Shown one piece after another: positions 1 through 64,000 of a stretch of DNA of 64,000 bases. Position numbers and translations under genes: made by a program. Source of the stretch: Nocardioides renjunii (GTDB taxonomy: Bacteria; Actinomycetota; Actinomycetes; Propionibacteriales; Nocardioidaceae); the NCBI RefSeq assembly GCF_034661175.1, contig NZ_CP141058.1, positions 930,001 to 994,000 of the forward strand. Reading direction: 5' to 3'. Each line of letters opens with the position of its first letter. The first letter of the stretch is position 1. Under the pieces are notes generated by a model that was given only the letters and a program-made list of their open reading frames with translations, was not told the origin of the DNA and did no database searches.

Positions 1-693
1 TCGCACTTCGCGGCCAGCGACGAGCCGGAGCACCCGGCCAACGACCGCCAGGAGGCGGCCTTCCGCGACGCGCTGGCGGCGGCGGACCGCGCGGGCCTCG
101 ACCCCGAGGTGACCCACCTCGCCAACTCCGCCGCGGCGGTCCTGCGCCCGTCCTCCCACTTCGACCTGGTCCGCTGCGGCATCGCGTCCTACGGCCTCGA
201 CCCGGCCCCGGGCGTCACCCCGCGGCTGGGGCTCCGGCCGGCGATGACCGTGCGGGCGCGGCTGCTCATGAGCAAGCCGATCGATGCGGGCGACGGGGTG
301 TCCTACGGCCACACGTGGGTGGCCGACCGCGCCACCAGCGTGGGCGTCGTGCCCGCCGGCTACGGCGAGGGGATCCCGCGGGCCGCGGGCAACACCGCCT
401 CGGTGTGGGTCGGGGACTCACGGCGCCCGATCCGCGGGCGCGTGTGCATGGACCAGCTCGTCGTCGACCTGCACGGCGAGCTGCCGCCCAGCGGCACCGA
501 GGTGGTGCTCTTCGGTCCCGGCGACCGGGGCGAGCCCACCGCGCAGGACTGGGCCGAGGCCGTCGGCACCATCAGCTACGAGATCGTGACGCGGGTCGGC
601 GGCCGACTCACCCGCCGCCACGTCGACACCGACCTGACCGAGCACCAGACCGAAAACCAGACCGAGCACCAGACCGAGGAGACCACGCGTTGA
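1..693 (+). CDS. alr: Alanine racemase, C-terminal part (5' end outside window)
   Basis: Alanine racemase interconverts L- and D-alanine with PLP and supplies D-alanine for peptidoglycan. The reading frame is open from base 1, so the N-terminal PLP-lysine half lies upstream of the window. Visible family signatures are HLANSAA near the start, the GRVCMDQLVVDL motif of the C-terminal beta domain, and the ending YEIVTRVGGRLTRRHVD. A polar tail follows with repeats of EHQT/ENQT, unlike the usual end of the family. The TGA stop overlaps the TTG start of the next gene, so the two are probably translated together. Confidence 0.93.
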   Translation, partial: SHFAASDEPEHPANDRQEAAFRDALAAADRAGLDPEVTHLANSAAAVLRPSSHFDLVRCGIASYGLDPAPGVTPRLGLRPAMTVRARLLMSKPIDAGDGVSYGHTWVADRATSVGVVPAGYGEGIPRAAGNTASVWVGDSRRPIRGRVCMDQLVVDLHGELPPSGTEVVLFGPGDRGEPTAQDWAEAVGTISYEIVTRVGGRLTRRHVDTDLTEHQTENQTEHQTEETTR

Positions 694-1757
694 GCATCAA
701 GGGCCGCATCTTCGGCACCGTCGTCGGAGCGGCCGGCCTGGCCGCGGCGGCCGGTGCGGTGGGCATCGCCCGGCAGAACCGCATCATCGGCAACCGTGCC
801 GCCGGGGAGCGCGTCGCCTTCGGCGAGCTGCGCAGCCCGGCCCGGGTGGTGGTCGCCGACGACGCCCTCGACCTGCACGTGGAGATCGACGAGCCGCAGG
901 ACTTCGGGGGGCACGAGCCCACCGACGAGGACCTGACCGTCGTCTTCGCGCACGGCTACTGCCTCGACCTCGACTGCTGGCACTTCCAGCGCGCCGCCTA
1001 CCGCGGCCAGGTCCGCACGGTGTTCTACGACCAGCGCAGCCACGGGCGGTCGGGGCGTTCGAGCGAGGAGAACTGCACGCTCGAGCAGCTCGGCCACGAC
1101 CTGCACCGGGTCATCGAGGACACCGTCCCCGGGCGCTGCGTGGTCGTCGGCCACTCCATGGGCGGGATGAGCGTCGTCTCGCTGGCCCAGCACTACCCCG
1201 AGCTGTTCGGCGACAAGGTCGTCGGAGCGGCGCTCATCGCCACCACCGCCGGCGGTCTCGACCCGGGCCGCATCCTCTTCCCGATGCTGCCGCTGGGCAT
1301 CGGCGGGCGGTTCGTCGGTCGCGCCGTGCGCACCCTCGACCGCGGCCACCGGGTGGTCGACGTGGCCCGCTCGTGGGGCCGCGCGGTGGCCGACGTGGTG
1401 ACCGACCGCTACGCGTTCGGCGACGACGACGTGCCCGTCGCCTACGTCGAGTTCGTCATGTCGATGCTCAACGCCACGCCGTTCGCCGTCGTGGCCGACT
1501 TCTACCCGGCGTTCGCGACCCTCGACCACTTCGACCACCTCGAGCCGCTGAGCCGGGTGCCCACGTCGATCATCTGCGGCACCGCCGACAAGATCACCTC
1601 GACCGGTCACAGCCGCAAGCTGCACAGCAAGATCCCCGGCTCCAGCCTGCTGGAGTGCGACGGGGCGGGCCACATGGTCGTGCTCGAGCGGCACAAGCAG
1701 GTGACCGCGGAGCTCGACGACCTCATCTCGCTCGCCCAGGGGAGGACCCCGTCGTGA
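690..1757 (+). CDS. Alpha/beta-fold hydrolase, N-terminally membrane anchored
   Basis: A 355-residue alpha/beta hydrolase whose substrate cannot be told from sequence. An N-terminal hydrophobic segment (about residues 8-25) suggests membrane association. The oxyanion stretch FAHGYCLD, DQRSHGRS, the nucleophile elbow GHSMGG, the acid region CGTADKIT and the late His in GAGHMV form a complete catalytic set. I chose the TTG at 690 because it overlaps the alr stop as TTGA and a GAGGAG sits upstream at ordinary spacing. It ends overlapping the GNAT-TsaE gene by 4 nt, in the actinobacterial order alr, hydrolase, tsaE. Confidence 0.85.
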   Translation: MSIKGRIFGTVVGAAGLAAAAGAVGIARQNRIIGNRAAGERVAFGELRSPARVVVADDALDLHVEIDEPQDFGGHEPTDEDLTVVFAHGYCLDLDCWHFQRAAYRGQVRTVFYDQRSHGRSGRSSEENCTLEQLGHDLHRVIEDTVPGRCVVVGHSMGGMSVVSLAQHYPELFGDKVVGAALIATTAGGLDPGRILFPMLPLGIGGRFVGRAVRTLDRGHRVVDVARSWGRAVADVVTDRYAFGDDDVPVAYVEFVMSMLNATPFAVVADFYPAFATLDHFDHLEPLSRVPTSIICGTADKITSTGHSRKLHSKIPGSSLLECDGAGHMVVLERHKQVTAELDDLISLAQGRTPS

Positions 1758-2656
1758 GCGGCGCGAGGGACGTCGTCGTACGACGTGTCGGTCCCGAGGC
1801 GGCGGCCGACGTCCTGGCCGTGGTCCGGGAGGCGTTCGGCGCCCGCCCCGCGCTCGACCCGCCGGCCGACGCGCTCGGCGAGGACGTGGACACCGTCGCG
1901 CGACTGCTGCGCGCCCGCGGCGGCCTGCTGGCGACGATCGAGGGCCGGCCGGTGGGGTGCGTCGTCCTCGACCCGCGGGCGGAGAGCCTGTGGCTGCGGC
2001 GCTTCGGCGTGGTGCCCGCCGCCCGGGGGAGGGGCGCGGCGACCGCGCTGGTGCAGGAGGCGGTCGCGGCCGCGGTCGGACGCGAGCGGGTGGTCGTCCT
2101 CGCGCGCGAGGAGCTGCCCGACACCGTCGCCTTCTGGCAGCGGCACGGCTTCGTCGAGACGACGCGGTCGGCGCCCTACGTCGAGCTCGAGCTCGCCCTC
2201 ACGACCTCCTTCGAGGCGCCCGACGCGGAGTCCATGCGGGCGCTGGGGGAGCGGGTCGGGCGCAGCCTCGCCGCCGGCGACCTCGTCGTGCTGACCGGCG
2301 AGCTTGGGGCGGGCAAGACCACGTTCACCCAGGGCCTCGGCGAGGGCCTCGGGGTCCGGGGCGGCGTCACCTCTCCGACATTCGTGATCGCCCGGGTGCA
2401 CCCGTCCGTGGTGGGCGGTCCGGACCTCGTCCACGTCGACGCCTACCGGCTCGGCGGCCTGGCCGAGCTCGACGACCTCGACCTGGACGCCTCCCTGGAG
2501 GAGGCGGTGACCGTCGTGGAGTGGGGCGCCGGGCTCGCGGAGGCGCTGGCCGAGGCGCGCCTCGAGGTGCTCATCGAGCGTGCCGTCGGGGACGGCCCGG
2601 CCGACGACGAGCTCGATCCCCGCCGCGTTTCCCTCCGCTGGGTCGTCGGACAGTAA
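1754..2656 (+). CDS. tsaE: GNAT acetyltransferase-TsaE fusion
   Basis: Two domains in 300 residues. Residues ~1-150 form a GNAT fold (motif A-like VVPAARGRGAATALVQEA, then FWQRHGFVE). Residues ~155-300 are TsaE, the P-loop ATPase that energises the TsaB-TsaD complex making N6-threonylcarbamoyl-adenosine (t6A) in ANN-decoding tRNAs. GELGAGKTTFTQG is Walker A, and SPTF and VHVDAYRL are TsaE signatures. TsaE alone is about 150 residues, so the GNAT half is an addition. The GTG start overlaps the previous stop as GTGA. tsaB, rimI and tsaD follow. The role of the GNAT half is unknown. Confidence 0.88.
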   Translation: MSGARDVVVRRVGPEAAADVLAVVREAFGARPALDPPADALGEDVDTVARLLRARGGLLATIEGRPVGCVVLDPRAESLWLRRFGVVPAARGRGAATALVQEAVAAAVGRERVVVLAREELPDTVAFWQRHGFVETTRSAPYVELELALTTSFEAPDAESMRALGERVGRSLAAGDLVVLTGELGAGKTTFTQGLGEGLGVRGGVTSPTFVIARVHPSVVGGPDLVHVDAYRLGGLAELDDLDLDASLEEAVTVVEWGAGLAEALAEARLEVLIERAVGDGPADDELDPRRVSLRWVVGQ

Positions 2657-2659
2657 CCT
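2654..2659 (+). promoter_or_regulatory. Possible leaderless -10 (TAACCT) for tsaB
   Basis: TAACCT ends 7 nt before the tsaB GTG. It includes the tsaE stop codon, so any internal promoter here overlaps the upstream gene end. Supported only by the spacing seen at other genes in the window. Confidence 0.35.
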
Positions 2660-2666
2660 CGACGCC

Positions 2667-3305
2667 GTGCTCCTCGCCTTCGACACCGCGACGCCGCTGG
2701 TGACCGTCGCCCTCCACGACGGCGAGCGGGTCGTCGTGGAGCACACGTCCGAGCAGCCGATGAAGCACGGCGAGCACCTCGCGCCCCTCATCGCCCGTGC
2801 CATGGAGGACGCCGGCATCGTGCGTCAGGACCTCACCGCCGTCGCCGTCGGCGTGGGCCCGGGCCCGTTCACCGGCCTGCGGGTCGGCGTCGTCACGGCA
2901 CGCACGCTCGGGCTCGTGCTGGAGGTCCCCGTCTACGGCGTGTGCTCGCTCGACGCGGTGGCGCTCGAGGTGGTCGGCACCGGCGCGACGACCGGCAGCT
3001 TCCTCGTCGCCACGGACGCCCGGCGCAAGGAGGTCTACCTCGCCTCCTACGACGCCGACGGACGCCGGCTCGAGGGCCCGGTGGTGACCCGGCCCGCCGA
3101 GGTGGCGACCGACGCCCCGGTCGCCGGCGCGGGCCCCGGGCTCTACCCCGACGCCTTCCCGCACGCGATCGCCCCGGCACGGCCCGGTGCCGGCTGGTTG
3201 GCTGCGGGCGTGAGCTCGGAGCTCGTAGACTTGCTCGACCCCGAACCCCTCTACCTGCGGCGACCCGACGCGGTCGCCGGCGCACCAAGGAAGCCCGTCT
3301 CGTGA
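2667..3305 (+). CDS. tsaB: tRNA t6A complex subunit TsaB
   Basis: TsaB is the non-catalytic ASKHA-fold partner of TsaD in t6A synthesis. The 212-residue protein begins LLAFDTATPLVTVALHDGE, the phosphate-1-like strand of the family, and has GVGPGPFTGLRVGVVTARTLG at about residues 64-84, the TsaB signature. I start at GTG 2667; an upstream in-frame start at 2580 would add 29 residues from inside tsaE with no family similarity. The 3' end overlaps rimI by 4 nt (GTGA), consistent with one translationally coupled t6A/rimI operon. Confidence 0.92.
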   Translation: MLLAFDTATPLVTVALHDGERVVVEHTSEQPMKHGEHLAPLIARAMEDAGIVRQDLTAVAVGVGPGPFTGLRVGVVTARTLGLVLEVPVYGVCSLDAVALEVVGTGATTGSFLVATDARRKEVYLASYDADGRRLEGPVVTRPAEVATDAPVAGAGPGLYPDAFPHAIAPARPGAGWLAAGVSSELVDLLDPEPLYLRRPDAVAGAPRKPVS

Positions 3306-3757
3306 TCCGTCCCGCCACCCTCGCCGACCTGCCGGCCCTCGTCGCGCTCGAGCAGGAGCTCTTCGGCGACGACGCCTGGAACGAGGCGCTGGTGCGCCAG
3401 GAGATCGAGGGCCCGGGGCGCAAGTTCGTCGTGGCCGACGCCCTCTCGGGCTACGCCGTGACGATGACGGCCGGCGACATCGTCGACCTGCTGCGCATCG
3501 GCGTACGCCCCTCGGCGCGGCGCACCGGGATCGCCTCGCGGCTGCTCGAGGAGCTGCTCGTCGACACCGAGAGCGCCTCGCGGATGCTGCTCGAGGTGAG
3601 CGTGTCCAACGCACCGGCGCTCGGGTTCTACGTCGCGCGCCAGTTCAGCGTGATCGACGTACGCCCCCACTACTACCGCGACGGCTCCGAGGCGCTGGTG
3701 ATGTGTCGCTGGCTCCCCGGCGCGGCCCGGGCGGAGACGGCGACGGCGCATGACTGA
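3302..3757 (+). CDS. rimI: Ribosomal protein S18 alanine N-acetyltransferase
   Basis: A 151-residue GNAT protein beginning [27 protein letters not shown], typical of RimI, with acetyl-CoA motif [20 protein letters not shown] and motif [19 protein letters not shown]. RimI acetylates the N-terminus of ribosomal protein S18. Position between tsaB and tsaD supports the assignment because this order is conserved in actinobacteria. The GTG start overlaps the tsaB stop; the 3' end overlaps tsaD by 8 nt. Exact substrate is inferred from family and context. Confidence 0.88.
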
Positions 3758-4796
3758 CGAGCCCCTCGTCCTGGGCATCGAGACGTCCTGCGACGAGACC
3801 GGCGTCGGCATCGTGCGCGGCCACACGCTGCTGGCCGACGCCGTCGCGAGCAGCGTCGAGGAGCACGCCCGCTTCGGCGGCGTCGTGCCCGAGGTCGCCA
3901 GCCGCGCGCACCTCGAGGCCATGGTGCCCACCCTCGAGCGGGCCGCCGACACGGCCGGGATCGCGCTCAGCGACATCGACGCGGTCGCGGTCACCAGCGG
4001 GCCCGGACTCGCCGGCGCGCTGCTGGTCGGCGTCGCGAGCGCCAAGGCGCTCGCCCTCGGTCTCGGCAAGCCGATCTACGGCGTCAACCACCTGGCCGCC
4101 CACGTCGCGGTCGACCAGCTCGAGCACGGCCCGCTGCCGGAGCCCTGCCTGGCCATGCTCGTCTCCGGCGGCCACTCCAGCCTGCTGGAGGTCACCGACG
4201 TCACGGTCGGCGTGGAGCCGATGGGGTCCACGATCGACGACGCCGCGGGGGAGGCCTTCGACAAGGTCGCCCGCCTGCTCGGCCTGCCGTTCCCCGGCGG
4301 CCCGCACATCGACCGGGAGGCGCGCAGCGGCAACAGCGTCGCCATCGACTTCCCGCGCGGCCTCACCAGCCGTCGCGACCTCGAGCGGCACCGCTTCGAC
4401 TTCTCCTTCTCCGGGCTCAAGACGGCGGTGGCGCGCTGGGTCGAGGCCCAGCAGCGCGCGGGCGCGACCATCGACGTCGCCGACGTCGCCGCCTCCTTCC
4501 AGGAGGCGGTCTGCGACGTGCTGACCCGCAAGGCGATCGACGCCGCCACGAGCCGCGGCATCGAGGACATCCTCATCGGTGGCGGGGTCGCCGCCAACAG
4601 CCGCCTCCGCGCGATGGCGGAGGAGCGCGCGACCGCGCGGGGCATCCGGGTCCGCGTGCCGCGCCCGGGGCTGTGCACCGACAACGGGGCCATGGTCGCC
4701 GCGCTCGGCGCCGAGCTGGTCTCGCGGGGGCGGACGCCGTCGCTGCTCGACCTGCCGGCCGACTCCTCACAGCCGATCACGACCGTCGTCGCCTAG
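3750..4796 (+). CDS. tsaD: tRNA N6-adenosine threonylcarbamoyltransferase TsaD
   Basis: The catalytic subunit that transfers threonylcarbamoyl from its AMP ester to A37 of tRNA. The 348 residues match the usual length. [15 protein letters not shown] is the N-terminal nucleotide motif, H114 and H118 in NHLAAH are the metal ligands, and [11 protein letters not shown] and CTDNGAMVA complete the ASKHA site. ATG 3750 lies inside the end of rimI (8-nt overlap). A hairpin 22 nt after the stop ends the operon. Confidence 0.95.
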
Positions 4797-4817
4797 GCGC
4801 CGCCCCGGGAACGACGA

Positions 4818-4843
4818 AGGTCCCCGCCCGGGAGCGGGGACCT
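4818..4843. terminator. Terminator-like hairpin after tsaD
   Basis: Perfect 10-bp stem (AGGTCCCCGC) with a 6-nt loop, no T-run. It lies in the 85-nt gap between two converging genes and could serve both. Confidence 0.6.
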
Positions 4844-4881
4844 GCGTCACGGAGCTGTGCCGGCGGTGGCGCCGACCGATC

Positions 4882-6411
4882 TCAGTCGAGCACCCCGGGG
4901 GCGACGTCCTCGTCGCCGAGCCAGTCCTGGTCGAAGACGAGGCTGTCGCGCTGGGCGGCCTTGTCGCGATCGCCCTTGCGTCCGCCGCGACCCCCCGCGC
5001 CGGACCCGGCGGAACCCGCGCTGCGGGCGCCGCCGGCGCCGTTGGCGCCGCGACCGCCCGACCGGGAGCCCGCGCTGGAGCCGGTGGCGGCTCCGCGACC
5101 TCCCGCGCCGCCGCGACCGGCGGTGCTGCCCGAGGCCGCGCCGCGACCGGCTGCCGAGCCTGCCGCGCCCCGGGAGGCCGCGCTGCCGGCGGCGCCCGCG
5201 CTGCGGGCGGAGGCGCTCCCCGCCGAGCCGGCCGTCGTGGGCCGCGACAGCGCACCGGCGCTGCCGGCGCGGCCCGTGGCACCGATGGCCCGGACCGGGC
5301 TCGCGCTGCTGCTGGATGCCGTGAGGCCCGGGCGGACGGAGCCGGCCGCGCCGCCGGACATGCCACCCGCCGTGGCACCCGCCGCACCGGCTGCGCCCGC
5401 GGCCCCCAGTGACGCGGCCGACGCGCCGCCCGCGCCCACGGAGGCCGCGGGCGCGGAGACGCCGGTGCCGGGCTGGTAGGTCACACCGGTCTGCGAGGAG
5501 CCACCGACCGTGGTGGTGGGGCCCTCGGGGCCGATCGGCGTCAGGGGCCCGGTCGGGCCAGTGGGGCCGGTCGGGCCGGTGGGAGTCGTCGGGGTGAGCC
5601 CCGGACCCTCGATGACGGGATTCCTCGTCGGGTCCTTCGTCGGGTCCTTGGTCGGGTCCTTCTCGGGATCCCGGTCGGGATCGCGGTCGGGATCGCGGTC
5701 CGGCTTGTCGGGGTCGCGGTCGGGCATGCCGACCAGCGTCGGGTCGTTGCCGCCGTCGCCGTCCTTGCCGCCGCCCGTGACCGGCGGTGCCTGGGTGCCG
5801 GGCAGGTAGGGGCCCTGCGGACCGGAGGGCACGTGGGGGGGCGGCTCGGTCGGGTCCTTCTCGCCGTGGATGTCCTTCATCGGCGGGATGGCCCCGAGGA
5901 AGGCCGCGTCCATCTGCTTGGTGAGGGCGAGCGCCCGCGCCTCCTGCTTGTCGTACTCGTTCTGCCAGGCGGTGCGCTCGTTCTGCCGCGCCTGCGAGGC
6001 CGCCGCCTGCGCGGTGAGCTCCTCCTTGGTCGGCTCCACACCGGTGGTGTTGGCCGGGGCCTGGTAGGTCGCGGGCTTCTCGCCGAGGTCCTTGAGGGCG
6101 TCGCGGGCGTCGCGGGCGTCGGAGAGCTGCTGCCCGACCTGGCGCAGCGCCTCGCCTGCAGCGCGGAGCTGCTCGGACTTGGTGAGGATCGACGCGGAGG
6201 ACTCCTCCATGCCGGCACGCAGCGCGGGGCCGGTCATCGTCTGCTCACCGATGCGCAGCTCGGCCTGGCCGGCCGCCTGCCTGAGCGCCTCACCGAGGAC
6301 CTGGAGGTCGTCGGCCTTGTCCTTCCAGGCGGAGCCGGCGTTCTGGACCATGCCCTCGGCGGCGGAGTCGAGGTACTGGTCGAGGACGAGGCGGTTGGGT
6401 CCCTTGGTCAC
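4882..6411 (-). CDS. Helical protein with long repetitive Pro/Gly/Ala tail, possibly type VII-like
   Basis: I do not recognise a named family. The first ~130 of 509 residues are predicted helical with SAWKDKADDLQVLGEALRQ and a second heptad-like stretch (SEQLRAAGEALRQVGQQL), reminiscent of WXG100/PPE-type substrates but without a clear W-x-G turn. Residues ~165-185 are Gln/Glu/Arg rich. Then come an acidic DPDRD/DPTKD repeat block, a GPT triplet block resembling collagen, and an Ala/Gly/Ser-rich tail ending in basic residues and DEDVAPGVLD. No signal peptide. The start is GTG, 3 nt after the stop of the upstream gene, so the two form an operon. A surface or secreted role is inference. Confidence 0.7.
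   Translation of the reverse strand: MTKGPNRLVLDQYLDSAAEGMVQNAGSAWKDKADDLQVLGEALRQAAGQAELRIGEQTMTGPALRAGMEESSASILTKSEQLRAAGEALRQVGQQLSDARDARDALKDLGEKPATYQAPANTTGVEPTKEELTAQAAASQARQNERTAWQNEYDKQEARALALTKQMDAAFLGAIPPMKDIHGEKDPTEPPPHVPSGPQGPYLPGTQAPPVTGGGKDGDGGNDPTLVGMPDRDPDKPDRDPDRDPDRDPEKDPTKDPTKDPTRNPVIEGPGLTPTTPTGPTGPTGPTGPLTPIGPEGPTTTVGGSSQTGVTYQPGTGVSAPAASVGAGGASAASLGAAGAAGAAGATAGGMSGGAAGSVRPGLTASSSSASPVRAIGATGRAGSAGALSRPTTAGSAGSASARSAGAAGSAASRGAAGSAAGRGAASGSTAGRGGAGGRGAATGSSAGSRSGGRGANGAGGARSAGSAGSGAGGRGGRKGDRDKAAQRDSLVFDQDWLGDEDVAPGVLD
5541..5729 (-). repeat. Intragenic short tandem repeats (GPT and DPxxD coding)
   Basis: Direct repeats in frame with the minus-strand gene: 9-nt GPT units near 5541-5590 and 12-nt or shorter units encoding DPTK, DPDR and DPEK near 5626-5729. 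Such arrays change length easily by slippage. Confidence 0.75.
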
Positions 6412-6414
6412 GGC

Positions 6415-6822
6415 TCAGTCCTCCTCGGTCGGCAGGGTGCACTGGTTGGAGCTGAAGTCAGGCGCGGCCACGCAGTCCGTGGAGGCCTGGATGAGGTTCA
6501 TCGTGGCGGTGGTCTGCTCGGTCGTGGTCTCCATGTCCTTGCGGAACGCCTCGACCGACGAGCCCATCCCGCGCAGCCCGGCGGCCACCTTCTTGAGCTC
6601 TTCGGCGACGGCCTTGTGGGCCATCTCGGCATTGGTCCCGAGGCGGTAGCCCCCGGTGTAGGACTCGCCGAACGACGAGCTCTGCACCGGCGTGATCGGC
6701 TTGCTCTCGACACCCTCGGCGGCCTTGTCGAAGGACGCCATCAGGGAGGAGATCGTCTCGGGATCGATGTTGAGCCCCACCATGGTCTGGTTGAGCAGTT
6801 CCCGGTCTTCCAACGGCAGCAT
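6415..6822 (-). CDS. Small helical protein, partner of the repetitive-tail protein
   Basis: An unrecognised 135-residue protein with no signal peptide or membrane segment. The middle (FGESYTGGYRLGTNAEMAHKAVAEELKKVAAGLRGMGSSVEAFRKDMETTTEQTTATM) begins with a Gly/Tyr-rich turn and continues as two amphipathic helices, which resembles the layout of WXG100-like substrates. Two cysteines lie near the C-terminus (DCVAAPDFSSNQC). AAAGGA precedes the ATG at good spacing. Being first in a two-gene operon with a 3-nt gap suggests the two products act together. Confidence 0.68.
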   Translation of the reverse strand: MLPLEDRELLNQTMVGLNIDPETISSLMASFDKAAEGVESKPITPVQSSSFGESYTGGYRLGTNAEMAHKAVAEELKKVAAGLRGMGSSVEAFRKDMETTTEQTTATMNLIQASTDCVAAPDFSSNQCTLPTEED

Positions 6823-6903
6823 GGTCTGTCCTTTCCCCCTGGTCGCAGAACCAAAACCACTTTAGGTGGCCGATCTGTCGCCGGCAGCATCTTCGGGGAT
6901 CGG

Positions 6904-6909
6904 TAGGCT
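6904..6909 (+). promoter_or_regulatory. Leaderless-type -10 (TAGGCT)
   Basis: TAGGCT ends 6 nt before the ATG of the lipoprotein gene, which has no Shine-Dalgarno sequence. Confidence 0.55.
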
Positions 6910-6915
6910 CGTGCC

Positions 6916-7530
6916 ATGCGTGCTCGGGGATCTCGTCGTCTCGTCGGTGCGTGCGTGGGCGTCCTGGCGTTCGCCGTCGTCACCGGCTGCCAGTCCTCCG
7001 CCGAGGAGCCCGCGGACCCCACGACCAGCGCGACGTCGTCACCGTCGACGCCGTCGCCCTCCTCGCCCGCCCCCGCATCGACGCCCGTCGTCGAGCCGGC
7101 CGACGGCAAGCTGGTCAAGGTGCCCGGCGCCAGCATGCGGGCGCTGCCGACCTACGAGCGCAACAGCGACTTCGGGATCGTCCAGGGATACCGCGACGGC
7201 CAGAGCTCGCTGACGCTGTCCCCGAGTCTCACCATGGCCCCGTCCCTGGACGCCTACGCCCGGGAGTGGATCCGCGAGCACGGTGGACGCCAGGTCCAGG
7301 TGCGCCAGGACGACGCCGTCGCGGGCGGCAAGTACTCCGCGTGGCACGTCGTCGACACCACGTCGGACCCCACCCAGCGGGTCCACACGTTCGGCACGAT
7401 GTTCCTCGACTCCGCCTGGCTCATCATCATCCGGATCAACCTCGAGGGCGTGCCGGAGACGCTGACCGAGGAGGAGGAGCAGGGCGTCATCGACAGCCTG
7501 CTCGCCTCCTTCAAGACCGACCTCGACTAG
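6916..7530 (+). CDS. Putative lipoprotein of unknown function
   Basis: 204 residues with a lipoprotein signal: basic start MRARGSRRLV, hydrophobic core, lipobox VVTGC with Cys at ~25. A Ser/Thr/Pro linker (about 28-58) leads to a ~145-residue globular domain of unknown family with the hydrophobic strand FLDSAWLIIIRINLEGV. It resembles small actinobacterial LpqN/LpqT-like lipoproteins in layout, but I cannot confirm this. The stop codon shares the palindrome CTAG with the stop of the converging membrane-propeller gene, so the two genes overlap by 4 nt. Confidence 0.75.
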   Translation: MRARGSRRLVGACVGVLAFAVVTGCQSSAEEPADPTTSATSSPSTPSPSSPAPASTPVVEPADGKLVKVPGASMRALPTYERNSDFGIVQGYRDGQSSLTLSPSLTMAPSLDAYAREWIREHGGRQVQVRQDDAVAGGKYSAWHVVDTTSDPTQRVHTFGTMFLDSAWLIIIRINLEGVPETLTEEEEQGVIDSLLASFKTDLD

Positions 7531-8765
7531 CCCGCGGCTGCGGCGACCTTGAGGGCGACGGCTCCGGGCCGCACCTCGACGCCGGCTCCGCCGACGCGTT
7601 CGACGGTTCCGTCGAGGCCCAGCCGGACGGCGTACTGCCGGCCGCCGGTGACCACGGCGGCGACGAGCGTGTCGTCGTCCTCCCAGGCCACCTCGGGGTT
7701 GATCCCGACGACCCCGGTGCGGGCGCCGGCGAGCTCGAAGTCGACCACGCGCTCGCCGCTCGCCGCGTCGAGGATCGCGAGGGTCGGGGAGCCGTCGGGC
7801 GTCAGGTAGTCGGTGAAGCCCAGGACGTGCCGGCCGTCGGGGCTGAAGGCGAGCACGGAGTAGTCGCACGTGCGCCACACCACCGGGGCGCCCTCGGTGA
7901 CGGCGTCGCGGACCTGCCAGCACGAGCCGTCACCGCTGAAGCTGGTCTGCCCGCTCACCAGGCCGCCGACGGGGTCGGCGGAGCCGGGGTGGATGAAGCC
8001 GGGCACCGACGTCGTCGCGCCGTCCGGGGAGACGACGAGCGCGGACTCGTCGCCGGTCGCGGGATCGGTGCGGGACACGACCATCGCCTCGCCCGGCAGG
8101 AAGCCGACCGGGCGGACGTCTGCCTGCTCCGGGCCCGGCGGCAGCGGCGTACGCCGTTCGTCCCGCGCACCGTCGGCGGCCCGGTCGACCAGGACCCAGC
8201 GACCGCCGTCGTACTCCGCCCAGGCCAGGCGCGAGGCGTCCGACGAGACCGCCAGCACGCTGGCCGACGTCGCCTCGTCGAGGACCCCGAAGTCGGCGTC
8301 GAGCACCTGCAGGGTCTGGATCCAGCCGGCCGGCTCGTCGCTCACCGTGAGCCCCGCCCAGCCGTCGAGGTAGGGGGTGAGCTGGCGGTAGTCGCGGGGG
8401 AGCGGGGTCTTCTCGCCGCCGACCACGAGGCTCGGGTCGTCGACGTTGATGAGCGGGACGGCAGACGCGCCGCCGACGGGTGCGCTGCGCGGGTCGATGC
8501 GCACCGTCCCCGCCACCGCGGGGGCCGGCGGGTCCGCGGCCGGCGGTACGTCGCTGCGCTGGGTGGGGCCGGTCGCGGCGAGGCCGAGCGGGACGGCCAC
8601 CGCCAGGACGGCGGCGACGGCCGCACCGGCAACCGCCCGACGACCCCGCTGGATCCGGCGGGCCCGGGTGCGGACGTCGGTCACCGTGAGCGGTGCGCGC
8701 TGGAGGGTGTCGACCCGGCGGTGCAGGCCGTCGTGGACCCGGTCCTCGAGGGGAGCGTCGTTCAT
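7527..8765 (-). CDS. Membrane-anchored beta-propeller protein, sigma-factor partner
   Basis: 412 residues: a cytoplasmic N-terminus of ~40 residues with many Arg (VHDGLHRRVDTLQRAPLTVTDVRTRARRIQRGRR), one transmembrane helix (~44-64), then an extracytoplasmic region of beta repeats (FSPDGRHVLG, DGSPTLAILDAASGERVVDFEL) typical of TolB/WD40-like propellers. It overlaps the upstream sigma-factor gene by 4 nt, so it is probably that factor's membrane-side regulator or sensor, although no classical zinc anti-sigma motif is present. Its last ~130 residues are clearly related to the secreted protein at 47755-48792. Confidence 0.78.
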   Translation of the reverse strand: MNDAPLEDRVHDGLHRRVDTLQRAPLTVTDVRTRARRIQRGRRAVAGAAVAAVLAVAVPLGLAATGPTQRSDVPPAADPPAPAVAGTVRIDPRSAPVGGASAVPLINVDDPSLVVGGEKTPLPRDYRQLTPYLDGWAGLTVSDEPAGWIQTLQVLDADFGVLDEATSASVLAVSSDASRLAWAEYDGGRWVLVDRAADGARDERRTPLPPGPEQADVRPVGFLPGEAMVVSRTDPATGDESALVVSPDGATTSVPGFIHPGSADPVGGLVSGQTSFSGDGSCWQVRDAVTEGAPVVWRTCDYSVLAFSPDGRHVLGFTDYLTPDGSPTLAILDAASGERVVDFELAGARTGVVGINPEVAWEDDDTLVAAVVTGGRQYAVRLGLDGTVERVGGAGVEVRPGAVALKVAAAAG

Positions 8766-9322
8766 CGGGCGTCATCTCCGGAGTCGTGGGGGTCGAGCGA
8801 CCGGGGTGCGCGGGCGCGCAGTCCGGCGAGGGCGCGGCTGGCCTGGGACTTCACCGTGCCGACGGAGATGCCGAGCACGTCGGCGATCTCCGCCTCGCTC
8901 AGCTGCTCGTAGTAGCGCAGCACGACCACCGCCCGCTGCTTGGGCGGCAGGGTCTGCACGAAGGACCAGAGCACCCCGCCCATGCCGTCGTCGTACGCGT
9001 CGTGGGTGCCGGTCTCGGGCAGCGTGTCGGTGGTGTGCTCGCGGCGCTTCCACGCCCGGCGCCACAGCGAGCTGTTCTCGTTGACCATGATCCGGCGGAC
9101 GTAGCCGTCGAGCGCCTCCCGGTCGCGGACCCGGTCCCACGACAGGTAGAGCTTGGCGAAGGCGACCTGCAGCAGGTCCTCGGCCGAGGCGTGGTCGCCG
9201 GCGAGGAGGTACGCCGTGCGGTAGAGGGCAGGCTGGCGCGCAGACATGTACGCCGAGAACTCCGAGTCCTTGTCGGACCCATCCCGGTGCACACCCATGT
9301 CGACGAGTGTCGCGGTCACCAT
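8762..9322 (-). CDS. SigE-family RNA polymerase sigma factor (ECF)
   Basis: A 186-residue extracytoplasmic-function sigma factor. Region 2 ([44 protein letters not shown]) and region 4 ([45 protein letters not shown], carrying the HTH) are complete. The AYLLAGD..AEDLLQ pattern is characteristic of the actinobacterial SigE group. An AGGAGG precedes the ATG. The downstream membrane protein overlaps it (ATGA) and likely controls its activity. No target promoter could be identified. Confidence 0.9.
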
Positions 9323-9465
9323 CCACCTCCTGCCTCACTCCGCGCCCTGGGAGCAGGGCGTGTCGGGGTGAGGACGCGTTCGACGCCGGTGGGGTTGCAT
9401 CTGGTTGGCTGGCGTCCACAGACGCAGGCAACATCGTCGTGATCCCCGTCGCGCAGGAGGAATCC

Positions 9466-10584
9466 ATGCAGCAGGTCAAGGCCGTCGTCGCGCTCGCCAA
9501 GGGCGAGCCGGTGCAGCTCACCACGATCAACGTCCCCGACCCGGGGCCGGGGGAGGCCGTGGTCCAGGTGCAGGCGTGCGGCGTGTGCCACACCGACCTG
9601 CACTACCGCGAGGGCGGGATCAACGACGAGTTCCCGTTCCTGCTGGGGCACGAGGCGGCGGGCGTCGTCGAGGCCGTCGGTCCCGACGTGACGGGCCTGG
9701 AGCCGGGCGACTTCGTCGTCCTCAACTGGCGCGCCGTCTGCGGCGACTGCCGTGCCTGCGACCGCGGCGAGCCGTGGTACTGCTTCGCGACGCACAACGC
9801 GACGCAGCGGATGACGCTCGCCGAGGGCCACCTCGCCGGCACGGAGCTCTCCCCGGCTCTGGGCATCGGCGCCTTCGCGGAGAAGACGCTGGTGGCGGCG
9901 GGACAGTGCACCAAGGTCGACCCGTCGGCGCGGGCGGCCGCGGTCGGGCTGCTCGGGTGCGGCGTGATGGCCGGGCTGGGTGCCGCGATCAACACCGGCA
10001 ACGTCGGCCGCGGCTCGACGGTCGCGGTGATCGGCTGCGGCGGTGTCGGCGCCGCCGCGATCGCCGGCGCCGCGCTGGCCGGTGCGTCGAAGATCATCGC
10101 GGTCGACATCGACGACCGGAAGCTCGAGACGGCGAAGAAGCTCGGCGCCACCCACACGGTGAACTCGTCGCAGGTCGACGCGGTCGACGCTATCCGCGAG
10201 CTGACCCCGCCGCCGGACGGCACCGGCCACGAGGGCGGCGCGGACGTGGTCATCGACGCGGTCGGGCGGCCCGAGACGTGGAAGCAGGCGTTCTACGCCC
10301 GCGACCTGGCCGGCACCGTCGTGCTCGTCGGTGTGCCGACGCCGGACATGAAGGTCCCTGACATCCCGCTCATCGACGTCTTCGGTCGCGGCGGCTCGCT
10401 CAAGTCGTCGTGGTACGGCGACTGCCTGCCCTCGCGCGACTTCCCGATGCTCGTCGACCTCTACCAGCAGGGTCGCCTCGACCTCGACGCCTTCGTCACC
10501 GAGGAGATCGGCATCGGCGACGTCGAGGCCGCGTTCGACAAGATGCACGAGGGCTCTGTCCTGCGCTCGGTGGTGGTGCTCTGA
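9466..10584 (+). CDS. mscR: S-(hydroxymethyl)mycothiol dehydrogenase
   Basis: A 372-residue zinc medium-chain alcohol dehydrogenase. Catalytic zinc ligands lie in ACGVCHTDL and GHEAAG, the structural zinc loop is [15 protein letters not shown], and the NAD site is [20 protein letters not shown]. The overall pattern matches the actinobacterial mycothiol-dependent formaldehyde dehydrogenase, which oxidises the spontaneous formaldehyde-mycothiol adduct. I use ATG 9466 behind AGGAGGAA rather than earlier in-frame starts. The next gene begins on its stop codon, in the MscR-MBL pairing known from mycobacteria. Confidence 0.9.
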
Positions 10585-11216
10585 TGGCCGGGCCTCGAGG
10601 GGTGCGCGTCGACCACGCCGTCGTGTCCGGCACCTTCACCCTCGATGGGGAGACCTTCGACGTCGACAACAACGTGTGGGTCGTCGGCGACGACGAGCAG
10701 TGCATCGTCATCGACGCCCCGCACGACGTCGAGGCGATCCTGGAGGTCGTGGCGGGTCGCGCGGTGAAGGCGATCGTGTGCACCCACGCCCACGACGACC
10801 ACGTCCGCGTCGCGCCCGCGCTGCGGGTCGCCACGGGTGCGCCGATCCTGCTGCACCCCGACGACCGCCCCCTGTGGGAGCTGACCCACGGCGGTGACGA
10901 GGAGGGGGCCGAGCTCTGGGACGTCGACCTCTCCGACGGTCAGACCCTCACCATCGGCGGCGCCGCGGTCACCGTCCTCCACACTCCGGGCCACGCGCCC
11001 GGAGCGGTCTGCCTCTACGTCCACGACCTGGGCTGCGTCTTCACCGGCGACACCCTCTTCGAGGGCGGCCCCGGCGCGACCGGCCGGTCCTACAGCGACG
11101 CCGACCTCATCAAGGACTCCATCCGGCGCCGGCTCCTCGAGCTGCCCGACGAGACGGTCGTGCACACGGGCCACGGACCCGACACCACGATCGGGGCCGA
11201 GCGCGGGAACGTCTGA
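10584..11216 (+). CDS. MBL-fold metallohydrolase paired with mscR
   Basis: 210 residues with the metallo-beta-lactamase motif THAHDDH (~72-78), the later ligands in TPGHAPGA and FTGDTLF, and HTGHG near the end, giving a complete dinuclear metal site of glyoxalase II type. The ATG overlaps the mscR stop by one base (TGATG), so expression is coupled. The likely role is hydrolysis or further processing of the mycothiol thioester formed in formaldehyde oxidation; this is inferred from context. Confidence 0.85.
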   Translation: MAGPRGVRVDHAVVSGTFTLDGETFDVDNNVWVVGDDEQCIVIDAPHDVEAILEVVAGRAVKAIVCTHAHDDHVRVAPALRVATGAPILLHPDDRPLWELTHGGDEEGAELWDVDLSDGQTLTIGGAAVTVLHTPGHAPGAVCLYVHDLGCVFTGDTLFEGGPGATGRSYSDADLIKDSIRRRLLELPDETVVHTGHGPDTTIGAERGNV

Positions 11217-11243
11217 GGGCGGGACGTCCCAGCGCGAGCGCCG

Positions 11244-11867
11244 TCAGGCGGTCAGCCAGCCGGCCGGCGGCCGCAGCCACGGCGACTCCGCCAGGATCCG
11301 CCGGCGCCGCTCCTCCCGGCGCTCGTCGAGGTGGACGGCCTCGGCGACGCACTGGGTGAGCGAGGGATGGTCGACGGGCGTCCCGTCGAGCAGCCGGTGG
11401 AGGTGCCGCAGCGTGGTGTGGAACCTGATCGCCGGGTCGCGTCGGGCCCGCGACCGTCGCCGCCACAGCAGCCAGTCGGCCGTGGACCCCGACCCCCGCG
11501 GTACCCACCAGCCGGCCACGGTGAGGTCGACGTGCGCCGGGTAGCGACGCCCGCTCCGGTCCCGCGCCCCGTCTCCCCGCAACGGCAGCACCTCCTTGTC
11601 CGTCGCTGGGTCCTCGACGCGCACGCGCAGGCGGGCCAGCCGCATGAGCTCCTGCAGCGCACTCACCCGTGGGCTCGTCCGGCCGGTCTCCCAGCGGGCC
11701 ACGACGGACTGCGAGACGCCGACGATCGCCGCCAGCCCCCGCTGGGAGACGTCGAGGATCCGCCGGACCCGGCGTACGAGCCCCGGCACCCCTCCGTCCG
11801 TCGGCCCCATCAGGAACCACTCCAGCTCCTCCTTGCTCATGCCCTCGGCCTGCGGCTGCGCGTCCAT
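11244..11867 (-). CDS. XRE-family HTH regulator
   Basis: 207 residues. Residues ~28-75 (GLVRRVRRILDVSQRGLAAIVGVSQSVVARWETGRTSPRVSALQELMRLA) form a textbook XRE/Cro helix-turn-helix. The remainder is basic and contains a Trp-rich stretch (VAGWWVPRG, ADWLLWRRRSR) of unknown function. An AGGAGGAA precedes the ATG. It is monocistronic and converges with the MBL gene. Targets are unknown; the repeat-rich region upstream of it is a possible place to look. Confidence 0.82.
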   Translation of the reverse strand: MDAQPQAEGMSKEELEWFLMGPTDGGVPGLVRRVRRILDVSQRGLAAIVGVSQSVVARWETGRTSPRVSALQELMRLARLRVRVEDPATDKEVLPLRGDGARDRSGRRYPAHVDLTVAGWWVPRGSGSTADWLLWRRRSRARRDPAIRFHTTLRHLHRLLDGTPVDHPSLTQCVAEAVHLDERREERRRRILAESPWLRPPAGWLTA

Positions 11868-11980
11868 GCCTTCCTCCTGCTGTCGGTGTCGGTCGTCCCC
11901 CTAGTGCAGTGCGACCCACCGACATCCCGGCGTGCTCATCCACAGCCCTCGCGGCGGCGCAGACCTGACCTGCCTCTCTG

Positions 11981-12021
11981 GGCAGTTGCACCTGAGTCGC
12001 CCGGGGACTCAAGGAGTAGTG
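11981..12021. repeat. 41-bp repeat, copy 1
   Basis: Direct copy of 12057-12097 with three mismatches. Contains the inverted repeat TGAGTC-7 nt-GACTCA. Confidence 0.85.
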
Positions 12022-12056
12022 CGGCCTCGCGAGGTGGAGCACGGGCTCGCTCGCGG

Positions 12057-12097
12057 GGCAGTGGCACCTGAGTCGCCCGAAGACTCAAGGAGTAGTG
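12057..12097. repeat. 41-bp repeat, copy 2
   Basis: Second copy, 38 of 41 bases identical to copy 1. The stem bases are unchanged; two of the three differences are in the loop. Confidence 0.85.
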
Positions 12098-12104
12098 AGG
12101 CGGC

Positions 12105-12196
12105 GGGGTGGTGGTGGGGGAGCGGGGTGGTGGAGACCGGACGAGCGACAGGGGTGGTGGTGGGGGAGCCGGGTGGCGGAGACCGGCCGAGGGACA
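12105..12196. repeat. 46-bp tandem duplication, G-rich
   Basis: Two head-to-tail 46-bp units (12105-12150, 12151-12196) differing at four positions. Together with the 41-bp repeats this fills most of the ~400-nt gap between the XRE gene and the GNAT gene; no gene is evident in that gap. Confidence 0.85.
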
Positions 12197-12253
12197 AGGG
12201 GGAGGCGGGACAGGCGCCGGGGGAAAGGGGTCGTCGGGGCGGGTCGCGCGGGC

Positions 12254-12259
12254 TAGCGT
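12254..12259 (+). promoter_or_regulatory. Leaderless-type -10 (TAGCGT)
   Basis: TAGCGT ends 7 nt before the GTG of the GNAT gene, which has no Shine-Dalgarno sequence. Confidence 0.55.
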
Positions 12260-12266
12260 CGGGTGG

Positions 12267-12725
12267 GTGACCGACCACGCGTTCGTGCCCGAGGACTTTC
12301 GTCCGCCGACGACTCTGGTGACGGAGCGGTTCCGGCTGGAACCGCTGGGGCCGCAGCACAACGTGGCGGACCTGGCGGCGTGGACCTCGAGCATCGAGCA
12401 CATCCGTTCCACGCCCGGCTACCCCGACGGTGGCTGGCCGCCGGAGAACGGCATGTCCGCCGAGGACAACCTCGCCGACCTGACCAGGCACGCGGCCGAC
12501 TTCGACGCGCGGCGCGGGTTCACCTTCACGGTCCTGGATCCGGCCGGGTCGGAGGTGATCGGGTGCGTGTACGTCTACCCGACGCGGTCGCCGGACCACG
12601 ACGTCCAGGTGCAGTCGTGGGTACGCGCCGACCGGGCGGAGCTGGACGGGCCGCTCGCGGACGCCGTGGCCGAGTGGCTGGCCTCGGACTGGCCATGGGA
12701 GCGCCCCGACCGCCGCGGTCGCTGA
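12267..12725 (+). CDS. GNAT-like N-acetyltransferase family protein
   Basis: 152 residues related to GNAT proteins: TERFRLEPLGPQHNVADLAAWTSS at the start and the strand-turn FTVLDPAGSEVIGCVYVYPT in the middle. The acetyl-CoA pyrophosphate loop is not obvious and the last strands look degenerate (VQSWVRADRAELDGPLADAVAEWLASDWPW), so catalysis is uncertain. GTG 12267 is chosen because the -10-like TAGCGT fits a leaderless start. The stop codon lies in the first unit of a 13-bp tandem repeat. Confidence 0.75.
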   Translation: MTDHAFVPEDFRPPTTLVTERFRLEPLGPQHNVADLAAWTSSIEHIRSTPGYPDGGWPPENGMSAEDNLADLTRHAADFDARRGFTFTVLDPAGSEVIGCVYVYPTRSPDHDVQVQSWVRADRAELDGPLADAVAEWLASDWPWERPDRRGR

Positions 12726-12759
12726 GCCCGGTCGCTGGGCCCGGTCGCTGAGCCCGGTC
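12721..12759 (+). repeat. 13-bp tandem repeat at a stop codon
   Basis: Three units of 13 bp (GCTGAGCCCGGTC; the middle unit has G for A). The first carries the TGA stop of the GNAT gene; the third repeats the TGA in another frame. Confidence 0.85.
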
Positions 12760-12812
12760 GCTGCGGTCGAGCGGAGATCGTGGTCCTGCGCGCCGCGTGC
12801 CACCATGACCTG

Positions 12813-14618
12813 ATGCGCGGACGGCGGACAGTACGGTCGACGGGGAGGTCGACGGCGCTGCTGGCGACCCTCGCCATGCTGACCGCCGTGACCGCGTGCG
12901 ACAGCGGCAGCGACGAGCAGGACGGCGACCCCGCGTCGCAGGAGGCGCCGGCGAGCAGCAGCCCGACCGTGCCGCCGACGCCGTCCGAGCGGCTGGGCCT
13001 GACCGAGGGGTGGGGGCCCGATCGCGCCGAGCTCGACCGCGCCGCGACCATCGTTCGACGCATGCGGCTCCCCGACCTGGCGGGGCAGGTGATCGTCGCG
13101 GAGTGGCGGGGGACCGCTGCGCCGGTGCAGCTGGTCCGCAGCCTGCACCTCGGTGGCGTCATCGCGTTCGACTCCAACGTCGTCTCCGCCACCCAGGTCA
13201 GGGGCGTGAACGCGGCGCTGACCCGACAGGTGCCGCGGAAGTGGCCGCTCTTCCTCGGCGTGGACCAGGAGGGCGGGGTGGTCGAGCGCCTGCGCGGTGC
13301 TGCCACCCGGCTGCCGACCTTCATGAGCGCCGGTGCCGCGGACGACCCTGCGCTGACGGAGCGGGCGTACGCCGCCAGTGGCGCTGAGCTGCGCGGCCTC
13401 GGCTTCACCGTCGACTTCGCGCCGGACGCCGACGTCACGTCGGGGCCGGGGGACCCCACGATCGGGTCCCGCGCCGCCTCCTCGCGCCCCGCGGACGTGG
13501 CGGAGCATGTCGTCGCCGCGGCGCGGGGGTTCGCCGGCGCGGGCGTGCTGCCGGTCATCAAGCACTTCCCGGGGCACGGGTCGGTGCCGGCCGACAGCCA
13601 CCTCACGCTCCCGGTGCAGACGCGGTCGGTCGAGGAGCTGGCCGCCGCCGACCTGGTTCCGTTCCGCGCCGCCGTCGAGGCCGGGTTGCCGGCGGTCATG
13701 GTGGGCCACCTCGACGTCCGCGCGGTGGACCCGCGGGTTCCGTCGTCGCTGTCGAGGCCCGTGGTCACCGGCCTCCTGCGCGACGAGCTCGGCTTCGACG
13801 GGCTGGTCGTCACCGACTCGCTGGCGATGGCCGGGGTCACCCGCGGCCGCACGCCACGCCGGGTCGCCGTGCAGGCGGTGCGCGCCGGGTCCGACGTCCT
13901 GCTCATGCCCCCTGCGCCGGCCGTCGCCCGCGCCGCGCTGGTCGAGGCGGTCAGGACGGGCACCCTGCCGCGCCACCGGCTCGAGCAGGCCGCCGCGCGG
14001 CAGATCGCCCTGCTCACCCACCTCGCCGGTCCCCGCGGCAAGCCGGTCGGCTCCGCCCGGGCGGCCTCGCGCGCGCTGTCGGCGGCCGCCGTCACCGTCA
14101 CGGACGGGGCGTGCTCCGGGCGCCTGGTCGGTGACACGCTCCACGCCTACGGCGACCCGGGGGCCGTGAGCACGTTCACCGCGGCCGCGCAGGGCGCCGG
14201 CCTCACGGTGCTGCTCCGCCGGTCGCCGCCGGCGGCGCTGGTCCAGGCCGATCCGCGGCCGCAGCGACGCAAGGGCGAGCGCAGGAAGAAGTTCGAGAAG
14301 CGCCTCCGGGCCTGGAAGAAGGCCGACACCGCGCGCGCACGCCGACTCGAGGCGTGGACCGCGCGCGAGGAGGCCAGGCTCGCCGCCGGCACCCCGATCG
14401 GCTTCACGGGATATCGCGACGCCCCGGTCGACGGGACGATCGCCGTCGCGACGGACAGCCCCTGGGTGCTCGGGCAGGTGGGCGCCCCGACACGGATCGC
14501 GACCTACGGCGACACCCCGGGCGCCATGGCGGCACTCGTCGACGTGCTGACCGGCGCGGCGACGGCCCCCGGCCGGCTCCCCGTCAAGGTCGCCGGCGTC
14601 GCCCGCCCCGGCTGCTAG
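12813..14618 (+). CDS. Glycoside hydrolase family 3 lipoprotein (beta-N-acetylhexosaminidase-like)
   Basis: 601 residues. The lipoprotein signal ends LTAVTAC (Cys ~29). The GH3 barrel spans ~65-410 with FLGVDQEGGVVERLR, the NagZ-type loop KHFPGHG (K250-G256) followed by DSHLTLPV, and the nucleophile D335 in VVTDSLAMAGV. Presence of the KHFPGHG..DSH loop argues for N-acetylglucosaminidase activity on cell-wall fragments. The ~190-residue C-terminal part contains a very basic coiled region (KGERRKKFEKRLRAWKKADTARARRLEAW in outline) and is not the standard GH3 domain. I prefer ATG 12813 over 12780 because it gives a clean signal peptide. Confidence 0.88.
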   Translation: MRGRRTVRSTGRSTALLATLAMLTAVTACDSGSDEQDGDPASQEAPASSSPTVPPTPSERLGLTEGWGPDRAELDRAATIVRRMRLPDLAGQVIVAEWRGTAAPVQLVRSLHLGGVIAFDSNVVSATQVRGVNAALTRQVPRKWPLFLGVDQEGGVVERLRGAATRLPTFMSAGAADDPALTERAYAASGAELRGLGFTVDFAPDADVTSGPGDPTIGSRAASSRPADVAEHVVAAARGFAGAGVLPVIKHFPGHGSVPADSHLTLPVQTRSVEELAAADLVPFRAAVEAGLPAVMVGHLDVRAVDPRVPSSLSRPVVTGLLRDELGFDGLVVTDSLAMAGVTRGRTPRRVAVQAVRAGSDVLLMPPAPAVARAALVEAVRTGTLPRHRLEQAAARQIALLTHLAGPRGKPVGSARAASRALSAAAVTVTDGACSGRLVGDTLHAYGDPGAVSTFTAAAQGAGLTVLLRRSPPAALVQADPRPQRRKGERRKKFEKRLRAWKKADTARARRLEAWTAREEARLAAGTPIGFTGYRDAPVDGTIAVATDSPWVLGQVGAPTRIATYGDTPGAMAALVDVLTGAATAPGRLPVKVAGVARPGC

Positions 14619-14646
14619 AAGGTCTCGACTAGGAGGTCTCGACTAG
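14615..14646. repeat. 14-bp repeat joining two converging stop codons
   Basis: CTAG recurs at 14615, 14629 and 14643 within 14-bp units (CTAGAAGGTCTCGA). The first CTAG holds the GH3 stop, the last the stop of the converging methyltransferase. Because CTAG is palindromic, both strands get TAG in all three frames. Confidence 0.9.
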
Positions 14647-15818
14647 AAGGGCTCCACCAGCAGGGCGGTGCCCTGCCCGGCGACCCGCGTCAGCACGACC
14701 GTCGCCTCGTTCTCGCCCTTGAGCGCGAGCCGCTTGCGCAGCTCCTCCGGCACGACCTGCACGCCCCGCTTCTTGATGGTGAGCCGGCCGACCCCGCGCT
14801 CGTGGAGGGCGGCGCGGAGCTGCTTCTCGCGGTAGGGCAGGTGCTCCAGGACGCGGTAGCCGCGCGCGAACGGCGTACGGAACGACTCGTCGCTGGTGAC
14901 GTAGGCGATGTGCGGGTCGACCAGGCCGCCGTCGACCCCCGCGGCGACCGCCGTCACCAGGCCGGCGCGGATGACGGCGCCGTCGGGCTCGTAGAGGTAG
15001 GCGCCGACGTCGCGCACGTCGGCCCCCGGGTCGTCCTCCTCGGTGATCGTGGCCAGGCCCCGCTCGCCGATCACGGTCGCGCGCCGGTCCGTCGTCGACA
15101 GGCTCGGCGACCACAGCACGGCCTCCTTGACGTCGCCGCCGTCGCTGACCCACTCGGCCTCCACGCCGGGAGGCACGAGGTCGTGGCCGATGCCGGGCGC
15201 CACCTTGACCAGCGAGCGCCGGGTCAGCAGCGCCAGCACCCATGACCACGGCGGGGTCCAGCCCTCGACGTCGAACACCCGGCCGCGTCCGCTCCGGCGG
15301 GCGGGATCGGCGAAGGCCGCGTCGAAGCCGCTCAGGTCGACGGTCGTGGCGTCGCCCACCTGCACGGCGCCGGCCAGCCCGAGGGCCGCGAGGTTGGCCT
15401 GCGCCATCGCGGCGCGGACCGGGTCGCTCTCGAGCCCGGCCGCGATGAGCCCGGCGCGGGCGAACGCCAGCAGATCGCCACCGATGCCGCAGCCGAGGTC
15501 GATGACGCTGCCACCCGGGATCGCCGCAGCGAGGCGCGCGGCCCGGTGCTCGGCGACCCGCGAGCGGGTCGCCTGCTCGAGCGCGTCGGGGGTGAAGAAC
15601 ATCCGCGTCGCCGACTCACCGAACTTCGCCGCCGCCCTCTCGCGCAGCTGCGCCTGCGTGGTGGCCGCGGCGGCCTTCGCCGCGTCCGGCTCGAGGCGGC
15701 GTACGACGCTCGCGACCCGCACCGGGTCGCCGGGGTGTTCGGCCCAGGCCCGGGCGGCGTGGACGAGCAGCCGGCCGCCCTCGGTCGTCTGCAGCCATGC
15801 CAGCGTCTCGATCTCCAC
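14643..15818 (-). CDS. SAM-dependent methyltransferase with THUMP-like C-terminal domain
   Basis: 391 residues. A helical N-terminal region (~1-85) precedes a class I methyltransferase core with SAM motif VIDLGCGIGGD (~105-115), acidic ESD, and AFADPARR at the motif IV position. The C-terminus (LTIKKRGVQVVPEELRKRLALKGENEATVVLTRV) matches the THUMP-like domain found in this actinobacterial family. An RNA substrate is likely by analogy but not shown. The start is GTG 15818; no in-frame ATG is nearby. Confidence 0.82.
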   Translation of the reverse strand: MEIETLAWLQTTEGGRLLVHAARAWAEHPGDPVRVASVVRRLEPDAAKAAAATTQAQLRERAAAKFGESATRMFFTPDALEQATRSRVAEHRAARLAAAIPGGSVIDLGCGIGGDLLAFARAGLIAAGLESDPVRAAMAQANLAALGLAGAVQVGDATTVDLSGFDAAFADPARRSGRGRVFDVEGWTPPWSWVLALLTRRSLVKVAPGIGHDLVPPGVEAEWVSDGGDVKEAVLWSPSLSTTDRRATVIGERGLATITEEDDPGADVRDVGAYLYEPDGAVIRAGLVTAVAAGVDGGLVDPHIAYVTSDESFRTPFARGYRVLEHLPYREKQLRAALHERGVGRLTIKKRGVQVVPEELRKRLALKGENEATVVLTRVAGQGTALLVEPF

Positions 15819-15842
15819 GGGGGCATCCTGACAGCAACCCCC

Positions 15843-15871
15843 GCTAGCACTCGGTCAGGGAGAGTGCTAGC
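15843..15871. promoter_or_regulatory. CIRCE operator, perfect copy (HrcA site)
   Basis: Inverted repeat with 10-bp arms GCTAGCACTC and a 9-nt spacer, matching the CIRCE consensus (TTAGCACTC-N9-GAGTGCTAA). HrcA binding here represses groESL at normal temperature. Confidence 0.95.
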
Positions 15872-15879
15872 GTCGCCTC

Positions 15880-15904
15880 TGGCACTCTCACCCTGAGAAT
15901 GCCA
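15880..15904. promoter_or_regulatory. Second, imperfect CIRCE-like operator
   Basis: TGGCACTC-9 nt-GAATGCCA: same 9-nt spacing, one mismatch between arms. It starts 8 nt after the perfect CIRCE, giving a tandem arrangement. Confidence 0.75.
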
Positions 15905-16022
15905 ACGCTCGCGAGCCTGGCACGACCCCCGCGACGGCGTGCCGCCCCGGACCGCGAGCCCACGTCCTGGGAGCGCAAGCTCCTGAAGAATCTCGTGAAG
16001 AGAAAGTGGAGGTTGATCCGAA

Positions 16023-16316
16023 GTGTCGGTCAACATCAAGCCCCTCGAGGACCGCATCGTCGTCCAGACCCTCGAAGCCGAGCAGACCACTGCTTCCGGC
16101 CTGGTCATCCCGGACACCGCCAAGGAGAAGCCCCAGGAGGGCGAGGTCGTGGCGATCGGTCCCGGCCGCGTCGACGACAACGGCAACCGCGTCCCGATCG
16201 ACGTCGCGGTGGGTGACAAGGTCATCTACAGCAAGTACGGCGGCACCGAGGTCAAGTACTCCGGCGAGGAGTACCTCATCCTCTCCGCCCGCGACGTCCT
16301 CGCCGTCGTCTCCTGA
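16023..16316 (+). CDS. groES: Co-chaperonin GroES
   Basis: 97 residues with the complete Cpn10 sequence: [46 protein letters not shown], mobile loop included, and [28 protein letters not shown]. It forms the heptameric lid of the GroEL chamber. GTG start with GGAGG upstream. Two CIRCE operators 120-180 bp upstream indicate HrcA control. A strong hairpin separates it from groEL. Confidence 0.98.
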
Positions 16317-16324
16317 CGAGCTAG

Positions 16325-18010
<1,686 letters not shown>

Positions 18011-18026
18011 CCTGCCACCGCCTCCC

Positions 18027-18060
18027 ACGGCCCGCTCCGCCTCACGGCGGGGCGGGCCGT
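18027..18060 (+). terminator. Terminator hairpin after groEL
   Basis: 15-bp stem with one G-U wobble (left arm ACGGCCCGCTCCGCC) and a TCAC loop, 16 nt after the groEL stop. No T-run, as usual in this GC range. Confidence 0.75.
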
Positions 18061-18150
18061 TCGGCGTCCTGGCTCGTGTCCGGGCAGATGTGACACCCGC
18101 GAAACCCGGTGCTTCCGGTCCCGAAACATCGGCGCGGCATGCTCGGCGCC

Positions 18151-19029
18151 ATGTTGTGGAGAGTGCGGACGACGCTGGCCGACCGTCCCGGCGCGCTGGC
18201 CGAGCTGGCAGCGGCGTGCGGGGACGCCGGCGTGAACATCCTCGGCCTGCACGTCTTCCCGGGCGTCGACCGGGTGACCGACGAGCTGGTGCTCCGCACC
18301 CCCGGGGACTGGGACCTCGCCGACCTCGCCGGGCTGGTCGAGCGCGCGGGCGGGTCCCGCGTGAGCGTGCTGCCGTGCACTGAGGCGGCGCTCTCGGACC
18401 AGCCCACGCGCTACGTGCTGGCCGCCCGCAGCATCCTGGCCGAGCCGACGACCTTCCCCGACGTGGTGGCGCAGCTGTTCGACGCCGAGGCGCAGCCCGC
18501 GGAGTCCGACCTCGACCCGGCGCTCGGCGGGATGGACCTCGAGATCGGCGAGGTGCTGGTGCAGCTGCGCCGTACGGCGCCGTTCACGGCCGCCGAGCAC
18601 GCCCGCGGGACCGCGCTCGCCGAGCTGGTGACCGACGTGCTGGCGGCGGCACGGTCGTCCAGCCGCAGCGCCGACGTCCCGGTGCAGCACGGCCCGCCGA
18701 CCTTCGACGCCTCGCCGGGTGCCGTGCGCGCCTGGGTCGGCGAGGTGGTCGTCGGATCCGCCACCTGGGAGGTCGACGAGGCGTCCGCCTGGCACCTCGA
18801 CCTGCGCGTCGACCCGGTGTGGCGCCGGCAGGGCATCGGGTCGCGGCTGCTCCTCGAGGCGGCCCGCGCGGCCCGCGCGGGTGGGGCCAGCGAGATCGTC
18901 GTGCGCACCGCCGCCGACAATCCCGCGGTCCTGCCCCTGGTCCTCGGCACCAACCTGCGCGGACGCATCCGCATGGGCTCCGACGAGCTCACGGTCCGGA
19001 TCCCGGTCCGGCAGCTCGTCAGCGGCTGA
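18151..19029 (+). CDS. ACT domain-GNAT acetyltransferase fusion
   Basis: 292 residues. Residues ~1-70 (WRVRTTLADRPGALAELAAACGDAGVNILGLHVFPG) are an ACT domain, normally an amino-acid-binding regulatory module. Residues ~190-280 are a GNAT domain with VDPVWRRQGIGSRLLLEAARAARAGGASEIVVRT. The middle ~120 residues are unassigned. The arrangement suggests an acetyltransferase controlled by a small ligand; substrate unknown. ATG 18139 is an alternative start; 18151 is favoured because CATGCT ends 7 nt before it, fitting the leaderless pattern. It converges with the glycosyltransferase gene. Confidence 0.8.
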   Translation: MLWRVRTTLADRPGALAELAAACGDAGVNILGLHVFPGVDRVTDELVLRTPGDWDLADLAGLVERAGGSRVSVLPCTEAALSDQPTRYVLAARSILAEPTTFPDVVAQLFDAEAQPAESDLDPALGGMDLEIGEVLVQLRRTAPFTAAEHARGTALAELVTDVLAAARSSSRSADVPVQHGPPTFDASPGAVRAWVGEVVVGSATWEVDEASAWHLDLRVDPVWRRQGIGSRLLLEAARAARAGGASEIVVRTAADNPAVLPLVLGTNLRGRIRMGSDELTVRIPVRQLVSG

Positions 19030-19056
19030 CGGGAGGGATGAGCGGGGGCCGAGCCC

Positions 19057-20628
19057 TCAGTCGCCCCAGATCCCCCGGAACGGCGTCGTGCAGTCGACGT
19101 CGATGTCCACGGGCGCGACCGTGTTGAGGTGGTAGACCCGGTAGCGCTCGCAGGCGGTCCCCACGAACTCGTACTTGCGGATCACGTTGCGCTCGATGGG
19201 TCGCGTGCCGAGCTCGGTCCAGGTGGTCAGGAAGACCGCCTCGACGAACCAGGTCGGCGGGTTGGTCCCGGTCAGCACCGACTCGAGGTCCTCCAGGCCC
19301 GGGTCGAGCGTGCGCATCGGCAGGGACCACAGGTGGGGGTAGGGGGAGGAGGCGCGGCTCGACCACTGGATGTCGGCGCGGCCGCCGTAGACCAGCACCC
19401 GGTCGCCCGGTCGTCCCGCGGCGGCGATCGCCTCGCCGGTCCGCACCTCGACCGGCACCCGGCCGGCCGTCCACGTCACGGTCCACCACGCCATCGCGAC
19501 GACGCTCGAGGCGACCAGCAGGCCCACCGTCGCCAGCGAGACCCGGTCCGAGACCCGGTGTGGGTCCCGGTGCGGCACCACGCCCAGGTGGCCGTGGGCG
19601 AGGAGCAGGGCCAGCGCGAGCGCCAGCGACGGGATCGGCACGAACAGGTACGGCGTCCAGTAGCTGCCGCTCAGCGCGACGGCGACCACGTCGACGAGCA
19701 GCATCGCCGCGACGCCGACGGCGGGCACCGCGTCGTGGCGCACGAGGGCCGGCAGCCGGAGCACGAACCACGCGAGCACCAGCACCATCCCCGTGCCGAG
19801 GAAGATCAGCAGGAGGACCGAGATCCGGTTGTTCTCCCCGACCGTGCTCTGCGCCGCGAGGACGCGGCTGGCGTCGGAGCGGAACGAGACTGCGGCATAC
19901 CAGAGCGCCGGCAGCCGGACGCCCGCCGCCAGCGCCCAGGCGACCACCGCGAGGACCGGCACCGCCCCGCCGGCCACGGCCGCGGCGGCGCACCGCACGC
20001 CGACCCGCCACGGGAGCTGACGCGCCACCACGGACCCGACGAGCACGACGCCGCCGAGCACCAGCCCGCCGACGATGCTCTGCTTCATGCCGAGCGCGAG
20101 GACGCCGAGCAGCCCCGCCAGGAAGGCGTCGGCGGCCGAGGCCCGGCGCGCGGCGCGCAGCGAGAGCCAGCAGGAGGCCATGACGAGCGGGATGCCGAAG
20201 AGCTCGCCCTTGGCCCCCACCGGGTCGATCTGGGCGTTGGCGACCAGGGCAGCGGTGCCGACCGCCACCCATCCCGCGAGGCGCCGCACCGCGGCCGGGT
20301 CGACGACGCCGGCGCGGCGCGCGACCTCCCGCGCTGCTGCCGCCGCGGCCACCACCAGCAGCGCGCAGCCGAGCGCGCCGACCAGCCGGTGGGCGTACGG
20401 GCCCCCGATCGCATCGGCGGCGCGCACCAGCCAGATGATCGGCGGCGGCCGGTCCACCCAGTAGTGGCCGTAGGGGGAGTCGGGCTCGGGTCGCCACGAG
20501 CGTGCCACCAGCAGGAACCCGGCCTCGTCGGGGCGCAGGGGCCACAGCAGGGAGGGGAAGCGCGCCACGAACGCGGCCGCAGCGGCCAGCCAGACCACGC
20601 GCCCCCACCTCGCCGGGCTCCCCCCCAT
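19057..20628 (-). CDS. Polytopic membrane glycosyltransferase-like protein
   Basis: 523 residues with roughly ten hydrophobic helices. The first extracytoplasmic loop has LWPLRPDEAGFLLVARSW and YGHYWVDRPPP, the acidic-residue loop and D-R-P-P motif of GT-C (PMT/ArnT-like) glycosyltransferases that use polyprenyl-phosphate sugars. The C-terminal ~120 residues form a soluble domain (RPGDRVLVYGGRADIQWSSRASSP). Likely acts in cell-envelope glycosylation; donor and acceptor unknown. I choose ATG 20628 over the GTG at 20658. It is divergent from guaB, with 47 nt between starts. Confidence 0.75.
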   Translation of the reverse strand: MGGSPARWGRVVWLAAAAAFVARFPSLLWPLRPDEAGFLLVARSWRPEPDSPYGHYWVDRPPPIIWLVRAADAIGGPYAHRLVGALGCALLVVAAAAAAREVARRAGVVDPAAVRRLAGWVAVGTAALVANAQIDPVGAKGELFGIPLVMASCWLSLRAARRASAADAFLAGLLGVLALGMKQSIVGGLVLGGVVLVGSVVARQLPWRVGVRCAAAAVAGGAVPVLAVVAWALAAGVRLPALWYAAVSFRSDASRVLAAQSTVGENNRISVLLLIFLGTGMVLVLAWFVLRLPALVRHDAVPAVGVAAMLLVDVVAVALSGSYWTPYLFVPIPSLALALALLLAHGHLGVVPHRDPHRVSDRVSLATVGLLVASSVVAMAWWTVTWTAGRVPVEVRTGEAIAAAGRPGDRVLVYGGRADIQWSSRASSPYPHLWSLPMRTLDPGLEDLESVLTGTNPPTWFVEAVFLTTWTELGTRPIERNVIRKYEFVGTACERYRVYHLNTVAPVDIDVDCTTPFRGIWGD

Positions 20629-20663
20629 GGCGACATGGTGGCAGAGCACCCCCGACACGCCCG

Positions 20664-22178
<1,515 letters not shown>

Positions 22179-22341
22179 GACCTCGCACGTCGCGCGGAAA
22201 AACGGTTCTTCGGTATCTATCCGCGCGCCCGGCGGGCCCCTAGCGTCAGGACCTCAGGGACTCGGGGCCCTGTTCGACCTGTTCTTCTCATCGTGAGCTC
22301 GGCCCTGCGTCCGAATCTCCATCTCGGGAGGAACATTCTTC

Positions 22342-24336
22342 ATGCGCAGAACCGTGTCTGTCGCGGTCGGCCTCGGAGCCGCCGCGTGCCTCGTCACCCC
22401 AGCAGCCCTGTCCGGGGCCGCCCCCGCACCGGGTGAGGAGCCCACCCCCGGCCAGCAGCAGGCCCTCGACCTGGGCATCCAGGTCGCGCCGAAGGAGTCC
22501 GGGGCGGCCGCGCTGACGGCCGACACCAACCCCAACCCCTACCTCGCCAACCTTCCGTCCCTGACGGACGCCAACTACTTCGCCTGGAACAAGGACATGC
22601 ACGCCGAGGCCGAGAAGCGCGCGGTGTCCCAGCGGCTGGCGGCCAACCGTCGCGAGGCGTTCGGCACGGGCCGGCGCGGCACGTCGGCCCGCGCCGTGCC
22701 GACCCCGTTCGTCCACGACGAGGAGGAGCCGGCCGGCACCTCCGGGTCCAACGACTCGCACGTCGACGCCGAGCCGATCCCCGGTTTCGGCACCGGCGCC
22801 ACCCGGATCCCGGCCGTGCGCATCCTCGGCGGCCTGGCCGCCCCGCCCACGAGCGCCCCGCGCACCGTGACCACCACCGAGGACCAGGGAGCCATCCCGC
22901 TCGCCACGCCCACCGGCATCGTCGGGTCCGGGTCGTCGGTGACCACCTCGGTGCTCGGCGACGGACCGCACGGCCCCGCCGGCACCGCGAGCAACGACTT
23001 CGACTTCTACTCCGTCGACGTCGTCGCGGGCCAGACCCTGACCGCCAACACCGAGGGCAGCGCGAGCACCACCGACACCATCCTCGTCGTCTACGCCGCA
23101 GACGGCACGCCGCTCGTCGCCGACGACGACAGCGGCACCGGCACGTCCAGCTCCCTGTCCTACAAGCCCGCGACACCCGGCACCTACTACGTCATGGTCG
23201 GCGGCTACGCCTTCGACCCGCTGCCGGCGGACCCGTTCGACTCCGGGAGCGGCGCCGGCGGCGCCGACGTCGGCGACTACCGGGTGGCGATCGCCAGCCA
23301 GGAGCTCGACGCCGACTTCTACTCCGTCCGGCTGCGCCCGGGCGACACCGTCGGCTCGAGCGCCGAGGGTGCGGCCACCGGCCTCACCGTGCGTACGCCG
23401 TCCGGCGAGGAGCGCGTCGGCGGGGTCGGCACCGACGCCTCCTCGCTCTACCCGCCCACCTCGCCGCTGATCGGCGGCGGCAACACCGCCATCGCCTACG
23501 TCGCGGAGGAGGCCGGCTGGTACTCCGTCGAGGTCAGCGGGGGCAGCGGCTCCTACGACGTGACCGTCGAGGGCTACCGCCCCGGCACGCAGGGCGACCG
23601 CGGTCGCCGCCAGACCGTCCTGCTCGACTTCGCACCCGGCCGCGTCAACACCGCGACCTGGGGCGGCCCGGGCACCCGCCGGGTCTCGCCCTTCGCGGCG
23701 TTCGTCCCCCAGTGGGGCATCGCCCGCACCTCCGCGCGCGCCCTGGAGAACCGCATCCTCAGCCAGGTGCGGGCCAACCTGCAGGCCGAGATCGCCGGCA
23801 CCAACCCGACGGTCAACGTGGACGTGCTCAACGCCCGGCTCTACCCCGAGCTGATCGGTCAGGAGAACGTCTCGAGGATCTACATCGCCGGGACCATCGC
23901 CGAGACCGGCATCAACACGATCGGGATCGCGCAGTACATCGACCCGGGCAACTTCGGCCAGGAGGACGAGGCCATCGTCCTGCTCGACGTGCTCAGCGCC
24001 CCCGCCGGTCCGGCGTCGTCGCTGAACACCTACCTGAATGCCACCAGCGACCGGCTGGCGTTCGTCTCGCAGGCGGTGGCCAACGTGACGGCCCACGAGG
24101 TCGGCCACACGATCGGCAACTACCACACCGACAACGCCGACGAGGTCCACAACATGATGGACTCCGGCGGCGCGAACTTCGGCGTCAACCTCTACGGGGT
24201 CGGCCCGGACAACGTCGGTGGCACGGCGGACGACGAGAACATCGAGTTCCAGACCGACACCTACTCGCCGGTCGAGGGCTTCACCGGTCTCGAGGACACC
24301 GAGAACGTCACGTCGTGGGCCTACGCCGGCCGCTGA
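22342..24336 (+). CDS. Secreted metzincin-type metalloprotease with PPC domain
   Basis: 664 residues. Sec signal peptide (MRRTVSVAVGLGAAACLVTPAALSGAAPA), a propeptide-like region, a pre-peptidase C-terminal (PPC) beta domain at ~205-320 (FYSVDVVAGQTLTANTEG to YYVMVGGY), a second weaker beta region, then the catalytic domain. H585-E586-x-x-H589-x-x-G-x-x-H595 is the extended metzincin zinc motif (HEVGHTIGNYHT), and NMMDSG is the Met-turn. I cannot assign a peptidase family. GGGAGGAA precedes the ATG, and TAGCGT at 22241-22246 implies a ~95-nt leader. Confidence 0.85.
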   Translation: MRRTVSVAVGLGAAACLVTPAALSGAAPAPGEEPTPGQQQALDLGIQVAPKESGAAALTADTNPNPYLANLPSLTDANYFAWNKDMHAEAEKRAVSQRLAANRREAFGTGRRGTSARAVPTPFVHDEEEPAGTSGSNDSHVDAEPIPGFGTGATRIPAVRILGGLAAPPTSAPRTVTTTEDQGAIPLATPTGIVGSGSSVTTSVLGDGPHGPAGTASNDFDFYSVDVVAGQTLTANTEGSASTTDTILVVYAADGTPLVADDDSGTGTSSSLSYKPATPGTYYVMVGGYAFDPLPADPFDSGSGAGGADVGDYRVAIASQELDADFYSVRLRPGDTVGSSAEGAATGLTVRTPSGEERVGGVGTDASSLYPPTSPLIGGGNTAIAYVAEEAGWYSVEVSGGSGSYDVTVEGYRPGTQGDRGRRQTVLLDFAPGRVNTATWGGPGTRRVSPFAAFVPQWGIARTSARALENRILSQVRANLQAEIAGTNPTVNVDVLNARLYPELIGQENVSRIYIAGTIAETGINTIGIAQYIDPGNFGQEDEAIVLLDVLSAPAGPASSLNTYLNATSDRLAFVSQAVANVTAHEVGHTIGNYHTDNADEVHNMMDSGGANFGVNLYGVGPDNVGGTADDENIEFQTDTYSPVEGFTGLEDTENVTSWAYAGR

Positions 24337-24366
24337 CCTGACCCGGCACCACCCGTACGAGCCGCG

Positions 24367-24400
24367 CGGCGCGGTCACCTCCACCGAGGTGGCCGCGCCG
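24367..24400. terminator. Bidirectional terminator hairpin
   Basis: 14-bp stem with one T-G wobble (left arm CGGCGCGGTCACCT), 6-nt loop, between two converging genes. Confidence 0.7.
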
Positions 24401-24423
24401 TCGTGCGCGCGGGGTGCTGGGGA

Positions 24424-26166
24424 TCAGGGGGTGAAGCCGGCCCGCGTCGGCGCCGTACGCCGGACCACGGCGGACGCCGGGCGGGTGAGCAGCCGGGCCC
24501 GCGCCACCCGGTCGCGGCCGGTCGCGACGACGAACACGCCGGAGTTGCTGCGGGTGACCAGGCCGGGGGACCGCGTCGGGTCGCCGGAGGACGGCACCCG
24601 GCCCACCACGCGCGAGCCCTCACCGGGCACCGCGGCCCGGACGAGCAGGTCGCCCCGCACGTCCACCGCCGCGACGTGGAGGCGTCCCGCGACCTCGCCG
24701 ACGGCGGGCGAGGCGTAGGGGGACCAGTCGCCGGTGACGGTCTCCGCCGGGCCCCAGCGCCGCCCGCTGAGGGCGCGCACGCGCAGCGTCCCGTCGCTCG
24801 TCACCTGGTGGAGGTAGGTGGTGCCGTCCGCGGCGCCGGTCAGCGCCGGCGTCGAGGTGGTCGAGGCGGCGGCGCCGCGCAGGCGGGTCAGCCGACCGCG
24901 CTCGAGGGACTGGACGTACGTGGCGCCGCGCCCGGTGACCGCGACCAGCCACGTACGCCCGGCGTCGTCGGCGCCGAGCACCGGTGCGACGTGCGTCGCC
25001 CAGGACCCGGGCCGACCGACGCGGTCGGGCCGGCTCCAGCGGCGCTGCTCGGTGAGGCGCCGGGTCGCCAGGGTGCCGGCGGGCGAGGTGGCGGCCAGCA
25101 CCGGTCGGCCGGTGCGGGAGATCGCGAGGGCTGGGCTGGACGTCGGCGCCGCGGTGGCCACCGGGCGCAACGCGAAGCGCGGTCCGCGCAGGGTCCCGGC
25201 CAGCACCCGGCCGTCACGCGCGGTGGCGGCCAGCCACGGGCGGTCCGCGCGGTCGAGGACGAGGGCGGGGGCGGCGAAAGGTGAGAACCCGTGCCGGGCG
25301 CCCACGACCCGCACGGGCCGGCCCGGGCGGGCGACGCGGAGCGTGCCGCCGCTGTCGACGCGCGCCGTCCAGGACTCGCCGAGCCCGTCGGGCACCGAGA
25401 CGACGGGACGGTCCGAGCCGACGAGCGGCGACGGAGCGACGTCGGCGAGGTGGAGGTAGCGGAAGTCGCCGACGGGGACGGTGCGGGTGCCGTAGCCACC
25501 CAGGAGGGCGTGGTTGTACTCCTCGACCGTCACGGTGCCGGGCCCGATCGCGCTGACCCAGGCGACGTGCCCGACGCGGCCGGCGTCGGTCTGGGCGACC
25601 GCGCCGATGGCGGGCACGGAGTCGACGCGGTGGCCGAGGCGCCGCGCGACGTCGTCCCAGTTCTCGGCGTTGCCCCAGTGCTCACCACCGAAGTGGTTGC
25701 CGAACCCGGCCATGCCGTTGGTCTCGTCGAGGCGCCAGGCCACGAAGCTCGTGCAGTTGCGCAGGACGAAGCCCCAGGGGTCGCCGATCGAGCCGTCGAT
25801 CGACCACACCCACCGGGTGCAGGTCGGCTTCGGCCCGCGCGGGTCGTAGAGGTGCCCGGACACCGGGTCGAGGACCGGCGGCGGAGGTGGCGGGGGAGGA
25901 GGAGTCGGGGTCGCGGCGGGTGACGGCCCGGGCTGGCCGGGCTGGCCGGGCGTCGGCGACGGGGTGGGCGCCGGGGTGGGCGCCGGGTCCTCGATGGGCT
26001 CCTGCGGCGCGATCGGGCACTGACCCTGCCAGGCCCACGGGTAGTCGTCGGCCGCCTCGGCGCTCGGGGCGACGCCCAGCAGCCCGCCCACCGCGCACGC
26101 TGTCGCGAGTGCGCGTGCCACTGTTCGCCGCGGCCCGCGAACGGGTCGCTCCCCCTTGTTCCCCAC
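24424..26166 (-). CDS. Secreted CHAP-domain protein with C-terminal beta-propeller
   Basis: 580 residues. Signal peptide with twin Arg (GPRRTVARALATACAVGGLLGVAPSAEAA), a Pro-rich linker with a poly-Pro run, then a CHAP amidase/peptidase domain with nucleophile C138 in NCTSFVAWRL and H200 in VGHVAWVS. The last ~330 residues repeat beta units (APALVLDRADRPWLAATARDG, SPALAISRTGRPVLAAT) like a carbohydrate-binding propeller. Probably a cell-wall hydrolase. I use GTG 26166, not 26223: TAGCGT ends 7 nt before it and it gives a proper signal peptide. Confidence 0.82.
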   Translation of the reverse strand: MGNKGERPVRGPRRTVARALATACAVGGLLGVAPSAEAADDYPWAWQGQCPIAPQEPIEDPAPTPAPTPSPTPGQPGQPGPSPAATPTPPPPPPPPPVLDPVSGHLYDPRGPKPTCTRWVWSIDGSIGDPWGFVLRNCTSFVAWRLDETNGMAGFGNHFGGEHWGNAENWDDVARRLGHRVDSVPAIGAVAQTDAGRVGHVAWVSAIGPGTVTVEEYNHALLGGYGTRTVPVGDFRYLHLADVAPSPLVGSDRPVVSVPDGLGESWTARVDSGGTLRVARPGRPVRVVGARHGFSPFAAPALVLDRADRPWLAATARDGRVLAGTLRGPRFALRPVATAAPTSSPALAISRTGRPVLAATSPAGTLATRRLTEQRRWSRPDRVGRPGSWATHVAPVLGADDAGRTWLVAVTGRGATYVQSLERGRLTRLRGAAASTTSTPALTGAADGTTYLHQVTSDGTLRVRALSGRRWGPAETVTGDWSPYASPAVGEVAGRLHVAAVDVRGDLLVRAAVPGEGSRVVGRVPSSGDPTRSPGLVTRSNSGVFVVATGRDRVARARLLTRPASAVVRRTAPTRAGFTP

Positions 26167-26173
26167 GTCGTCG

Positions 26174-26179
26174 ACGCTA
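26174..26179 (-). promoter_or_regulatory. Leaderless-type -10 (TAGCGT) of the CHAP gene
   Basis: On the minus strand TAGCGT ends 7 nt before GTG 26166 and supports that start. Confidence 0.55.
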
Positions 26180-26261
26180 GGGACGCATGCCGGACACCGT
26201 CGGCGTTTGGCCGAGTTGTGCACGAGCCGTTGACGTGGCGGGCATGCCGCCGGGCCGCCGA

Positions 26262-26267
26262 TAGGCT
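26262..26267 (+). promoter_or_regulatory. Leaderless-type -10 (TAGGCT) of guaB3
   Basis: TAGGCT ends 6 nt before GTG 26274. Confidence 0.55.
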
Positions 26268-26273
26268 GCTGCC

Positions 26274-27383
26274 GTGACCGAGATCGAGATCGGCCGTGCC
26301 AAGCGCGGTCGCCGTGCCTACTCCTTCGACGACATCGCCATCGTGCCCTCGCGGCGCACGCGCGACCCCGAGGAGGTCAGCACGGCCTGGCAGATCGACG
26401 CCTACCGCTTCGACATCCCGGTCCTCGCCGCCCCGATGGACTCCGTGATGTCGCCGTCCACCGCCATCGCCCTCGGCCAGATGGGCGGGCTCGGCGTGCT
26501 CGACCTCGAGGGCCTGTGGACCCGCTACGACGACCCGACCGGCCTGCTCGAGGAGGTCGCCGGGCTCCAGGGCCCCGAGGCGACGCGGCGGATGCAGGAG
26601 ATCTACACCGAGCCGATCAAGCCCGAGCTGATCACCGCCCGGCTGCGCGAGGTCCGCGCGGCCGGCGTCACCGTGGCGGGGTCCCTGTCGCCGCAGCGCA
26701 CCAAGCAGCACGTCAAGGCGGTCGTCGACGCCGGCGTCGACATGTTCGTCATCCGCGGCACCACGGTGAGCGCCGAGCACGTCAGCAGCCGCGCGGAGCC
26801 GCTGAACCTCAAGGAGTTCATCTACGAGCTCGACGTCCCGGTGATCGTCGGCGGCTGCGCGACCTACCAGGCCGCCCTCCACCTGATGCGCACCGGCGCC
26901 GCGGGGGTCCTGGTCGGCTTCGGCGGCGGTGCCGCCCACACCACCCGCACCGTGCTGGGCGTCGCGGTGCCGATGGCCAGCGCGCTGGCCGACGTGGCCG
27001 CCGCCCGCCGCGACTACCTCGACGAGTCGGGCGGCCGCTACGTCCACGTCATCGCCGACGGCTCGATCGGCAGCTCCGGCGACATCGCCAAGGCGGTCGC
27101 GTGCGGCGCCGACGCGGTGATGATCGGCTCGCCGCTCGCCCGGGCGACCGAGGCACCTGGCCGGGGCTTCCACTGGGGCAGCGAGGCCACCCACGCCGAC
27201 CTGCCGCGCGGCCAGCGGGTCGAGTTCGCCCCCGTCGGGTCGCTGGAGGAGATCATGTTCGGCCCCTCCCGCACCGCCGACGGGACGATGAACCTCATCG
27301 GCGCGCTACGCCGCGCGATGGCCACCACCGGCTACACCGAGCTCAAGGAGTTCCAGCGGATCGAGGTCGTCGTCCACCGCTGA
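26274..27383 (+). CDS. guaB3: GuaB3-family IMP dehydrogenase-related protein
   Basis: 369 residues, TIM barrel of the IMPDH/GMP reductase family with no CBS domains. VLAAPMDSVMSPSTAIALGQMGGLGVLDLEG and VHVIADGSIGSSGDIAKAVACGADAVMIGSPLA are family signatures. The loop that holds the catalytic Cys in GuaB reads GGGAAHTTR (~217-225) and has no Cys, so canonical IMPDH chemistry is doubtful. The actinobacterial members of this family have no settled function to my knowledge. It is leaderless-type and followed 32 nt later by glpD. Confidence 0.88.
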   Translation: MTEIEIGRAKRGRRAYSFDDIAIVPSRRTRDPEEVSTAWQIDAYRFDIPVLAAPMDSVMSPSTAIALGQMGGLGVLDLEGLWTRYDDPTGLLEEVAGLQGPEATRRMQEIYTEPIKPELITARLREVRAAGVTVAGSLSPQRTKQHVKAVVDAGVDMFVIRGTTVSAEHVSSRAEPLNLKEFIYELDVPVIVGGCATYQAALHLMRTGAAGVLVGFGGGAAHTTRTVLGVAVPMASALADVAAARRDYLDESGGRYVHVIADGSIGSSGDIAKAVACGADAVMIGSPLARATEAPGRGFHWGSEATHADLPRGQRVEFAPVGSLEEIMFGPSRTADGTMNLIGALRRAMATTGYTELKEFQRIEVVVHR

Positions 27384-27415
27384 GCCGGTCAGGCGGTGCC
27401 TGAGAGACTGGGGCC

Positions 27416-29128
27416 ATGACCCTCGCGAAGGCCCTGGACGCCGACCAGCGGGCCGACGCCCTCGAGCAGCTCGGGTCGGGCGAGCTCGACGTGCTGGTCG
27501 TGGGCGGCGGGATCGTCGGGGTCGGGGCCGCGCTCGACGCGGTGACCCGCGGGCTCAAGGTCGGCCTCGTCGAGCAGCGCGACCTCGCCTCCGGCACGTC
27601 GTCGCGCTCGTCCAAGCTGGTCCACGGCGGCCTGCGCTACCTCGAGATGCTCGACTTCGCGCTGGTCAAGGAGGCCCTGGAGGAGCGCGGCCTGCTGCTC
27701 ACCCGGCTCGCGCCCCACCTGGTGCGCCCCGTGCCGTTCCTCTACCCGCTCGAGCACGCCTGGGAGCGGCCCTACGTCGGCGCCGGCGTCGCGCTCTACG
27801 ACGGCATGGCGATGGCCGGCAGGTACGACATGGGCGTGCCCAAGCACAAGCACGTGTTCCGCAAGCAGCTCGCGCGGATGGCCCCCGACATCAGGACCGA
27901 CAACCTCCACGGCGCGATCCGCTACTACGACTGCCAGGTCGACGACGCCCGGCTGGTCATGACGATCGCCCGCACCGCGGCCAACAACGGCGCCCACGTG
28001 GCCACCCGCACCCAGGTCACCGGCTTCCTCCGCGAGGGCGAGGCGGTGGTCGGGGTCACCGCCCGCGACCTGGAGGGCCAGCGCGACCTCGAGATCCGGG
28101 CCCGGGTCGTCATCAACGCCGCGGGGGTGTGGACCGACGAGGTGCAGGACCTCGTCGGCGGCCGCGCACAGCTCGACGTCGACGCCAGCAAGGGCATCCA
28201 CGTCGTCGTCCCCAAGGACCGGATCCGCTCGGAGTGCGGCTTCATCACCAAGACCGCCAAGTCGGTCCTGTTCGTGATCCCGTGGGACCAGTTCTGGATC
28301 ATCGGCACCACCGACACCGCCTGGGACCTCGACCTCGCGCACCCCGCGGCCAGCAAGGCCGACATCGACTACGTCCTGGAGCAGGTCAACCGGCTGCTCA
28401 AGGACCCCCTCGACCAGCGCGACGTGGTCGGCGTCTACGCCGGGCTGCGCCCGCTGCTCAAGCCGATGCGCAAGGAGGGCGACATGGGGGAGACCACCAA
28501 GCTCTCCCGCGAGCACACCGTCGCCAACCCGGTGCCCGGGCTCGTGCTGGTCGCCGGCGGCAAGCTCACGACGTACCGCGTGATGGCCAAGGACGCCGTC
28601 GACCACGCGATCCGCGACTTCGACACCACGCCCGCCTCGATCACCGACCGGGTGCCGCTGATGGGAGCGTGGGGGCACGAGGCGCGCACCAACCAGCGGG
28701 TGGCGCTGAGCCGCTCCTCGGGCCTCGACATCGGGGTCGTCGACCACCTGCTCGGCCGCTACGGCGGCCTCGTCGACGAGCTGCTCGCGCTGATCCACCG
28801 GCGGCCCGAGCTGGCCGAGCCGCTGCCCGGCGCCGAGCACTACCTGCGCGCCGAGGTCCTCTACGCCGTCACCCACGAGGGGGCGCGGCACCTCGACGAC
28901 GTGCTCGCGCGGCGCACGCGCGTGTCCATCGAGACCTTCGACCGGGGGATCGCCGCCGCTCGCCCGGCCGCCGAGCTGATGGCCGAGGCGCTGGGCTGGG
29001 ACCGGACGCAGCTCGAGGACGAGGTCGACCACTACCTGCGCCGGGTCGAGGCGGAGCGGCAGAGCCAGCTCATGCCGACCGACCAGGAGGCCGACGAGGC
29101 GCGCGTCCGGGCTCCCGACATCGTCTGA
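27416..29128 (+). CDS. glpD: Glycerol-3-phosphate dehydrogenase, FAD-dependent
   Basis: 570 residues. Oxidises glycerol 3-phosphate to dihydroxyacetone phosphate, passing electrons to quinone at the membrane. N-terminal FAD motif VLVVGGGIVGVGAALDAVTRG, GlpD signature SGTSSRSSKLVHGGLRYLE, and the C-terminal DAO-C helical domain are all present. GAGACT ends 6 nt before the ATG, a weak match to the leaderless pattern. The aldehyde dehydrogenase starts 14 nt after its stop. Confidence 0.94.
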   Translation: MTLAKALDADQRADALEQLGSGELDVLVVGGGIVGVGAALDAVTRGLKVGLVEQRDLASGTSSRSSKLVHGGLRYLEMLDFALVKEALEERGLLLTRLAPHLVRPVPFLYPLEHAWERPYVGAGVALYDGMAMAGRYDMGVPKHKHVFRKQLARMAPDIRTDNLHGAIRYYDCQVDDARLVMTIARTAANNGAHVATRTQVTGFLREGEAVVGVTARDLEGQRDLEIRARVVINAAGVWTDEVQDLVGGRAQLDVDASKGIHVVVPKDRIRSECGFITKTAKSVLFVIPWDQFWIIGTTDTAWDLDLAHPAASKADIDYVLEQVNRLLKDPLDQRDVVGVYAGLRPLLKPMRKEGDMGETTKLSREHTVANPVPGLVLVAGGKLTTYRVMAKDAVDHAIRDFDTTPASITDRVPLMGAWGHEARTNQRVALSRSSGLDIGVVDHLLGRYGGLVDELLALIHRRPELAEPLPGAEHYLRAEVLYAVTHEGARHLDDVLARRTRVSIETFDRGIAAARPAAELMAEALGWDRTQLEDEVDHYLRRVEAERQSQLMPTDQEADEARVRAPDIV

Positions 29129-29130
29129 CC

Positions 29131-29136
29131 TACGCT
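29131..29136 (+). promoter_or_regulatory. Leaderless-type -10 (TACGCT)
   Basis: TACGCT ends 6 nt before ATG 29143. Confidence 0.5.
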
Positions 29137-29142
29137 GCACGG

Positions 29143-30765
29143 ATGACCGAGCAGAGCCCCGCCCCGAGCCCCGACGACCTCAGCGCCGGCCCCGCGGACC
29201 CCGAGCACGACAGCACCGCCACCTACGGCCTCGACCGCTCGTACGTCGACCGCCTGACGCGGCGCGTGGTCAGCACCACCGGCTCGACCGACGCCGTCTT
29301 CTCGCCGATCGGCGGGACCCCGCTCGCGCACGTGCCCCAGTCGAGCGCCGCCGACGTCACCGAGGCGTTCGCCCGGGCCCGCCGGGCCCAGGCGTCGTGG
29401 GCGGACACCCCGCTCGACGATCGCGCCGCCGCGCTGCTCCGGCTCCACGACCTGGTGCTCGACCGCCAGGAGGAGCTGATCGACCTCGTCGTGTGGGAGT
29501 CGGGCAAGGCCCGCAAGGACGGCTACCTCGAGGTCGCCCACGTCGCGCTGACCGCGCGCTACTACGCCCGCACGGCGCACCAGCACCTCGACACCCGGCG
29601 CGTCGGCGGCATGTTCCCCGTCCTCACGCGCGCGGAGGTCCACCGCGTGCCCAAGGGCGTCGTCGGCATCATCTCCCCCTGGAACTACCCCCTCACCATG
29701 GCGCTCTGCGACGGGCTGCCGGCGCTGCTCGCCGGCAACGCGGTGGTCTCGAAGCCGGACGCGCAGACGATGCTCACCGCGCTCCTCGGCGCGGAGCTGC
29801 TCGAGGAGGCCGGCCTCCCGTCGGGGCTGTGGCAGGTCGTGGCCGGTCCCGGCCCCGAGGTCGGCGGTGCGGTCGTCGCGGCCGCCGACTACGTCTGCTT
29901 CACCGGCTCGACCGCGACCGGGCGGGTCATCGCGAGGCAGTGCGCCGAGCGGCTCGTCGGCTGCTCGCTGGAGCTCGGCGGCAAGAACCCGATGCTCGTG
30001 CTGCGCGACGCCGACGTCCACCGCGCGGCGGAGGGCGCCACCCGGGCGGTCTTCTCCAACGCGGGCCAGCTCTGCGTCTCGATGGAGCGGCTCTTCGTCG
30101 CCGACCAGGTCTACGACCGCTTCGTCGACGCGTTCGTGTCGCGCACGCAGGCGATGACGCTCGGCGCCAGCCAGGACTGGTCGGTCGACATGGGGTCGCT
30201 CATCTCGCAGGCGCAGCTCGACACGGTGACCCGCCACGTCGAGGACGCCGTCGCCAAGGGCGCGCGCGTGCTCACCGGCGGTCGTGCGCGGCCCGACCTC
30301 GGCCCCTTCGTCTTCGAGCCGACCGTCCTCGAGGGGGTGTCGGCCGACATGGAGTGCTTCGGCAAGGAGACCTTCGGGCCGGTCGTCTCGCTCTACCGCT
30401 TCCACGGCGAGGACGAGGCGGTCGATCGCGCCAACGACGGGCTCTACGGCCTCAACGCCTCGGTGTGGACGCGCGACGCCGCCCGCGGCCGGGCGCTCGC
30501 GCGCCGCATCAGGTGCGGCACGGTCAACGTCAACGAGGCCTACGGCGCGACGTTCGGCTCGCTCGGGGCGCCGATGGGCGGCATGCGGGAGTCCGGCCTC
30601 GGCCGGCGCCAGGGCGCGGAGGGCATCCACCGCTACACCGAGGCGCAGTCCGTCGCCACCCAGCGGCTGGTGCCGATCGCGCCGGTGCTGGGGATGTCGG
30701 AGGAGGTCAACGCGAGGGTGATGACGTCCGCGCTGCGGCTGCTCCGCAGGCTGGGCCGCGCCTGA
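29143..30765 (+). CDS. NAD(P)-dependent aldehyde dehydrogenase, succinate-semialdehyde type
   Basis: 540 residues of the ALDH superfamily. IISPWNYPLTMALCDGLPALLAGNAVVSKPD binds the cofactor, ELGGKNPM carries the general base, and C in NAGQLCVSMERLF is the nucleophile. The best family match by eye is the GabD2/SSADH type of actinobacteria, including the N-terminal LTRRVVSTTG. Substrate preference is inferred. A 211-nt gap follows with GC-rich partial inverted repeats around GGGCCC and no evident gene. Confidence 0.88.
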   Translation: MTEQSPAPSPDDLSAGPADPEHDSTATYGLDRSYVDRLTRRVVSTTGSTDAVFSPIGGTPLAHVPQSSAADVTEAFARARRAQASWADTPLDDRAAALLRLHDLVLDRQEELIDLVVWESGKARKDGYLEVAHVALTARYYARTAHQHLDTRRVGGMFPVLTRAEVHRVPKGVVGIISPWNYPLTMALCDGLPALLAGNAVVSKPDAQTMLTALLGAELLEEAGLPSGLWQVVAGPGPEVGGAVVAAADYVCFTGSTATGRVIARQCAERLVGCSLELGGKNPMLVLRDADVHRAAEGATRAVFSNAGQLCVSMERLFVADQVYDRFVDAFVSRTQAMTLGASQDWSVDMGSLISQAQLDTVTRHVEDAVAKGARVLTGGRARPDLGPFVFEPTVLEGVSADMECFGKETFGPVVSLYRFHGEDEAVDRANDGLYGLNASVWTRDAARGRALARRIRCGTVNVNEAYGATFGSLGAPMGGMRESGLGRRQGAEGIHRYTEAQSVATQRLVPIAPVLGMSEEVNARVMTSALRLLRRLGRA

Positions 30766-30964
30766 TCGTCGGCGTCGCCGAATTCCTCGCCCGGGCCGTA
30801 ACCCCCTCCCGCAGGCGTCGTTGGGCGGGTAAGGGGTCCGGCAGTCATGCTCCCTCCCAAGGGTCGGGCCCCTGGTTCTCGGCGCTGCTGCAGCACTGGG
30901 AAGCCAAGTCCCAGGGTCCGGTCACCCTCCCTCCCCGATCGGGCCCTGGGACGAGCCGTCTCGA

Positions 30965-30970
30965 TAGACT
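30965..30970 (+). promoter_or_regulatory. Leaderless-type -10 (TAGACT) of guaA
   Basis: TAGACT ends 6 nt before the guaA GTG. The hexamer is identical to that of guaB. Confidence 0.6.
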
Positions 30971-30976
30971 CCGTCC

Positions 30977-32554
<1,578 letters not shown>

Positions 32555-32561
32555 GCGGGTC

Positions 32562-33185
32562 TCACAGGAGGCCGTGGGCGCGGAACATCCGGTCGTAGAT
32601 CTCCCGCACCACGGGTTCCTTGACGGCGTTGTAGCGCATCCCGAAGCCGAGTGCTCCGTGGTCGGCGTCGGGTGCGTCCACCCGGGCGAGCGCGGCGCGC
32701 TTCGCTGCGGCGTAGCGCTCGCGGTCCTCGGGGTGGTCGGTCAGCCAGTCGCGAAACATCCGGTGCCGGACGATCTCAGGGCAGTCGGGCCCGAAGACGT
32801 GCACGTGGACCCGTGGCTCGCCCAGCAGCTTGAGCAGCCGATGCTGGTGCCAGGACGGCTCGGTGAGCCAGTGGACCAGCCCCAGCGACTCGAGCGGAGG
32901 GACGTACGCGGCCTCGTCGGCGGGGTCCGCCACGGCGACGTCGACGTCGATGATCGGCTTGGCCGGCAGCCCCGGCACCGACGTGGAGCCGATGTGCTGG
33001 ATGGCGAGCAGCCGCTCGCCGAGCACCGTCGTGATCTGCTGCTCGATCTCGGCGTAGCGCTCGGGCCAGGTCGGGTCGGGCTCCTCGATCCGCACGACGT
33101 ACGCCGTCGGGTGCGCCCCCACGTGGACGACCTCGCCCTCGTCGTGGTGGCGGGTGATCTGCTCCGGCGTCGGCACGTGCCCCAT
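32562..33185 (-). CDS. GrpB family protein (UPF0157 nucleotidyltransferase-like)
   Basis: 207 residues. RIEEPDPTWPERYAEIEQQI, IQHIGSTSVPGLPAKPIIDVDVAV and HVHVFGPDCPEIVRHRMFRDWL are the GrpB/UPF0157 signatures; GST..P and DVDV resemble the nucleotidyltransferase active site. The biochemical function of the family is poorly defined. I choose ATG 33185, where the family similarity begins shortly after, rather than the start at 33236. Confidence 0.85.
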   Translation of the reverse strand: MGHVPTPEQITRHHDEGEVVHVGAHPTAYVVRIEEPDPTWPERYAEIEQQITTVLGERLLAIQHIGSTSVPGLPAKPIIDVDVAVADPADEAAYVPPLESLGLVHWLTEPSWHQHRLLKLLGEPRVHVHVFGPDCPEIVRHRMFRDWLTDHPEDRERYAAAKRAALARVDAPDADHGALGFGMRYNAVKEPVVREIYDRMFRAHGLL

Positions 33186-33253
33186 CAGACCACGATCCGG
33201 GGTGACGGAGACCGACACACGGAGGGGTGGTCGCACGGAGCACCGCCCGGGTC

Positions 33254-33281
33254 TAGGTTGCTGGGTGGCCCAACCTGATCC
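33254..33281 (+). promoter_or_regulatory. Promoter -10 and leader inverted repeat of the SSS gene
   Basis: TAGGTT (33254-33259) is a -10 candidate. AGGTTG and CAACCT flank 10 nt, so a small hairpin or operator lies just before the GGGAGGT ribosome site. Unlike many neighbours this gene has a leader. Confidence 0.45.
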
Positions 33282-33295
33282 CGGGAGGTAACTCC

Positions 33296-35008
33296 GTGTC
33301 CGACACCCTGATCGACGCGAACTGGCTGGACTACCTGCTGGTCGCGATCTACTTCGCCTTCGTCCTGGGCATCGGGGTGATGGCGCGCCGCTCAGTCTCC
33401 GACTCGATCGACTTCTTCCTCTCGGGCCGCTCGCTGCCCGCCTGGGTCACCGGTCTCGCGTTCATCTCGGCCAACCTCGGTGCGGTCGAGATCATGGGCA
33501 TGTCGGCGAACGGCGCCGAGCTGGGCCTGCCGACGTTCCACTACTTCTGGGTCGGCGCGGTCCCCGCGATGCTGTTCCTCGGTGTCGTGATGATGCCGTT
33601 CTACTACGGCTCCAAGGTGCGCTCCGTGCCGGAGTTCATGTTCCGCCGCTTCGGCACCGGGGCCCACCTGGTCAACGCGATCAGCTTCGCCGTGGCCCAG
33701 CTGCTCATCGCCGGCGTCAACCTCGCGCTGCTGGCCGGGATCGTCCGCGCCCTGCTGGGCTGGCCGATCTGGGTCTCGCTCATCGTGGCGGGCGCCGTCG
33801 TGCTGTCCTACATCACGCTGGGCGGCCTGAGCGCGGCGATCTACAACGAGGTCCTGCAGTTCTTCGTGATCGTCGCCTCCCTGCTCCCGCTGACCCTGAT
33901 CGGCCTGCACCGGGTCGGCGGCTGGGACGGCATGACCGAGAAGATCACCGCGGCCGCCGACGGCGCGTCGTCCGCGTCGGACGCGCCACCGGCGTCGCAA
34001 CAGCTCAATGCCTGGCCGGGGGAGGCGCTCTCCGGCTTCGACTCGCCACTCCTGTCCGTCATCGGGATCGTCTTCGGCCTCGGGTTCGTGCTGTCCTTCG
34101 GCTACTGGACGACCAACTTCGTCGAGGTGCAGCGCGCGATGGCGTCGGACTCCATCTCCGCCGCCCGGAAGACCCCGATCATCGGCGCCTTCCCCAAGAT
34201 GTTCGTGCCGTTCATCGTGATCGTGCCCGGCATGGTCTCCGCCGTCCTCGTCGCGGAGATGATCGAGCTCAAGAACGGCGGCAGCCCCGAGGGCGGCGCG
34301 TCCGGGGAGGGCGTCGCCTACAACGACGCGCTGCTGCTCCTGATGCGCGACGTCCTGCCCAACGGGCTCCTGGGGCTGGCGATCGCCGGACTGCTGGCGG
34401 CCTTCATGGCGGGCATGGCGGCCAACATCTCCGCCTTCAACACGGTCTTCTCCTACGACCTGTGGCAGCGCTACATCCGCAAGAACCACTCCGACGACTA
34501 CTACCTGCGGATCGGCCGGCTGGCCACCGTCGGCGCGACGGTCATCGCGATCTTCACCGCCCAGATCGCGCTCGGCTACGACAACGTCATGAACTACCTC
34601 CAGACGCTGTTCGGCTTCTTCAACGCGCCGCTGTTCGCGACGTTCATCCTCGGCATGTTCTGGAAGCGGATGACGCCCACGGCCGGCTGGGTGGGGCTGG
34701 TCGCCGGCACCCTGTCGGCGATCGCGGTCGACCGGACGGCGGCGGCCGGTGTCTTCGAGCTGTCCGGCCAAGGCGTGGCGTTCCTCGCCGCGTCGGTGGC
34801 CTTCGTGGTCGACATCGTGCTCAGCGTCGTGGTGTCGCTGGTGACCAAGCCCAAGCCGGCCAGCGAGCTGCGCGGCCTGGTCTACTCCGAGACCCCGCGC
34901 GAGGACCTCGTCGACCCGGCCGAGGCCGCCCGACCGTGGTACCAGCGCACGCTCCCGCTCGCCGGCATCGCGCTCGCGATGGTCATCGCCCTCAACTTCG
35001 CCTTCTGA
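33296..35008 (+). CDS. Sodium:solute symporter family (SSS) transporter
   Basis: 570 residues with about 13 hydrophobic helices. DYLLVAIYFAFVLGIGVMARRSVSDSIDFFLSGRSLPAWVTGLAFISANLGAVEIMG is the SSSF N-terminal signature and FGYWTTNFVEVQRAMASDS is typical of the sugar/solute branch. Na+-coupled import of a sugar-like or organic solute is inferred; adjacency to the xylose locus is suggestive only. GTG start behind GGGAGGT. The small membrane gene 13 nt downstream is its likely partner. Confidence 0.9.
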   Translation: MSDTLIDANWLDYLLVAIYFAFVLGIGVMARRSVSDSIDFFLSGRSLPAWVTGLAFISANLGAVEIMGMSANGAELGLPTFHYFWVGAVPAMLFLGVVMMPFYYGSKVRSVPEFMFRRFGTGAHLVNAISFAVAQLLIAGVNLALLAGIVRALLGWPIWVSLIVAGAVVLSYITLGGLSAAIYNEVLQFFVIVASLLPLTLIGLHRVGGWDGMTEKITAAADGASSASDAPPASQQLNAWPGEALSGFDSPLLSVIGIVFGLGFVLSFGYWTTNFVEVQRAMASDSISAARKTPIIGAFPKMFVPFIVIVPGMVSAVLVAEMIELKNGGSPEGGASGEGVAYNDALLLLMRDVLPNGLLGLAIAGLLAAFMAGMAANISAFNTVFSYDLWQRYIRKNHSDDYYLRIGRLATVGATVIAIFTAQIALGYDNVMNYLQTLFGFFNAPLFATFILGMFWKRMTPTAGWVGLVAGTLSAIAVDRTAAAGVFELSGQGVAFLAASVAFVVDIVLSVVVSLVTKPKPASELRGLVYSETPREDLVDPAEAARPWYQRTLPLAGIALAMVIALNFAF

Positions 35009-35021
35009 GAGAGGTCCCACC

Positions 35022-35342
35022 ATGTCCCACGCGACCGACTCCGACGAGTCGACCGGCACGCCGCACAAGGCCGGCCTCTTCGACATCCGCAACATCATCG
35101 GTGCCCTGCTGGGCATCTACGGCGTGATCCTGGCGCTCGCGGGACTCCTCGGCGAGCACGAGCCCGAGAAGACGGGCGGCGTCAACGCCAACCTGTGGAC
35201 GGGGCTGGCCCTGCTGGCCGTCGGTGCCGGCTTTCTGCTGTGGGCGAAGGTGCGTCCCATCGTCGTGCCCGCCGACGTGCACGCTCCCGACGACGACCCC
35301 ACCCGACCGGCTCCGCAGCGCAAGCGCCCGCCGGCACACTGA
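35022..35342 (+). CDS. Small two-helix membrane protein downstream of the symporter
   Basis: 106 residues with two transmembrane helices (IIGALLGIYGVILALAGLLG and LWTGLALLAVGAGFLLWAKV), a short periplasmic loop and a basic Pro-rich C-terminus. FDIRNIIGALLGIYG is typical of a small protein often found after SSS transporters in actinobacteria. Function unknown; a subunit or stability factor is plausible. GAGAGG precedes the ATG. Confidence 0.8.
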   Translation: MSHATDSDESTGTPHKAGLFDIRNIIGALLGIYGVILALAGLLGEHEPEKTGGVNANLWTGLALLAVGAGFLLWAKVRPIVVPADVHAPDDDPTRPAPQRKRPPAH

Positions 35343-35423
35343 CGCCGGCACCGCGGCCCACCCCTCGGATCCAGGTGGTCTGAACCGGTCGGTAACGAAC
35401 CGGCAACGGCTGGGGGAACCGCC

Positions 35424-35452
35424 TTTACGTGACGGTCCTCACTCCATATGTT
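35424..35452 (+). promoter_or_regulatory. Promoter of the sugar ABC operon
   Basis: TTTACG (35424-35429) and TATGTT (35447-35452) with a 17-nt spacer make a sigma-70-type promoter. The -10 lies inside the palindrome at 35445-35469, giving a simple repression geometry. Confidence 0.55.
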
Positions 35453-35469
35453 GTCCCGGACAACATATG
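35445..35469. promoter_or_regulatory. Perfect 25-bp palindromic operator
   Basis: Left arm CATATGTTGTCC, one central base, and the exact reverse complement of the arm. It lies 58 bp upstream of the binding-protein gene. The local ROK regulator (38842-40071) is the obvious candidate to bind it. Confidence 0.85.
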
Positions 35470-35527
35470 TGCGGCGGCTGCAGAGGGTGCGCGCCGACGC
35501 GCTGGAGATCGCTAGGAGGCGGTTCGT

Positions 35528-36628
35528 GTGAAGCGGAAGCACAATTTGGTCGTCGTACCCCTGATCGGTGCCGCTATGGCCCTCACTGCCTGTGGCAGTG
35601 ACGACGGTGGCAGCTCGGGCGAGGACACCGGCAGCAGCGGCGAGAGCCAGGCCGCGGAGGGCAAGATCGGCGTCATCCTCCCCGACACCGAGTCCTCGGT
35701 GCGCTGGGAGAGCGCGGACCGCCCGGCGCTCGAGAGCGCCTTCGAGGAGGCCGGCGTCGAGTACGACATCCAGAACGCCGAGGGCGACGCCGAGCGGATG
35801 ACCCAGATCGCCGACACCATGATCGGTGACGGCGTGACCGTCCTCGCGATCGTCAACCTCGACTCCGAGTCGGGCGCGGCCATCCAGGAGAAGGCCAAGT
35901 CCCAGGGCGTCGCGACGATCGACTACGACCGGCTCACCCTCGGTGGCTCGGCGGAGTACTACGTGTCCTTCGACAACACCGTCGTGGGCGAGCTGCAGGG
36001 CCAGGGCCTCGCGGACTGCCTCGGCGACAAGGACGCCAACATCGTCTACCTCAACGGCTCTCCCACCGACAACAACGCGACGCTGTTCGCCGAGGGCGCC
36101 CACAGCGTGCTCGACGAGATGAGCAACTACACCGTCGTCGGTGAGCAGGCCGTCCCGGACTGGGACAACGAGGAGGCCGCCACGATCTTCCAGCAGCTCT
36201 ACACCGCTGCCGACGGCAAGGTCGACGGCGTGCTCGCCGCGAACGACGGCCTGGGTGGCGCTGCGATCAGCATCCTCGAGGCCAACGGCCAGGACGGCAA
36301 GGTCCCGGTCACCGGCCAGGACGCCACCGTCGAGGGCCTGCAGAACGTCCTCGCCGGCACGCAGTGCATGACGGTCTACAAGTCCGCCACGCAGGAGGCC
36401 GGCGCGCTCGCCGACGTCGCCATCGCGCTCGCCACGGGCGGGGAGGCCGAGACCACCGGCACGACGGTCGACTCCTCGGACGACAGCGAGGTGCCCTCGA
36501 TCCTGCTCGAGCCGCAGTCCATCACCAAGGACAACGTGGGCGACGTGATCGAGGACGGTGGCCAGAAGGCCGCGGACGTCTGCACCGCGGACTTCGCCGA
36601 CCTGTGCGCCGAGGCCGGGATCTCCTGA
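35528..36628 (+). CDS. xylF: Xylose-type ABC transporter substrate-binding lipoprotein
   Basis: 366 residues. Lipoprotein signal (MKRKHNLVVVPLIGAAMALTAC), acidic Gly/Ser linker, then a periplasmic-binding-protein I fold: KIGVILPDTESSVRWESADRPALESAFEEAG, IVYLNGSPTDNNATLFAEGA, GVLAANDGLGGAAISILEANG. This is the D-xylose/ribose type family. Xylose is favoured by the xylA and xylB genes nearby. GTG start behind AGGAGG. A 20-bp hairpin after the stop separates it from the ATPase gene, and a shortened relative sits at 43967-44662. Confidence 0.9.
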   Translation: MKRKHNLVVVPLIGAAMALTACGSDDGGSSGEDTGSSGESQAAEGKIGVILPDTESSVRWESADRPALESAFEEAGVEYDIQNAEGDAERMTQIADTMIGDGVTVLAIVNLDSESGAAIQEKAKSQGVATIDYDRLTLGGSAEYYVSFDNTVVGELQGQGLADCLGDKDANIVYLNGSPTDNNATLFAEGAHSVLDEMSNYTVVGEQAVPDWDNEEAATIFQQLYTAADGKVDGVLAANDGLGGAAISILEANGQDGKVPVTGQDATVEGLQNVLAGTQCMTVYKSATQEAGALADVAIALATGGEAETTGTTVDSSDDSEVPSILLEPQSITKDNVGDVIEDGGQKAADVCTADFADLCAEAGIS

Positions 36629-36641
36629 TCCCCTGAACCGC

Positions 36642-36685
36642 ACGGAGTGACGCCCGGGCCACACCTGGCCCGGGCGTCACTCCGT
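36642..36685 (+). terminator. 20-bp perfect hairpin between binding protein and ATPase genes
   Basis: Stem of 20 bp with no mismatch and a 4-nt CACC loop, 14 nt after the stop codon; no T-run. Likely a partial terminator or 3' mRNA stabiliser that keeps the binding protein more abundant than the membrane parts. Confidence 0.8.
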
Positions 36686-36724
36686 TGGCTCGCACAACAA
36701 ATTCTGCTGATCGGAGTGAGGAAC

Positions 36725-37501
36725 ATGGTCCAACCGCTGCTCGAGCTGCGCGGGGTCAACAAGAGCTTCGGCGTGGTGCACGTGCTGCATGACGTCGACT
36801 TCGCCGTCTACCCGGGGCAGGTCACCGCCCTGGTCGGCGACAACGGCGCCGGCAAGTCCACGCTCGTGAAGATCATCGCCGGCATCTACGGCCGCGACAG
36901 CGGCGACTTCCACTTCGACGGCCAGAAGGTCGACGTCCACGGTCCCCGTGACGTCGCCGCCCTCGGCGTCGAGGTCGTCTACCAGGACCTCGCGCTGTGC
37001 GACAACCTCGACATCGTCGAGAACATGTTCCTCGGCCGCGAGGAGACCACCCGCCTCGGCCTCGACGAGATCACGATGGAGTCGCGCGCGCGCGAGACCC
37101 TGGCGTCGCTCTCGGTGCGCACCGTGAAGTCGGTGCGCCAGAGCGTCGCCAGCCTCTCCGGCGGCCAGCGCCAGACCGTGGCCATCGCCAAGGCCGTGCT
37201 GTGGAACTCCAAGGTCGTCCTGCTCGACGAGCCCACCGCGGCGCTCGGTGTCGCGCAGACGCGCCAGGTGCTCGACCTCGTGCGCCGCCTCGCCGACCGC
37301 GGGCTCGGCGTGGTGCTGATCTCGCACAACATGGGCGACGTCTTCGAGGTCGCCGACCGGATCACCGCGCTCTACCTCGGCCGCGTGGCGGCCGACGTCC
37401 CCACCAAGGACGTCACGCACAGCCAGGTCGTCGAGCTCATCACCGCCGGACGATCCGGCAACCTCGGCATCGCCGAGAACCCCGCGACCGCGACCGTCTG
37501 A
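36725..37501 (+). CDS. xylG: Sugar ABC transporter ATP-binding protein, single domain
   Basis: 258 residues. Walker A GDNGAGKST (38-46), signature LSGGQ (144-148), Walker B VVLLDEP (D168), switch His in LISHNMGDVF. It has a single ATPase domain, whereas classical XylG/RbsA have two, so a homodimer is expected; one-domain forms of this family are common in actinobacteria. LGVAQTRQVLDLVRRL is typical of the sugar family. GGAGTGAGGA precedes ATG 36725. Permease follows 20 nt later. Confidence 0.9.
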   Translation: MVQPLLELRGVNKSFGVVHVLHDVDFAVYPGQVTALVGDNGAGKSTLVKIIAGIYGRDSGDFHFDGQKVDVHGPRDVAALGVEVVYQDLALCDNLDIVENMFLGREETTRLGLDEITMESRARETLASLSVRTVKSVRQSVASLSGGQRQTVAIAKAVLWNSKVVLLDEPTAALGVAQTRQVLDLVRRLADRGLGVVLISHNMGDVFEVADRITALYLGRVAADVPTKDVTHSQVVELITAGRSGNLGIAENPATATV

Positions 37502-37521
37502 GAAGGACCGGAGACCTCACC

Positions 37522-38832
37522 ATGACCGACGCCTCACCCGACGTCTCCTCGGACGTCTCGACGCACCCCACCTCGAGTGGTGCCTCGGCCGCCGACGGCG
37601 GCTTCGACAACGACAACGTCCAGGCCACCTCGATCGCCGACTCGGCCCGCGACTACGTCAACCGCCTGCGCGGCGGCGACATGGGATCCCTGCCCGCCAT
37701 CCTCGGCCTGGTCTTCCTCGTCATCGTCTTCGCCTCGCTCAACGACCGCTTCCTGACGACCTACAACATGGCGAACCTCGTCGTGCAGGCCAGCTCGATC
37801 ATCGTCCTGGCCATGGGCCTGGTGTTCGTGCTGCTCCTCGGCGAGATCGACCTGTCGGCCGGCGTCGCCGGCGGCGCCTCGGCGACGATCATCGCGCTGA
37901 TGCTCATCGACTACGACTGGACCTGGTGGCTGGCCACGCTCGCCGGGCTCGCCACGGGAGCCGTCATCGGCCTCGCGATCGGCGCCCTGGTCTCGTTCCT
38001 CGGGATCCCGTCCTTCGTCGTGACGCTCGCCTTCTTCCTCGCCCTGCAGGCGGTCCCGCTCCGGCTCATCGGCTCCGGCGGCTCGCTGCGCTTCAACGAC
38101 GAGGTCCTGCGCGGGCTCTCGATCAAGAACGTCCCGGTCACCGCCGGCTGGATCGCGGCGGTGCTTATCGTGGCCGTCTTCGCCGGGCTGTCGCTGTGGC
38201 GCTACCGCTCGCTGTCGTCCCGGGGCCTGGTCCACCAGCCGCTCGGGCTCGTGGTCCTCAAGATCGCCGTGCTGGCCGTGATCGTGCTCGGGCTCACCGC
38301 CCTGCTGAGCGCCAACCGCGCGCCCAACCCCAACCTGTTCGACATCAGCGGTGTCCCGTGGGTGGCGCCGGTCGTCATCGCGCTGCTGCTGTTCTGGACG
38401 TTCGTCCTCACCAAGACCCGCTTCGGGCGCCACCTCTACGCCGTCGGCGGCAACGCCGAGGCCGCCCGCCGTGCCGGCATCAACGTGCGCCGGATGCGGA
38501 TCTCCGCCTTCGTGATCTGCTCCTCGATGGCCGCCATCAGCGGGCTGCTGTCGGCGTCCTACACCGGCAAGGTCTCGCCGGGGTCCGGTGGCGGCAACGT
38601 GCTGCTCTACGCCGTCGCGGCCGCCGTCATCGGCGGCACCAGCCTCTTCGGTGGGCGCGGTCGCGCGATCGACGCGGTCATCGGCGGCCTGGTCATCGCC
38701 ACGATCCCCAACGGCCTCGGCCTGCTCAACCAGGCGGCCTACATCAACTTCGTGGTCACCGGTGGCGTCCTGCTGCTCGCGGCGAGCGTCGACGCGATCT
38801 CGCGGCGGCGCCGGTCCTCGGCCGGCGTGTAG
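37522..38832 (+). CDS. xylH: Sugar ABC transporter permease
   Basis: 436 residues with about ten transmembrane helices after an acidic ~55-residue cytoplasmic start. LLLGEIDLSAGVAGGASATI is the BPD_transp_2 signature of ribose/xylose permeases, and GRHLYAVGGNAEAARRAGINVRRMR is the ATPase-contact loop. GGAG precedes the ATG. ROK gene begins 9 nt after the stop, so transport and regulation share one transcript. Confidence 0.92.
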   Translation: MTDASPDVSSDVSTHPTSSGASAADGGFDNDNVQATSIADSARDYVNRLRGGDMGSLPAILGLVFLVIVFASLNDRFLTTYNMANLVVQASSIIVLAMGLVFVLLLGEIDLSAGVAGGASATIIALMLIDYDWTWWLATLAGLATGAVIGLAIGALVSFLGIPSFVVTLAFFLALQAVPLRLIGSGGSLRFNDEVLRGLSIKNVPVTAGWIAAVLIVAVFAGLSLWRYRSLSSRGLVHQPLGLVVLKIAVLAVIVLGLTALLSANRAPNPNLFDISGVPWVAPVVIALLLFWTFVLTKTRFGRHLYAVGGNAEAARRAGINVRRMRISAFVICSSMAAISGLLSASYTGKVSPGSGGGNVLLYAVAAAVIGGTSLFGGRGRAIDAVIGGLVIATIPNGLGLLNQAAYINFVVTGGVLLLAASVDAISRRRRSSAGV

Positions 38833-38841
38833 GTCGAGCAC

Positions 38842-40071
38842 GTGAGCCCGCAGCGGCGCTCGGGCCTCGGCACCAACCAGGAGGCCATCCGGCGCCACAA
38901 CCTCGGCACGGTGCTGCGGCACGTCCACGGCGCCGGCCAGATCTCGCGGGCCGAGCTCACCAGCCGCACCGGTCTCAACCGCAGCACCATCGCGGGGCTG
39001 GTCGGCGAGCTGGAGTCGCTGGGGCTGTCCGAGCGGACCTCGCCCGTGGAGGGCGTACGCCAGGGCGCGGGTCGCCCCTCCGCGGGTGTCCGGATCGCCG
39101 CCGACGGGCCCTACGTCATCGCGGTGGACCTGGGCGTGGACCGGGCCGTCGTGGCCCGCACCGGGCTCGGCGGCCGGGTCCTGCAGCGGGCCCACGCCGC
39201 GGTCGACAGCGACGGCGAGGCGTGGCAGGTCGGCGCTGCGGTGGCGGCGCTGATCCGCACCGTCGTCGAGGACGCGCCGGCCTCGGCGCCGCTCGTCGGG
39301 ATCGGCATCAGCGTGCCGGGCCTGGTGCGGCGCAGCGACGGGCTGATCCGGCTCGCCCCCAACCTGGAGTGGCACGACGTGTCCTTCGGGGGCATCGTGC
39401 TGGCCGCCCTGGGCCTCGACGTCCCGGTCTGCCTCGCCAACGACGCCGACCTGGGTGCCCTCGCCGAGCACACCCGCGGCGCCGGGGTCGGCACCGGCGA
39501 GCTGATCTACGTCTCCGGCAACGTCGGCGTCGGCGCCGGGATCATCACCGGCGGGCAACGCCTCGAGGGCGCGGGCGGCTACGCCGGCGAGGTCGGCCAC
39601 CTGCGGTTCAACCCCGACGGCCGCCCCTGCCACTGCGGCAGCCGCGGGTGCTGGGAGACCGAGGTCGGCGCGCACGCCATCGCCGCGGCGATCCAGTGCC
39701 CGCCGGACAAGGTGGCCCAACTCGACGAGGTGCTCGACGGCTTCGACACGCCGTCGGCCGCGCTGCGCTCCACCGGCACCGCCCTCGGGCAGGGCCTGGC
39801 GAGCCTGGTCAACATGTTCAACCCGCAGATGGTCGTCCTGGGCGGCTACTTCCGCTCGCTCTACCGGCTGGTGGCGGCGGAGGTCGACGCCGGGCTCGCC
39901 GACCGCGCCCTGCCCGCACCGCTCGAGTCGGTGACGCTCTCGCTCCCGGGCCTCGGCTCCGACTCGCCCCTGCTCGGCGCGGCGGAGATCGCCCTCGAGC
40001 CGTTGTTCACCGACCCGGTCGCCGCGCTCGGCACCGCCCTCGTCGACGTGCAGGGCCGGCTCGCCGGCTGA
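38842..40071 (+). CDS. ROK-family transcriptional regulator (ABC arm)
   Basis: 409 residues. Winged HTH at ~10-75 (HNLGTVLRHVHGAGQISRAELTSRTGLNRSTIAGLVGEL), then a ROK sugar-kinase-like domain with VDLGVDRAVVART and the zinc motif CHCGSRGCWE after GEVGHL. XylR/NagC-type repressors of this family release DNA on sugar binding. As last gene of the ABC operon it probably acts on the palindrome at 35445-35469. GTG start. The stop codon lies in a 25-bp tandem repeat. Confidence 0.9.
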   Translation: MSPQRRSGLGTNQEAIRRHNLGTVLRHVHGAGQISRAELTSRTGLNRSTIAGLVGELESLGLSERTSPVEGVRQGAGRPSAGVRIAADGPYVIAVDLGVDRAVVARTGLGGRVLQRAHAAVDSDGEAWQVGAAVAALIRTVVEDAPASAPLVGIGISVPGLVRRSDGLIRLAPNLEWHDVSFGGIVLAALGLDVPVCLANDADLGALAEHTRGAGVGTGELIYVSGNVGVGAGIITGGQRLEGAGGYAGEVGHLRFNPDGRPCHCGSRGCWETEVGAHAIAAAIQCPPDKVAQLDEVLDGFDTPSAALRSTGTALGQGLASLVNMFNPQMVVLGGYFRSLYRLVAAEVDAGLADRALPAPLESVTLSLPGLGSDSPLLGAAEIALEPLFTDPVAALGTALVDVQGRLAG

Positions 40072-40115
40072 CCCGCCGGGCCGACCCCGCGGCTGACCCG
40101 CCGGGCCGACCCCGC
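40066..40115 (+). repeat. 25-bp tandem duplication at the ROK stop codon
   Basis: Two exact 25-bp units, each with CTGACC; a partial third unit runs into the terminator stem. TGA therefore occurs at 40069, 40094 and 40119, one in each frame. Confidence 0.9.
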
Positions 40116-40136
40116 GGCTGACCCCTTGGGTCAGCC
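40116..40136. terminator. Bidirectional terminator hairpin
   Basis: GGCTGACCC, 3-nt loop, exact complement. It lies between two converging ROK genes and includes the TGA stop of the minus-strand gene. Confidence 0.75.
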
Positions 40137-41303
40137 GGGCAGCTCGGCGTCGCCCGCGAAGACGGCGTCGAAGGACTGCTCCGCAGCCCCGAGGGCCGCG
40201 GCCCGGATGCCGAGCGTGCTCGGTCGCAGGTCGGGGCGCACCTGCACCTCCGAGGCCAAGCGCTCGTCGAGCGTGCGCCGGGCGGGCTCGAGCACCAGGT
40301 CGCCCAGCGGGGCGAAGTAGCCGCCCATCACCACCACCTCGGGGTCGAGCACGCTGCTGAGCATGGCGATCCCCAGACCGACGTCGCGCCCCACCCGCTC
40401 CAGGACGGCGCGGACGCCGGCGTCGGTGCGTGCGCGCGCGGCCACCGACTCGGCCGTGCGCAGCGGGGTGTCGAGCTCCGGCATCCCGACGGCGGCCAGC
40501 ATCGCGTGGAGGCCGATGGACGCCTCCCAGCAGCCGCGGCGCCCGCACCCGCAGGGCGCGGTCGAGTCGCCGACCGGCATGTGGCCGACCTCGCCGGCGA
40601 AGCCGGCACCGCCGCGCATCACCTCGCCGTCCTGCACGATGCCGGCGCCGATGCCGACGGTCCCGGTGAGGTAGAGCGCGTGGGCGGCGCCCCGGGCAGC
40701 GCCGTGGTGCGACTCGGCGTACGCCGCGCAGTTGGCGTCGTTGCTCACCTGCACGCGCAAGCCCGGGAGCAGGCGGCCGAGGGCGTCGGCCAACCCGGCG
40801 CCCTCGACCGCGAGGTTGGGCGCCCACGCCACCGTCCGGTCGTCGCCCCGCACCAGCGCGGGCACGGCCAGGGTCGCGCCGACGGTCGGCCGCTCCAGCC
40901 CGGTGTGCCGGCGGACCACGTCGCGGGCGAGGTCGAGCAGCGCGGCACCGGTCGGGGCCGGCCGGACCTCGCTGTGGAGCACGTCGCCGGCCAGGTCGAC
41001 CACGACGGCCGAGACGTAGTCGACGTTGAGCTCGAGCCCGAGGGCCACGAAGCGGTCACCGCGCAGCCCCACCGGGCGGCCGGGGCGCCCACGCGCCCCG
41101 GACCGCGCGTCCTCCTCGGCCACCGCGCCCTTGGCCTCCAGGTCGGCGACGATGACGCCGACGGTCGCCTTGGCCAGCCCGGTGTGCTTGGCCAGCTCCG
41201 CGCGCGTCGCCGGACCGTGCCGGCGCAGCGCGCGGAGCACGGCTGCGGTGTTGTGCCGGCGCAGCCCCTCGGTGGCGCTGGCCTGACGGGTGGGCCCGCT
41301 CAG
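40131..41303 (-). CDS. ROK-family transcriptional regulator (xylAB arm)
   Basis: 390 residues if started at CTG 41303. HTH at ~10-70 ([39 protein letters not shown]), ROK domain with [26 protein letters not shown] and zinc motif [10 protein letters not shown]. The open frame has no ATG, GTG or TTG between the xylA stop and the HTH, except a GTG that would remove the first helix. CTG 41303 overlaps the xylA stop as CTGA, so a CTG start by translational coupling is my best reading. It is third in xylB-xylA-ROK and likely controls the palindrome upstream of xylB. Confidence 0.85.
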
Positions 41304-42466
41304 CGGACGCCGTAGAGGTGCTCGAGCGCGAGCTGGTCGAGCAGCTCGAAGCCGCCGCCACGCGTGGCGAGGGCCTCGGGGTCCGCGAGCTCGGCGTCGA
41401 GCAGGCCCTTCCAGCCCTCGGCGGCGTCGACGGTCGGCACGGCGAGCTCGGTGACCTTCGCGGCCTCCAGCGCGGCCTGCACCTCGGGGTCGGCGCGGAA
41501 CGCCTTCACCTTCTCGCGCAGGATGAGGTAGTTGCGCATGTTGGCCTCGGCCGAGACCCACACGCCGTCCTCGTCCTCGGTGCGCGCCGGCTTGTAGTCG
41601 AAGTGCACCGGGCCGTCGTAGCCGCCCTCGAGGAGCGCGTCGACCACCCAGAAGGCGCCGCGCACGTTGCCCGCGCCGAAGCGGAGGTCCTGGTCGTACT
41701 TGGGACCGTTCTGGCCGTTGAGGTCGATGTGGAACAGCTTGCCGGCCCACATGGCCTGCGCGTAGCCGGCCGCGGCGTTCATGCCGGCCATCTCCTCGTG
41801 CCCGATCTCCGGGTTCACGCCGACGAGCTCGGGGCGCTCGAGGCGCTCGATGAACGCCAGCGCGTGGCCGATGGTCGGCAGCAGGATGTCGCCGCGCGGC
41901 TCGTTGGGCTTGGGCTCGATCGCGAAGCGGAGGTCGTAGCCCTGCTCGGTGACGTAGTCGCCCAGGAGGTCGAAGGCCTCCTTCATCCGGTCCAGCGCCA
42001 CGCGGGTGTCCTGCGAGGCGCCGTACTCGGCACCCTCGCGACCGCCCCAAGCGACGTAGGTCTTGGCGCCCAGCTCTGCGGCGAGGTCGACGTTGCGCAT
42101 CACCTTGCGCAGCGCGAAGCGGCGGATGTCGCGGTCGTTGTTGGTGAACCCGCCGGACTTGAAGACCGGGTGGCTGAAGAGGTTGGTCGTGGCCGTGGTG
42201 ACGACCAGGCCGGTGTCCTCGAGGCCCTTCTTGAAGCGGGCGATGATGCTGTCGCGGGTGGCGTCGTCGCTGCCGAAGGGGATGACGTCGTCGTCGTGGA
42301 AGTTCACGCCGTAGGCCCCGAGGGCGGCGAGCTTCTCGAGCGCGTGGACGGTGTCCATCGGCGGGCGGGTGGCGCCGCCGAAGGGGTCGACGCCCTGCCA
42401 GCCCACGGTCCAGAGGCCGAAGGAGAACTTGTCCTCGGGGGTCGGGGTGGGGATCTGCGTGCTCAT
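41300..42466 (-). CDS. xylA: Xylose isomerase
   Basis: 388 residues, the actinobacterial class I length. Converts D-xylose to D-xylulose (and D-glucose to D-fructose) with two divalent metals. [11 protein letters not shown] and VNFHDDD with catalytic H57, [16 protein letters not shown] with metal-binding Glu and the active-site Lys, [11 protein letters not shown] and [16 protein letters not shown] are all intact. AAAGG precedes the ATG, 10 nt after the xylB stop. Confidence 0.97.
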
Positions 42467-42476
42467 GGGATGCCTT

Positions 42477-43862
42477 TCAGTCGGTCCAGGGGGTGGTGCG
42501 GTCGCGCAGGTCGGCGTAGGCCTCGCGCACGTGCGGGGTGGGCTCGGCCTCGAGGACCGTGGTGCCGGGCGCCGGCCACTGCGGCGGCTCGGCGGTGCCG
42601 GCCAGCGCCCAGGCGGCCTGCCGCGCGGCGCCGAGGGCGACGTACTCGCCGGGGGGCGGGAGGGTGACGGCCGTGCCGAGGACGGCCGGCGCGAGCGCGC
42701 GGACGGCCTCGCTCCGGGTGGCGCCGCCGACCACGAGCAGGCGCCGCGGTGGCTGGCCGGTGGCCGCCACCAGCCGGTCGACTGCTTCGGCGAGCGAGCA
42801 GAGCAGGCCCTCGTACGCCGCCCGCGCGAGGTCGGCGCGGGTCGTGGCGGGGGTCAGCCCGGTCCACGTGCCGACGGCGTCGGGCCGGTTGGGGGTGCGC
42901 TCGCCGCCGTAGTAGGGGAGCAGGGTCACCCCGCCGGCGCCGGGTGCGGACTCCAGCGCCAGGGCGGCGAGGCCGTCGTGGTCGACGCCGAGCCACCGGG
43001 CCTGCAGGTCGAGGATGCCCGCGGCGTTCATCGTGGTGACCATCGGCAAGAAGCCGCCGCTCGCGTCGGCGAAGCCGGTCACCGTCCCGGTGCCGTCGGC
43101 CACGGCCGTCGCGCTCACCGTGGACGCCACTCCGGACGTCCCGATGGAGACGAGGACGTCGCCGGGGGCCAGCGCCATCCCGAGCGCGGCGCCCATGTTG
43201 TCGCCGGTGCCCCCGGCGACGAGCGCGCCACCGGACGTCTCGGCGGCGAACGTGCCCGGCGCGACGACGCGCGGGAGGACGGCGTCGTGGCCGAGCGCCT
43301 GCTCGAGGAGGTCGTGGCGCCAGGAGCCGGCGGTCGCGAAGTAGCCCGTGCCCGACGCGTCGCCGCGGTCGGTGAACGGCTCGGTCCCGGGGGCGCTGAG
43401 GTGGCGTGACACGAAGTCGTGGGGGAGCAGGACGCTGCGCACCCTGGCGGCCCGGTCCGGCTCGTGGTCGCACAGCCAGCGCAGCTTGGTGGAGGTGAAG
43501 GAGGCGACGAGCACGCTGCCGATCGCGTCGGCGCAGGCCTGCGGACCACCCATCTCGGCGATCAGGTCGCGCGCGGCGGAGGCCGAGCGGGTGTCGTTCC
43601 ACAGCAGCGCGTCACGGACCGGGGCGCCGGTCTCGTCGAGGGCGACCATGCCGTGCTGCTGCCCGGCGACCGCGACGGCGGAGGCCTGCTCGAGCAGCCC
43701 CTCGGTCGCGGTGTCGACGGCGCGCAGCCAGGCGGCGGGGTCGACCTCGGTGCCGGGCGGGTGGGGCGCGGTCCGCTTGGCGACGACGGTGCCGTCGTCG
43801 GCGTCGACGAGCAGCGCCTTGGTCGACTGGGTCGAGGAGTCGATGCCGAGGACGAGGGTCAC
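42477..43862 (-). CDS. xylB: Xylulokinase
   Basis: 461 residues of the FGGY kinase family. Phosphorylates D-xylulose to xylulose 5-phosphate for the pentose phosphate pathway. [18 protein letters not shown] is the N-terminal phosphate motif, [13 protein letters not shown] and [10 protein letters not shown] carry substrate residues, and [22 protein letters not shown] is the C-terminal FGGY signature. I use GTG 43862; the upstream extension to 44036 is not similar to the family. A palindrome at 43870-43892 sits directly before the start. Confidence 0.95.
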
Positions 43863-43869
43863 CCCGCTA

Positions 43870-43892
43870 TTAAGTACGAGTCTCGAACTAAA
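43870..43892. promoter_or_regulatory. Palindromic operator upstream of xylB
   Basis: 23 bp centred on 43881: TTAAGTACGAG, T, CTCGAACTAAA; 9 of 11 positions are symmetric. It starts 8 nt from the xylB GTG, as expected for a repressor site overlapping the transcription start. It differs from the ABC-operon palindrome. Confidence 0.75.
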
Positions 43893-43953
43893 GTCAACAG
43901 GTCCGGCACAGGTCGTGCGCGCCGCGGGTGCCACGGCGCGGTCCGTCATGTCA

Positions 43954-43959
43954 TAACCT
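43954..43959 (+). promoter_or_regulatory. Leaderless-type -10 (TAACCT)
   Basis: TAACCT ends 7 nt before ATG 43967. The xylB palindrome lies ~62-84 bp upstream, so the divergent genes could be co-regulated. Confidence 0.5.
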
Positions 43960-43966
43960 CGACCCG

Positions 43967-44662
43967 ATGCTCCGCGCCCGCCTCCCACTCGCCGCCCTCG
44001 CGCTCCTCGCCGCACCGCTGCTGTCCGCGTGCGCAAGCGACGAGCCGACCGTCGCCCTGCTGGTCGCCGACGGCACCGACTCCTCGTCGCGCGCGGTCGA
44101 CGTCGAGGCGTTCACCGACCGGGTCGAGGCGACCTGTGACGAGTGTCGGGTCGAGGTCTACGACGCCGAGGGAGACGCGGCCACCCAGAAGAGCCAGGTC
44201 CGCCAGGCCGCGGCGACCTCCGCCGACGTCGTCGTGGTGGTGCCGGTCGACCCCGACGACCTCGGCACCCTCACCGGGGGCGAGCTGCCCGTGGTCTCGC
44301 TCGGTGAGCTGGTGCCGGGCTCCGACCGCTTCGTCGGCCTCGAGGGCGGCGCCGTGCCCACCCAGTCCGGCACGGACCTCGAGGCCGCGCGCGACGTGCT
44401 GCTCGGCGAGGAGCGGTCGATGACCTACGTCCCGACCCGGGCGATGAGCGAGCAGGCGGCCGACATCGCAGTGTCCTACCTCGCGGGGGACCCCGCCACG
44501 GGCGGCGAGGACGTCGACGGGGTCGAGTCGTGGCTGCACCGCGACCAGGACGTGACCGTGGACAGCCTCACCTCGGTGCTCGTCGCCCAGGGCGTGCTCA
44601 CCCTCGACGACCTGTGCAGCGGCGCCACCGAGAAGCGGTGCACGAGGCTGGGCCTGAGATGA
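43967..44662 (+). CDS. Shortened sugar-binding-protein-like lipoprotein
   Basis: 231 residues. Lipoprotein signal ending LLSAC (Cys ~22). The first ~110 mature residues follow the N-terminal lobe of the binding protein at 35528 (YDAEGDAATQKSQVRQAA beside QNAEGDAERMTQIADTM), and the last ~85 follow its C-terminus (SMTYVPTRAMSEQAADIAVSYLAG beside CMTVYKSATQEAGALADVAIALATG; both end with D-L-C regions). About 130 residues of the middle are missing, which would remove much of the second lobe. It may be a decayed copy or a truncated sensor. It is divergent from xylB. Confidence 0.75.
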   Translation: MLRARLPLAALALLAAPLLSACASDEPTVALLVADGTDSSSRAVDVEAFTDRVEATCDECRVEVYDAEGDAATQKSQVRQAAATSADVVVVVPVDPDDLGTLTGGELPVVSLGELVPGSDRFVGLEGGAVPTQSGTDLEAARDVLLGEERSMTYVPTRAMSEQAADIAVSYLAGDPATGGEDVDGVESWLHRDQDVTVDSLTSVLVAQGVLTLDDLCSGATEKRCTRLGLR

Positions 44663-44693
44663 CGAGCCTGGGATGACGAGCCTGAGATGATGG
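44653..44693 (+). repeat. 14-bp tandem repeat at a stop codon
   Basis: Units CCTGAGATGACGAG (44653), CCTGGGATGACGAG (44667) and a partial third (44681). The gene stop TGA is at 44660; copies at 44674 and 44688 fall in the other two frames. Confidence 0.88.
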
Positions 44694-44694
44694 T
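44689..44694 (+). promoter_or_regulatory. Possible -10 (GATGGT) of map
   Basis: GATGGT ends 6 nt before the map ATG. It lies at the end of the third copy of the 14-bp repeat. Confidence 0.35.
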
Positions 44695-44700
44695 GCCGCG

Positions 44701-45474
44701 ATGATCGAGATCCTCACCCCCGCCCAGGTCGACCGAGCGCGCAGGACCGGCGCCCTCGTCGCCGACATCCTCCAGTCGCTCAAGCAGCGCAGCACGGTCG
44801 GCACCAACCTCCTCGACCTCGACCGCTGGACCGCGGAGATGATCCGCGAGGCCGGCGCCGAGTCCTGCTACGTCGACTACGCGCCGTCCTTCGGTCGCGG
44901 ACCGTTCGGCCACTACGTCTGCACGGCGGTCAACGACGCGGTCCTCCACGGCCGCCCGCGCGACCAGCGCCTGCGTGACGGCGACCTGCTGACCCTCGAC
45001 CTCGCCGTGCGGCTCGACGGTGTCGCCGCCGACTCCGCGATCAGCTTCGTGGTGGGGGACAGCCGCCCCGCCGGGGCCTCGGACCTGATCGAGGTCACCC
45101 AGGTGGCGCTGGCCGCCGGCATCGCCGCGGCCGGGCCGGGCGCCCGCATCGGGGACCTGTCGCACGCCATCGGCTCGGTGCTCGGCGGCGCCGGCTATCC
45201 CATCAACATGCAGTTCGGCGGCCACGGCATCGGTACGACGATGCACCAGGACCCGCACGTGTCCAACGACGGACGACCCGGCCGGGGCTACCAGCTCCGA
45301 CCGGGCCTGCTGCTCGCGCTCGAGCCGTGGGTGATGGCCGACACCGACGTCCTCGTCACCGACGAGGACGGCTGGACGCTGCGCAGCGAGACCGGCTGCC
45401 TCACCGCGCACAGCGAGCACACCATCGCGATCACCGACGACGGCGCCGAGATCCTCACGCTGCCCAGCAGCTGA
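44701..45474 (+). CDS. map: Type I methionine aminopeptidase
   Basis: 257 residues. Removes the initiator Met from nascent proteins. All five metal ligands of the pita-bread fold are visible: Asp in LTLDLAVRL and in ADSAISF, His in GHGIGTTMHQDP, Glu in LALEPWVM and Glu in SEHTIAI. No SH3 or zinc-finger extension. It is probably one of several paralogues in such genomes. It converges with the MMPL gene, 19 nt between them. Confidence 0.93.
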   Translation: MIEILTPAQVDRARRTGALVADILQSLKQRSTVGTNLLDLDRWTAEMIREAGAESCYVDYAPSFGRGPFGHYVCTAVNDAVLHGRPRDQRLRDGDLLTLDLAVRLDGVAADSAISFVVGDSRPAGASDLIEVTQVALAAGIAAAGPGARIGDLSHAIGSVLGGAGYPINMQFGGHGIGTTMHQDPHVSNDGRPGRGYQLRPGLLLALEPWVMADTDVLVTDEDGWTLRSETGCLTAHSEHTIAITDDGAEILTLPSS

Positions 45475-45493
45475 TCCCGGCGCCGACGGGCGG

Positions 45494-47644
45494 TCAGTGC
45501 ACCGTCTCCAGGGGCCGTTCGGCCTCGGCCTGGGTGAGGGGCGCGTCCTCCGCGTCGAGCTTGCTGGGCCACCACATCTTGCCGCCCAGGTCGAGGTTGA
45601 GCGCGGTGACCAGCACCGACCGCACGACGAGGGTGTCGAGCATGACCCCCAACGCGACGGCCACGCCCAGCTCGGCCAGGAAGACCAGCGGCAGCGAGCC
45701 GAGGACGAGGAACGTCGCGGCCAGCACGATGCCCGCCGAGGTGATCACGCCTCCGGTGGAGGCGAGGGCGATGAGCGAGCCCCTGCGGGTGCCGTGGGTC
45801 GCCGTCTCCTCCCTGACCCGGGTCATCAGGAAGATGTTGTAGTCGATCCCCAGCGCCACCAGGAAAACGAAGGCGAAGAGCGGGAACCCCGGATCGGACC
45901 CGGCGAAGCCGAAGACGTACTCGAACAGCAGCGCGGAGATCCCCAGCGCGGCGCCGAAGGACAGCACCACGGTGGCCATCAGGATCACCGGCGCCACGAT
46001 CGAGCGCAGCAGCCCGATGAGGATCAGCAGCACCACCAGCAGCACCAGGGGCATGATCACCCAGCTGTCCCGCTCGGAGGCGATCTTGGTGTCGAGGTAG
46101 AACGCCGAGCCGCCGCCGACCAGTGCGTCGGCTCCGTCGACGTCGTGGGCCGCGTCGCGCGAGTCCTCGACGATGCCGGCGGCCGTGCTGGAGGAGATGT
46201 CGGCGTTGATGGTGGCCTCGAACCAGGACCGGCCGTCGGCCAGCGGCTGGACCTCGCCGGGCTCGCCGAGCCCGTCGATGCCCTCCAGGGACGCGATCAC
46301 GTCCGAGGCCGCGTCGGTGTTGGTCACGACCTGGAGGGTGTTGGAGTTGTCGGCCAGGCCGTGGTCGGTGAGCAGCCGCTGGCCCTTGATGGAGTCGAAC
46401 TCCTGCGTGTAGGTGTCCTCGGTCGACAGGCCGGAGGCGTCGAGCCGGAACAGGCCCAGGCAGGCGAGCAGCAGCAGGCCGGTCGTGGTGACCCAGACCC
46501 GGCGCGGGCGGTGGCTGATGGCCCGGCCGACCCGCGCCCAGATGCCGCTGGAGGTGGGCTCGGGGCTGCCGAAGGCCGGCCGCTTGGGCCAGAACACCCA
46601 GCGCCCGCAGATGACCAGCAGGGCCGGCAGGAGGGTGACCATGACGAGGAACGTCACCGCGACGCCGATGGCGTTGACCGGTCCCAGGCCCGCCGTCGAG
46701 TTCAGCTCGGCGAAGGACAGGCACAGCATCCCGACCGCCACGGTGGCGGCGCTGGCGAAGATCGCGGGCGCGGCACGGTGCAGCGCGAAGGCCATCGCCT
46801 CGTGCCGGTCGGCGTGGCGGCGCAGCTCCTCGCGGTAGCGGGCGACCAGCAGCAGGGCGTAGTCGGTCCCGGCGCCGATCACCAGGATGCTCAGGATCGC
46901 CTGGCTCTGGCCGTTGACGGTCAGCCCGGCGTACTTGGCGAGCAGGTAGACGAGCCCGGTCGCGATCGTGTTGGCCACGACCGCGCAGATGATCGGGAGC
47001 AGCCACAGGACCGGGCTGCGGTAGGTGAAGAGCAGGATCACGATCACCACGGCCAGCGTGGCGAGGATGAGGTTGGTGTCGATGCCCTCGAAGGCCGCGG
47101 CGGAGTCGGCCGCCTGGCCGCCGTAGCCGGCCAGGTGCACGTCGCCGCCGTCGATCTCGGCGATGCCCCGGATCTCCTCCGCGGCGTCCGGGATCGCGTT
47201 CCAGCCGTCGTCACCGAAGTTGAGGACGAAGTAGAGGTAGGCGACCTCGCCGTCCTCGGCCACGAGCGTGGGCACCGGCGCGCCCTGGGCGGCCGCCTGC
47301 TCGGCGGCGGCGGGGGTCAGGACACCGGTGTCGGTCACGCCCTCGAGGCCGGCGATCTCCTCGCCGTGCGACTCCATGGCGGCGAGGTCGTCCTCGGTCA
47401 GGCCACCGTCGCGGTGGTAGACCACGAGCGTCGGGATGTCGTTGGGGTCGACGGACTCGGACAGCTCGTCGAGCACCTTGGTGGACTCCGCCGACGCCGG
47501 CAGCCACGAGGACGCCTCGTTGTTCTGCACCGAGGTGAGCTTGGTCGAGAACACCCCCATGATGGCCGTGATGGCCAGCACGGCGGCGAGGACGATCCAC
47601 TTCGTGACGGGGCCGGTCAGTGACCCGGCGATCTGACGGTGCAT
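45494..47644 (-). CDS. MMPL family RND-type transporter
   Basis: 717 residues with two repeats, each a periplasmic domain followed by a helical bundle; about 12 helices in all. TLAVVIVILLFTYRSPVLWLLPIICAVVANTI and GAGTDYALLLVARYREELRR, repeated as GIDYNIFLMTRVREET, are the MMPL signatures with the proton-relay Asp-Tyr pair. Exports lipids or hydrophobic compounds in relatives; substrate here unknown. ATG 47644 places a short cytoplasmic start before helix 1; the ORF could extend to 47680. Confidence 0.9.
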   Translation of the reverse strand: MHRQIAGSLTGPVTKWIVLAAVLAITAIMGVFSTKLTSVQNNEASSWLPASAESTKVLDELSESVDPNDIPTLVVYHRDGGLTEDDLAAMESHGEEIAGLEGVTDTGVLTPAAAEQAAAQGAPVPTLVAEDGEVAYLYFVLNFGDDGWNAIPDAAEEIRGIAEIDGGDVHLAGYGGQAADSAAAFEGIDTNLILATLAVVIVILLFTYRSPVLWLLPIICAVVANTIATGLVYLLAKYAGLTVNGQSQAILSILVIGAGTDYALLLVARYREELRRHADRHEAMAFALHRAAPAIFASAATVAVGMLCLSFAELNSTAGLGPVNAIGVAVTFLVMVTLLPALLVICGRWVFWPKRPAFGSPEPTSSGIWARVGRAISHRPRRVWVTTTGLLLLACLGLFRLDASGLSTEDTYTQEFDSIKGQRLLTDHGLADNSNTLQVVTNTDAASDVIASLEGIDGLGEPGEVQPLADGRSWFEATINADISSSTAAGIVEDSRDAAHDVDGADALVGGGSAFYLDTKIASERDSWVIMPLVLLVVLLILIGLLRSIVAPVILMATVVLSFGAALGISALLFEYVFGFAGSDPGFPLFAFVFLVALGIDYNIFLMTRVREETATHGTRRGSLIALASTGGVITSAGIVLAATFLVLGSLPLVFLAELGVAVALGVMLDTLVVRSVLVTALNLDLGGKMWWPSKLDAEDAPLTQAEAERPLETVH

Positions 47645-47706
47645 GCGTCCAGTGGAGCAGCCCCGCCGGGTCGCCCGCATCGGTAAAAACCCTGAGGTCT
47701 AGACAG

Positions 47707-47752
47707 GGTCACTCGTCCGGCACGGACCCGGTCACTCGTCCGCCACGGACCG
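47707..47752 (-). repeat. 23-bp tandem duplication at a stop codon
   Basis: Two 23-bp units (47707 and 47730) and the start of a third that contains the gene stop. On the minus strand TGA recurs at 47757-47755, 47734-47732 and 47711-47709, one in each frame. Confidence 0.88.
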
Positions 47753-47754
47753 GG

Positions 47755-48792
47755 TCACCTCGTCTGGAGCTGGAACGGCGGGGCCAGGTCCGGCGCGCGG
47801 CGGGGTGCGACGGCGTACTCCATCGAGCCGTCCACGCCGAGGCGCACCACGGCCCACCTCCCGGCCTGGAACGTCACCACGAGCACGTGCGTGCGGTCCT
47901 CCCACACCTCGTCGAAGTAGACCGCCGAGCGTCCTCCGCGGTCCGCTGTGAAGGACCGGACGACCGAGCCGTCCCTCGTCGCGAGCAGGTCGAGGGTCGT
48001 CGGGCCGAACCCGTCGCCGTACGCCGGCAGGCCGAGGACGTGGCGGTTGTCCGGGCTCACGTCCGAGAACCGGTTGTCGCAGGTGCGCCAGCGCACCCTC
48101 CAGTCGCGCAGCATCGCGCTGCACGACCCGGTGTCGCTGACCGAGGTGATGCCGCCGAGCCACGGCCCGCGGCCGGTCGAGACGTGGCGCAGGTGCGGGG
48201 GACGGTCGACGATGCCGTGGGAGGAGGTGTAAAAGCCGCGGGCCACGCCGTTGACGTAGACCGTGCAGCCGGTGCTCGACCCGTCCTCCTTGCAGTCCTC
48301 GCCGCGCAGCGCCACCGCGCGGCCCTTGCCGGTGACCGGGACGGGGTTGAAGGAGAGCACCCGGTCGCCCTCCTCGTCGATCGACCAGACCCGTCCGCGG
48401 CTGCCCGAGAACGCGACGGCCCCGCCCCGCGCCGACACGGCGAGCCCGTCGCCGGTGCGCCACGCGCGTCGTCCCGGGGTGCCGTCCGCGGCGTACCAGC
48501 GGGTGGTCGTGGGGCGCTCGCCCGCCGTCTGCACGACGTGGCCCGAGCCCATCGGGGCGATCTCGGTGACCCCGTCGGGCACCGGTGTGGTCGTGCCGCC
48601 GGCACCGTGCACCACGGTCCTGCCGGCGCGGCGCTCGCTCCAGGCGATCGCCGGGGCGGCTCCCTGCTCGAGGTCGCGGACGTCGAGCACGGTGCGCGGG
48701 GCGTCCTGGGTCGAGCCCGCCGACCCGGGTGCGAGCCCCGCCGCCAGCGCGAGCGTCGTCGCGAGGGCGGCACCGCGGAGCACGGTCCTCAT
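47755..48792 (-). CDS. Secreted beta-propeller-like protein
   Basis: 345 residues with a Sec signal peptide (MRTVLRGAALATTLALAAGLAPGSAGS) and beta repeats. Its C-terminal ~130 residues match the membrane propeller at 7527-8765: GSC.. WRTCD.. SPDNRHVLG, DG..PTTLDLLATRDGSVV, VWED and RWAVVRLGVDGSMEYAV. Here there is no cytoplasmic part and no sigma-factor neighbour. ATG 48792 overlaps the stop of the acyl-CoA synthetase gene (ATGA), so the two are co-expressed. Function unknown. Confidence 0.78.
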   Translation of the reverse strand: MRTVLRGAALATTLALAAGLAPGSAGSTQDAPRTVLDVRDLEQGAAPAIAWSERRAGRTVVHGAGGTTTPVPDGVTEIAPMGSGHVVQTAGERPTTTRWYAADGTPGRRAWRTGDGLAVSARGGAVAFSGSRGRVWSIDEEGDRVLSFNPVPVTGKGRAVALRGEDCKEDGSSTGCTVYVNGVARGFYTSSHGIVDRPPHLRHVSTGRGPWLGGITSVSDTGSCSAMLRDWRVRWRTCDNRFSDVSPDNRHVLGLPAYGDGFGPTTLDLLATRDGSVVRSFTADRGGRSAVYFDEVWEDRTHVLVVTFQAGRWAVVRLGVDGSMEYAVAPRRAPDLAPPFQLQTR

Positions 48793-50642
48793 GAGTAGAG
48801 GCCCTCCACCACGTCGGCGTACTTCGTCTTCACGATGCGGCGCTTGAGCTTGAGCGTCGGGGTGAGCTCCTCGGACTCGGCGGTCCACTCGTCGGGCAGC
48901 AGCTCCCACGCCTTGACCTGCTCGGGGCGGGAGAGCCGCTCGTTGGCCTTGTCGACGGCCGCCTGCGCCATCGCGCGGATCTCCGGCTTGGTGGACAGGT
49001 CCGCCAGGTCGGTGAACTCGACGCCCATCTTGGCGGCCACCAGGGGAGCGATCTCACCGTCGAGGGTGAGGATCGCGACGACGTAGGACCGGTCGTCGCC
49101 CAGGGCCATCGCGTGACCGACGACGGGCGACTCCTTCAGGTAGTTCTCGATGTTGGAGGGCGCGATGTTCTTGCCCGCCGAGGTGATGATGAGCTCCTTC
49201 TTGCGGTCCACGACCGAGTAGAAGCCGTCCTCGTCGACGGTGCCGATGTCGCCGGTGTGGATCCAGCCGTCCTCGTCGACGAGGTTGCGGGTGGCCGCCT
49301 CCTGCAGGTGGTAGCCGGGGGTGTTCACCGGGCCGCGGCACAGGATCTCGCCGTCGTCGGCCAGCCGCACCTCGATGCCGGGGTTGGGCCGGCCGACCGT
49401 CCCGAGCTTGAAGGCACCGGGTCCGTTGGAGGTGAAGGCGCCCGTCGTCTCGGTCATGCCGTAGACGTCGTAGACGTGCAGGCCGAGGCCGCCCATGAAC
49501 TTCGCCACCTCGAGCGGCATCGGCGCGGCGGCGCTGGCCGCCCACTGCACCTGGTCGAGCCCCAGGAGCAGGCGCAGGAAGGCGAGGATCGCCTCGTCGG
49601 CCTCCTTGTAGGCGGTCTCGACCTCGGGCGTGAGCTCGTTGCCGTACTCGTGGGCCTGGGTCCAGGCGAGCCCGGCGGCCATCGCGTCGGTGACCATCTT
49701 CTGGTTGGCCGGGTCGGGGTCCTCGGCGAGCTTGGCCGAGATGCCGGTCTTGATCTTCTCCCACACGCGCGGGACCCCGAAGAACGCGGTGGGGTGCACC
49801 TCGCCGAGCGCCCCGAGCAGCCCGGCCGGGTCGGGGATGGCGTGCACGTGGCTGCCGAGGAACGGGGGAGCGTACGTCGCCAGCACCCGCTCGGCGATGT
49901 GGGCGAGGGGGAGATAGCTGATCCCGCGCTGCGGACCGGCGAGCCCGGCGTGGTCCAGCGTCGAGACCGCCTCGTACATGACGTTGTGGTGCGTCAGCAC
50001 GACGCCCTTGGGGTTGCCGGTGGTCCCGGAGGTGTAGAGGTAGGTCGCCGGGAGGTCGGGGGTGATGCGCTCCATCCGCTCCTCGACGCCGCTGGTGTCG
50101 TCGCCGTGCGCCAGGAAGTCGGCCCAGGTCATCACGCGCGGGTCGTCGACACGTTCGGCGTCCGACAGCATCACCACGTGGCGGACCGAGTCGACCTCGG
50201 CGAGCGCACGCTCCCAGCGCTGGTAGCGGTCGTGGTCCTCGAGGACGACCACCACGGGCCGCGACTCGCCGGCGATGAAGACGACCTGGTCCTGCGCCAA
50301 GGTGTTGTAGATCGACATCGGCACCGCCGCGGCCGTCATCGCGCCGTAGTCGGCGAGCGTGTGGGCGGTGCGGTTGGCCGCCATGATCGCCACGGGCTCG
50401 CCGGTCGCCACGCCCAGGCTGACGAGTGCCGCGGCGACCCGCTGGGTCTGCTCCCACGTCTCGGCCCAGCTGATGGTGGACCACGTCTCGCCCTCCGGCA
50501 CGTCGAACCGGTCCGAGAAGGCCGGTTGGTCGCCGAACCGCTCGGCCGCCTGCCGGACGGTGGCCGGCACGTGGAGGCCGAGGATGCGGGCCTCGTACTC
50601 CGCCCGGGCCGCCGCGACGTCGGCGGGGATCTCGTGGGCCAT
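48789..50642 (-). CDS. Long-chain acyl-CoA synthetase (AMP-binding, FadD15-like)
   Basis: 617 residues of the ANL superfamily. ATP motif YLYTSGTTGNPKGVVLTH, acyl-binding region VYGMTETTGAFTSN, hinge region DIGTVDEDGFYSVVDRKKELIITSAGKNIAP, and the catalytic Lys near TPTLKLKRRIVKTKY. It activates long-chain fatty acids to CoA thioesters. The ORF could start at 50660, but ATG 50642 has GAGGAGG at ideal distance. The secreted propeller gene overlaps its 3' end. Confidence 0.92.
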   Translation of the reverse strand: MAHEIPADVAAARAEYEARILGLHVPATVRQAAERFGDQPAFSDRFDVPEGETWSTISWAETWEQTQRVAAALVSLGVATGEPVAIMAANRTAHTLADYGAMTAAAVPMSIYNTLAQDQVVFIAGESRPVVVVLEDHDRYQRWERALAEVDSVRHVVMLSDAERVDDPRVMTWADFLAHGDDTSGVEERMERITPDLPATYLYTSGTTGNPKGVVLTHHNVMYEAVSTLDHAGLAGPQRGISYLPLAHIAERVLATYAPPFLGSHVHAIPDPAGLLGALGEVHPTAFFGVPRVWEKIKTGISAKLAEDPDPANQKMVTDAMAAGLAWTQAHEYGNELTPEVETAYKEADEAILAFLRLLLGLDQVQWAASAAAPMPLEVAKFMGGLGLHVYDVYGMTETTGAFTSNGPGAFKLGTVGRPNPGIEVRLADDGEILCRGPVNTPGYHLQEAATRNLVDEDGWIHTGDIGTVDEDGFYSVVDRKKELIITSAGKNIAPSNIENYLKESPVVGHAMALGDDRSYVVAILTLDGEIAPLVAAKMGVEFTDLADLSTKPEIRAMAQAAVDKANERLSRPEQVKAWELLPDEWTAESEELTPTLKLKRRIVKTKYADVVEGLYS

Positions 50643-50720
50643 GGGTCCTCCTCGAGGCACGGGGTCCGCGCCACGGGTGTGGCGGGGGTCACATCATGGT
50701 GCCCGGCCCGCCGGGCTGGC

Positions 50721-50726
50721 TAGGGT
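50721..50726 (+). promoter_or_regulatory. Leaderless-type -10 (TAGGGT)
   Basis: TAGGGT ends 6 nt before GTG 50733. The same hexamer and distance occur before the gene at 55101. Confidence 0.55.
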
Positions 50727-50732
50727 CGAGCC

Positions 50733-50933
50733 GTGTACTCCGACTACGACGCGTGCTCCGTCTGCGGCTCCGAGGTCCGCCTGCTCGCCCACCCCGGCAC
50801 GGCCGGCGACGACGCCGGGCGACCGGCAGGTCCGGACGACGGCGTGGTGGGTGCCGGCGACGACCCGGTCGACGTACGGGAGTGCACCAACCCGGACTGC
50901 CCGTCGCACCGCGACGGCGGGCCCACGCCCTGA
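50733..50933 (+). CDS. Small putative zinc-ribbon protein
   Basis: 66 residues: CSVCG near the N-terminus and CTNPDCPSH near the C-terminus, a two-knuckle arrangement able to hold one Zn2+, joined by an acidic Gly/Pro-rich linker. No family name recognised. It is supported by a leaderless-type promoter and codon use like its neighbours. Function unknown. Confidence 0.65.
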   Translation: MYSDYDACSVCGSEVRLLAHPGTAGDDAGRPAGPDDGVVGAGDDPVDVRECTNPDCPSHRDGGPTP

Positions 50934-50978
50934 CCGGTCCGGCCCGGTAGGCCCGGGCCCGCTGGGTACCGGGGCGCC

Positions 50979-51506
50979 ATGACGACACACGTCGGGGAGC
51001 CCCCGTCGGCCGCGGCAGGCCTCATGTACGGCATCGGGCTGGGCGGGTTCGTGGACGGGATCGTGCTGCACCAGATCCTCCAGTGGCACCACATGGTGAG
51101 CGCGACCGCCGACCACCCGGTGACCACGGTCGCGGGCCTCGAGGTCAACACGCTGGCCGACGGCTTCTTCCACCTCTTCTCGTGGTTCGTGGTGCTGGGC
51201 GCCTCGATCGTCACGCTGGCCCAGTGGCGCCAGGGCCGGCTGCCGCCGAGCTGGCGGTTCCACCTCGGCGGCGTGCTGGCCGGCTGGGGCGCGTTCAACC
51301 TCGTCGAGGGCCTCGTCGACCACCAGCTGCTCGGCGTCCACCACGTGCGCGACGACCTCGGCGGGCCGCTGTCGTGGGACCTGGGGTTCCTGGCGTTCGG
51401 GGCCGCCCTGGTCGTGGCCGGCTGGCTCCTCGCGCGCTCCGGCGCGCGGTCGCTGGCCGACCGGTCGTGGGCGCCTACGCCCGTGTCGGGAGCCGGTGCA
51501 GCGTGA
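50979..51506 (+). CDS. DUF2243 family membrane protein
   Basis: 175 residues with four predicted helices. DGIVLHQILQWHHM, DGFFHLFSWFVVLG and FNLVEGLVDHQLLGVHHVR place conserved His residues at helix ends, the hallmark of DUF2243. The His pattern could bind metal or heme, but no function is established. No good Shine-Dalgarno site; TACCGG ends 6 nt before the ATG but lacks the final T. The 3' end overlaps the converging phosphoesterase gene by 32 nt. Confidence 0.8.
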   Translation: MTTHVGEPPSAAAGLMYGIGLGGFVDGIVLHQILQWHHMVSATADHPVTTVAGLEVNTLADGFFHLFSWFVVLGASIVTLAQWRQGRLPPSWRFHLGGVLAGWGAFNLVEGLVDHQLLGVHHVRDDLGGPLSWDLGFLAFGAALVVAGWLLARSGARSLADRSWAPTPVSGAGAA

Positions 51507-51984
51507 CGTCGTGCAGCTCGCCGTCGCGTGCCGTCGCCGTCAGGTAGGTGCAGTGCGGCTGCCGGCGCCGGTCGGTGGGTGAGCCCGGGTTGAGCAGCCG
51601 CAGCCCCGTCGCGCTCGTGGTGTCCCACGGGATGTGGCTGTGGCCGAAGACGAGCACGTCCGTGTCGGCGTACTGCGCGCTCATCCGCTCCTCGCGCCCT
51701 GTCGCCTGCCCCGTCTCGTGGACGACCGCGAACCGGATCCCCTCGATCTCGACCCGCGCCACCTCCGGCAGCCGCTCGCGCAGCGCGCCGTGGTCGTTGT
51801 TGCCGTGCACCCCGACCAGGCGCCGGGACCGCTCCTCGAGCTCGTCCAGCAGGTGTACGTCGACCCAGTCGCCGGCGTGGACCACCACGTCCGCCTCCTC
51901 GACGGCGCGCCACACCTCGGCGGGAAGGTCGCGGGCACGCTTCGGCAGGTGGGTGTCGGCGATCAGGAGGAGTCGGGTGGACAT
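51475..51984 (-). CDS. Metallophosphoesterase, YfcE/MJ0936 type
   Basis: 169 residues. LLLIADTHL, VVHAGDWVD, GVHGNNDHG, and FGHSHIPW with LLNPGSP form the full set of dinuclear-metal motifs of calcineurin-like phosphoesterases of the YfcE class, which hydrolyse phosphodiesters; the physiological substrate is unknown. I choose ATG 51984 (STRLLLIADTH). It overlaps the 3' end of the DUF2243 gene. Confidence 0.87.
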   Translation of the reverse strand: MSTRLLLIADTHLPKRARDLPAEVWRAVEEADVVVHAGDWVDVHLLDELEERSRRLVGVHGNNDHGALRERLPEVARVEIEGIRFAVVHETGQATGREERMSAQYADTDVLVFGHSHIPWDTTSATGLRLLNPGSPTDRRRQPHCTYLTATARDGELHDVTLHRLPTRA

Positions 51985-52011
51985 GGGTCCAGTCAACTGC
52001 GAGCCGCCGCG

Positions 52012-52017
52012 TACGGT
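52012..52017 (+). promoter_or_regulatory. Leaderless-type -10 (TACGGT)
   Basis: TACGGT ends 6 nt before ATG 52024. Confidence 0.5.
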
Positions 52018-52023
52018 CGAGCC

Positions 52024-52299
52024 ATGGCCGAGAACACCATCGACGACATGGTCGCCGAGTCCGCGCTCCAGCTGTGGTCGGCGGCGCAGACCGACTTCGA
52101 CCCCTTCGAGGTCCCGTCCGAGGAGTGGCCGGCGACCACGGTGCCGGTCCGCGACGCCGACATCGCGGTCGACACCCGCCTCGACGAGGACGACGTCCGC
52201 GCCGCCCTCGAGCGGCTCGACGGGGTGAAGGTCGTGCTGGGCCGGGAGGCGGGGACGGTCAGCGTGCTGCGGGTGGTGCCGGAGGACACTCCGCTCTGA
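52024..52299 (+). CDS. Small acidic hypothetical protein
   Basis: 91 residues, acidic, no signal or membrane segment: MAENTIDDMVAESALQLWSAAQTDFDPFEVP, then an alpha/beta-looking half (DEDDVRAALERLDGVKVVLGREAGTVSVLRVV). No family recognised. The leaderless-type promoter and normal codon use support it. Its last 41 nt overlap the converging HNH gene. Confidence 0.65.
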   Translation: MAENTIDDMVAESALQLWSAAQTDFDPFEVPSEEWPATTVPVRDADIAVDTRLDEDDVRAALERLDGVKVVLGREAGTVSVLRVVPEDTPL

Positions 52300-52654
52300 C
52301 CTCGGCCCGCAGCTGGGCCTGCAGCTGGGCCTGCACCTCGGCGTGGCGCACCAGGAAGGCGCGCTCGTCGAGCCGCTTGCGGCGCAGCCAGCCCGTCACC
52401 TCGTCGTTGCACTTGCTGGCATTGCAGGAGCGGCACGCCGGGGCGATGTTGGGCAGCGTGTAGCGCCCGCCGCGGGACAGCGGCAGGACGCAGTCCTTCT
52501 GCAGGGGCTGCCCGGTCGCACCGCAGTAGGCGCAGCCAGCCCACGCCTCCAGCAGGGCGGACCACTCGGTCTCGGTCAGGTCGTGCTCGACCGCCGACAT
52601 CCGCCGCTGCCGTCGACGCGCGGCCCGGGCCTGTCGGGATCGGTTCACCGCCAC
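52259..52654 (-). CDS. HNH-like nuclease family protein, catalytic His replaced
   Basis: 131 residues. Zinc knuckles CAYCG and CRSCNASK flank the HNH region QKDCVLPLSRGGRYTLPNIAPAC. In active HNH enzymes the pattern is D-H-x-x-P; here the His codon is TGC (Cys), read directly from the DNA. The Asn and the four zinc Cys are kept. Basic N-terminus; a Gln/Leu repeat (VQAQLQAQLRAEV) near the C-terminus. It may bind nucleic acid without cutting. GTG start with TACGCT 6 nt upstream. Confidence 0.72.
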   Translation of the reverse strand: MAVNRSRQARAARRRQRRMSAVEHDLTETEWSALLEAWAGCAYCGATGQPLQKDCVLPLSRGGRYTLPNIAPACRSCNASKCNDEVTGWLRRKRLDERAFLVRHAEVQAQLQAQLRAEVRAECPPAPPAAR

Positions 52655-52660
52655 CGGGGC

Positions 52661-52666
52661 AGCGTA
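52661..52666 (-). promoter_or_regulatory. Leaderless-type -10 (TACGCT) of the HNH gene
   Basis: On the minus strand TACGCT ends 6 nt before GTG 52654. Confidence 0.5.
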
Positions 52667-52684
52667 GGCGCTCGGGACAGCCGC

Positions 52685-52975
52685 TCAGGACAGGCGCTCG
52701 GTCAGGTGGACCGTGACCTCGTCGCCGTCGTCCTTCCCGATGCGGTCGCGGACCTTCCGGGCGACGGGGAGCTTGTGGGTGCCGTCGCCGAGGGCCATGA
52801 ACGCGCCGCGGAACGGCTCGCCGTCGACCGTCCCGGCCACCTTGACCAGGCCGCGGGTGCCGAAGGCTTCGGCCGACCCCGGCAGCTGGACGCAGGTCCA
52901 GGTGTCGCCCGGGCGCACCTTCCCGAGGGTGGCGGTGAACGTGATGTCGATCGGTCCTGCGGTGCTCGCGGACAT
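52685..52975 (-). CDS. DUF1905 domain protein
   Basis: 96 residues: [79 protein letters not shown] in outline, a small beta barrel matching DUF1905. These proteins often occur alone or with a YdeI-like domain; the function is unknown. AGGAG precedes the ATG. Monocistronic. Confidence 0.85.
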
Positions 52976-53003
52976 GCGGGGCTCCTGACAGTGGGTGGTG
53001 GTC

Positions 53004-53375
53004 TCAGCGGAAGGCGCCGACGATCGCGCCGAGGGCGACGAGCTTGAGGAGCCAGTCGGCGGCGTGGACGGTCGCCCTCCGGGTGCTGGCGCCTTCGTGG
53101 AACACGGACCCGGCCAGGAGGACGAGCGGCACCACGACCAGCAGCAGGCCGAGCAGCGCGCCGTCGCCGGCGCCGGCCAGGTCGCCGAACGCCATCACGC
53201 CGGCGAGCATGGCGGCCACGGCGGCGCTGCGGGCGAGCTCGACCACCGCGGTGAGCCCTCCCGTGCGGGCCGGCGCCGGGACCGGCTCGAGGTCCGGCAT
53301 CGGGACGAGCGCGTAGACGACCCCGCCGATGACGAGTCCGGCGACGGCGGCGAGGGCGATGCCGAGTGCAGTCAT
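53004..53375 (-). CDS. Four-helix membrane protein, DUF1761-like
   Basis: 123 residues with four hydrophobic helices. The start [25 protein letters not shown] and the end [16 protein letters not shown] resemble DUF1761 proteins, although I cannot confirm the family. GGGAGG precedes the ATG. It is divergent from a TetR regulator with two operator-like sites in the 78-nt gap, so it is very likely that regulator's target. Confidence 0.78.
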
Positions 53376-53392
53376 GTCGTGCCTCCCGGGCG

Positions 53393-53408
53393 AGTACCAT
53401 GCGGTACT
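53393..53408. promoter_or_regulatory. TetR operator-like palindrome 1
   Basis: AGTACC-ATGC-GGTACT, perfect 6-4-6 symmetry, 18 bp from the membrane-protein start. Confidence 0.75.
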
Positions 53409-53429
53409 GAAAACGTACGCCCAATGTCG

Positions 53430-53445
53430 GGTACCGTCAAGTACT
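53430..53445. promoter_or_regulatory. TetR operator-like palindrome 2
   Basis: GGTACC-GTCA-AGTACT, same 6-4-6 layout with GTAC cores, 9 bp before the TetR start codon. Centres of the two sites are 37 bp apart. Confidence 0.7.
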
Positions 53446-53453
53446 GAAAGGGG

Positions 53454-54113
53454 GTGACGGTGGAGGCCAGCACGCGACGTCGAGGTCGCCCCTCGGGCAG
53501 CCAGGGCGACGACCTCCTGTCCGTCGCGCGCGCGGTGATGCTCGAGCGCGGCCTCGACGGCGCCACCGTGAGCGAGGTCGCCGCCCGGGCCAGGATCTCC
53601 AAGTCCTCGCTCTACCGCGAGCACGCGTCCAAGGACGAGCTCTACTCCGCGGTGGTGCGGGACTGGGCCGCCCGGGGCAGGGGAGCGATGCGACCGGCGC
53701 TCGACGCGCTGCTCGCCGCCGACGACGTGCGGGCCGGGCTGCTCGCGCTGGCGCGCACGGTGCAGGCCGGCGTCCTCGCCCCCGACGTCGTCCGCATGCG
53801 CCGCCTCGTCGCCGCGGAGTCGCTGCGGTTCCCCGAGGTGGCAGCGGGCTACGTCGCGGACAGCTGGGACGCCAACATCGCGGACCTCGCCGAGGCCCTG
53901 CGCGAGCTGGACCGGCGCGGTGCCCTCTCGATCGACGATCCCGCGACGGCCGCCCACCAGATCACCTGGCTGGCGGTGGGCGAGCACCTCAACGCCCGGA
54001 CCCTGCAGGCTGGTGCCACGGAGGTGGATCCCGCCGACCTCGCCGCCGTCGCGGTGAGCGCCGTGGACACGTTCCTGGCGCGCTACGCACCCGGACCGGG
54101 AGCCGGCGCCTGA
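53454..54113 (+). CDS. TetR-family transcriptional regulator
   Basis: 219 residues. HTH at ~20-65 (SVARAVMLERGLDGATVSEVAARARISKSSLYREHASKDELYSAVV), preceded by a basic arm RRRGRPSG. The C-terminal domain resembles TetR_C of AcrR-like regulators (RMRRLVAAESLRFPEVAAGYVADSW). Expected to repress itself and the divergent membrane protein through the two GTAC palindromes. GTG 53454 or GTG 53460 could be the start. Confidence 0.9.
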   Translation: MTVEASTRRRGRPSGSQGDDLLSVARAVMLERGLDGATVSEVAARARISKSSLYREHASKDELYSAVVRDWAARGRGAMRPALDALLAADDVRAGLLALARTVQAGVLAPDVVRMRRLVAAESLRFPEVAAGYVADSWDANIADLAEALRELDRRGALSIDDPATAAHQITWLAVGEHLNARTLQAGATEVDPADLAAVAVSAVDTFLARYAPGPGAGA

Positions 54114-54170
54114 CCTAGGGTTGCCGCGGACGGTCGCGGAGGGTCTCCGCGCCCAGGGCGGAGGAACGAC

Positions 54171-54473
54171 ATGGTGGCGAGCCGTTCGGCGCGCGAGCGC
54201 AAGGCCGCGCGGGAGGCCGGACCGCTCGCCCGGGTGAGGATCGACCTCGACGGCGAGCAGCAGTTCCTCTACCGGATCAGCTGCACGTCCTGCACGGCAC
54301 GCGGCGACCGGGCGTGGTCGACGCACCGCGCCGGTGGCGACAACGGCTACCTCGCTGCCATGGACCGCTGGTCGTTCCACCTCGTCGAGAAGCACCCCGG
54401 CGAGGATGCGCCGTGCCTGGCCTACCTCGCGGAGGCGCAGCAGCGGCTGCACGAGAAGCGCGGCGGGGACTGA
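54171..54473 (+). CDS. Small hypothetical protein with CxxC
   Basis: 100 residues, basic N-terminus (SRSARERKAAREAG), then FLYRISCTSCTARGDRAWSTHRAGGDNGYLAAMDRWSFHLVEKHPGEDAPC in outline: a CTSC knuckle plus a later Cys and His residues that could bind zinc. No family recognised. GCGGAGGA precedes the ATG. The stop codon lies in the loop of a terminator hairpin. Confidence 0.7.
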   Translation: MVASRSARERKAAREAGPLARVRIDLDGEQQFLYRISCTSCTARGDRAWSTHRAGGDNGYLAAMDRWSFHLVEKHPGEDAPCLAYLAEAQQRLHEKRGGD

Positions 54474-54485
54474 CGCCCGCCGCGC
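54458..54485. terminator. Terminator hairpin overlapping a stop codon
   Basis: 10-bp stem GCGCGGCGGG with an 8-nt loop that contains TGA 54471-54473. Lies between converging genes. Confidence 0.65.
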
Positions 54486-54498
54486 GGCGGGTCGTGGC

Positions 54499-55038
54499 TC
54501 ATGCCGGGGCGACCCGGAAGACCGGCCACCCGATCTCGGTGCGCCAGGCGGCCGGGTCGGCGGTGTCCCGCGGCCCGACGACGTACGTCTCGCGCACCGG
54601 GCCGGCGACCGCGAGCGCGTTGGCGACCACCCAGGCGCCGACCTCGCCGTAGGTCACCTCGAGGTCGTCGTGCGCCCCGACGTGGGTGGCCACGGCCAGC
54701 CCCACGGCAGGCAGCGTGACCGGGTGCACGCGACCGCGGCGCGGCGGCCGCTCCGGAGGGCGGTGGACGAGCGCGTGCCCGCGGTCGACCTCGAAGAGCG
54801 CGTTGTCGTACAGCCCTCCCGGCGGGCCCGTCGGCTCGTCGAGCACCGCGTCGAGCTCGGCCATCGCCCCGGCGTACCAGGTCAGGAGGTCGTCGCGACC
54901 CACCTCGCCCTCGATCGCCGCCACCGTGGTGGCCGGCACCGAGCGCAGCTCGACGTGCACCGGCGCGGGGTCCGGTCGCAGCAGCCGGCGCAGCGACGCG
55001 ACCGCCGACCGGGTGCGCTCCAGCTCGGCCTCGAGGTG
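54499..55038 (-). pseudogene. Truncated MerR-family regulator (effector-binding domain only)
   Basis: From GTG 54960 an in-frame protein of 153 residues can be read: HVELRSVPATTVAAIEGEVGRDDLLTWYAGAMAELDAVL, GPPGGLYDNALF and RVHPVTLPAVGLAVATHVGAHDDLEVTYGEVGAWV in outline, a GyrI-like effector-binding domain. Just upstream, without any start codon, the frame encodes HLEAELERTRSAVASLRRLL (55038 to ~54979), the dimerisation coil of MerR regulators of this class. The HTH that should precede it is absent; the opposite-strand FAD gene starts 63 bp away. Either a 5'-deleted regulator or a stand-alone effector domain. Confidence 0.7.
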
Positions 55039-55088
55039 AGGAGGGCTCGCTCCGGCGCTCGTCCGACTGTCGGTGGGTCCTGCTTGGC

Positions 55089-55094
55089 TAGGGT
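55089..55094 (+). promoter_or_regulatory. Leaderless-type -10 (TAGGGT)
   Basis: TAGGGT ends 6 nt before ATG 55101. Confidence 0.55.
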
Positions 55095-55100
55095 CGGCCC

Positions 55101-56069
55101 ATGTCAGCGGACGTGGTGGTGGTGGGTGCGGGCCTGGCCGGAGTGGCGTGCGCGTGCGAGCTGCGCAGGGCGGGTGTCGGCGTGAGCGTGGTGGACCGCG
55201 GCCACCGCCCCGGCGGTCGGATGGCCTCGCGCCGCCTGTGGGACCGGCCGGTCGATCTCGGCGCCTCCTACTTCACCGTCTCCGACGGCGGTTTCGAGGA
55301 CGCGGTCGACGACTGGTCCCGGCGCGGCCTCGCCACACCGTGGACCGAGACGTTCTGCGTCCTCGAGGACGGTGAGGTGCGGGTCTCGAGCGGTCCCGCC
55401 CGGTTGGGCGCACCCCGCGGGCTGCGGTCGCTGGTCGAGGACCTCGCCGCCGGGCTCGAGGTCGAGAGTCGGCCGGTCGAGGACGTGGCCGATCTCGACG
55501 CGGCCGCGGTCGTCCTCGCCATGCCGGACCCGCAGGCCCGTCGCCTCGTGAGGGATCACCCCCTTGCGGCGAGCCTCGACCGCGACTGGGAGCCCGTCAT
55601 CGCCGTGGCCGCTCGCTGGCCCGAGCGGACCTGGGACGACGTGAGCCCGAGCGGTCGCTTCGACGGCGCCTTCGTCAACGGCGACCCGGCGCTCGGCTGG
55701 GTGGCGGACGACGGTCGGCGCCGCGGCGACGACGCCCCCGTCCTGGTCCTCCACTCGACCTCCGACCTCGCCGGCCGACACCTCGAGGACCCCGCCTCGG
55801 CGGTCCCGGCCATGGTCGGGTCCGTGCGCCGCCTGCTGGGACTGCCGGAGCCGGCGGACACCTACGCGCACCGCTGGACCTTCGCCCGGCCGGTCGGCGA
55901 GCGGGAGGACCCGTACGCCCTCGTCGGCGGGCCCGCCGGACTGGTGGGGGTGTGCGGTGACGGGTGGGGCGCAAAGCCCCGGGTCGAGGCCGCCTGGCTC
56001 TCGGGTGTCGCGCTGGCGCGCGAGCTGGTGGACCGGCTGGAGCCCTCCTCAGCGCGGCCGGAAGCCTGA
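55101..56069 (+). CDS. FAD-dependent oxidoreductase, renalase/amine-oxidase-like
   Basis: 322 residues. N-terminal Rossmann FAD motif VVVVGAGLAGVACACELRRAGVGVSVVDRGHRPGGRMASRR, then VDLGASYFTVSD; C-terminal GVCGDGWGAKPRVEAAWLSGVALARELV closes the FAD site. This layout matches renalase-like NAD(P)/FAD proteins of bacteria; substrate unknown. Leaderless-type promoter. The 3' end overlaps the converging SnoaL-like gene by 21 nt. Confidence 0.85.
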   Translation: MSADVVVVGAGLAGVACACELRRAGVGVSVVDRGHRPGGRMASRRLWDRPVDLGASYFTVSDGGFEDAVDDWSRRGLATPWTETFCVLEDGEVRVSSGPARLGAPRGLRSLVEDLAAGLEVESRPVEDVADLDAAAVVLAMPDPQARRLVRDHPLAASLDRDWEPVIAVAARWPERTWDDVSPSGRFDGAFVNGDPALGWVADDGRRRGDDAPVLVLHSTSDLAGRHLEDPASAVPAMVGSVRRLLGLPEPADTYAHRWTFARPVGEREDPYALVGGPAGLVGVCGDGWGAKPRVEAAWLSGVALARELVDRLEPSSARPEA

Positions 56070-56429
56070 GCACATGATCCGCAGGTGCTCGATCCGCTCC
56101 GCGCCGCGGTAGTAGGCCTGCTGCTCCGCGACGTAGGCGCCCGACGGGTTGGTCAGGTCGAAGCGGTAGCCGACGCGTGAGGTGTCGGCGACCTCGTCGC
56201 CCTCGGTGACCTCGACGACACGGTCGACGTGGTCGGACTCCTCGAACCAGGAGCCGAAGACCGCCTCGACGACGGCGTCCGGTCCGGCGCCCTCCCACAG
56301 GCGGCCCGGTGTCAGGCCCTTGAAGTCGACGTCGTCGGCGAGGAGCGCCCGCAGCGCTGCTTCGTCCCGGTCGGCGACGGCCTGCGCGAAGCGGACGCCC
56401 AGGCTCTGCCCCACCCCGGTCTCGGTCAC
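56049..56429 (-). CDS. SnoaL/NTF2-like family protein
   Basis: 126 residues: FAQAVADRDEAALRALLADDVDFKGLTPGRLWEG, a helix-strand start typical of the NTF2/SnoaL cone fold, then alternating strands. Proteins of this fold are polyketide cyclases, isomerases or binding proteins, so no reaction can be assigned. GTG start with CACACT 6 nt upstream, a weak leaderless match. Confidence 0.78.
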   Translation of the reverse strand: MTETGVGQSLGVRFAQAVADRDEAALRALLADDVDFKGLTPGRLWEGAGPDAVVEAVFGSWFEESDHVDRVVEVTEGDEVADTSRVGYRFDLTNPSGAYVAEQQAYYRGAERIEHLRIMCSGFRPR

Positions 56430-56468
56430 CGGGACAGTGTGGCCCGCGGAGCGCGGCCCGGGAAGGCC

Positions 56469-58103
56469 CTACGCCTCCTCGAGCAGGCCGCGGTCCTCGA
56501 CCACCTCGAGGGCGAGCGTCCGGTAGCCCACCTCTTCGAAGAGCACCGTGAGCCGGTCCTCCTCGACGTCGGTCACGGTCCCGGGCCCGAACTCCACGTG
56601 CCGGACCGTGCTCTGCACGGCGTACGGCTGGTCGGCGTCCGGCTCCTCGTCGGGGGCGGTGCCCGCGACGCAGTTGTCGCAGGCGCCGCACCGGGTGCGG
56701 GTGTCGGCGCCGAAGTAGCCGAGCAGGAAGGCGCTGCGACAGCGGTCGGTCTCGGCGTAGGCCCGCATCATCTCCACGCGCGACGCCTCGAGCCTGCGCT
56801 GCGCCTCGGCCCGGGCCACCACGGCCTCGACGAGCCTGCCCACCGGGGCGTCATCGGGCAGGTCGCCGGACGCGCGCGCCAGGCCCACCAGGTTCACGAG
56901 CCGGCCCGTCTTGCGCGGCCCGAAGTCGACGTGCTGGCTCACCTCCCGCGGGTCGTCGCTGCCGGCGGCCTCCAGGGCGGCGACGACGGCGCGGACGTCG
57001 GCCGGCTTCGGCACGGGCGTGGCGAAGAACCGCCCCAGCGAGAGGTCCTCGGGGCGGTAGGCGAGGACCGCCCGCGCCGGCTCGCGGTCACGACCGGCGC
57101 GGCCCACCTCCTGGTAGTAGGTGTCCGGCGACTCGGGCACGTCGGCGTGGACGACGAAGCGGATGTCGGGCTTGTCGATGCCCATGCCGAAGGCGGACGT
57201 CGCGGCGACGAGGTCCAGTCCGCCGTCGGGACCGTCGTCCATGAACGCCTCGTGCACCTCGGCGCGGCGCCGCTGGGGGAGCCCCGCGTGGTACGCCGCC
57301 GCGCGGTGTCCGCGCTCGCGCAGCGCGTCGGCGTACATCTCGGCCCCCTTGCGGGTCCGGCAGTAGACGATGCCGCTCCCGCCGCCCGGACCGACCAGCT
57401 CCGCGGACAGCTCGTCGACGAGCTCGAGGACGCGGTCCCGCTGCTCGTGGCCGTCGGCGAACCGCTCCACGGTCAGCGCGATGTTGTCCCGCTCGAAGCC
57501 GGTGACCACGACGAAGTGCCGGCGCAGGCGGAGCTGCTCGACGATGTCCTCCTGCGTCGGGAGTGCCGCCGTCGCGGTCATCGCGACCACCCGCGGCGAC
57601 CCGAGCCGCTCGACGAGCTCACCGAGACGCAGGTAGTCCGGTCGGAAGTCGTGGCCCCAGGAGGAGACGCAGTGGGCCTCGTCGACCGCGACGAGCGTCG
57701 GCTCGAGGGAGGCGACCTCGGCGAGGACGTCCGGGTTGGCCAGCTGCTCGGGTGAGAGCAGCAGGAACCGCACGTCACCCGCGCGGGCGGCGCGCAGCGC
57801 CTCCTCGCGGTCCCCCGCGGACTCCGCGGAGCTGAGCCGGGCGGCGCCGATGCCGGCCTCGGTCAGCCCGTCGACCTGGTCCTGCTGCAGCGCGAGGAGC
57901 GGGGAGACCACGACGGTGCACCCACCGAGCAGCAGCCCGGCGAGCTGGTAGGTCAGCGACTTCCCGGCACCCGTCGGCGCCACCAGCAGGACGTCGTGCC
58001 CGTCGAGCAGCGCGCTGACCGCCTCCTCCTGCCCCGGCAGCAGGGACTCGTGGCCGAAGTGGTGCGCTGCTGCCTCCCGCACGCGGGCCGACCGTGTCGC
58101 CAA
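56469..58103 (-). CDS. RecQ-like ATP-dependent DNA helicase
   Basis: 544 residues. Walker A APTGAGKS, DEAH box VDEAHCVSSWGHDFRPDY, motif III TATAA, motif VI QEVGRAGRD and a RecQ zinc site (CRSAFLLGYFG..CGACDNC) are intact, so it is an SF2 3'-5' helicase. It lacks the HRDC domain and instead ends in a short Tudor-like module (VRHVEFGPGTVTDVEEDRLTVLFEEVGYRTLALEVV in outline). The TTG start at 58103 is supported by GGGGAGGAAC 7 nt upstream. Confidence 0.92.
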   Translation of the reverse strand: MATRSARVREAAAHHFGHESLLPGQEEAVSALLDGHDVLLVAPTGAGKSLTYQLAGLLLGGCTVVVSPLLALQQDQVDGLTEAGIGAARLSSAESAGDREEALRAARAGDVRFLLLSPEQLANPDVLAEVASLEPTLVAVDEAHCVSSWGHDFRPDYLRLGELVERLGSPRVVAMTATAALPTQEDIVEQLRLRRHFVVVTGFERDNIALTVERFADGHEQRDRVLELVDELSAELVGPGGGSGIVYCRTRKGAEMYADALRERGHRAAAYHAGLPQRRRAEVHEAFMDDGPDGGLDLVAATSAFGMGIDKPDIRFVVHADVPESPDTYYQEVGRAGRDREPARAVLAYRPEDLSLGRFFATPVPKPADVRAVVAALEAAGSDDPREVSQHVDFGPRKTGRLVNLVGLARASGDLPDDAPVGRLVEAVVARAEAQRRLEASRVEMMRAYAETDRCRSAFLLGYFGADTRTRCGACDNCVAGTAPDEEPDADQPYAVQSTVRHVEFGPGTVTDVEEDRLTVLFEEVGYRTLALEVVEDRGLLEEA

Positions 58104-58232
58104 CGCCTGTTCCTCCCCACCCGGCCGCCGGCCGGTCCTGTCCGCGGAGGGTGGGGGTACCCCCGCTCGACCCGGCCCATGCGGGGCCGGGACGTGGTTG
58201 CGAGCCGTCGACGACCGCTCGATGATGGCCCC

Positions 58233-59123
58233 ATGACCGCACCCTGGACGCCCGGCACGGTGGCCGTGCCCGGCGCCGTGCTCGCCTTCTCCGTGCTCGG
58301 CGACCTGGCCACGGCCACGCCCGACGCGCCGCCGCTCGTGCTGGCCGGGTCACCCATGGACAGCACCGGGTTCGGCAGCCTCGCCGCCGCGCTCGGCACC
58401 GATCGGGTGCTCGTGCTGACCGACCCGCGCAACACCGGCCGGAGCACGCGCGAGGACGACACCGCCGCCGTCACGCCCGAGGAGCACGCCGAGGACCTGC
58501 ACGCCCTCGTCCGGACCCTCGGTGCTGGCCCCGTCGACGTCCTCGCCTCGTCCGGGGCGGCCGTCAACTTCCTGCACCTCGTCGCCGCCCACCCCGACGA
58601 CGTACGCGTCCTGGTGGCGCACGAGCCGCCGATGACCGCGCTGCTGCCCGACGCGGACGCGATCGCGCGGGTGTGCGCCGACATGGTCGCCACCTACGAC
58701 GCCTCCGGCCTCGGTCCGGCCATGGCCCGGTTCATCGGGCTGGTGGTGCATCGGGGCGAGGTGACCGGCGACGAGCCGGCCCCGGACCCCGCGATGTTCG
58801 GCCTGCCGACCGACGACGACGGCTCGCGCAACGACCCGTTGATGGCCAACATGCGCGGCGAGGGCGTCACCCGCGTGCCGGACCTCGAGGCGGTGCGCCG
58901 CGCACCGACGCGGGTCGTCGTGGCGGTGGGGGAGGAGTCGGGCGGACCCACCGACGGCGAGGTCGCCGGCCGGTCGGCGTACGCGCTGGCGGCAGCGCTC
59001 GGGCAGGAGCCGGTGGTGTTCCCCGGCGGCCACAACGGCTTCCTGGGCGGGGAGCTCGGTCAGACCGGCAAGCCGCAGGAGTTCGCGGCGCGGCTGACCG
59101 AGGTGCTCGCGGCTACCAGGTGA
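58233..59123 (+). CDS. Alpha/beta-fold hydrolase
   Basis: 296 residues. LVLAGSPMDSTGF, DPRNTGRSTRED, nucleophile in VLASSGAAVNFLHLVAAHP, and the late His in FPGGHNGFLGG follow the hydrolase order. The nucleophile elbow is A-S-S-G-A rather than G-x-S-x-G. No specific substrate. ATG 58233 with GATGAT 6 nt upstream. Ends with an 11-nt overlap into the converging amphi-Trp gene. Confidence 0.83.
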   Translation: MTAPWTPGTVAVPGAVLAFSVLGDLATATPDAPPLVLAGSPMDSTGFGSLAAALGTDRVLVLTDPRNTGRSTREDDTAAVTPEEHAEDLHALVRTLGAGPVDVLASSGAAVNFLHLVAAHPDDVRVLVAHEPPMTALLPDADAIARVCADMVATYDASGLGPAMARFIGLVVHRGEVTGDEPAPDPAMFGLPTDDDGSRNDPLMANMRGEGVTRVPDLEAVRRAPTRVVVAVGEESGGPTDGEVAGRSAYALAAALGQEPVVFPGGHNGFLGGELGQTGKPQEFAARLTEVLAATR

Positions 59124-59328
59124 GCTCGATCTCCACCTCGTTGGACTCGCCGAGCTCCACCTCCACCTTGAGGTTCACCTGCTCGGGCACGGAGACCGTG
59201 ATGCGACCACCGTCGCGCAGGAACTCCACCGAGTTGTGCTTGGCGAGGGAGTCGGCGAGGGCGCGCAGCCTGGTCGCGGCCTCCTCGCGGGTCATCGTCC
59301 GGGTCTCGTCCATCTCGAAGAGGTCCAT
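59113..59328 (-). CDS. Amphi-Trp domain protein
   Basis: 71 residues: METRTMTREEAATRLRALADSLAKHNSVEF-type helix followed by strands (GGRITVSVPEQVNLKVEVELGESNEVEIELTW), ending in the Trp that names the amphi-Trp domain. Function unknown. I use ATG 59328 rather than TTG 59337 because TAGGTT ends 7 nt before it. Confidence 0.8.
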   Translation of the reverse strand: MDLFEMDETRTMTREEAATRLRALADSLAKHNSVEFLRDGGRITVSVPEQVNLKVEVELGESNEVEIELTW

Positions 59329-59335
59329 GGGGCCC

Positions 59336-59341
59336 AACCTA
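59336..59341 (-). promoter_or_regulatory. Leaderless-type -10 (TAGGTT) of the amphi-Trp gene
   Basis: On the minus strand TAGGTT ends 7 nt before ATG 59328. Confidence 0.5.
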
Positions 59342-59355
59342 GCCCTCGCTCGACG

Positions 59356-60504
59356 TCACAGCCCCAGCATGCGCCCGATGATCTCCTTCTGGATCTCCGT
59401 GGTGCCGCCGTAGATCGTCTGGATCCGCGAGTCGGTGTAGGACTTGGAGATCGGGTACTCGTCCATGTAGCCGTAGCCGCCGTGCAGCTGCACGCCCGCG
59501 TCCACGACCCGCTTCTGCAGCTCGGTGGTCCACCACTTCGCCATCGAGGCGAGGGAGGTGTCGACCTCGCCGGCGTTGAGGCGCAGCACGCAGTCGTTGA
59601 TGAAGACCCGGGCGATGTGGGCCTCGGTGGCCATCTCGGCGAGCACGAACCGGTTGTGCTGGAACGACCCGATCGGCTTGCCGAAGGCCTCCCGCTCCCG
59701 GGCGTAGGCCAGGCACAGGTCGAGGACGTGCTCGATGGCGGCCACCGCGATGCACCCGATCGAGATGCGCTCCTGCGGCAGGTTCTCCATCAGCGCGACG
59801 AAGCCGGACCCCTCGGCGCCGAGCAGGTTCTCCTTCGGCACGCGTACGTCGGTGAACGACAGCTCGGCGGTGTCCTGGGCGTGCAGGCCCATCTTGGCGA
59901 GGTTGCGGCCGCGCTCGAAGCCGTCCATGCCCCGCTCGACGACGAGCAGCGAGATGCCCTGGTGCCCGGCGTCGGGGTCGGTGCGGCACACGACGACCAC
60001 CAGGTCGGCCAGGATGCCGTTGGAGATGAACGTCTTCGAGCCGTTGAGGACGTAGTGGTCGCCGGCGTCGACGCCGGTCGTACGGATGCCCTGCAGGTCC
60101 GAGCCCGCACCCGGCTCGGTCATCGCGATGGCGGTCACGAGGTCGCCGGAGACGCAGCCGGGCAGCCACCGCCGCTTCTGCTCCTCGGTGCCCAGCGAGG
60201 AGAGGTAGGGGACGATGATGTCGGTGTGCACGGCGAAGCCGGGGCCGGAGGCGCCGGCGCGGGCGGACTCCTCGGCGAGCACCATGTTGTAGCGGAAGTC
60301 GCGTATCCCCGGTCCGCCGTGGGCCTCGTCCACGTCGAAGCACAGCAGCCCGCGCTCACCGGCGCGGCGCCACACCTCGCGGTCGACGATGCCGTCACGC
60401 TCCCACTGCGCGTGGAACGGCACCACCTCCTTGTCGAAGAAGGCGCGCGCGACGGCGCGGAAGTCCTCGTGCTCCTGCTCGAGGATGCTGGGGCGCTCAG
60501 GCAT
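59356..60504 (-). CDS. Acyl-CoA dehydrogenase
   Basis: 382 residues. Flavoprotein of beta-oxidation type: AIAMTEPGAGSDLQGIRTTGV (FAD/substrate loop), FISNGILADLVVVVCRTD, RISIGCIAVAAIEHVLDLCLAYARERE, and the C-terminal QLHGGYGYMDEYPISKSYTDSRIQTIYGGTTEIQKEIIGR with the catalytic Glu before I-Y-G-G-T. ATG 60504 with AGGAG upstream; the frame stays open to 60564. Acyl chain preference unknown. Confidence 0.94.
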   Translation of the reverse strand: MPERPSILEQEHEDFRAVARAFFDKEVVPFHAQWERDGIVDREVWRRAGERGLLCFDVDEAHGGPGIRDFRYNMVLAEESARAGASGPGFAVHTDIIVPYLSSLGTEEQKRRWLPGCVSGDLVTAIAMTEPGAGSDLQGIRTTGVDAGDHYVLNGSKTFISNGILADLVVVVCRTDPDAGHQGISLLVVERGMDGFERGRNLAKMGLHAQDTAELSFTDVRVPKENLLGAEGSGFVALMENLPQERISIGCIAVAAIEHVLDLCLAYAREREAFGKPIGSFQHNRFVLAEMATEAHIARVFINDCVLRLNAGEVDTSLASMAKWWTTELQKRVVDAGVQLHGGYGYMDEYPISKSYTDSRIQTIYGGTTEIQKEIIGRMLGL

Positions 60505-60565
60505 GGCGACGACTCCTGTCGGCGGGGTGGTCCCGCGGGGTGAGGTGGTGCGGCGGGGCCGCACC

Positions 60566-60571
60566 TACGGT
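60566..60571 (+). promoter_or_regulatory. Leaderless-type -10 (TACGGT)
   Basis: TACGGT ends 6 nt before ATG 60578. Confidence 0.5.
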
Positions 60572-60577
60572 GGCGGG

Positions 60578-61099
60578 ATGGGTCTGGTGAGCACGTCGAT
60601 ACGCGCAACGCACCTCGTCACCAACGCCGCCTGGTTCGGTGGCTCGCTCTTCGGTGCGGTGGGCCTCAACCCGGCCGCGCGCGAGCCCGACACCCGGCGC
60701 GAGCAGGTCGAGGTCTCCGGCACCGGGTGGGAGCGCTGGGGACCGGTGCAGGGGGCGGCGATCGCGCTGCACCTGCTGAGCGGCATCGCGATCACCGCCG
60801 ACAACCGCAACCGGGTCGCCGGACACGCGACGACGACCGTCACCACCGTCGCCAAGGCGCTGCTCACCGGCGCGGCGGTCGCCTCCACGGCTGCCTCGTA
60901 CGTCCACGGCGAGCGCCTCGGACGCGCCGAGGGCGAGGACGGCCACCCGCGCGACCTGCGCGCCGCCGAGCACGCGCGGCGCAGACTGTCGTGGCTGCAG
61001 TGGGCCACGCCGGCGCTCACCGGCGCCCTGCTGGTGCTCGACGCCGAGCTCGGTGAGCAGCAGCGTGGGGCGGCGGGTCTGCTGGACCGGCGCTGGTGA
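60578..61099 (+). CDS. WFGG-type membrane protein, paralogue A
   Basis: 173 residues with four hydrophobic segments. HLVTNAAWFGGSLFGAVGLNPAA, GWERWGPVQGAAIALHLLSGIAI and LSWLQWATPALTGALLVLDAELGEQQR recur in the same order in the protein at 62803-63360, so the two are paralogues. No named family recognised. Leaderless-type promoter; converges with the LLM oxidoreductase gene. Confidence 0.78.
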   Translation: MGLVSTSIRATHLVTNAAWFGGSLFGAVGLNPAAREPDTRREQVEVSGTGWERWGPVQGAAIALHLLSGIAITADNRNRVAGHATTTVTTVAKALLTGAAVASTAASYVHGERLGRAEGEDGHPRDLRAAEHARRRLSWLQWATPALTGALLVLDAELGEQQRGAAGLLDRRW

Positions 61100-61108
61100 G
61101 CGCACGGG

Positions 61109-62149
61109 TCAGGACACCCATTCCTTGACCCGGGCGACCGTGGCCGCGGGGTCGTCGGAGACCGGCGTGATGTTGAGGTCGGTGACGCCCGCCTCGCCGA
61201 ACGCGGCGATGCGCTCCTTGACGTAGGACTCCGGGCCCACGAGGTTCGCCGCCTCGAGCCACTCGGCCGGGACCAGCGCCTCGGCCTCCTTCTTCTTGCC
61301 CGAGAGATAGAGGTCCTGGATCTCCTCGGCCTCCTGCTCGTAGCCGTAGGCGCGGGCGACGTCGTTGTAGAAGTTCTTGCCCTTGGCGCCCATGCCGCCG
61401 ACGTAGAGGGCGAAGATCGGTCGCGCGAGGTCGAGCAGCGCCTTGGTGTCCGGGCCCTCGCCGATGGCGACCATCCCGCCCGCCATCACCCGCAGCGGGG
61501 CGAGGCCCTCCTGCCGCTCGGCGTTGCCTGCGGCGAGCGCGTCGCCCCAGACGAGGTGCGACTTCTCGGGGTGGAAGAGGTGGGGGATCCAGCCGTCGGC
61601 GATCTGCGCGGTCTGCTCGACGTTCCTGGGCCCGAGGGCGGCGATCCAGATGGGGATGGTGTCGCGCTCCGGCCGCGTCAGCAGCTTGAGCGGCTTGCCG
61701 AGCCCGGTGACGGCGCCGTCGTCCTTGGTCAGCGGCAGGTGGAACTCGCCGTCGGCGGTGAGCGGCTCACGCCGGAGGCCGCTGCGGATGATCTCGACGA
61801 CCTCGGCCGTGCGGGCCATCGGCCGGCGGTAGGGCACCCCGTGGAAGCCCTCGATCACCTGCGGTCCGCTGACCCCGATGCCGAGGATCGCGCGCCCGCC
61901 GCTGACGTTGTCGAGCCCGGCCGCCGTCTGGAGCAGGGCGCCGGGCGTGCGCGAGTAGATGTTGAGGATCCCGGAGCCGATCTGCACCGTCTCGGTCTTC
62001 GCCGCGAGGTAGCCCATGAGCGTGGGGGAGTCGAAGCCGTAGGCCTCCGCGACCCACACGCTGTCGAGGCCGGCCTTCTCCAGCGCGACCACCCGGTCGG
62101 CCGCGGTGCGGGGGTTGCCGTCGTACATCAGCAGGGTCGCGAGGCGCAT
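61109..62149 (-). CDS. LLM class F420-dependent oxidoreductase
   Basis: 346 residues of the luciferase-like monooxygenase superfamily: DSVWVAEAYGFDSPTLMGYLAAKTETVQIGSGILNIYSRTPGALLQTAAGLDNVSGGRAILGIGVSGPQVIEGFHGVPY in outline, the arrangement typical of mycobacterial F420-dependent enzymes. Cofactor F420 rather than FMN is inferred from subfamily. The reaction is unknown. A perfect 25-bp palindrome lies 6 nt upstream of its ATG, before a divergent LysM gene. Confidence 0.88.
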   Translation of the reverse strand: MRLATLLMYDGNPRTAADRVVALEKAGLDSVWVAEAYGFDSPTLMGYLAAKTETVQIGSGILNIYSRTPGALLQTAAGLDNVSGGRAILGIGVSGPQVIEGFHGVPYRRPMARTAEVVEIIRSGLRREPLTADGEFHLPLTKDDGAVTGLGKPLKLLTRPERDTIPIWIAALGPRNVEQTAQIADGWIPHLFHPEKSHLVWGDALAAGNAERQEGLAPLRVMAGGMVAIGEGPDTKALLDLARPIFALYVGGMGAKGKNFYNDVARAYGYEQEAEEIQDLYLSGKKKEAEALVPAEWLEAANLVGPESYVKERIAAFGEAGVTDLNITPVSDDPAATVARVKEWVS

Positions 62150-62155
62150 GCCGCA

Positions 62156-62180
62156 ATCGTGACAGTGGAACTGTCACGAT
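62156..62180. promoter_or_regulatory. Perfect palindromic operator, 11-bp arms
   Basis: ATCGTGACAGT, 3-nt spacer, exact complement. It occupies half of the 51-nt gap between divergent starts and covers the -10-like CACGAT of the LLM gene. Confidence 0.85.
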
Positions 62181-62200
62181 GGCAAGGTCGATACTCGGGC

Positions 62201-62713
62201 ATGGGCCTCATCACTGACGTACGGGTGCGCCAGCCCGCCCGGCACGACCTCGTCGCACGCACGTTCCTCGTCGCCGGCGTCGGCAACGGGTTCGAGGGCA
62301 CCATCGGCATCCGGGTGCTCGATCCCCGTGGCCGGGTGCTGGCCGAGGAGTCCGCACAGTCGGAGGGCGGGATGGCCGGCGTCGGCGCCTTCTCGGCACG
62401 GGTCACCGTGGCGAGTCCGCCGCGCGACGGCACCCGCCTGACGGTGCAGGTCTTCGGCGACAACCCGGGCCTGCCCGACGAGGGGCCCAGCCCGGGGTTC
62501 CACACCCGCGAGGTCGAGGTCGTGATGTTCGCCGACCTCCGCGGCTGGCTGCTCTACCGCGTGGAGACCGGCGACACGCTGACCTCGATCGTGCGGAAGC
62601 TGCGCGACTTCACGCGTACGACGGTCGCGCAGGTGGTCGCGGCCAACCCGGCGATCACCGACCCCGACGCGATCCGCGTCGGCCAGCGGCTGCGGATCCC
62701 CCAGAAGGACTGA
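62201..62713 (+). CDS. Gmad2-like and LysM domain protein
   Basis: 170 residues. Residues ~5-105 (VRVRQPARHDLVARTFLVAGVGNGFEGTIGIRVLD.. GTRLTVQVFGDN) resemble the Gmad2 immunoglobulin-like domain. Residues ~120-168 (LLYRVETGDTLTSIVRKLRDFTRTTVAQVVAANPAITDPDAIRVGQRLRIP) form one LysM peptidoglycan-binding domain. No signal peptide is visible, which is unusual for a wall-binding protein. GATACT ends 5 nt before ATG 62201. Confidence 0.82.
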   Translation: MGLITDVRVRQPARHDLVARTFLVAGVGNGFEGTIGIRVLDPRGRVLAEESAQSEGGMAGVGAFSARVTVASPPRDGTRLTVQVFGDNPGLPDEGPSPGFHTREVEVVMFADLRGWLLYRVETGDTLTSIVRKLRDFTRTTVAQVVAANPAITDPDAIRVGQRLRIPQKD

Positions 62714-62725
62714 CGAGGCTTGTCA

Positions 62726-62790
62726 CCGAACCGTGATCGCGGAAGATCCGAGCCACCAGGTGACTCGGATCTTCCACGATCAGGGTTCGG
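62726..62790. terminator. 27-bp inverted repeat between converging genes
   Basis: Arms 62726-62752 and 62764-62790 pair at 25 of 27 positions around an 11-nt loop. Works as a bidirectional terminator by position; the length also fits a dispersed palindromic element. Confidence 0.75.
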
Positions 62791-62802
62791 GTCGAGAAGA
62801 CG

Positions 62803-63360
62803 TCAGCTGGGCAGGCCCGTGATCCTGGCGGCGATGCCCTCGAGGACGTTGGACGGGCGCTGCTCCTCGCCGGCCTGGGCGCTGACGACGACCAGGGCGC
62901 CGGTGAGGACGGGGACCGCCCACTGGAGCAGCTTGAGCTGACGCTGCGCGGCGGCGACGTCGGCGGGGGTGGTGCTGGCCGGCTCCGTGCCCGACTCGGC
63001 GGGCACGGCGGTCTCGGCCGAGACCCGCTTGCCGAGGACGCGGCTGTAGGCGGTGACGCCGAGGGCGGCCGCGGTGAGGCCGGTCTTGATCAGCACGGTG
63101 CGGGTGGCGCCCTTCTGGGCCTTCGCGCGACCGGCGTCGCTGCCGAGCATGCCGATGCTGCCGATGACGTGGGCAGCGATGGCCGCGGCGTTGACCGGGG
63201 TCCACCGGTCCCAGCCGACGTTGGCCACGGCCCCGACGCGGCCGGGAGAGCCCGCCTCGGCGGCAGCGGGGTTGAGGGCCGTCGCGTTGGCGAGCGTGCC
63301 GCCGAACCAGGCGGCCAGGCCGACGTCGTGGAGCGAGCGGGACAGGGTGTTCGTGGACAT
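62803..63360 (-). CDS. WFGG-type membrane protein, paralogue B
   Basis: 185 residues with four hydrophobic segments. Shares AAWFGGTLANATALNPAA, GWDRWTPVNAAAIAAHVIGSIGML and LLQWAVPVLTGALVVVSAQAGEEQR with the gene at 60578-61099. Between helices 3 and 4 it has a Thr/Ala/Pro-rich insertion. GGAGGA precedes ATG 63360. Function unknown. Confidence 0.8.
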   Translation of the reverse strand: MSTNTLSRSLHDVGLAAWFGGTLANATALNPAAAEAGSPGRVGAVANVGWDRWTPVNAAAIAAHVIGSIGMLGSDAGRAKAQKGATRTVLIKTGLTAAALGVTAYSRVLGKRVSAETAVPAESGTEPASTTPADVAAAQRQLKLLQWAVPVLTGALVVVSAQAGEEQRPSNVLEGIAARITGLPS

Positions 63361-63464
63361 GGGTCCTCCGGGGGTGGACGGGTCGGTGCGGAACTCGGTT
63401 CGTACCCGCCACCCCTCGATCCATGCCCGGCGCACCACCCGGAGGGGGGCCACCCCCGTGGGGC

Positions 63465-64000
63465 TCACCGACCGAGGTCGGGCACCACCTCGGCGCCCGG
63501 CAGGTCGACGAGCAGCCGACCCGGCAGCAGCAGCTTGGAGCGTCGCACGCCGCTGCCGAGGACGACGACGGGCTCGTCGAGGAGCGCCTCGTGCACCAGC
63601 ACCCGCCAGCCCTCCGGCAGCCCCACCGGCGTGATCCCGCCGTGCTCCATGCCGGTCTCGGCGACCGCCCGGTCCATCGGCAGGAACGACGCCTTGCGCA
63701 CGTCGAGCAGCTTGCGCACCAGCGTGTTGACGTCCGCGCGGGTGTCGGCGCGGACCACGCAGGCGGCGACCCGCTCCTCGCCCGCTCGCGCCCCGGCGAC
63801 GACCACGCAGTTGCCGCTGGCGGTCATCGCGACGTCGTACGCCTCGCTCATCGCGGCCGTGTCGGCGAGGTCCGGGTCGATCTCCACGACGGCGACCTCC
63901 GCCGCCCCCGGCCACGCCGCCAGCGCCGCCGCGACGGGTGCCGCCAGCAGGTCGGGCCGGTCGGTGGCGGGCAGGCTGGTGAGGGCGGCCAGGGAGGGGA
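63465..64000 (-). CDS. YbaK/EbsC family protein, 5' end outside window
   Basis: The frame is open from the window edge. ASGNCVVVAGARAGEERVAACVVRADTRADVNTLVRKLLDVRKASFLPMDRAVAETGMEHGGITPVGLP in outline is the YbaK/ProX fold, with the invariant Lys region K-A-S-F and GGITPVGLP. Such proteins deacylate misacylated tRNA (Cys-tRNAPro and similar). A GTG at 63887 is in frame, but upstream codons (PDLLAAPVAAALAAWPGAAEVAVV) fit the usual N-terminal helix, so the real start is probably beyond base 64000. Confidence 0.85.
   Translation of the reverse strand, partial: PSLAALTSLPATDRPDLLAAPVAAALAAWPGAAEVAVVEIDPDLADTAAMSEAYDVAMTASGNCVVVAGARAGEERVAACVVRADTRADVNTLVRKLLDVRKASFLPMDRAVAETGMEHGGITPVGLPEGWRVLVHEALLDEPVVVLGSGVRRSKLLLPGRLLVDLPGAEVVPDLGR

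Follow-up and report, generated by a model that had tools for sequence, protein, structure and literature searches.

The closest described systems are the XylR regulators of Paenibacillus and Bacillus, Rok7B7 of Streptomyces, and XylR of Thermotoga maritima. The tested Paenibacillus XylR site, ACTTAGTTT-N7-AGACAAAGT, is a 25-bp element with a 9-7-9 layout and a GTTT core (PMC9104551). Rok7B7 is presented in a review as a ROK regulator that adjoins and represses xylFGH (PMC8966007), and one study reports that EMSA could not show direct binding by the S. coelicolor protein (PMC4856308). XylR of T. maritima, a ROK regulator that responds to xylose, governs the uptake and use of this sugar and controls 27 genes in seven operons (PMC3750489).

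Here, we analyze a xylose cluster within a 64,000-nucleotide stretch of Nocardioides renjunii DNA (the window), in which a perfect palindrome lies upstream of an xylFGH-like operon that ends with a ROK-family gene, referred to below as ROK1. The site has the XylR/ROK-type operator layout, i.e., an AT-rich dyad of about 25 bp with a GTT-type core and a 7-base center at the promoter of sugar genes. The locus shares with the XylR systems (PMC9104551) a ROK regulator beside xylose genes, a 25-bp 9-7-9 dyad, and the promoter location, and the Paenibacillus site and the palindrome have G, T, and T in common at left-arm positions 6 to 8. The systems differ in three respects: the core is GTTG/CAAC here whereas it is GTTT/AAAC in theirs; the site here would guard an xylFGH ABC operon rather than xylAB; and ROK1 is the last gene of its operon, whereas their regulator is divergent. 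The likeness to Rok7B7, a ROK regulator adjoining and repressing xylFGH, is drawn from its published description (PMC8966007), and the seven operons ascribed to T. maritima XylR (PMC3750489) contrast with the single operon predicted for ROK1.

We propose, with a probability of about 0.9, that the palindrome is the ROK1 operator, such that ROK1 would cover the -10 element and repress its own operon until xylose releases it. We observe a conserved site that is linked to ROK1 and overlaps a conserved promoter-like pair; we infer the binding, its direction, the inducer, and an additional CRP-type control described below.

The xylose cluster and its palindrome

The genes of the cluster are as follows.

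35528..36628, + strand: xylF-like sugar-binding protein (Peripla_BP_4; best NCBIfam match xylF TIGR02634, below cut-off)
36725..37501, + strand: xylG-like single-domain ABC ATPase (family search)
37525..38832, + strand: xylH-like permease (BPD_transp_2)
38842..40071, + strand: ROK1, ROK-family regulator, last operon gene and proposed binder of the palindrome (PF00480)
40131..41252, - strand: ROK2, second ROK-family regulator, after xylA, start codon uncertain (family search)
41300..42466, - strand: xylA, xylose isomerase (TIGR02631, over cut-off)
42477..43862, - strand: xylB, xylulokinase, likely GTG start at 43862 (TIGR01312, over cut-off)

The order is therefore xylF-xylG-xylH-ROK1 on the plus strand followed by xylB-xylA-ROK2 on the minus strand. 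Since the ABC genes score below the curated NCBIfam cut-offs, the xylose label of the transporter rests on the best match, TIGR02634, and on the neighboring genes. The xylG-like ATPase has one ABC domain in 258 aa; the sugar ATPase models that it matched best have about 500 positions. ROK1 carries the ROK sugar-kinase-like domain (PF00480, 162.6 bits against a cut-off of 22.9) and an N-terminal winged helix-turn-helix, which aligns from residue 12-15 with the full-length regulators 1z05, Lmo0178 (5f7r), and Mlc (1z6r); Pfam MarR_2 matches this N-terminus only below its cut-off.

The palindrome occupies the 185-bp gap between a small gene (35022-35342) and the GTG-started xylF-like gene (35528):

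35445..35469, no strand assigned: proposed ROK1 operator, perfect 25-bp palindrome CATATGTTGTCC-C-GGACAACATATG (sequence and conservation)

Its half-sites are CATATGTTG-N7-CAACATATG. The sequence-only reading had reported a perfect 25-bp palindrome overlapping the -10, over a range that begins at the -35 (35424); the palindrome itself is exact at 35445-35469. Upstream of the operon (33296-35342), the small gene, which has no family match, accompanies a sodium:solute symporter gene, and both genes also lie upstream of the site in four related loci (L112, L115, L119, and L125).

The palindrome is the longest perfect one (gap of 0 or 1) in the window, where the next two have 9-base arms. When the window was modeled by 60 first-order Markov sequences, arms of at least 12 bases arose 0.05 times per 64 kb; the expectation from a composition formula is 0.08 per window, or about 5.5 per 4.40-Mb genome. 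Given these expectations, the symmetry alone is uncommon but not extraordinary, is not rare genome-wide, and is suggestive rather than decisive. The description of the symmetry as far beyond chance was thus overstated (0.05 per 64 kb). Palindromes with arms of at least 9 bases and at least half AT occurred in none of the 60 Markov sequences. It is the conservation described below, not the symmetry, that is the strong evidence for the predicted site being real.

A genome search for further copies, suggested earlier as a way to define a regulon, found none of TATGTTGT-N5-ACAACATA within 3 mismatches beyond 35445-35469, with 0 for the reversed control. A loose 15-base core at 3 mismatches gave 381 matches per strand in the genome, against 129 for its reversed control, and is uninformative. 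Because the palindrome is single-copy, the predicted ROK1 regulon is one operon, xylFGH-ROK1.

Distribution of the site among relatives

Three sets of loci were compared, whose rows are related, so that the counts below are not independent events. Set A, chosen by XylF similarity, comprised the window and 35 further loci, one each from 35 of 47 matching genomes (58 searched). A site with no more than 5 mismatches over the 18 half-site positions was present in all 19 loci with ROK1 directly after xylH, versus none of the 17 xylFGH loci without ROK1 at that place. For set B, ROK1 similarity was used to choose 40 stretches in family genomes that lack the exact pattern, a choice biased against the hypothesis if anything; after removal of 4 with no usable XylF upstream, a degenerate site (at most 5 mismatches) was found in 34 of the 36 usable ROK1 loci, the exceptions being L184 (6 mismatches) and L185 (7). 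In shuffled upstream regions, 0 of 2,360 reached 5 mismatches or fewer. The 46 stretches of set C were chosen for an exact site and are thus unable to test its presence; ROK1 follows xylH in 43 of them, and the other three (L106, L122, and L146) end in xylG or xylH before that place.

A search of 294 family genomes found the exact pattern TATGTTG-N7-CAACATA in 57 (0 for the reversed control), always upstream of xylF and 45-330 bp from its start. ROK1 was found (E up to 1e-70) in 54 of these 57 genomes, and the exceptions, G158, G177, and G278, are the three genomes whose stretches break off. Conversely, 61 family genomes encode a ROK1 with 64% identity or more, and the exact pattern is present in 40 of these and absent from 21. 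The site starts 50-121 bp before xylF in 92 of 96 loci; the best match in L167 is found at -204. In loci with xylA divergent from xylF, exact dyads occupy the intervening region, twice in L134 and L145.

Beyond the family, TATGTTGT-N5-ACAACATA was present in 10 of 394 genomes of a class-wide sample. Four of the 10 are from outside the family, and all four instances stand beside xylose genes: two precede xylF, and the other two lie in the interval separating xylB from xylA. The 37 titled records examined include 17 more distant loci that combine xylF with a ROK1 relative; GTTG-N7-CAAC precedes xylF in 12 of these, including loci from Actinoplanes, Actinokineospora, and uncultured bacteria. This motif was absent near xylF in the other five, for which a looser look gave partial sites with 3 (L244), 7 (L247), 5 (L249), 5 (L261), and 4 (L266) mismatches. 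Two Streptomyces ROK loci beside xylA/xylB were scored and have no such dyad, the best matches having 8 (L257) and 9 (L260) mismatches.

Overlap with a promoter-like pair and proposed mode of action

The palindrome overlaps a promoter-like pair and is preceded by a second dyad.

35424..35429, + strand: proposed -35 hexamer TTTACG, 17 nt from the -10 (conserved hexamer at that spacing)
35447..35452, + strand: proposed -10 hexamer TATGTT, inside the left arm (TANGTT in 56 of 56 non-redundant relatives)
35429..35442, no strand assigned: conserved dyad GTGACGGTCCTCAC, GTGA-N6-TCAC, CRP-like by inferred regulator, starting at the final -35 base and extending into the spacer

The letters and 17-nt spacing of both hexamers are as the sequence-only reading gave them. 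For the promoter statistics, 78 loci with a ROK1 identity of 47% or more were thinned to 56 non-redundant relatives. These relatives were preselected for at most 5 half-site mismatches, so the arm conservation, including TANGTT in 56/56, is partly built in; the -35 and the second dyad lie outside the bases used for selection. The hexamer TGGACG, TAGACG, or TTTACG stands 17 nt upstream of the -10 in 46 of the 56 relatives, and 10 of 14 loci with lower ROK1 identity have a TTG-starting hexamer at the -35 place. The right arm varies more, with A in 33 and T in 23 of the 56 relatives opposite the A of TATGTT (arm position 4), whereas the left arm keeps the -10 bases. This asymmetry is expected if the left half serves as operator and -10 at once. 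A generic sigma-70 promoter scan did not call the xylF promoter, and the -35/-10 assignment thus draws on conservation and spacing.

The second dyad fits GTGA-N6-TCAC, which we take to be the CRP/GlxR consensus. GTGAC-N5-TCAC is present in 40 of the 56 relatives and a looser form in 49, and the genome encodes one protein over the PF13545 CRP-type HTH cut-off. None of the 14 loci with lower ROK1 identity has the dyad at that place; these loci have a conserved GTGA...GTCAC 27-40 bases after the start of the dyad. CRP-type carbon control is a probable additional role of the element. For a transcript beginning near 35459, the center of the element would be near -23, which suggests repression rather than classical activation.

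Altogether, we envisage that a ROK1 dimer would read one CATATGTTG half-site per subunit, the left one containing the -10 TATGTT. In the absence of xylose, ROK1 on the -10 and start-site region would block RNA polymerase and would also limit its own synthesis; xylose would loosen ROK1, and the operon would be expressed. Control would be local to the xylFGH-ROK1 operon, with the GTGA-N6-TCAC dyad at the -35 end potentially contributing carbon control of the CRP type. Xylose is put forward as the inducer because of the adjacent xylA and xylB and the characterized XylR and Rok7B7 proteins.

A mainly activating or a dual role of ROK1, once bound to the site, is improbable in our estimate. Such a role would have a parallel in Rok7B7, which the review describes as pleiotropic, repressing and promoting different genes; according to one of its figure legends, Rok7B7 is activated by a xylose product and then represses xylFGH, the opposite of simple induction (PMC8966007). 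However, the palindrome overlaps the conserved -10, a position that fits blocking, and the same review states that Rok7B7 represses xylFGH and that xylose is the releaser in S. avermitilis (PMC8966007). Repression by ROK1 with release by xylose is the preferred reading.

Two ROK regulators and their proposed sites

The earlier proposal that the operon's own ROK protein (38842-40071) is the likely regulator of the palindrome is supported by how site presence follows ROK1 (19/19 versus 0/17 in set A, 34/36 in set B). The second regulator, ROK2, may have a site of its own:

43870..43892, - strand: proposed ROK2 operator, separate dyad TTTAGTTCGAGACTCGTACTTAA, 7 bases before the likely xylB GTG start at 43862

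This dyad directly follows a TTGAC -35-like element ahead of xylB-xylA-ROK2. In 12 ROK2 loci compared, with the L048 row left out, it is found within 4 mismatches in 9, and L049 and L052 have 6; three loci without ROK2 have 11-13 mismatches, but xylB is not the first gene there. Since the likely xylB start is so close to the dyad, the transcript may be leaderless.

Binding of the palindrome by ROK2, or by both ROK proteins with joint switching of transport and catabolism, would fit two observations: ROK2 is a ROK regulator encoded in the same cluster, and its proposed site has G and T at the same arm positions 6 and 7, the arms being GTTC and GTAC instead of GTTG. We nevertheless regard such binding as improbable, given three lines of evidence. 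First, the site is kept in all 38 ROK1 loci (7 from set A, 12 from set B, and 19 from set C, 19 of the 38 not having been chosen by site) that lack ROK2 at 45% identity or more within the fetched stretch, of which at least 1.9 kb was read beyond ROK1 in each. Second, ROK2 has its own dyad at xylB, which is single-copy in the genome. Third, the recognition helices differ, being mostly LNRST in site-linked ROK1 proteins (LNRAT in L241, LSRST in L249, VSRST in L266) and LAKAT in ROK2; in a ROK tree the two proteins also occupy separate branches. The assignment of the site to ROK1 rather than ROK2 (40131-41252), as a putative binding partner, is thus supported.

A role of the palindrome at the RNA level, or its origin as a hairpin that is structural (terminator, attenuator) or due to chance, is very improbable: the perfect symmetry could form a stem and about 0.05 such palindromes are expected per 64 kb by chance, but no terminator-like site was found, the predicted transcription start about 7 nt after TATGTT would leave the left arm outside the transcript, palindrome presence follows ROK1, and the half-sites are conserved as sequence, beyond mere pairing.

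A different arrangement is seen in loci L060-L072, where a ROK gene lies in front of xylF, divergently in loci of the same genus and on the same strand in L061-L065. These loci have no GTTG dyad, show CTTGA-type repeats by eye, and encode ROK proteins with a third type of helix, whose end reads TVSN or nearly so, on a tree branch apart from ROK1. The present locus is not of this type, as ROK1 is downstream in its operon and has a different dyad and branch. The putative replacement of the GTTG dyad by CTTGA-type repeats suggests that regulator and operator were exchanged together.

We consider it about an even bet that a broader picture holds, in which xylose uptake and breakdown are split, in this lineage, under two private ROK repressors with a shared operator layout, the cores GTTG (ROK1) and GTTC/GTAC (ROK2) matching the helices LNRST and LAKAT; in which actinobacterial xylFGH promoters have exchanged whole regulator-operator pairs (ROK1 behind xylH versus a ROK protein in front of xylF); and in which one half of a ROK1-type operator doubles as the -10. 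ROK operators at sugar promoters are already known. A literature search, whose coverage mostly excluded subscription journals, found no description of the operator or the one-operon regulon proposed here. The analysis offers a precise, testable candidate operator for a ROK regulator of Nocardioides and its relatives, together with a one-operon regulon, and the ROK1-operator pair might be used as a sugar switch for high-GC hosts. In addition, three ROK types with three kinds of sequence at xylose promoters provide material on how ROK proteins choose DNA. A residue-by-base code, pairing the change of helix N to S with arm position 9 G to C (L249 and L266), was considered but is not claimed, since neither site showed a matching change in both of its arms.

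For the xylB region, searches used the reading frame extended to 43895, and the L048 and L053 slices were left out of an earlier xylB-upstream comparison, being off the stretch or not at the operon head. A reading frame with a lipoprotein-like start (MLRARLPLAALALLAAPLLSACAS) at 43967-44662 points away from xylB.
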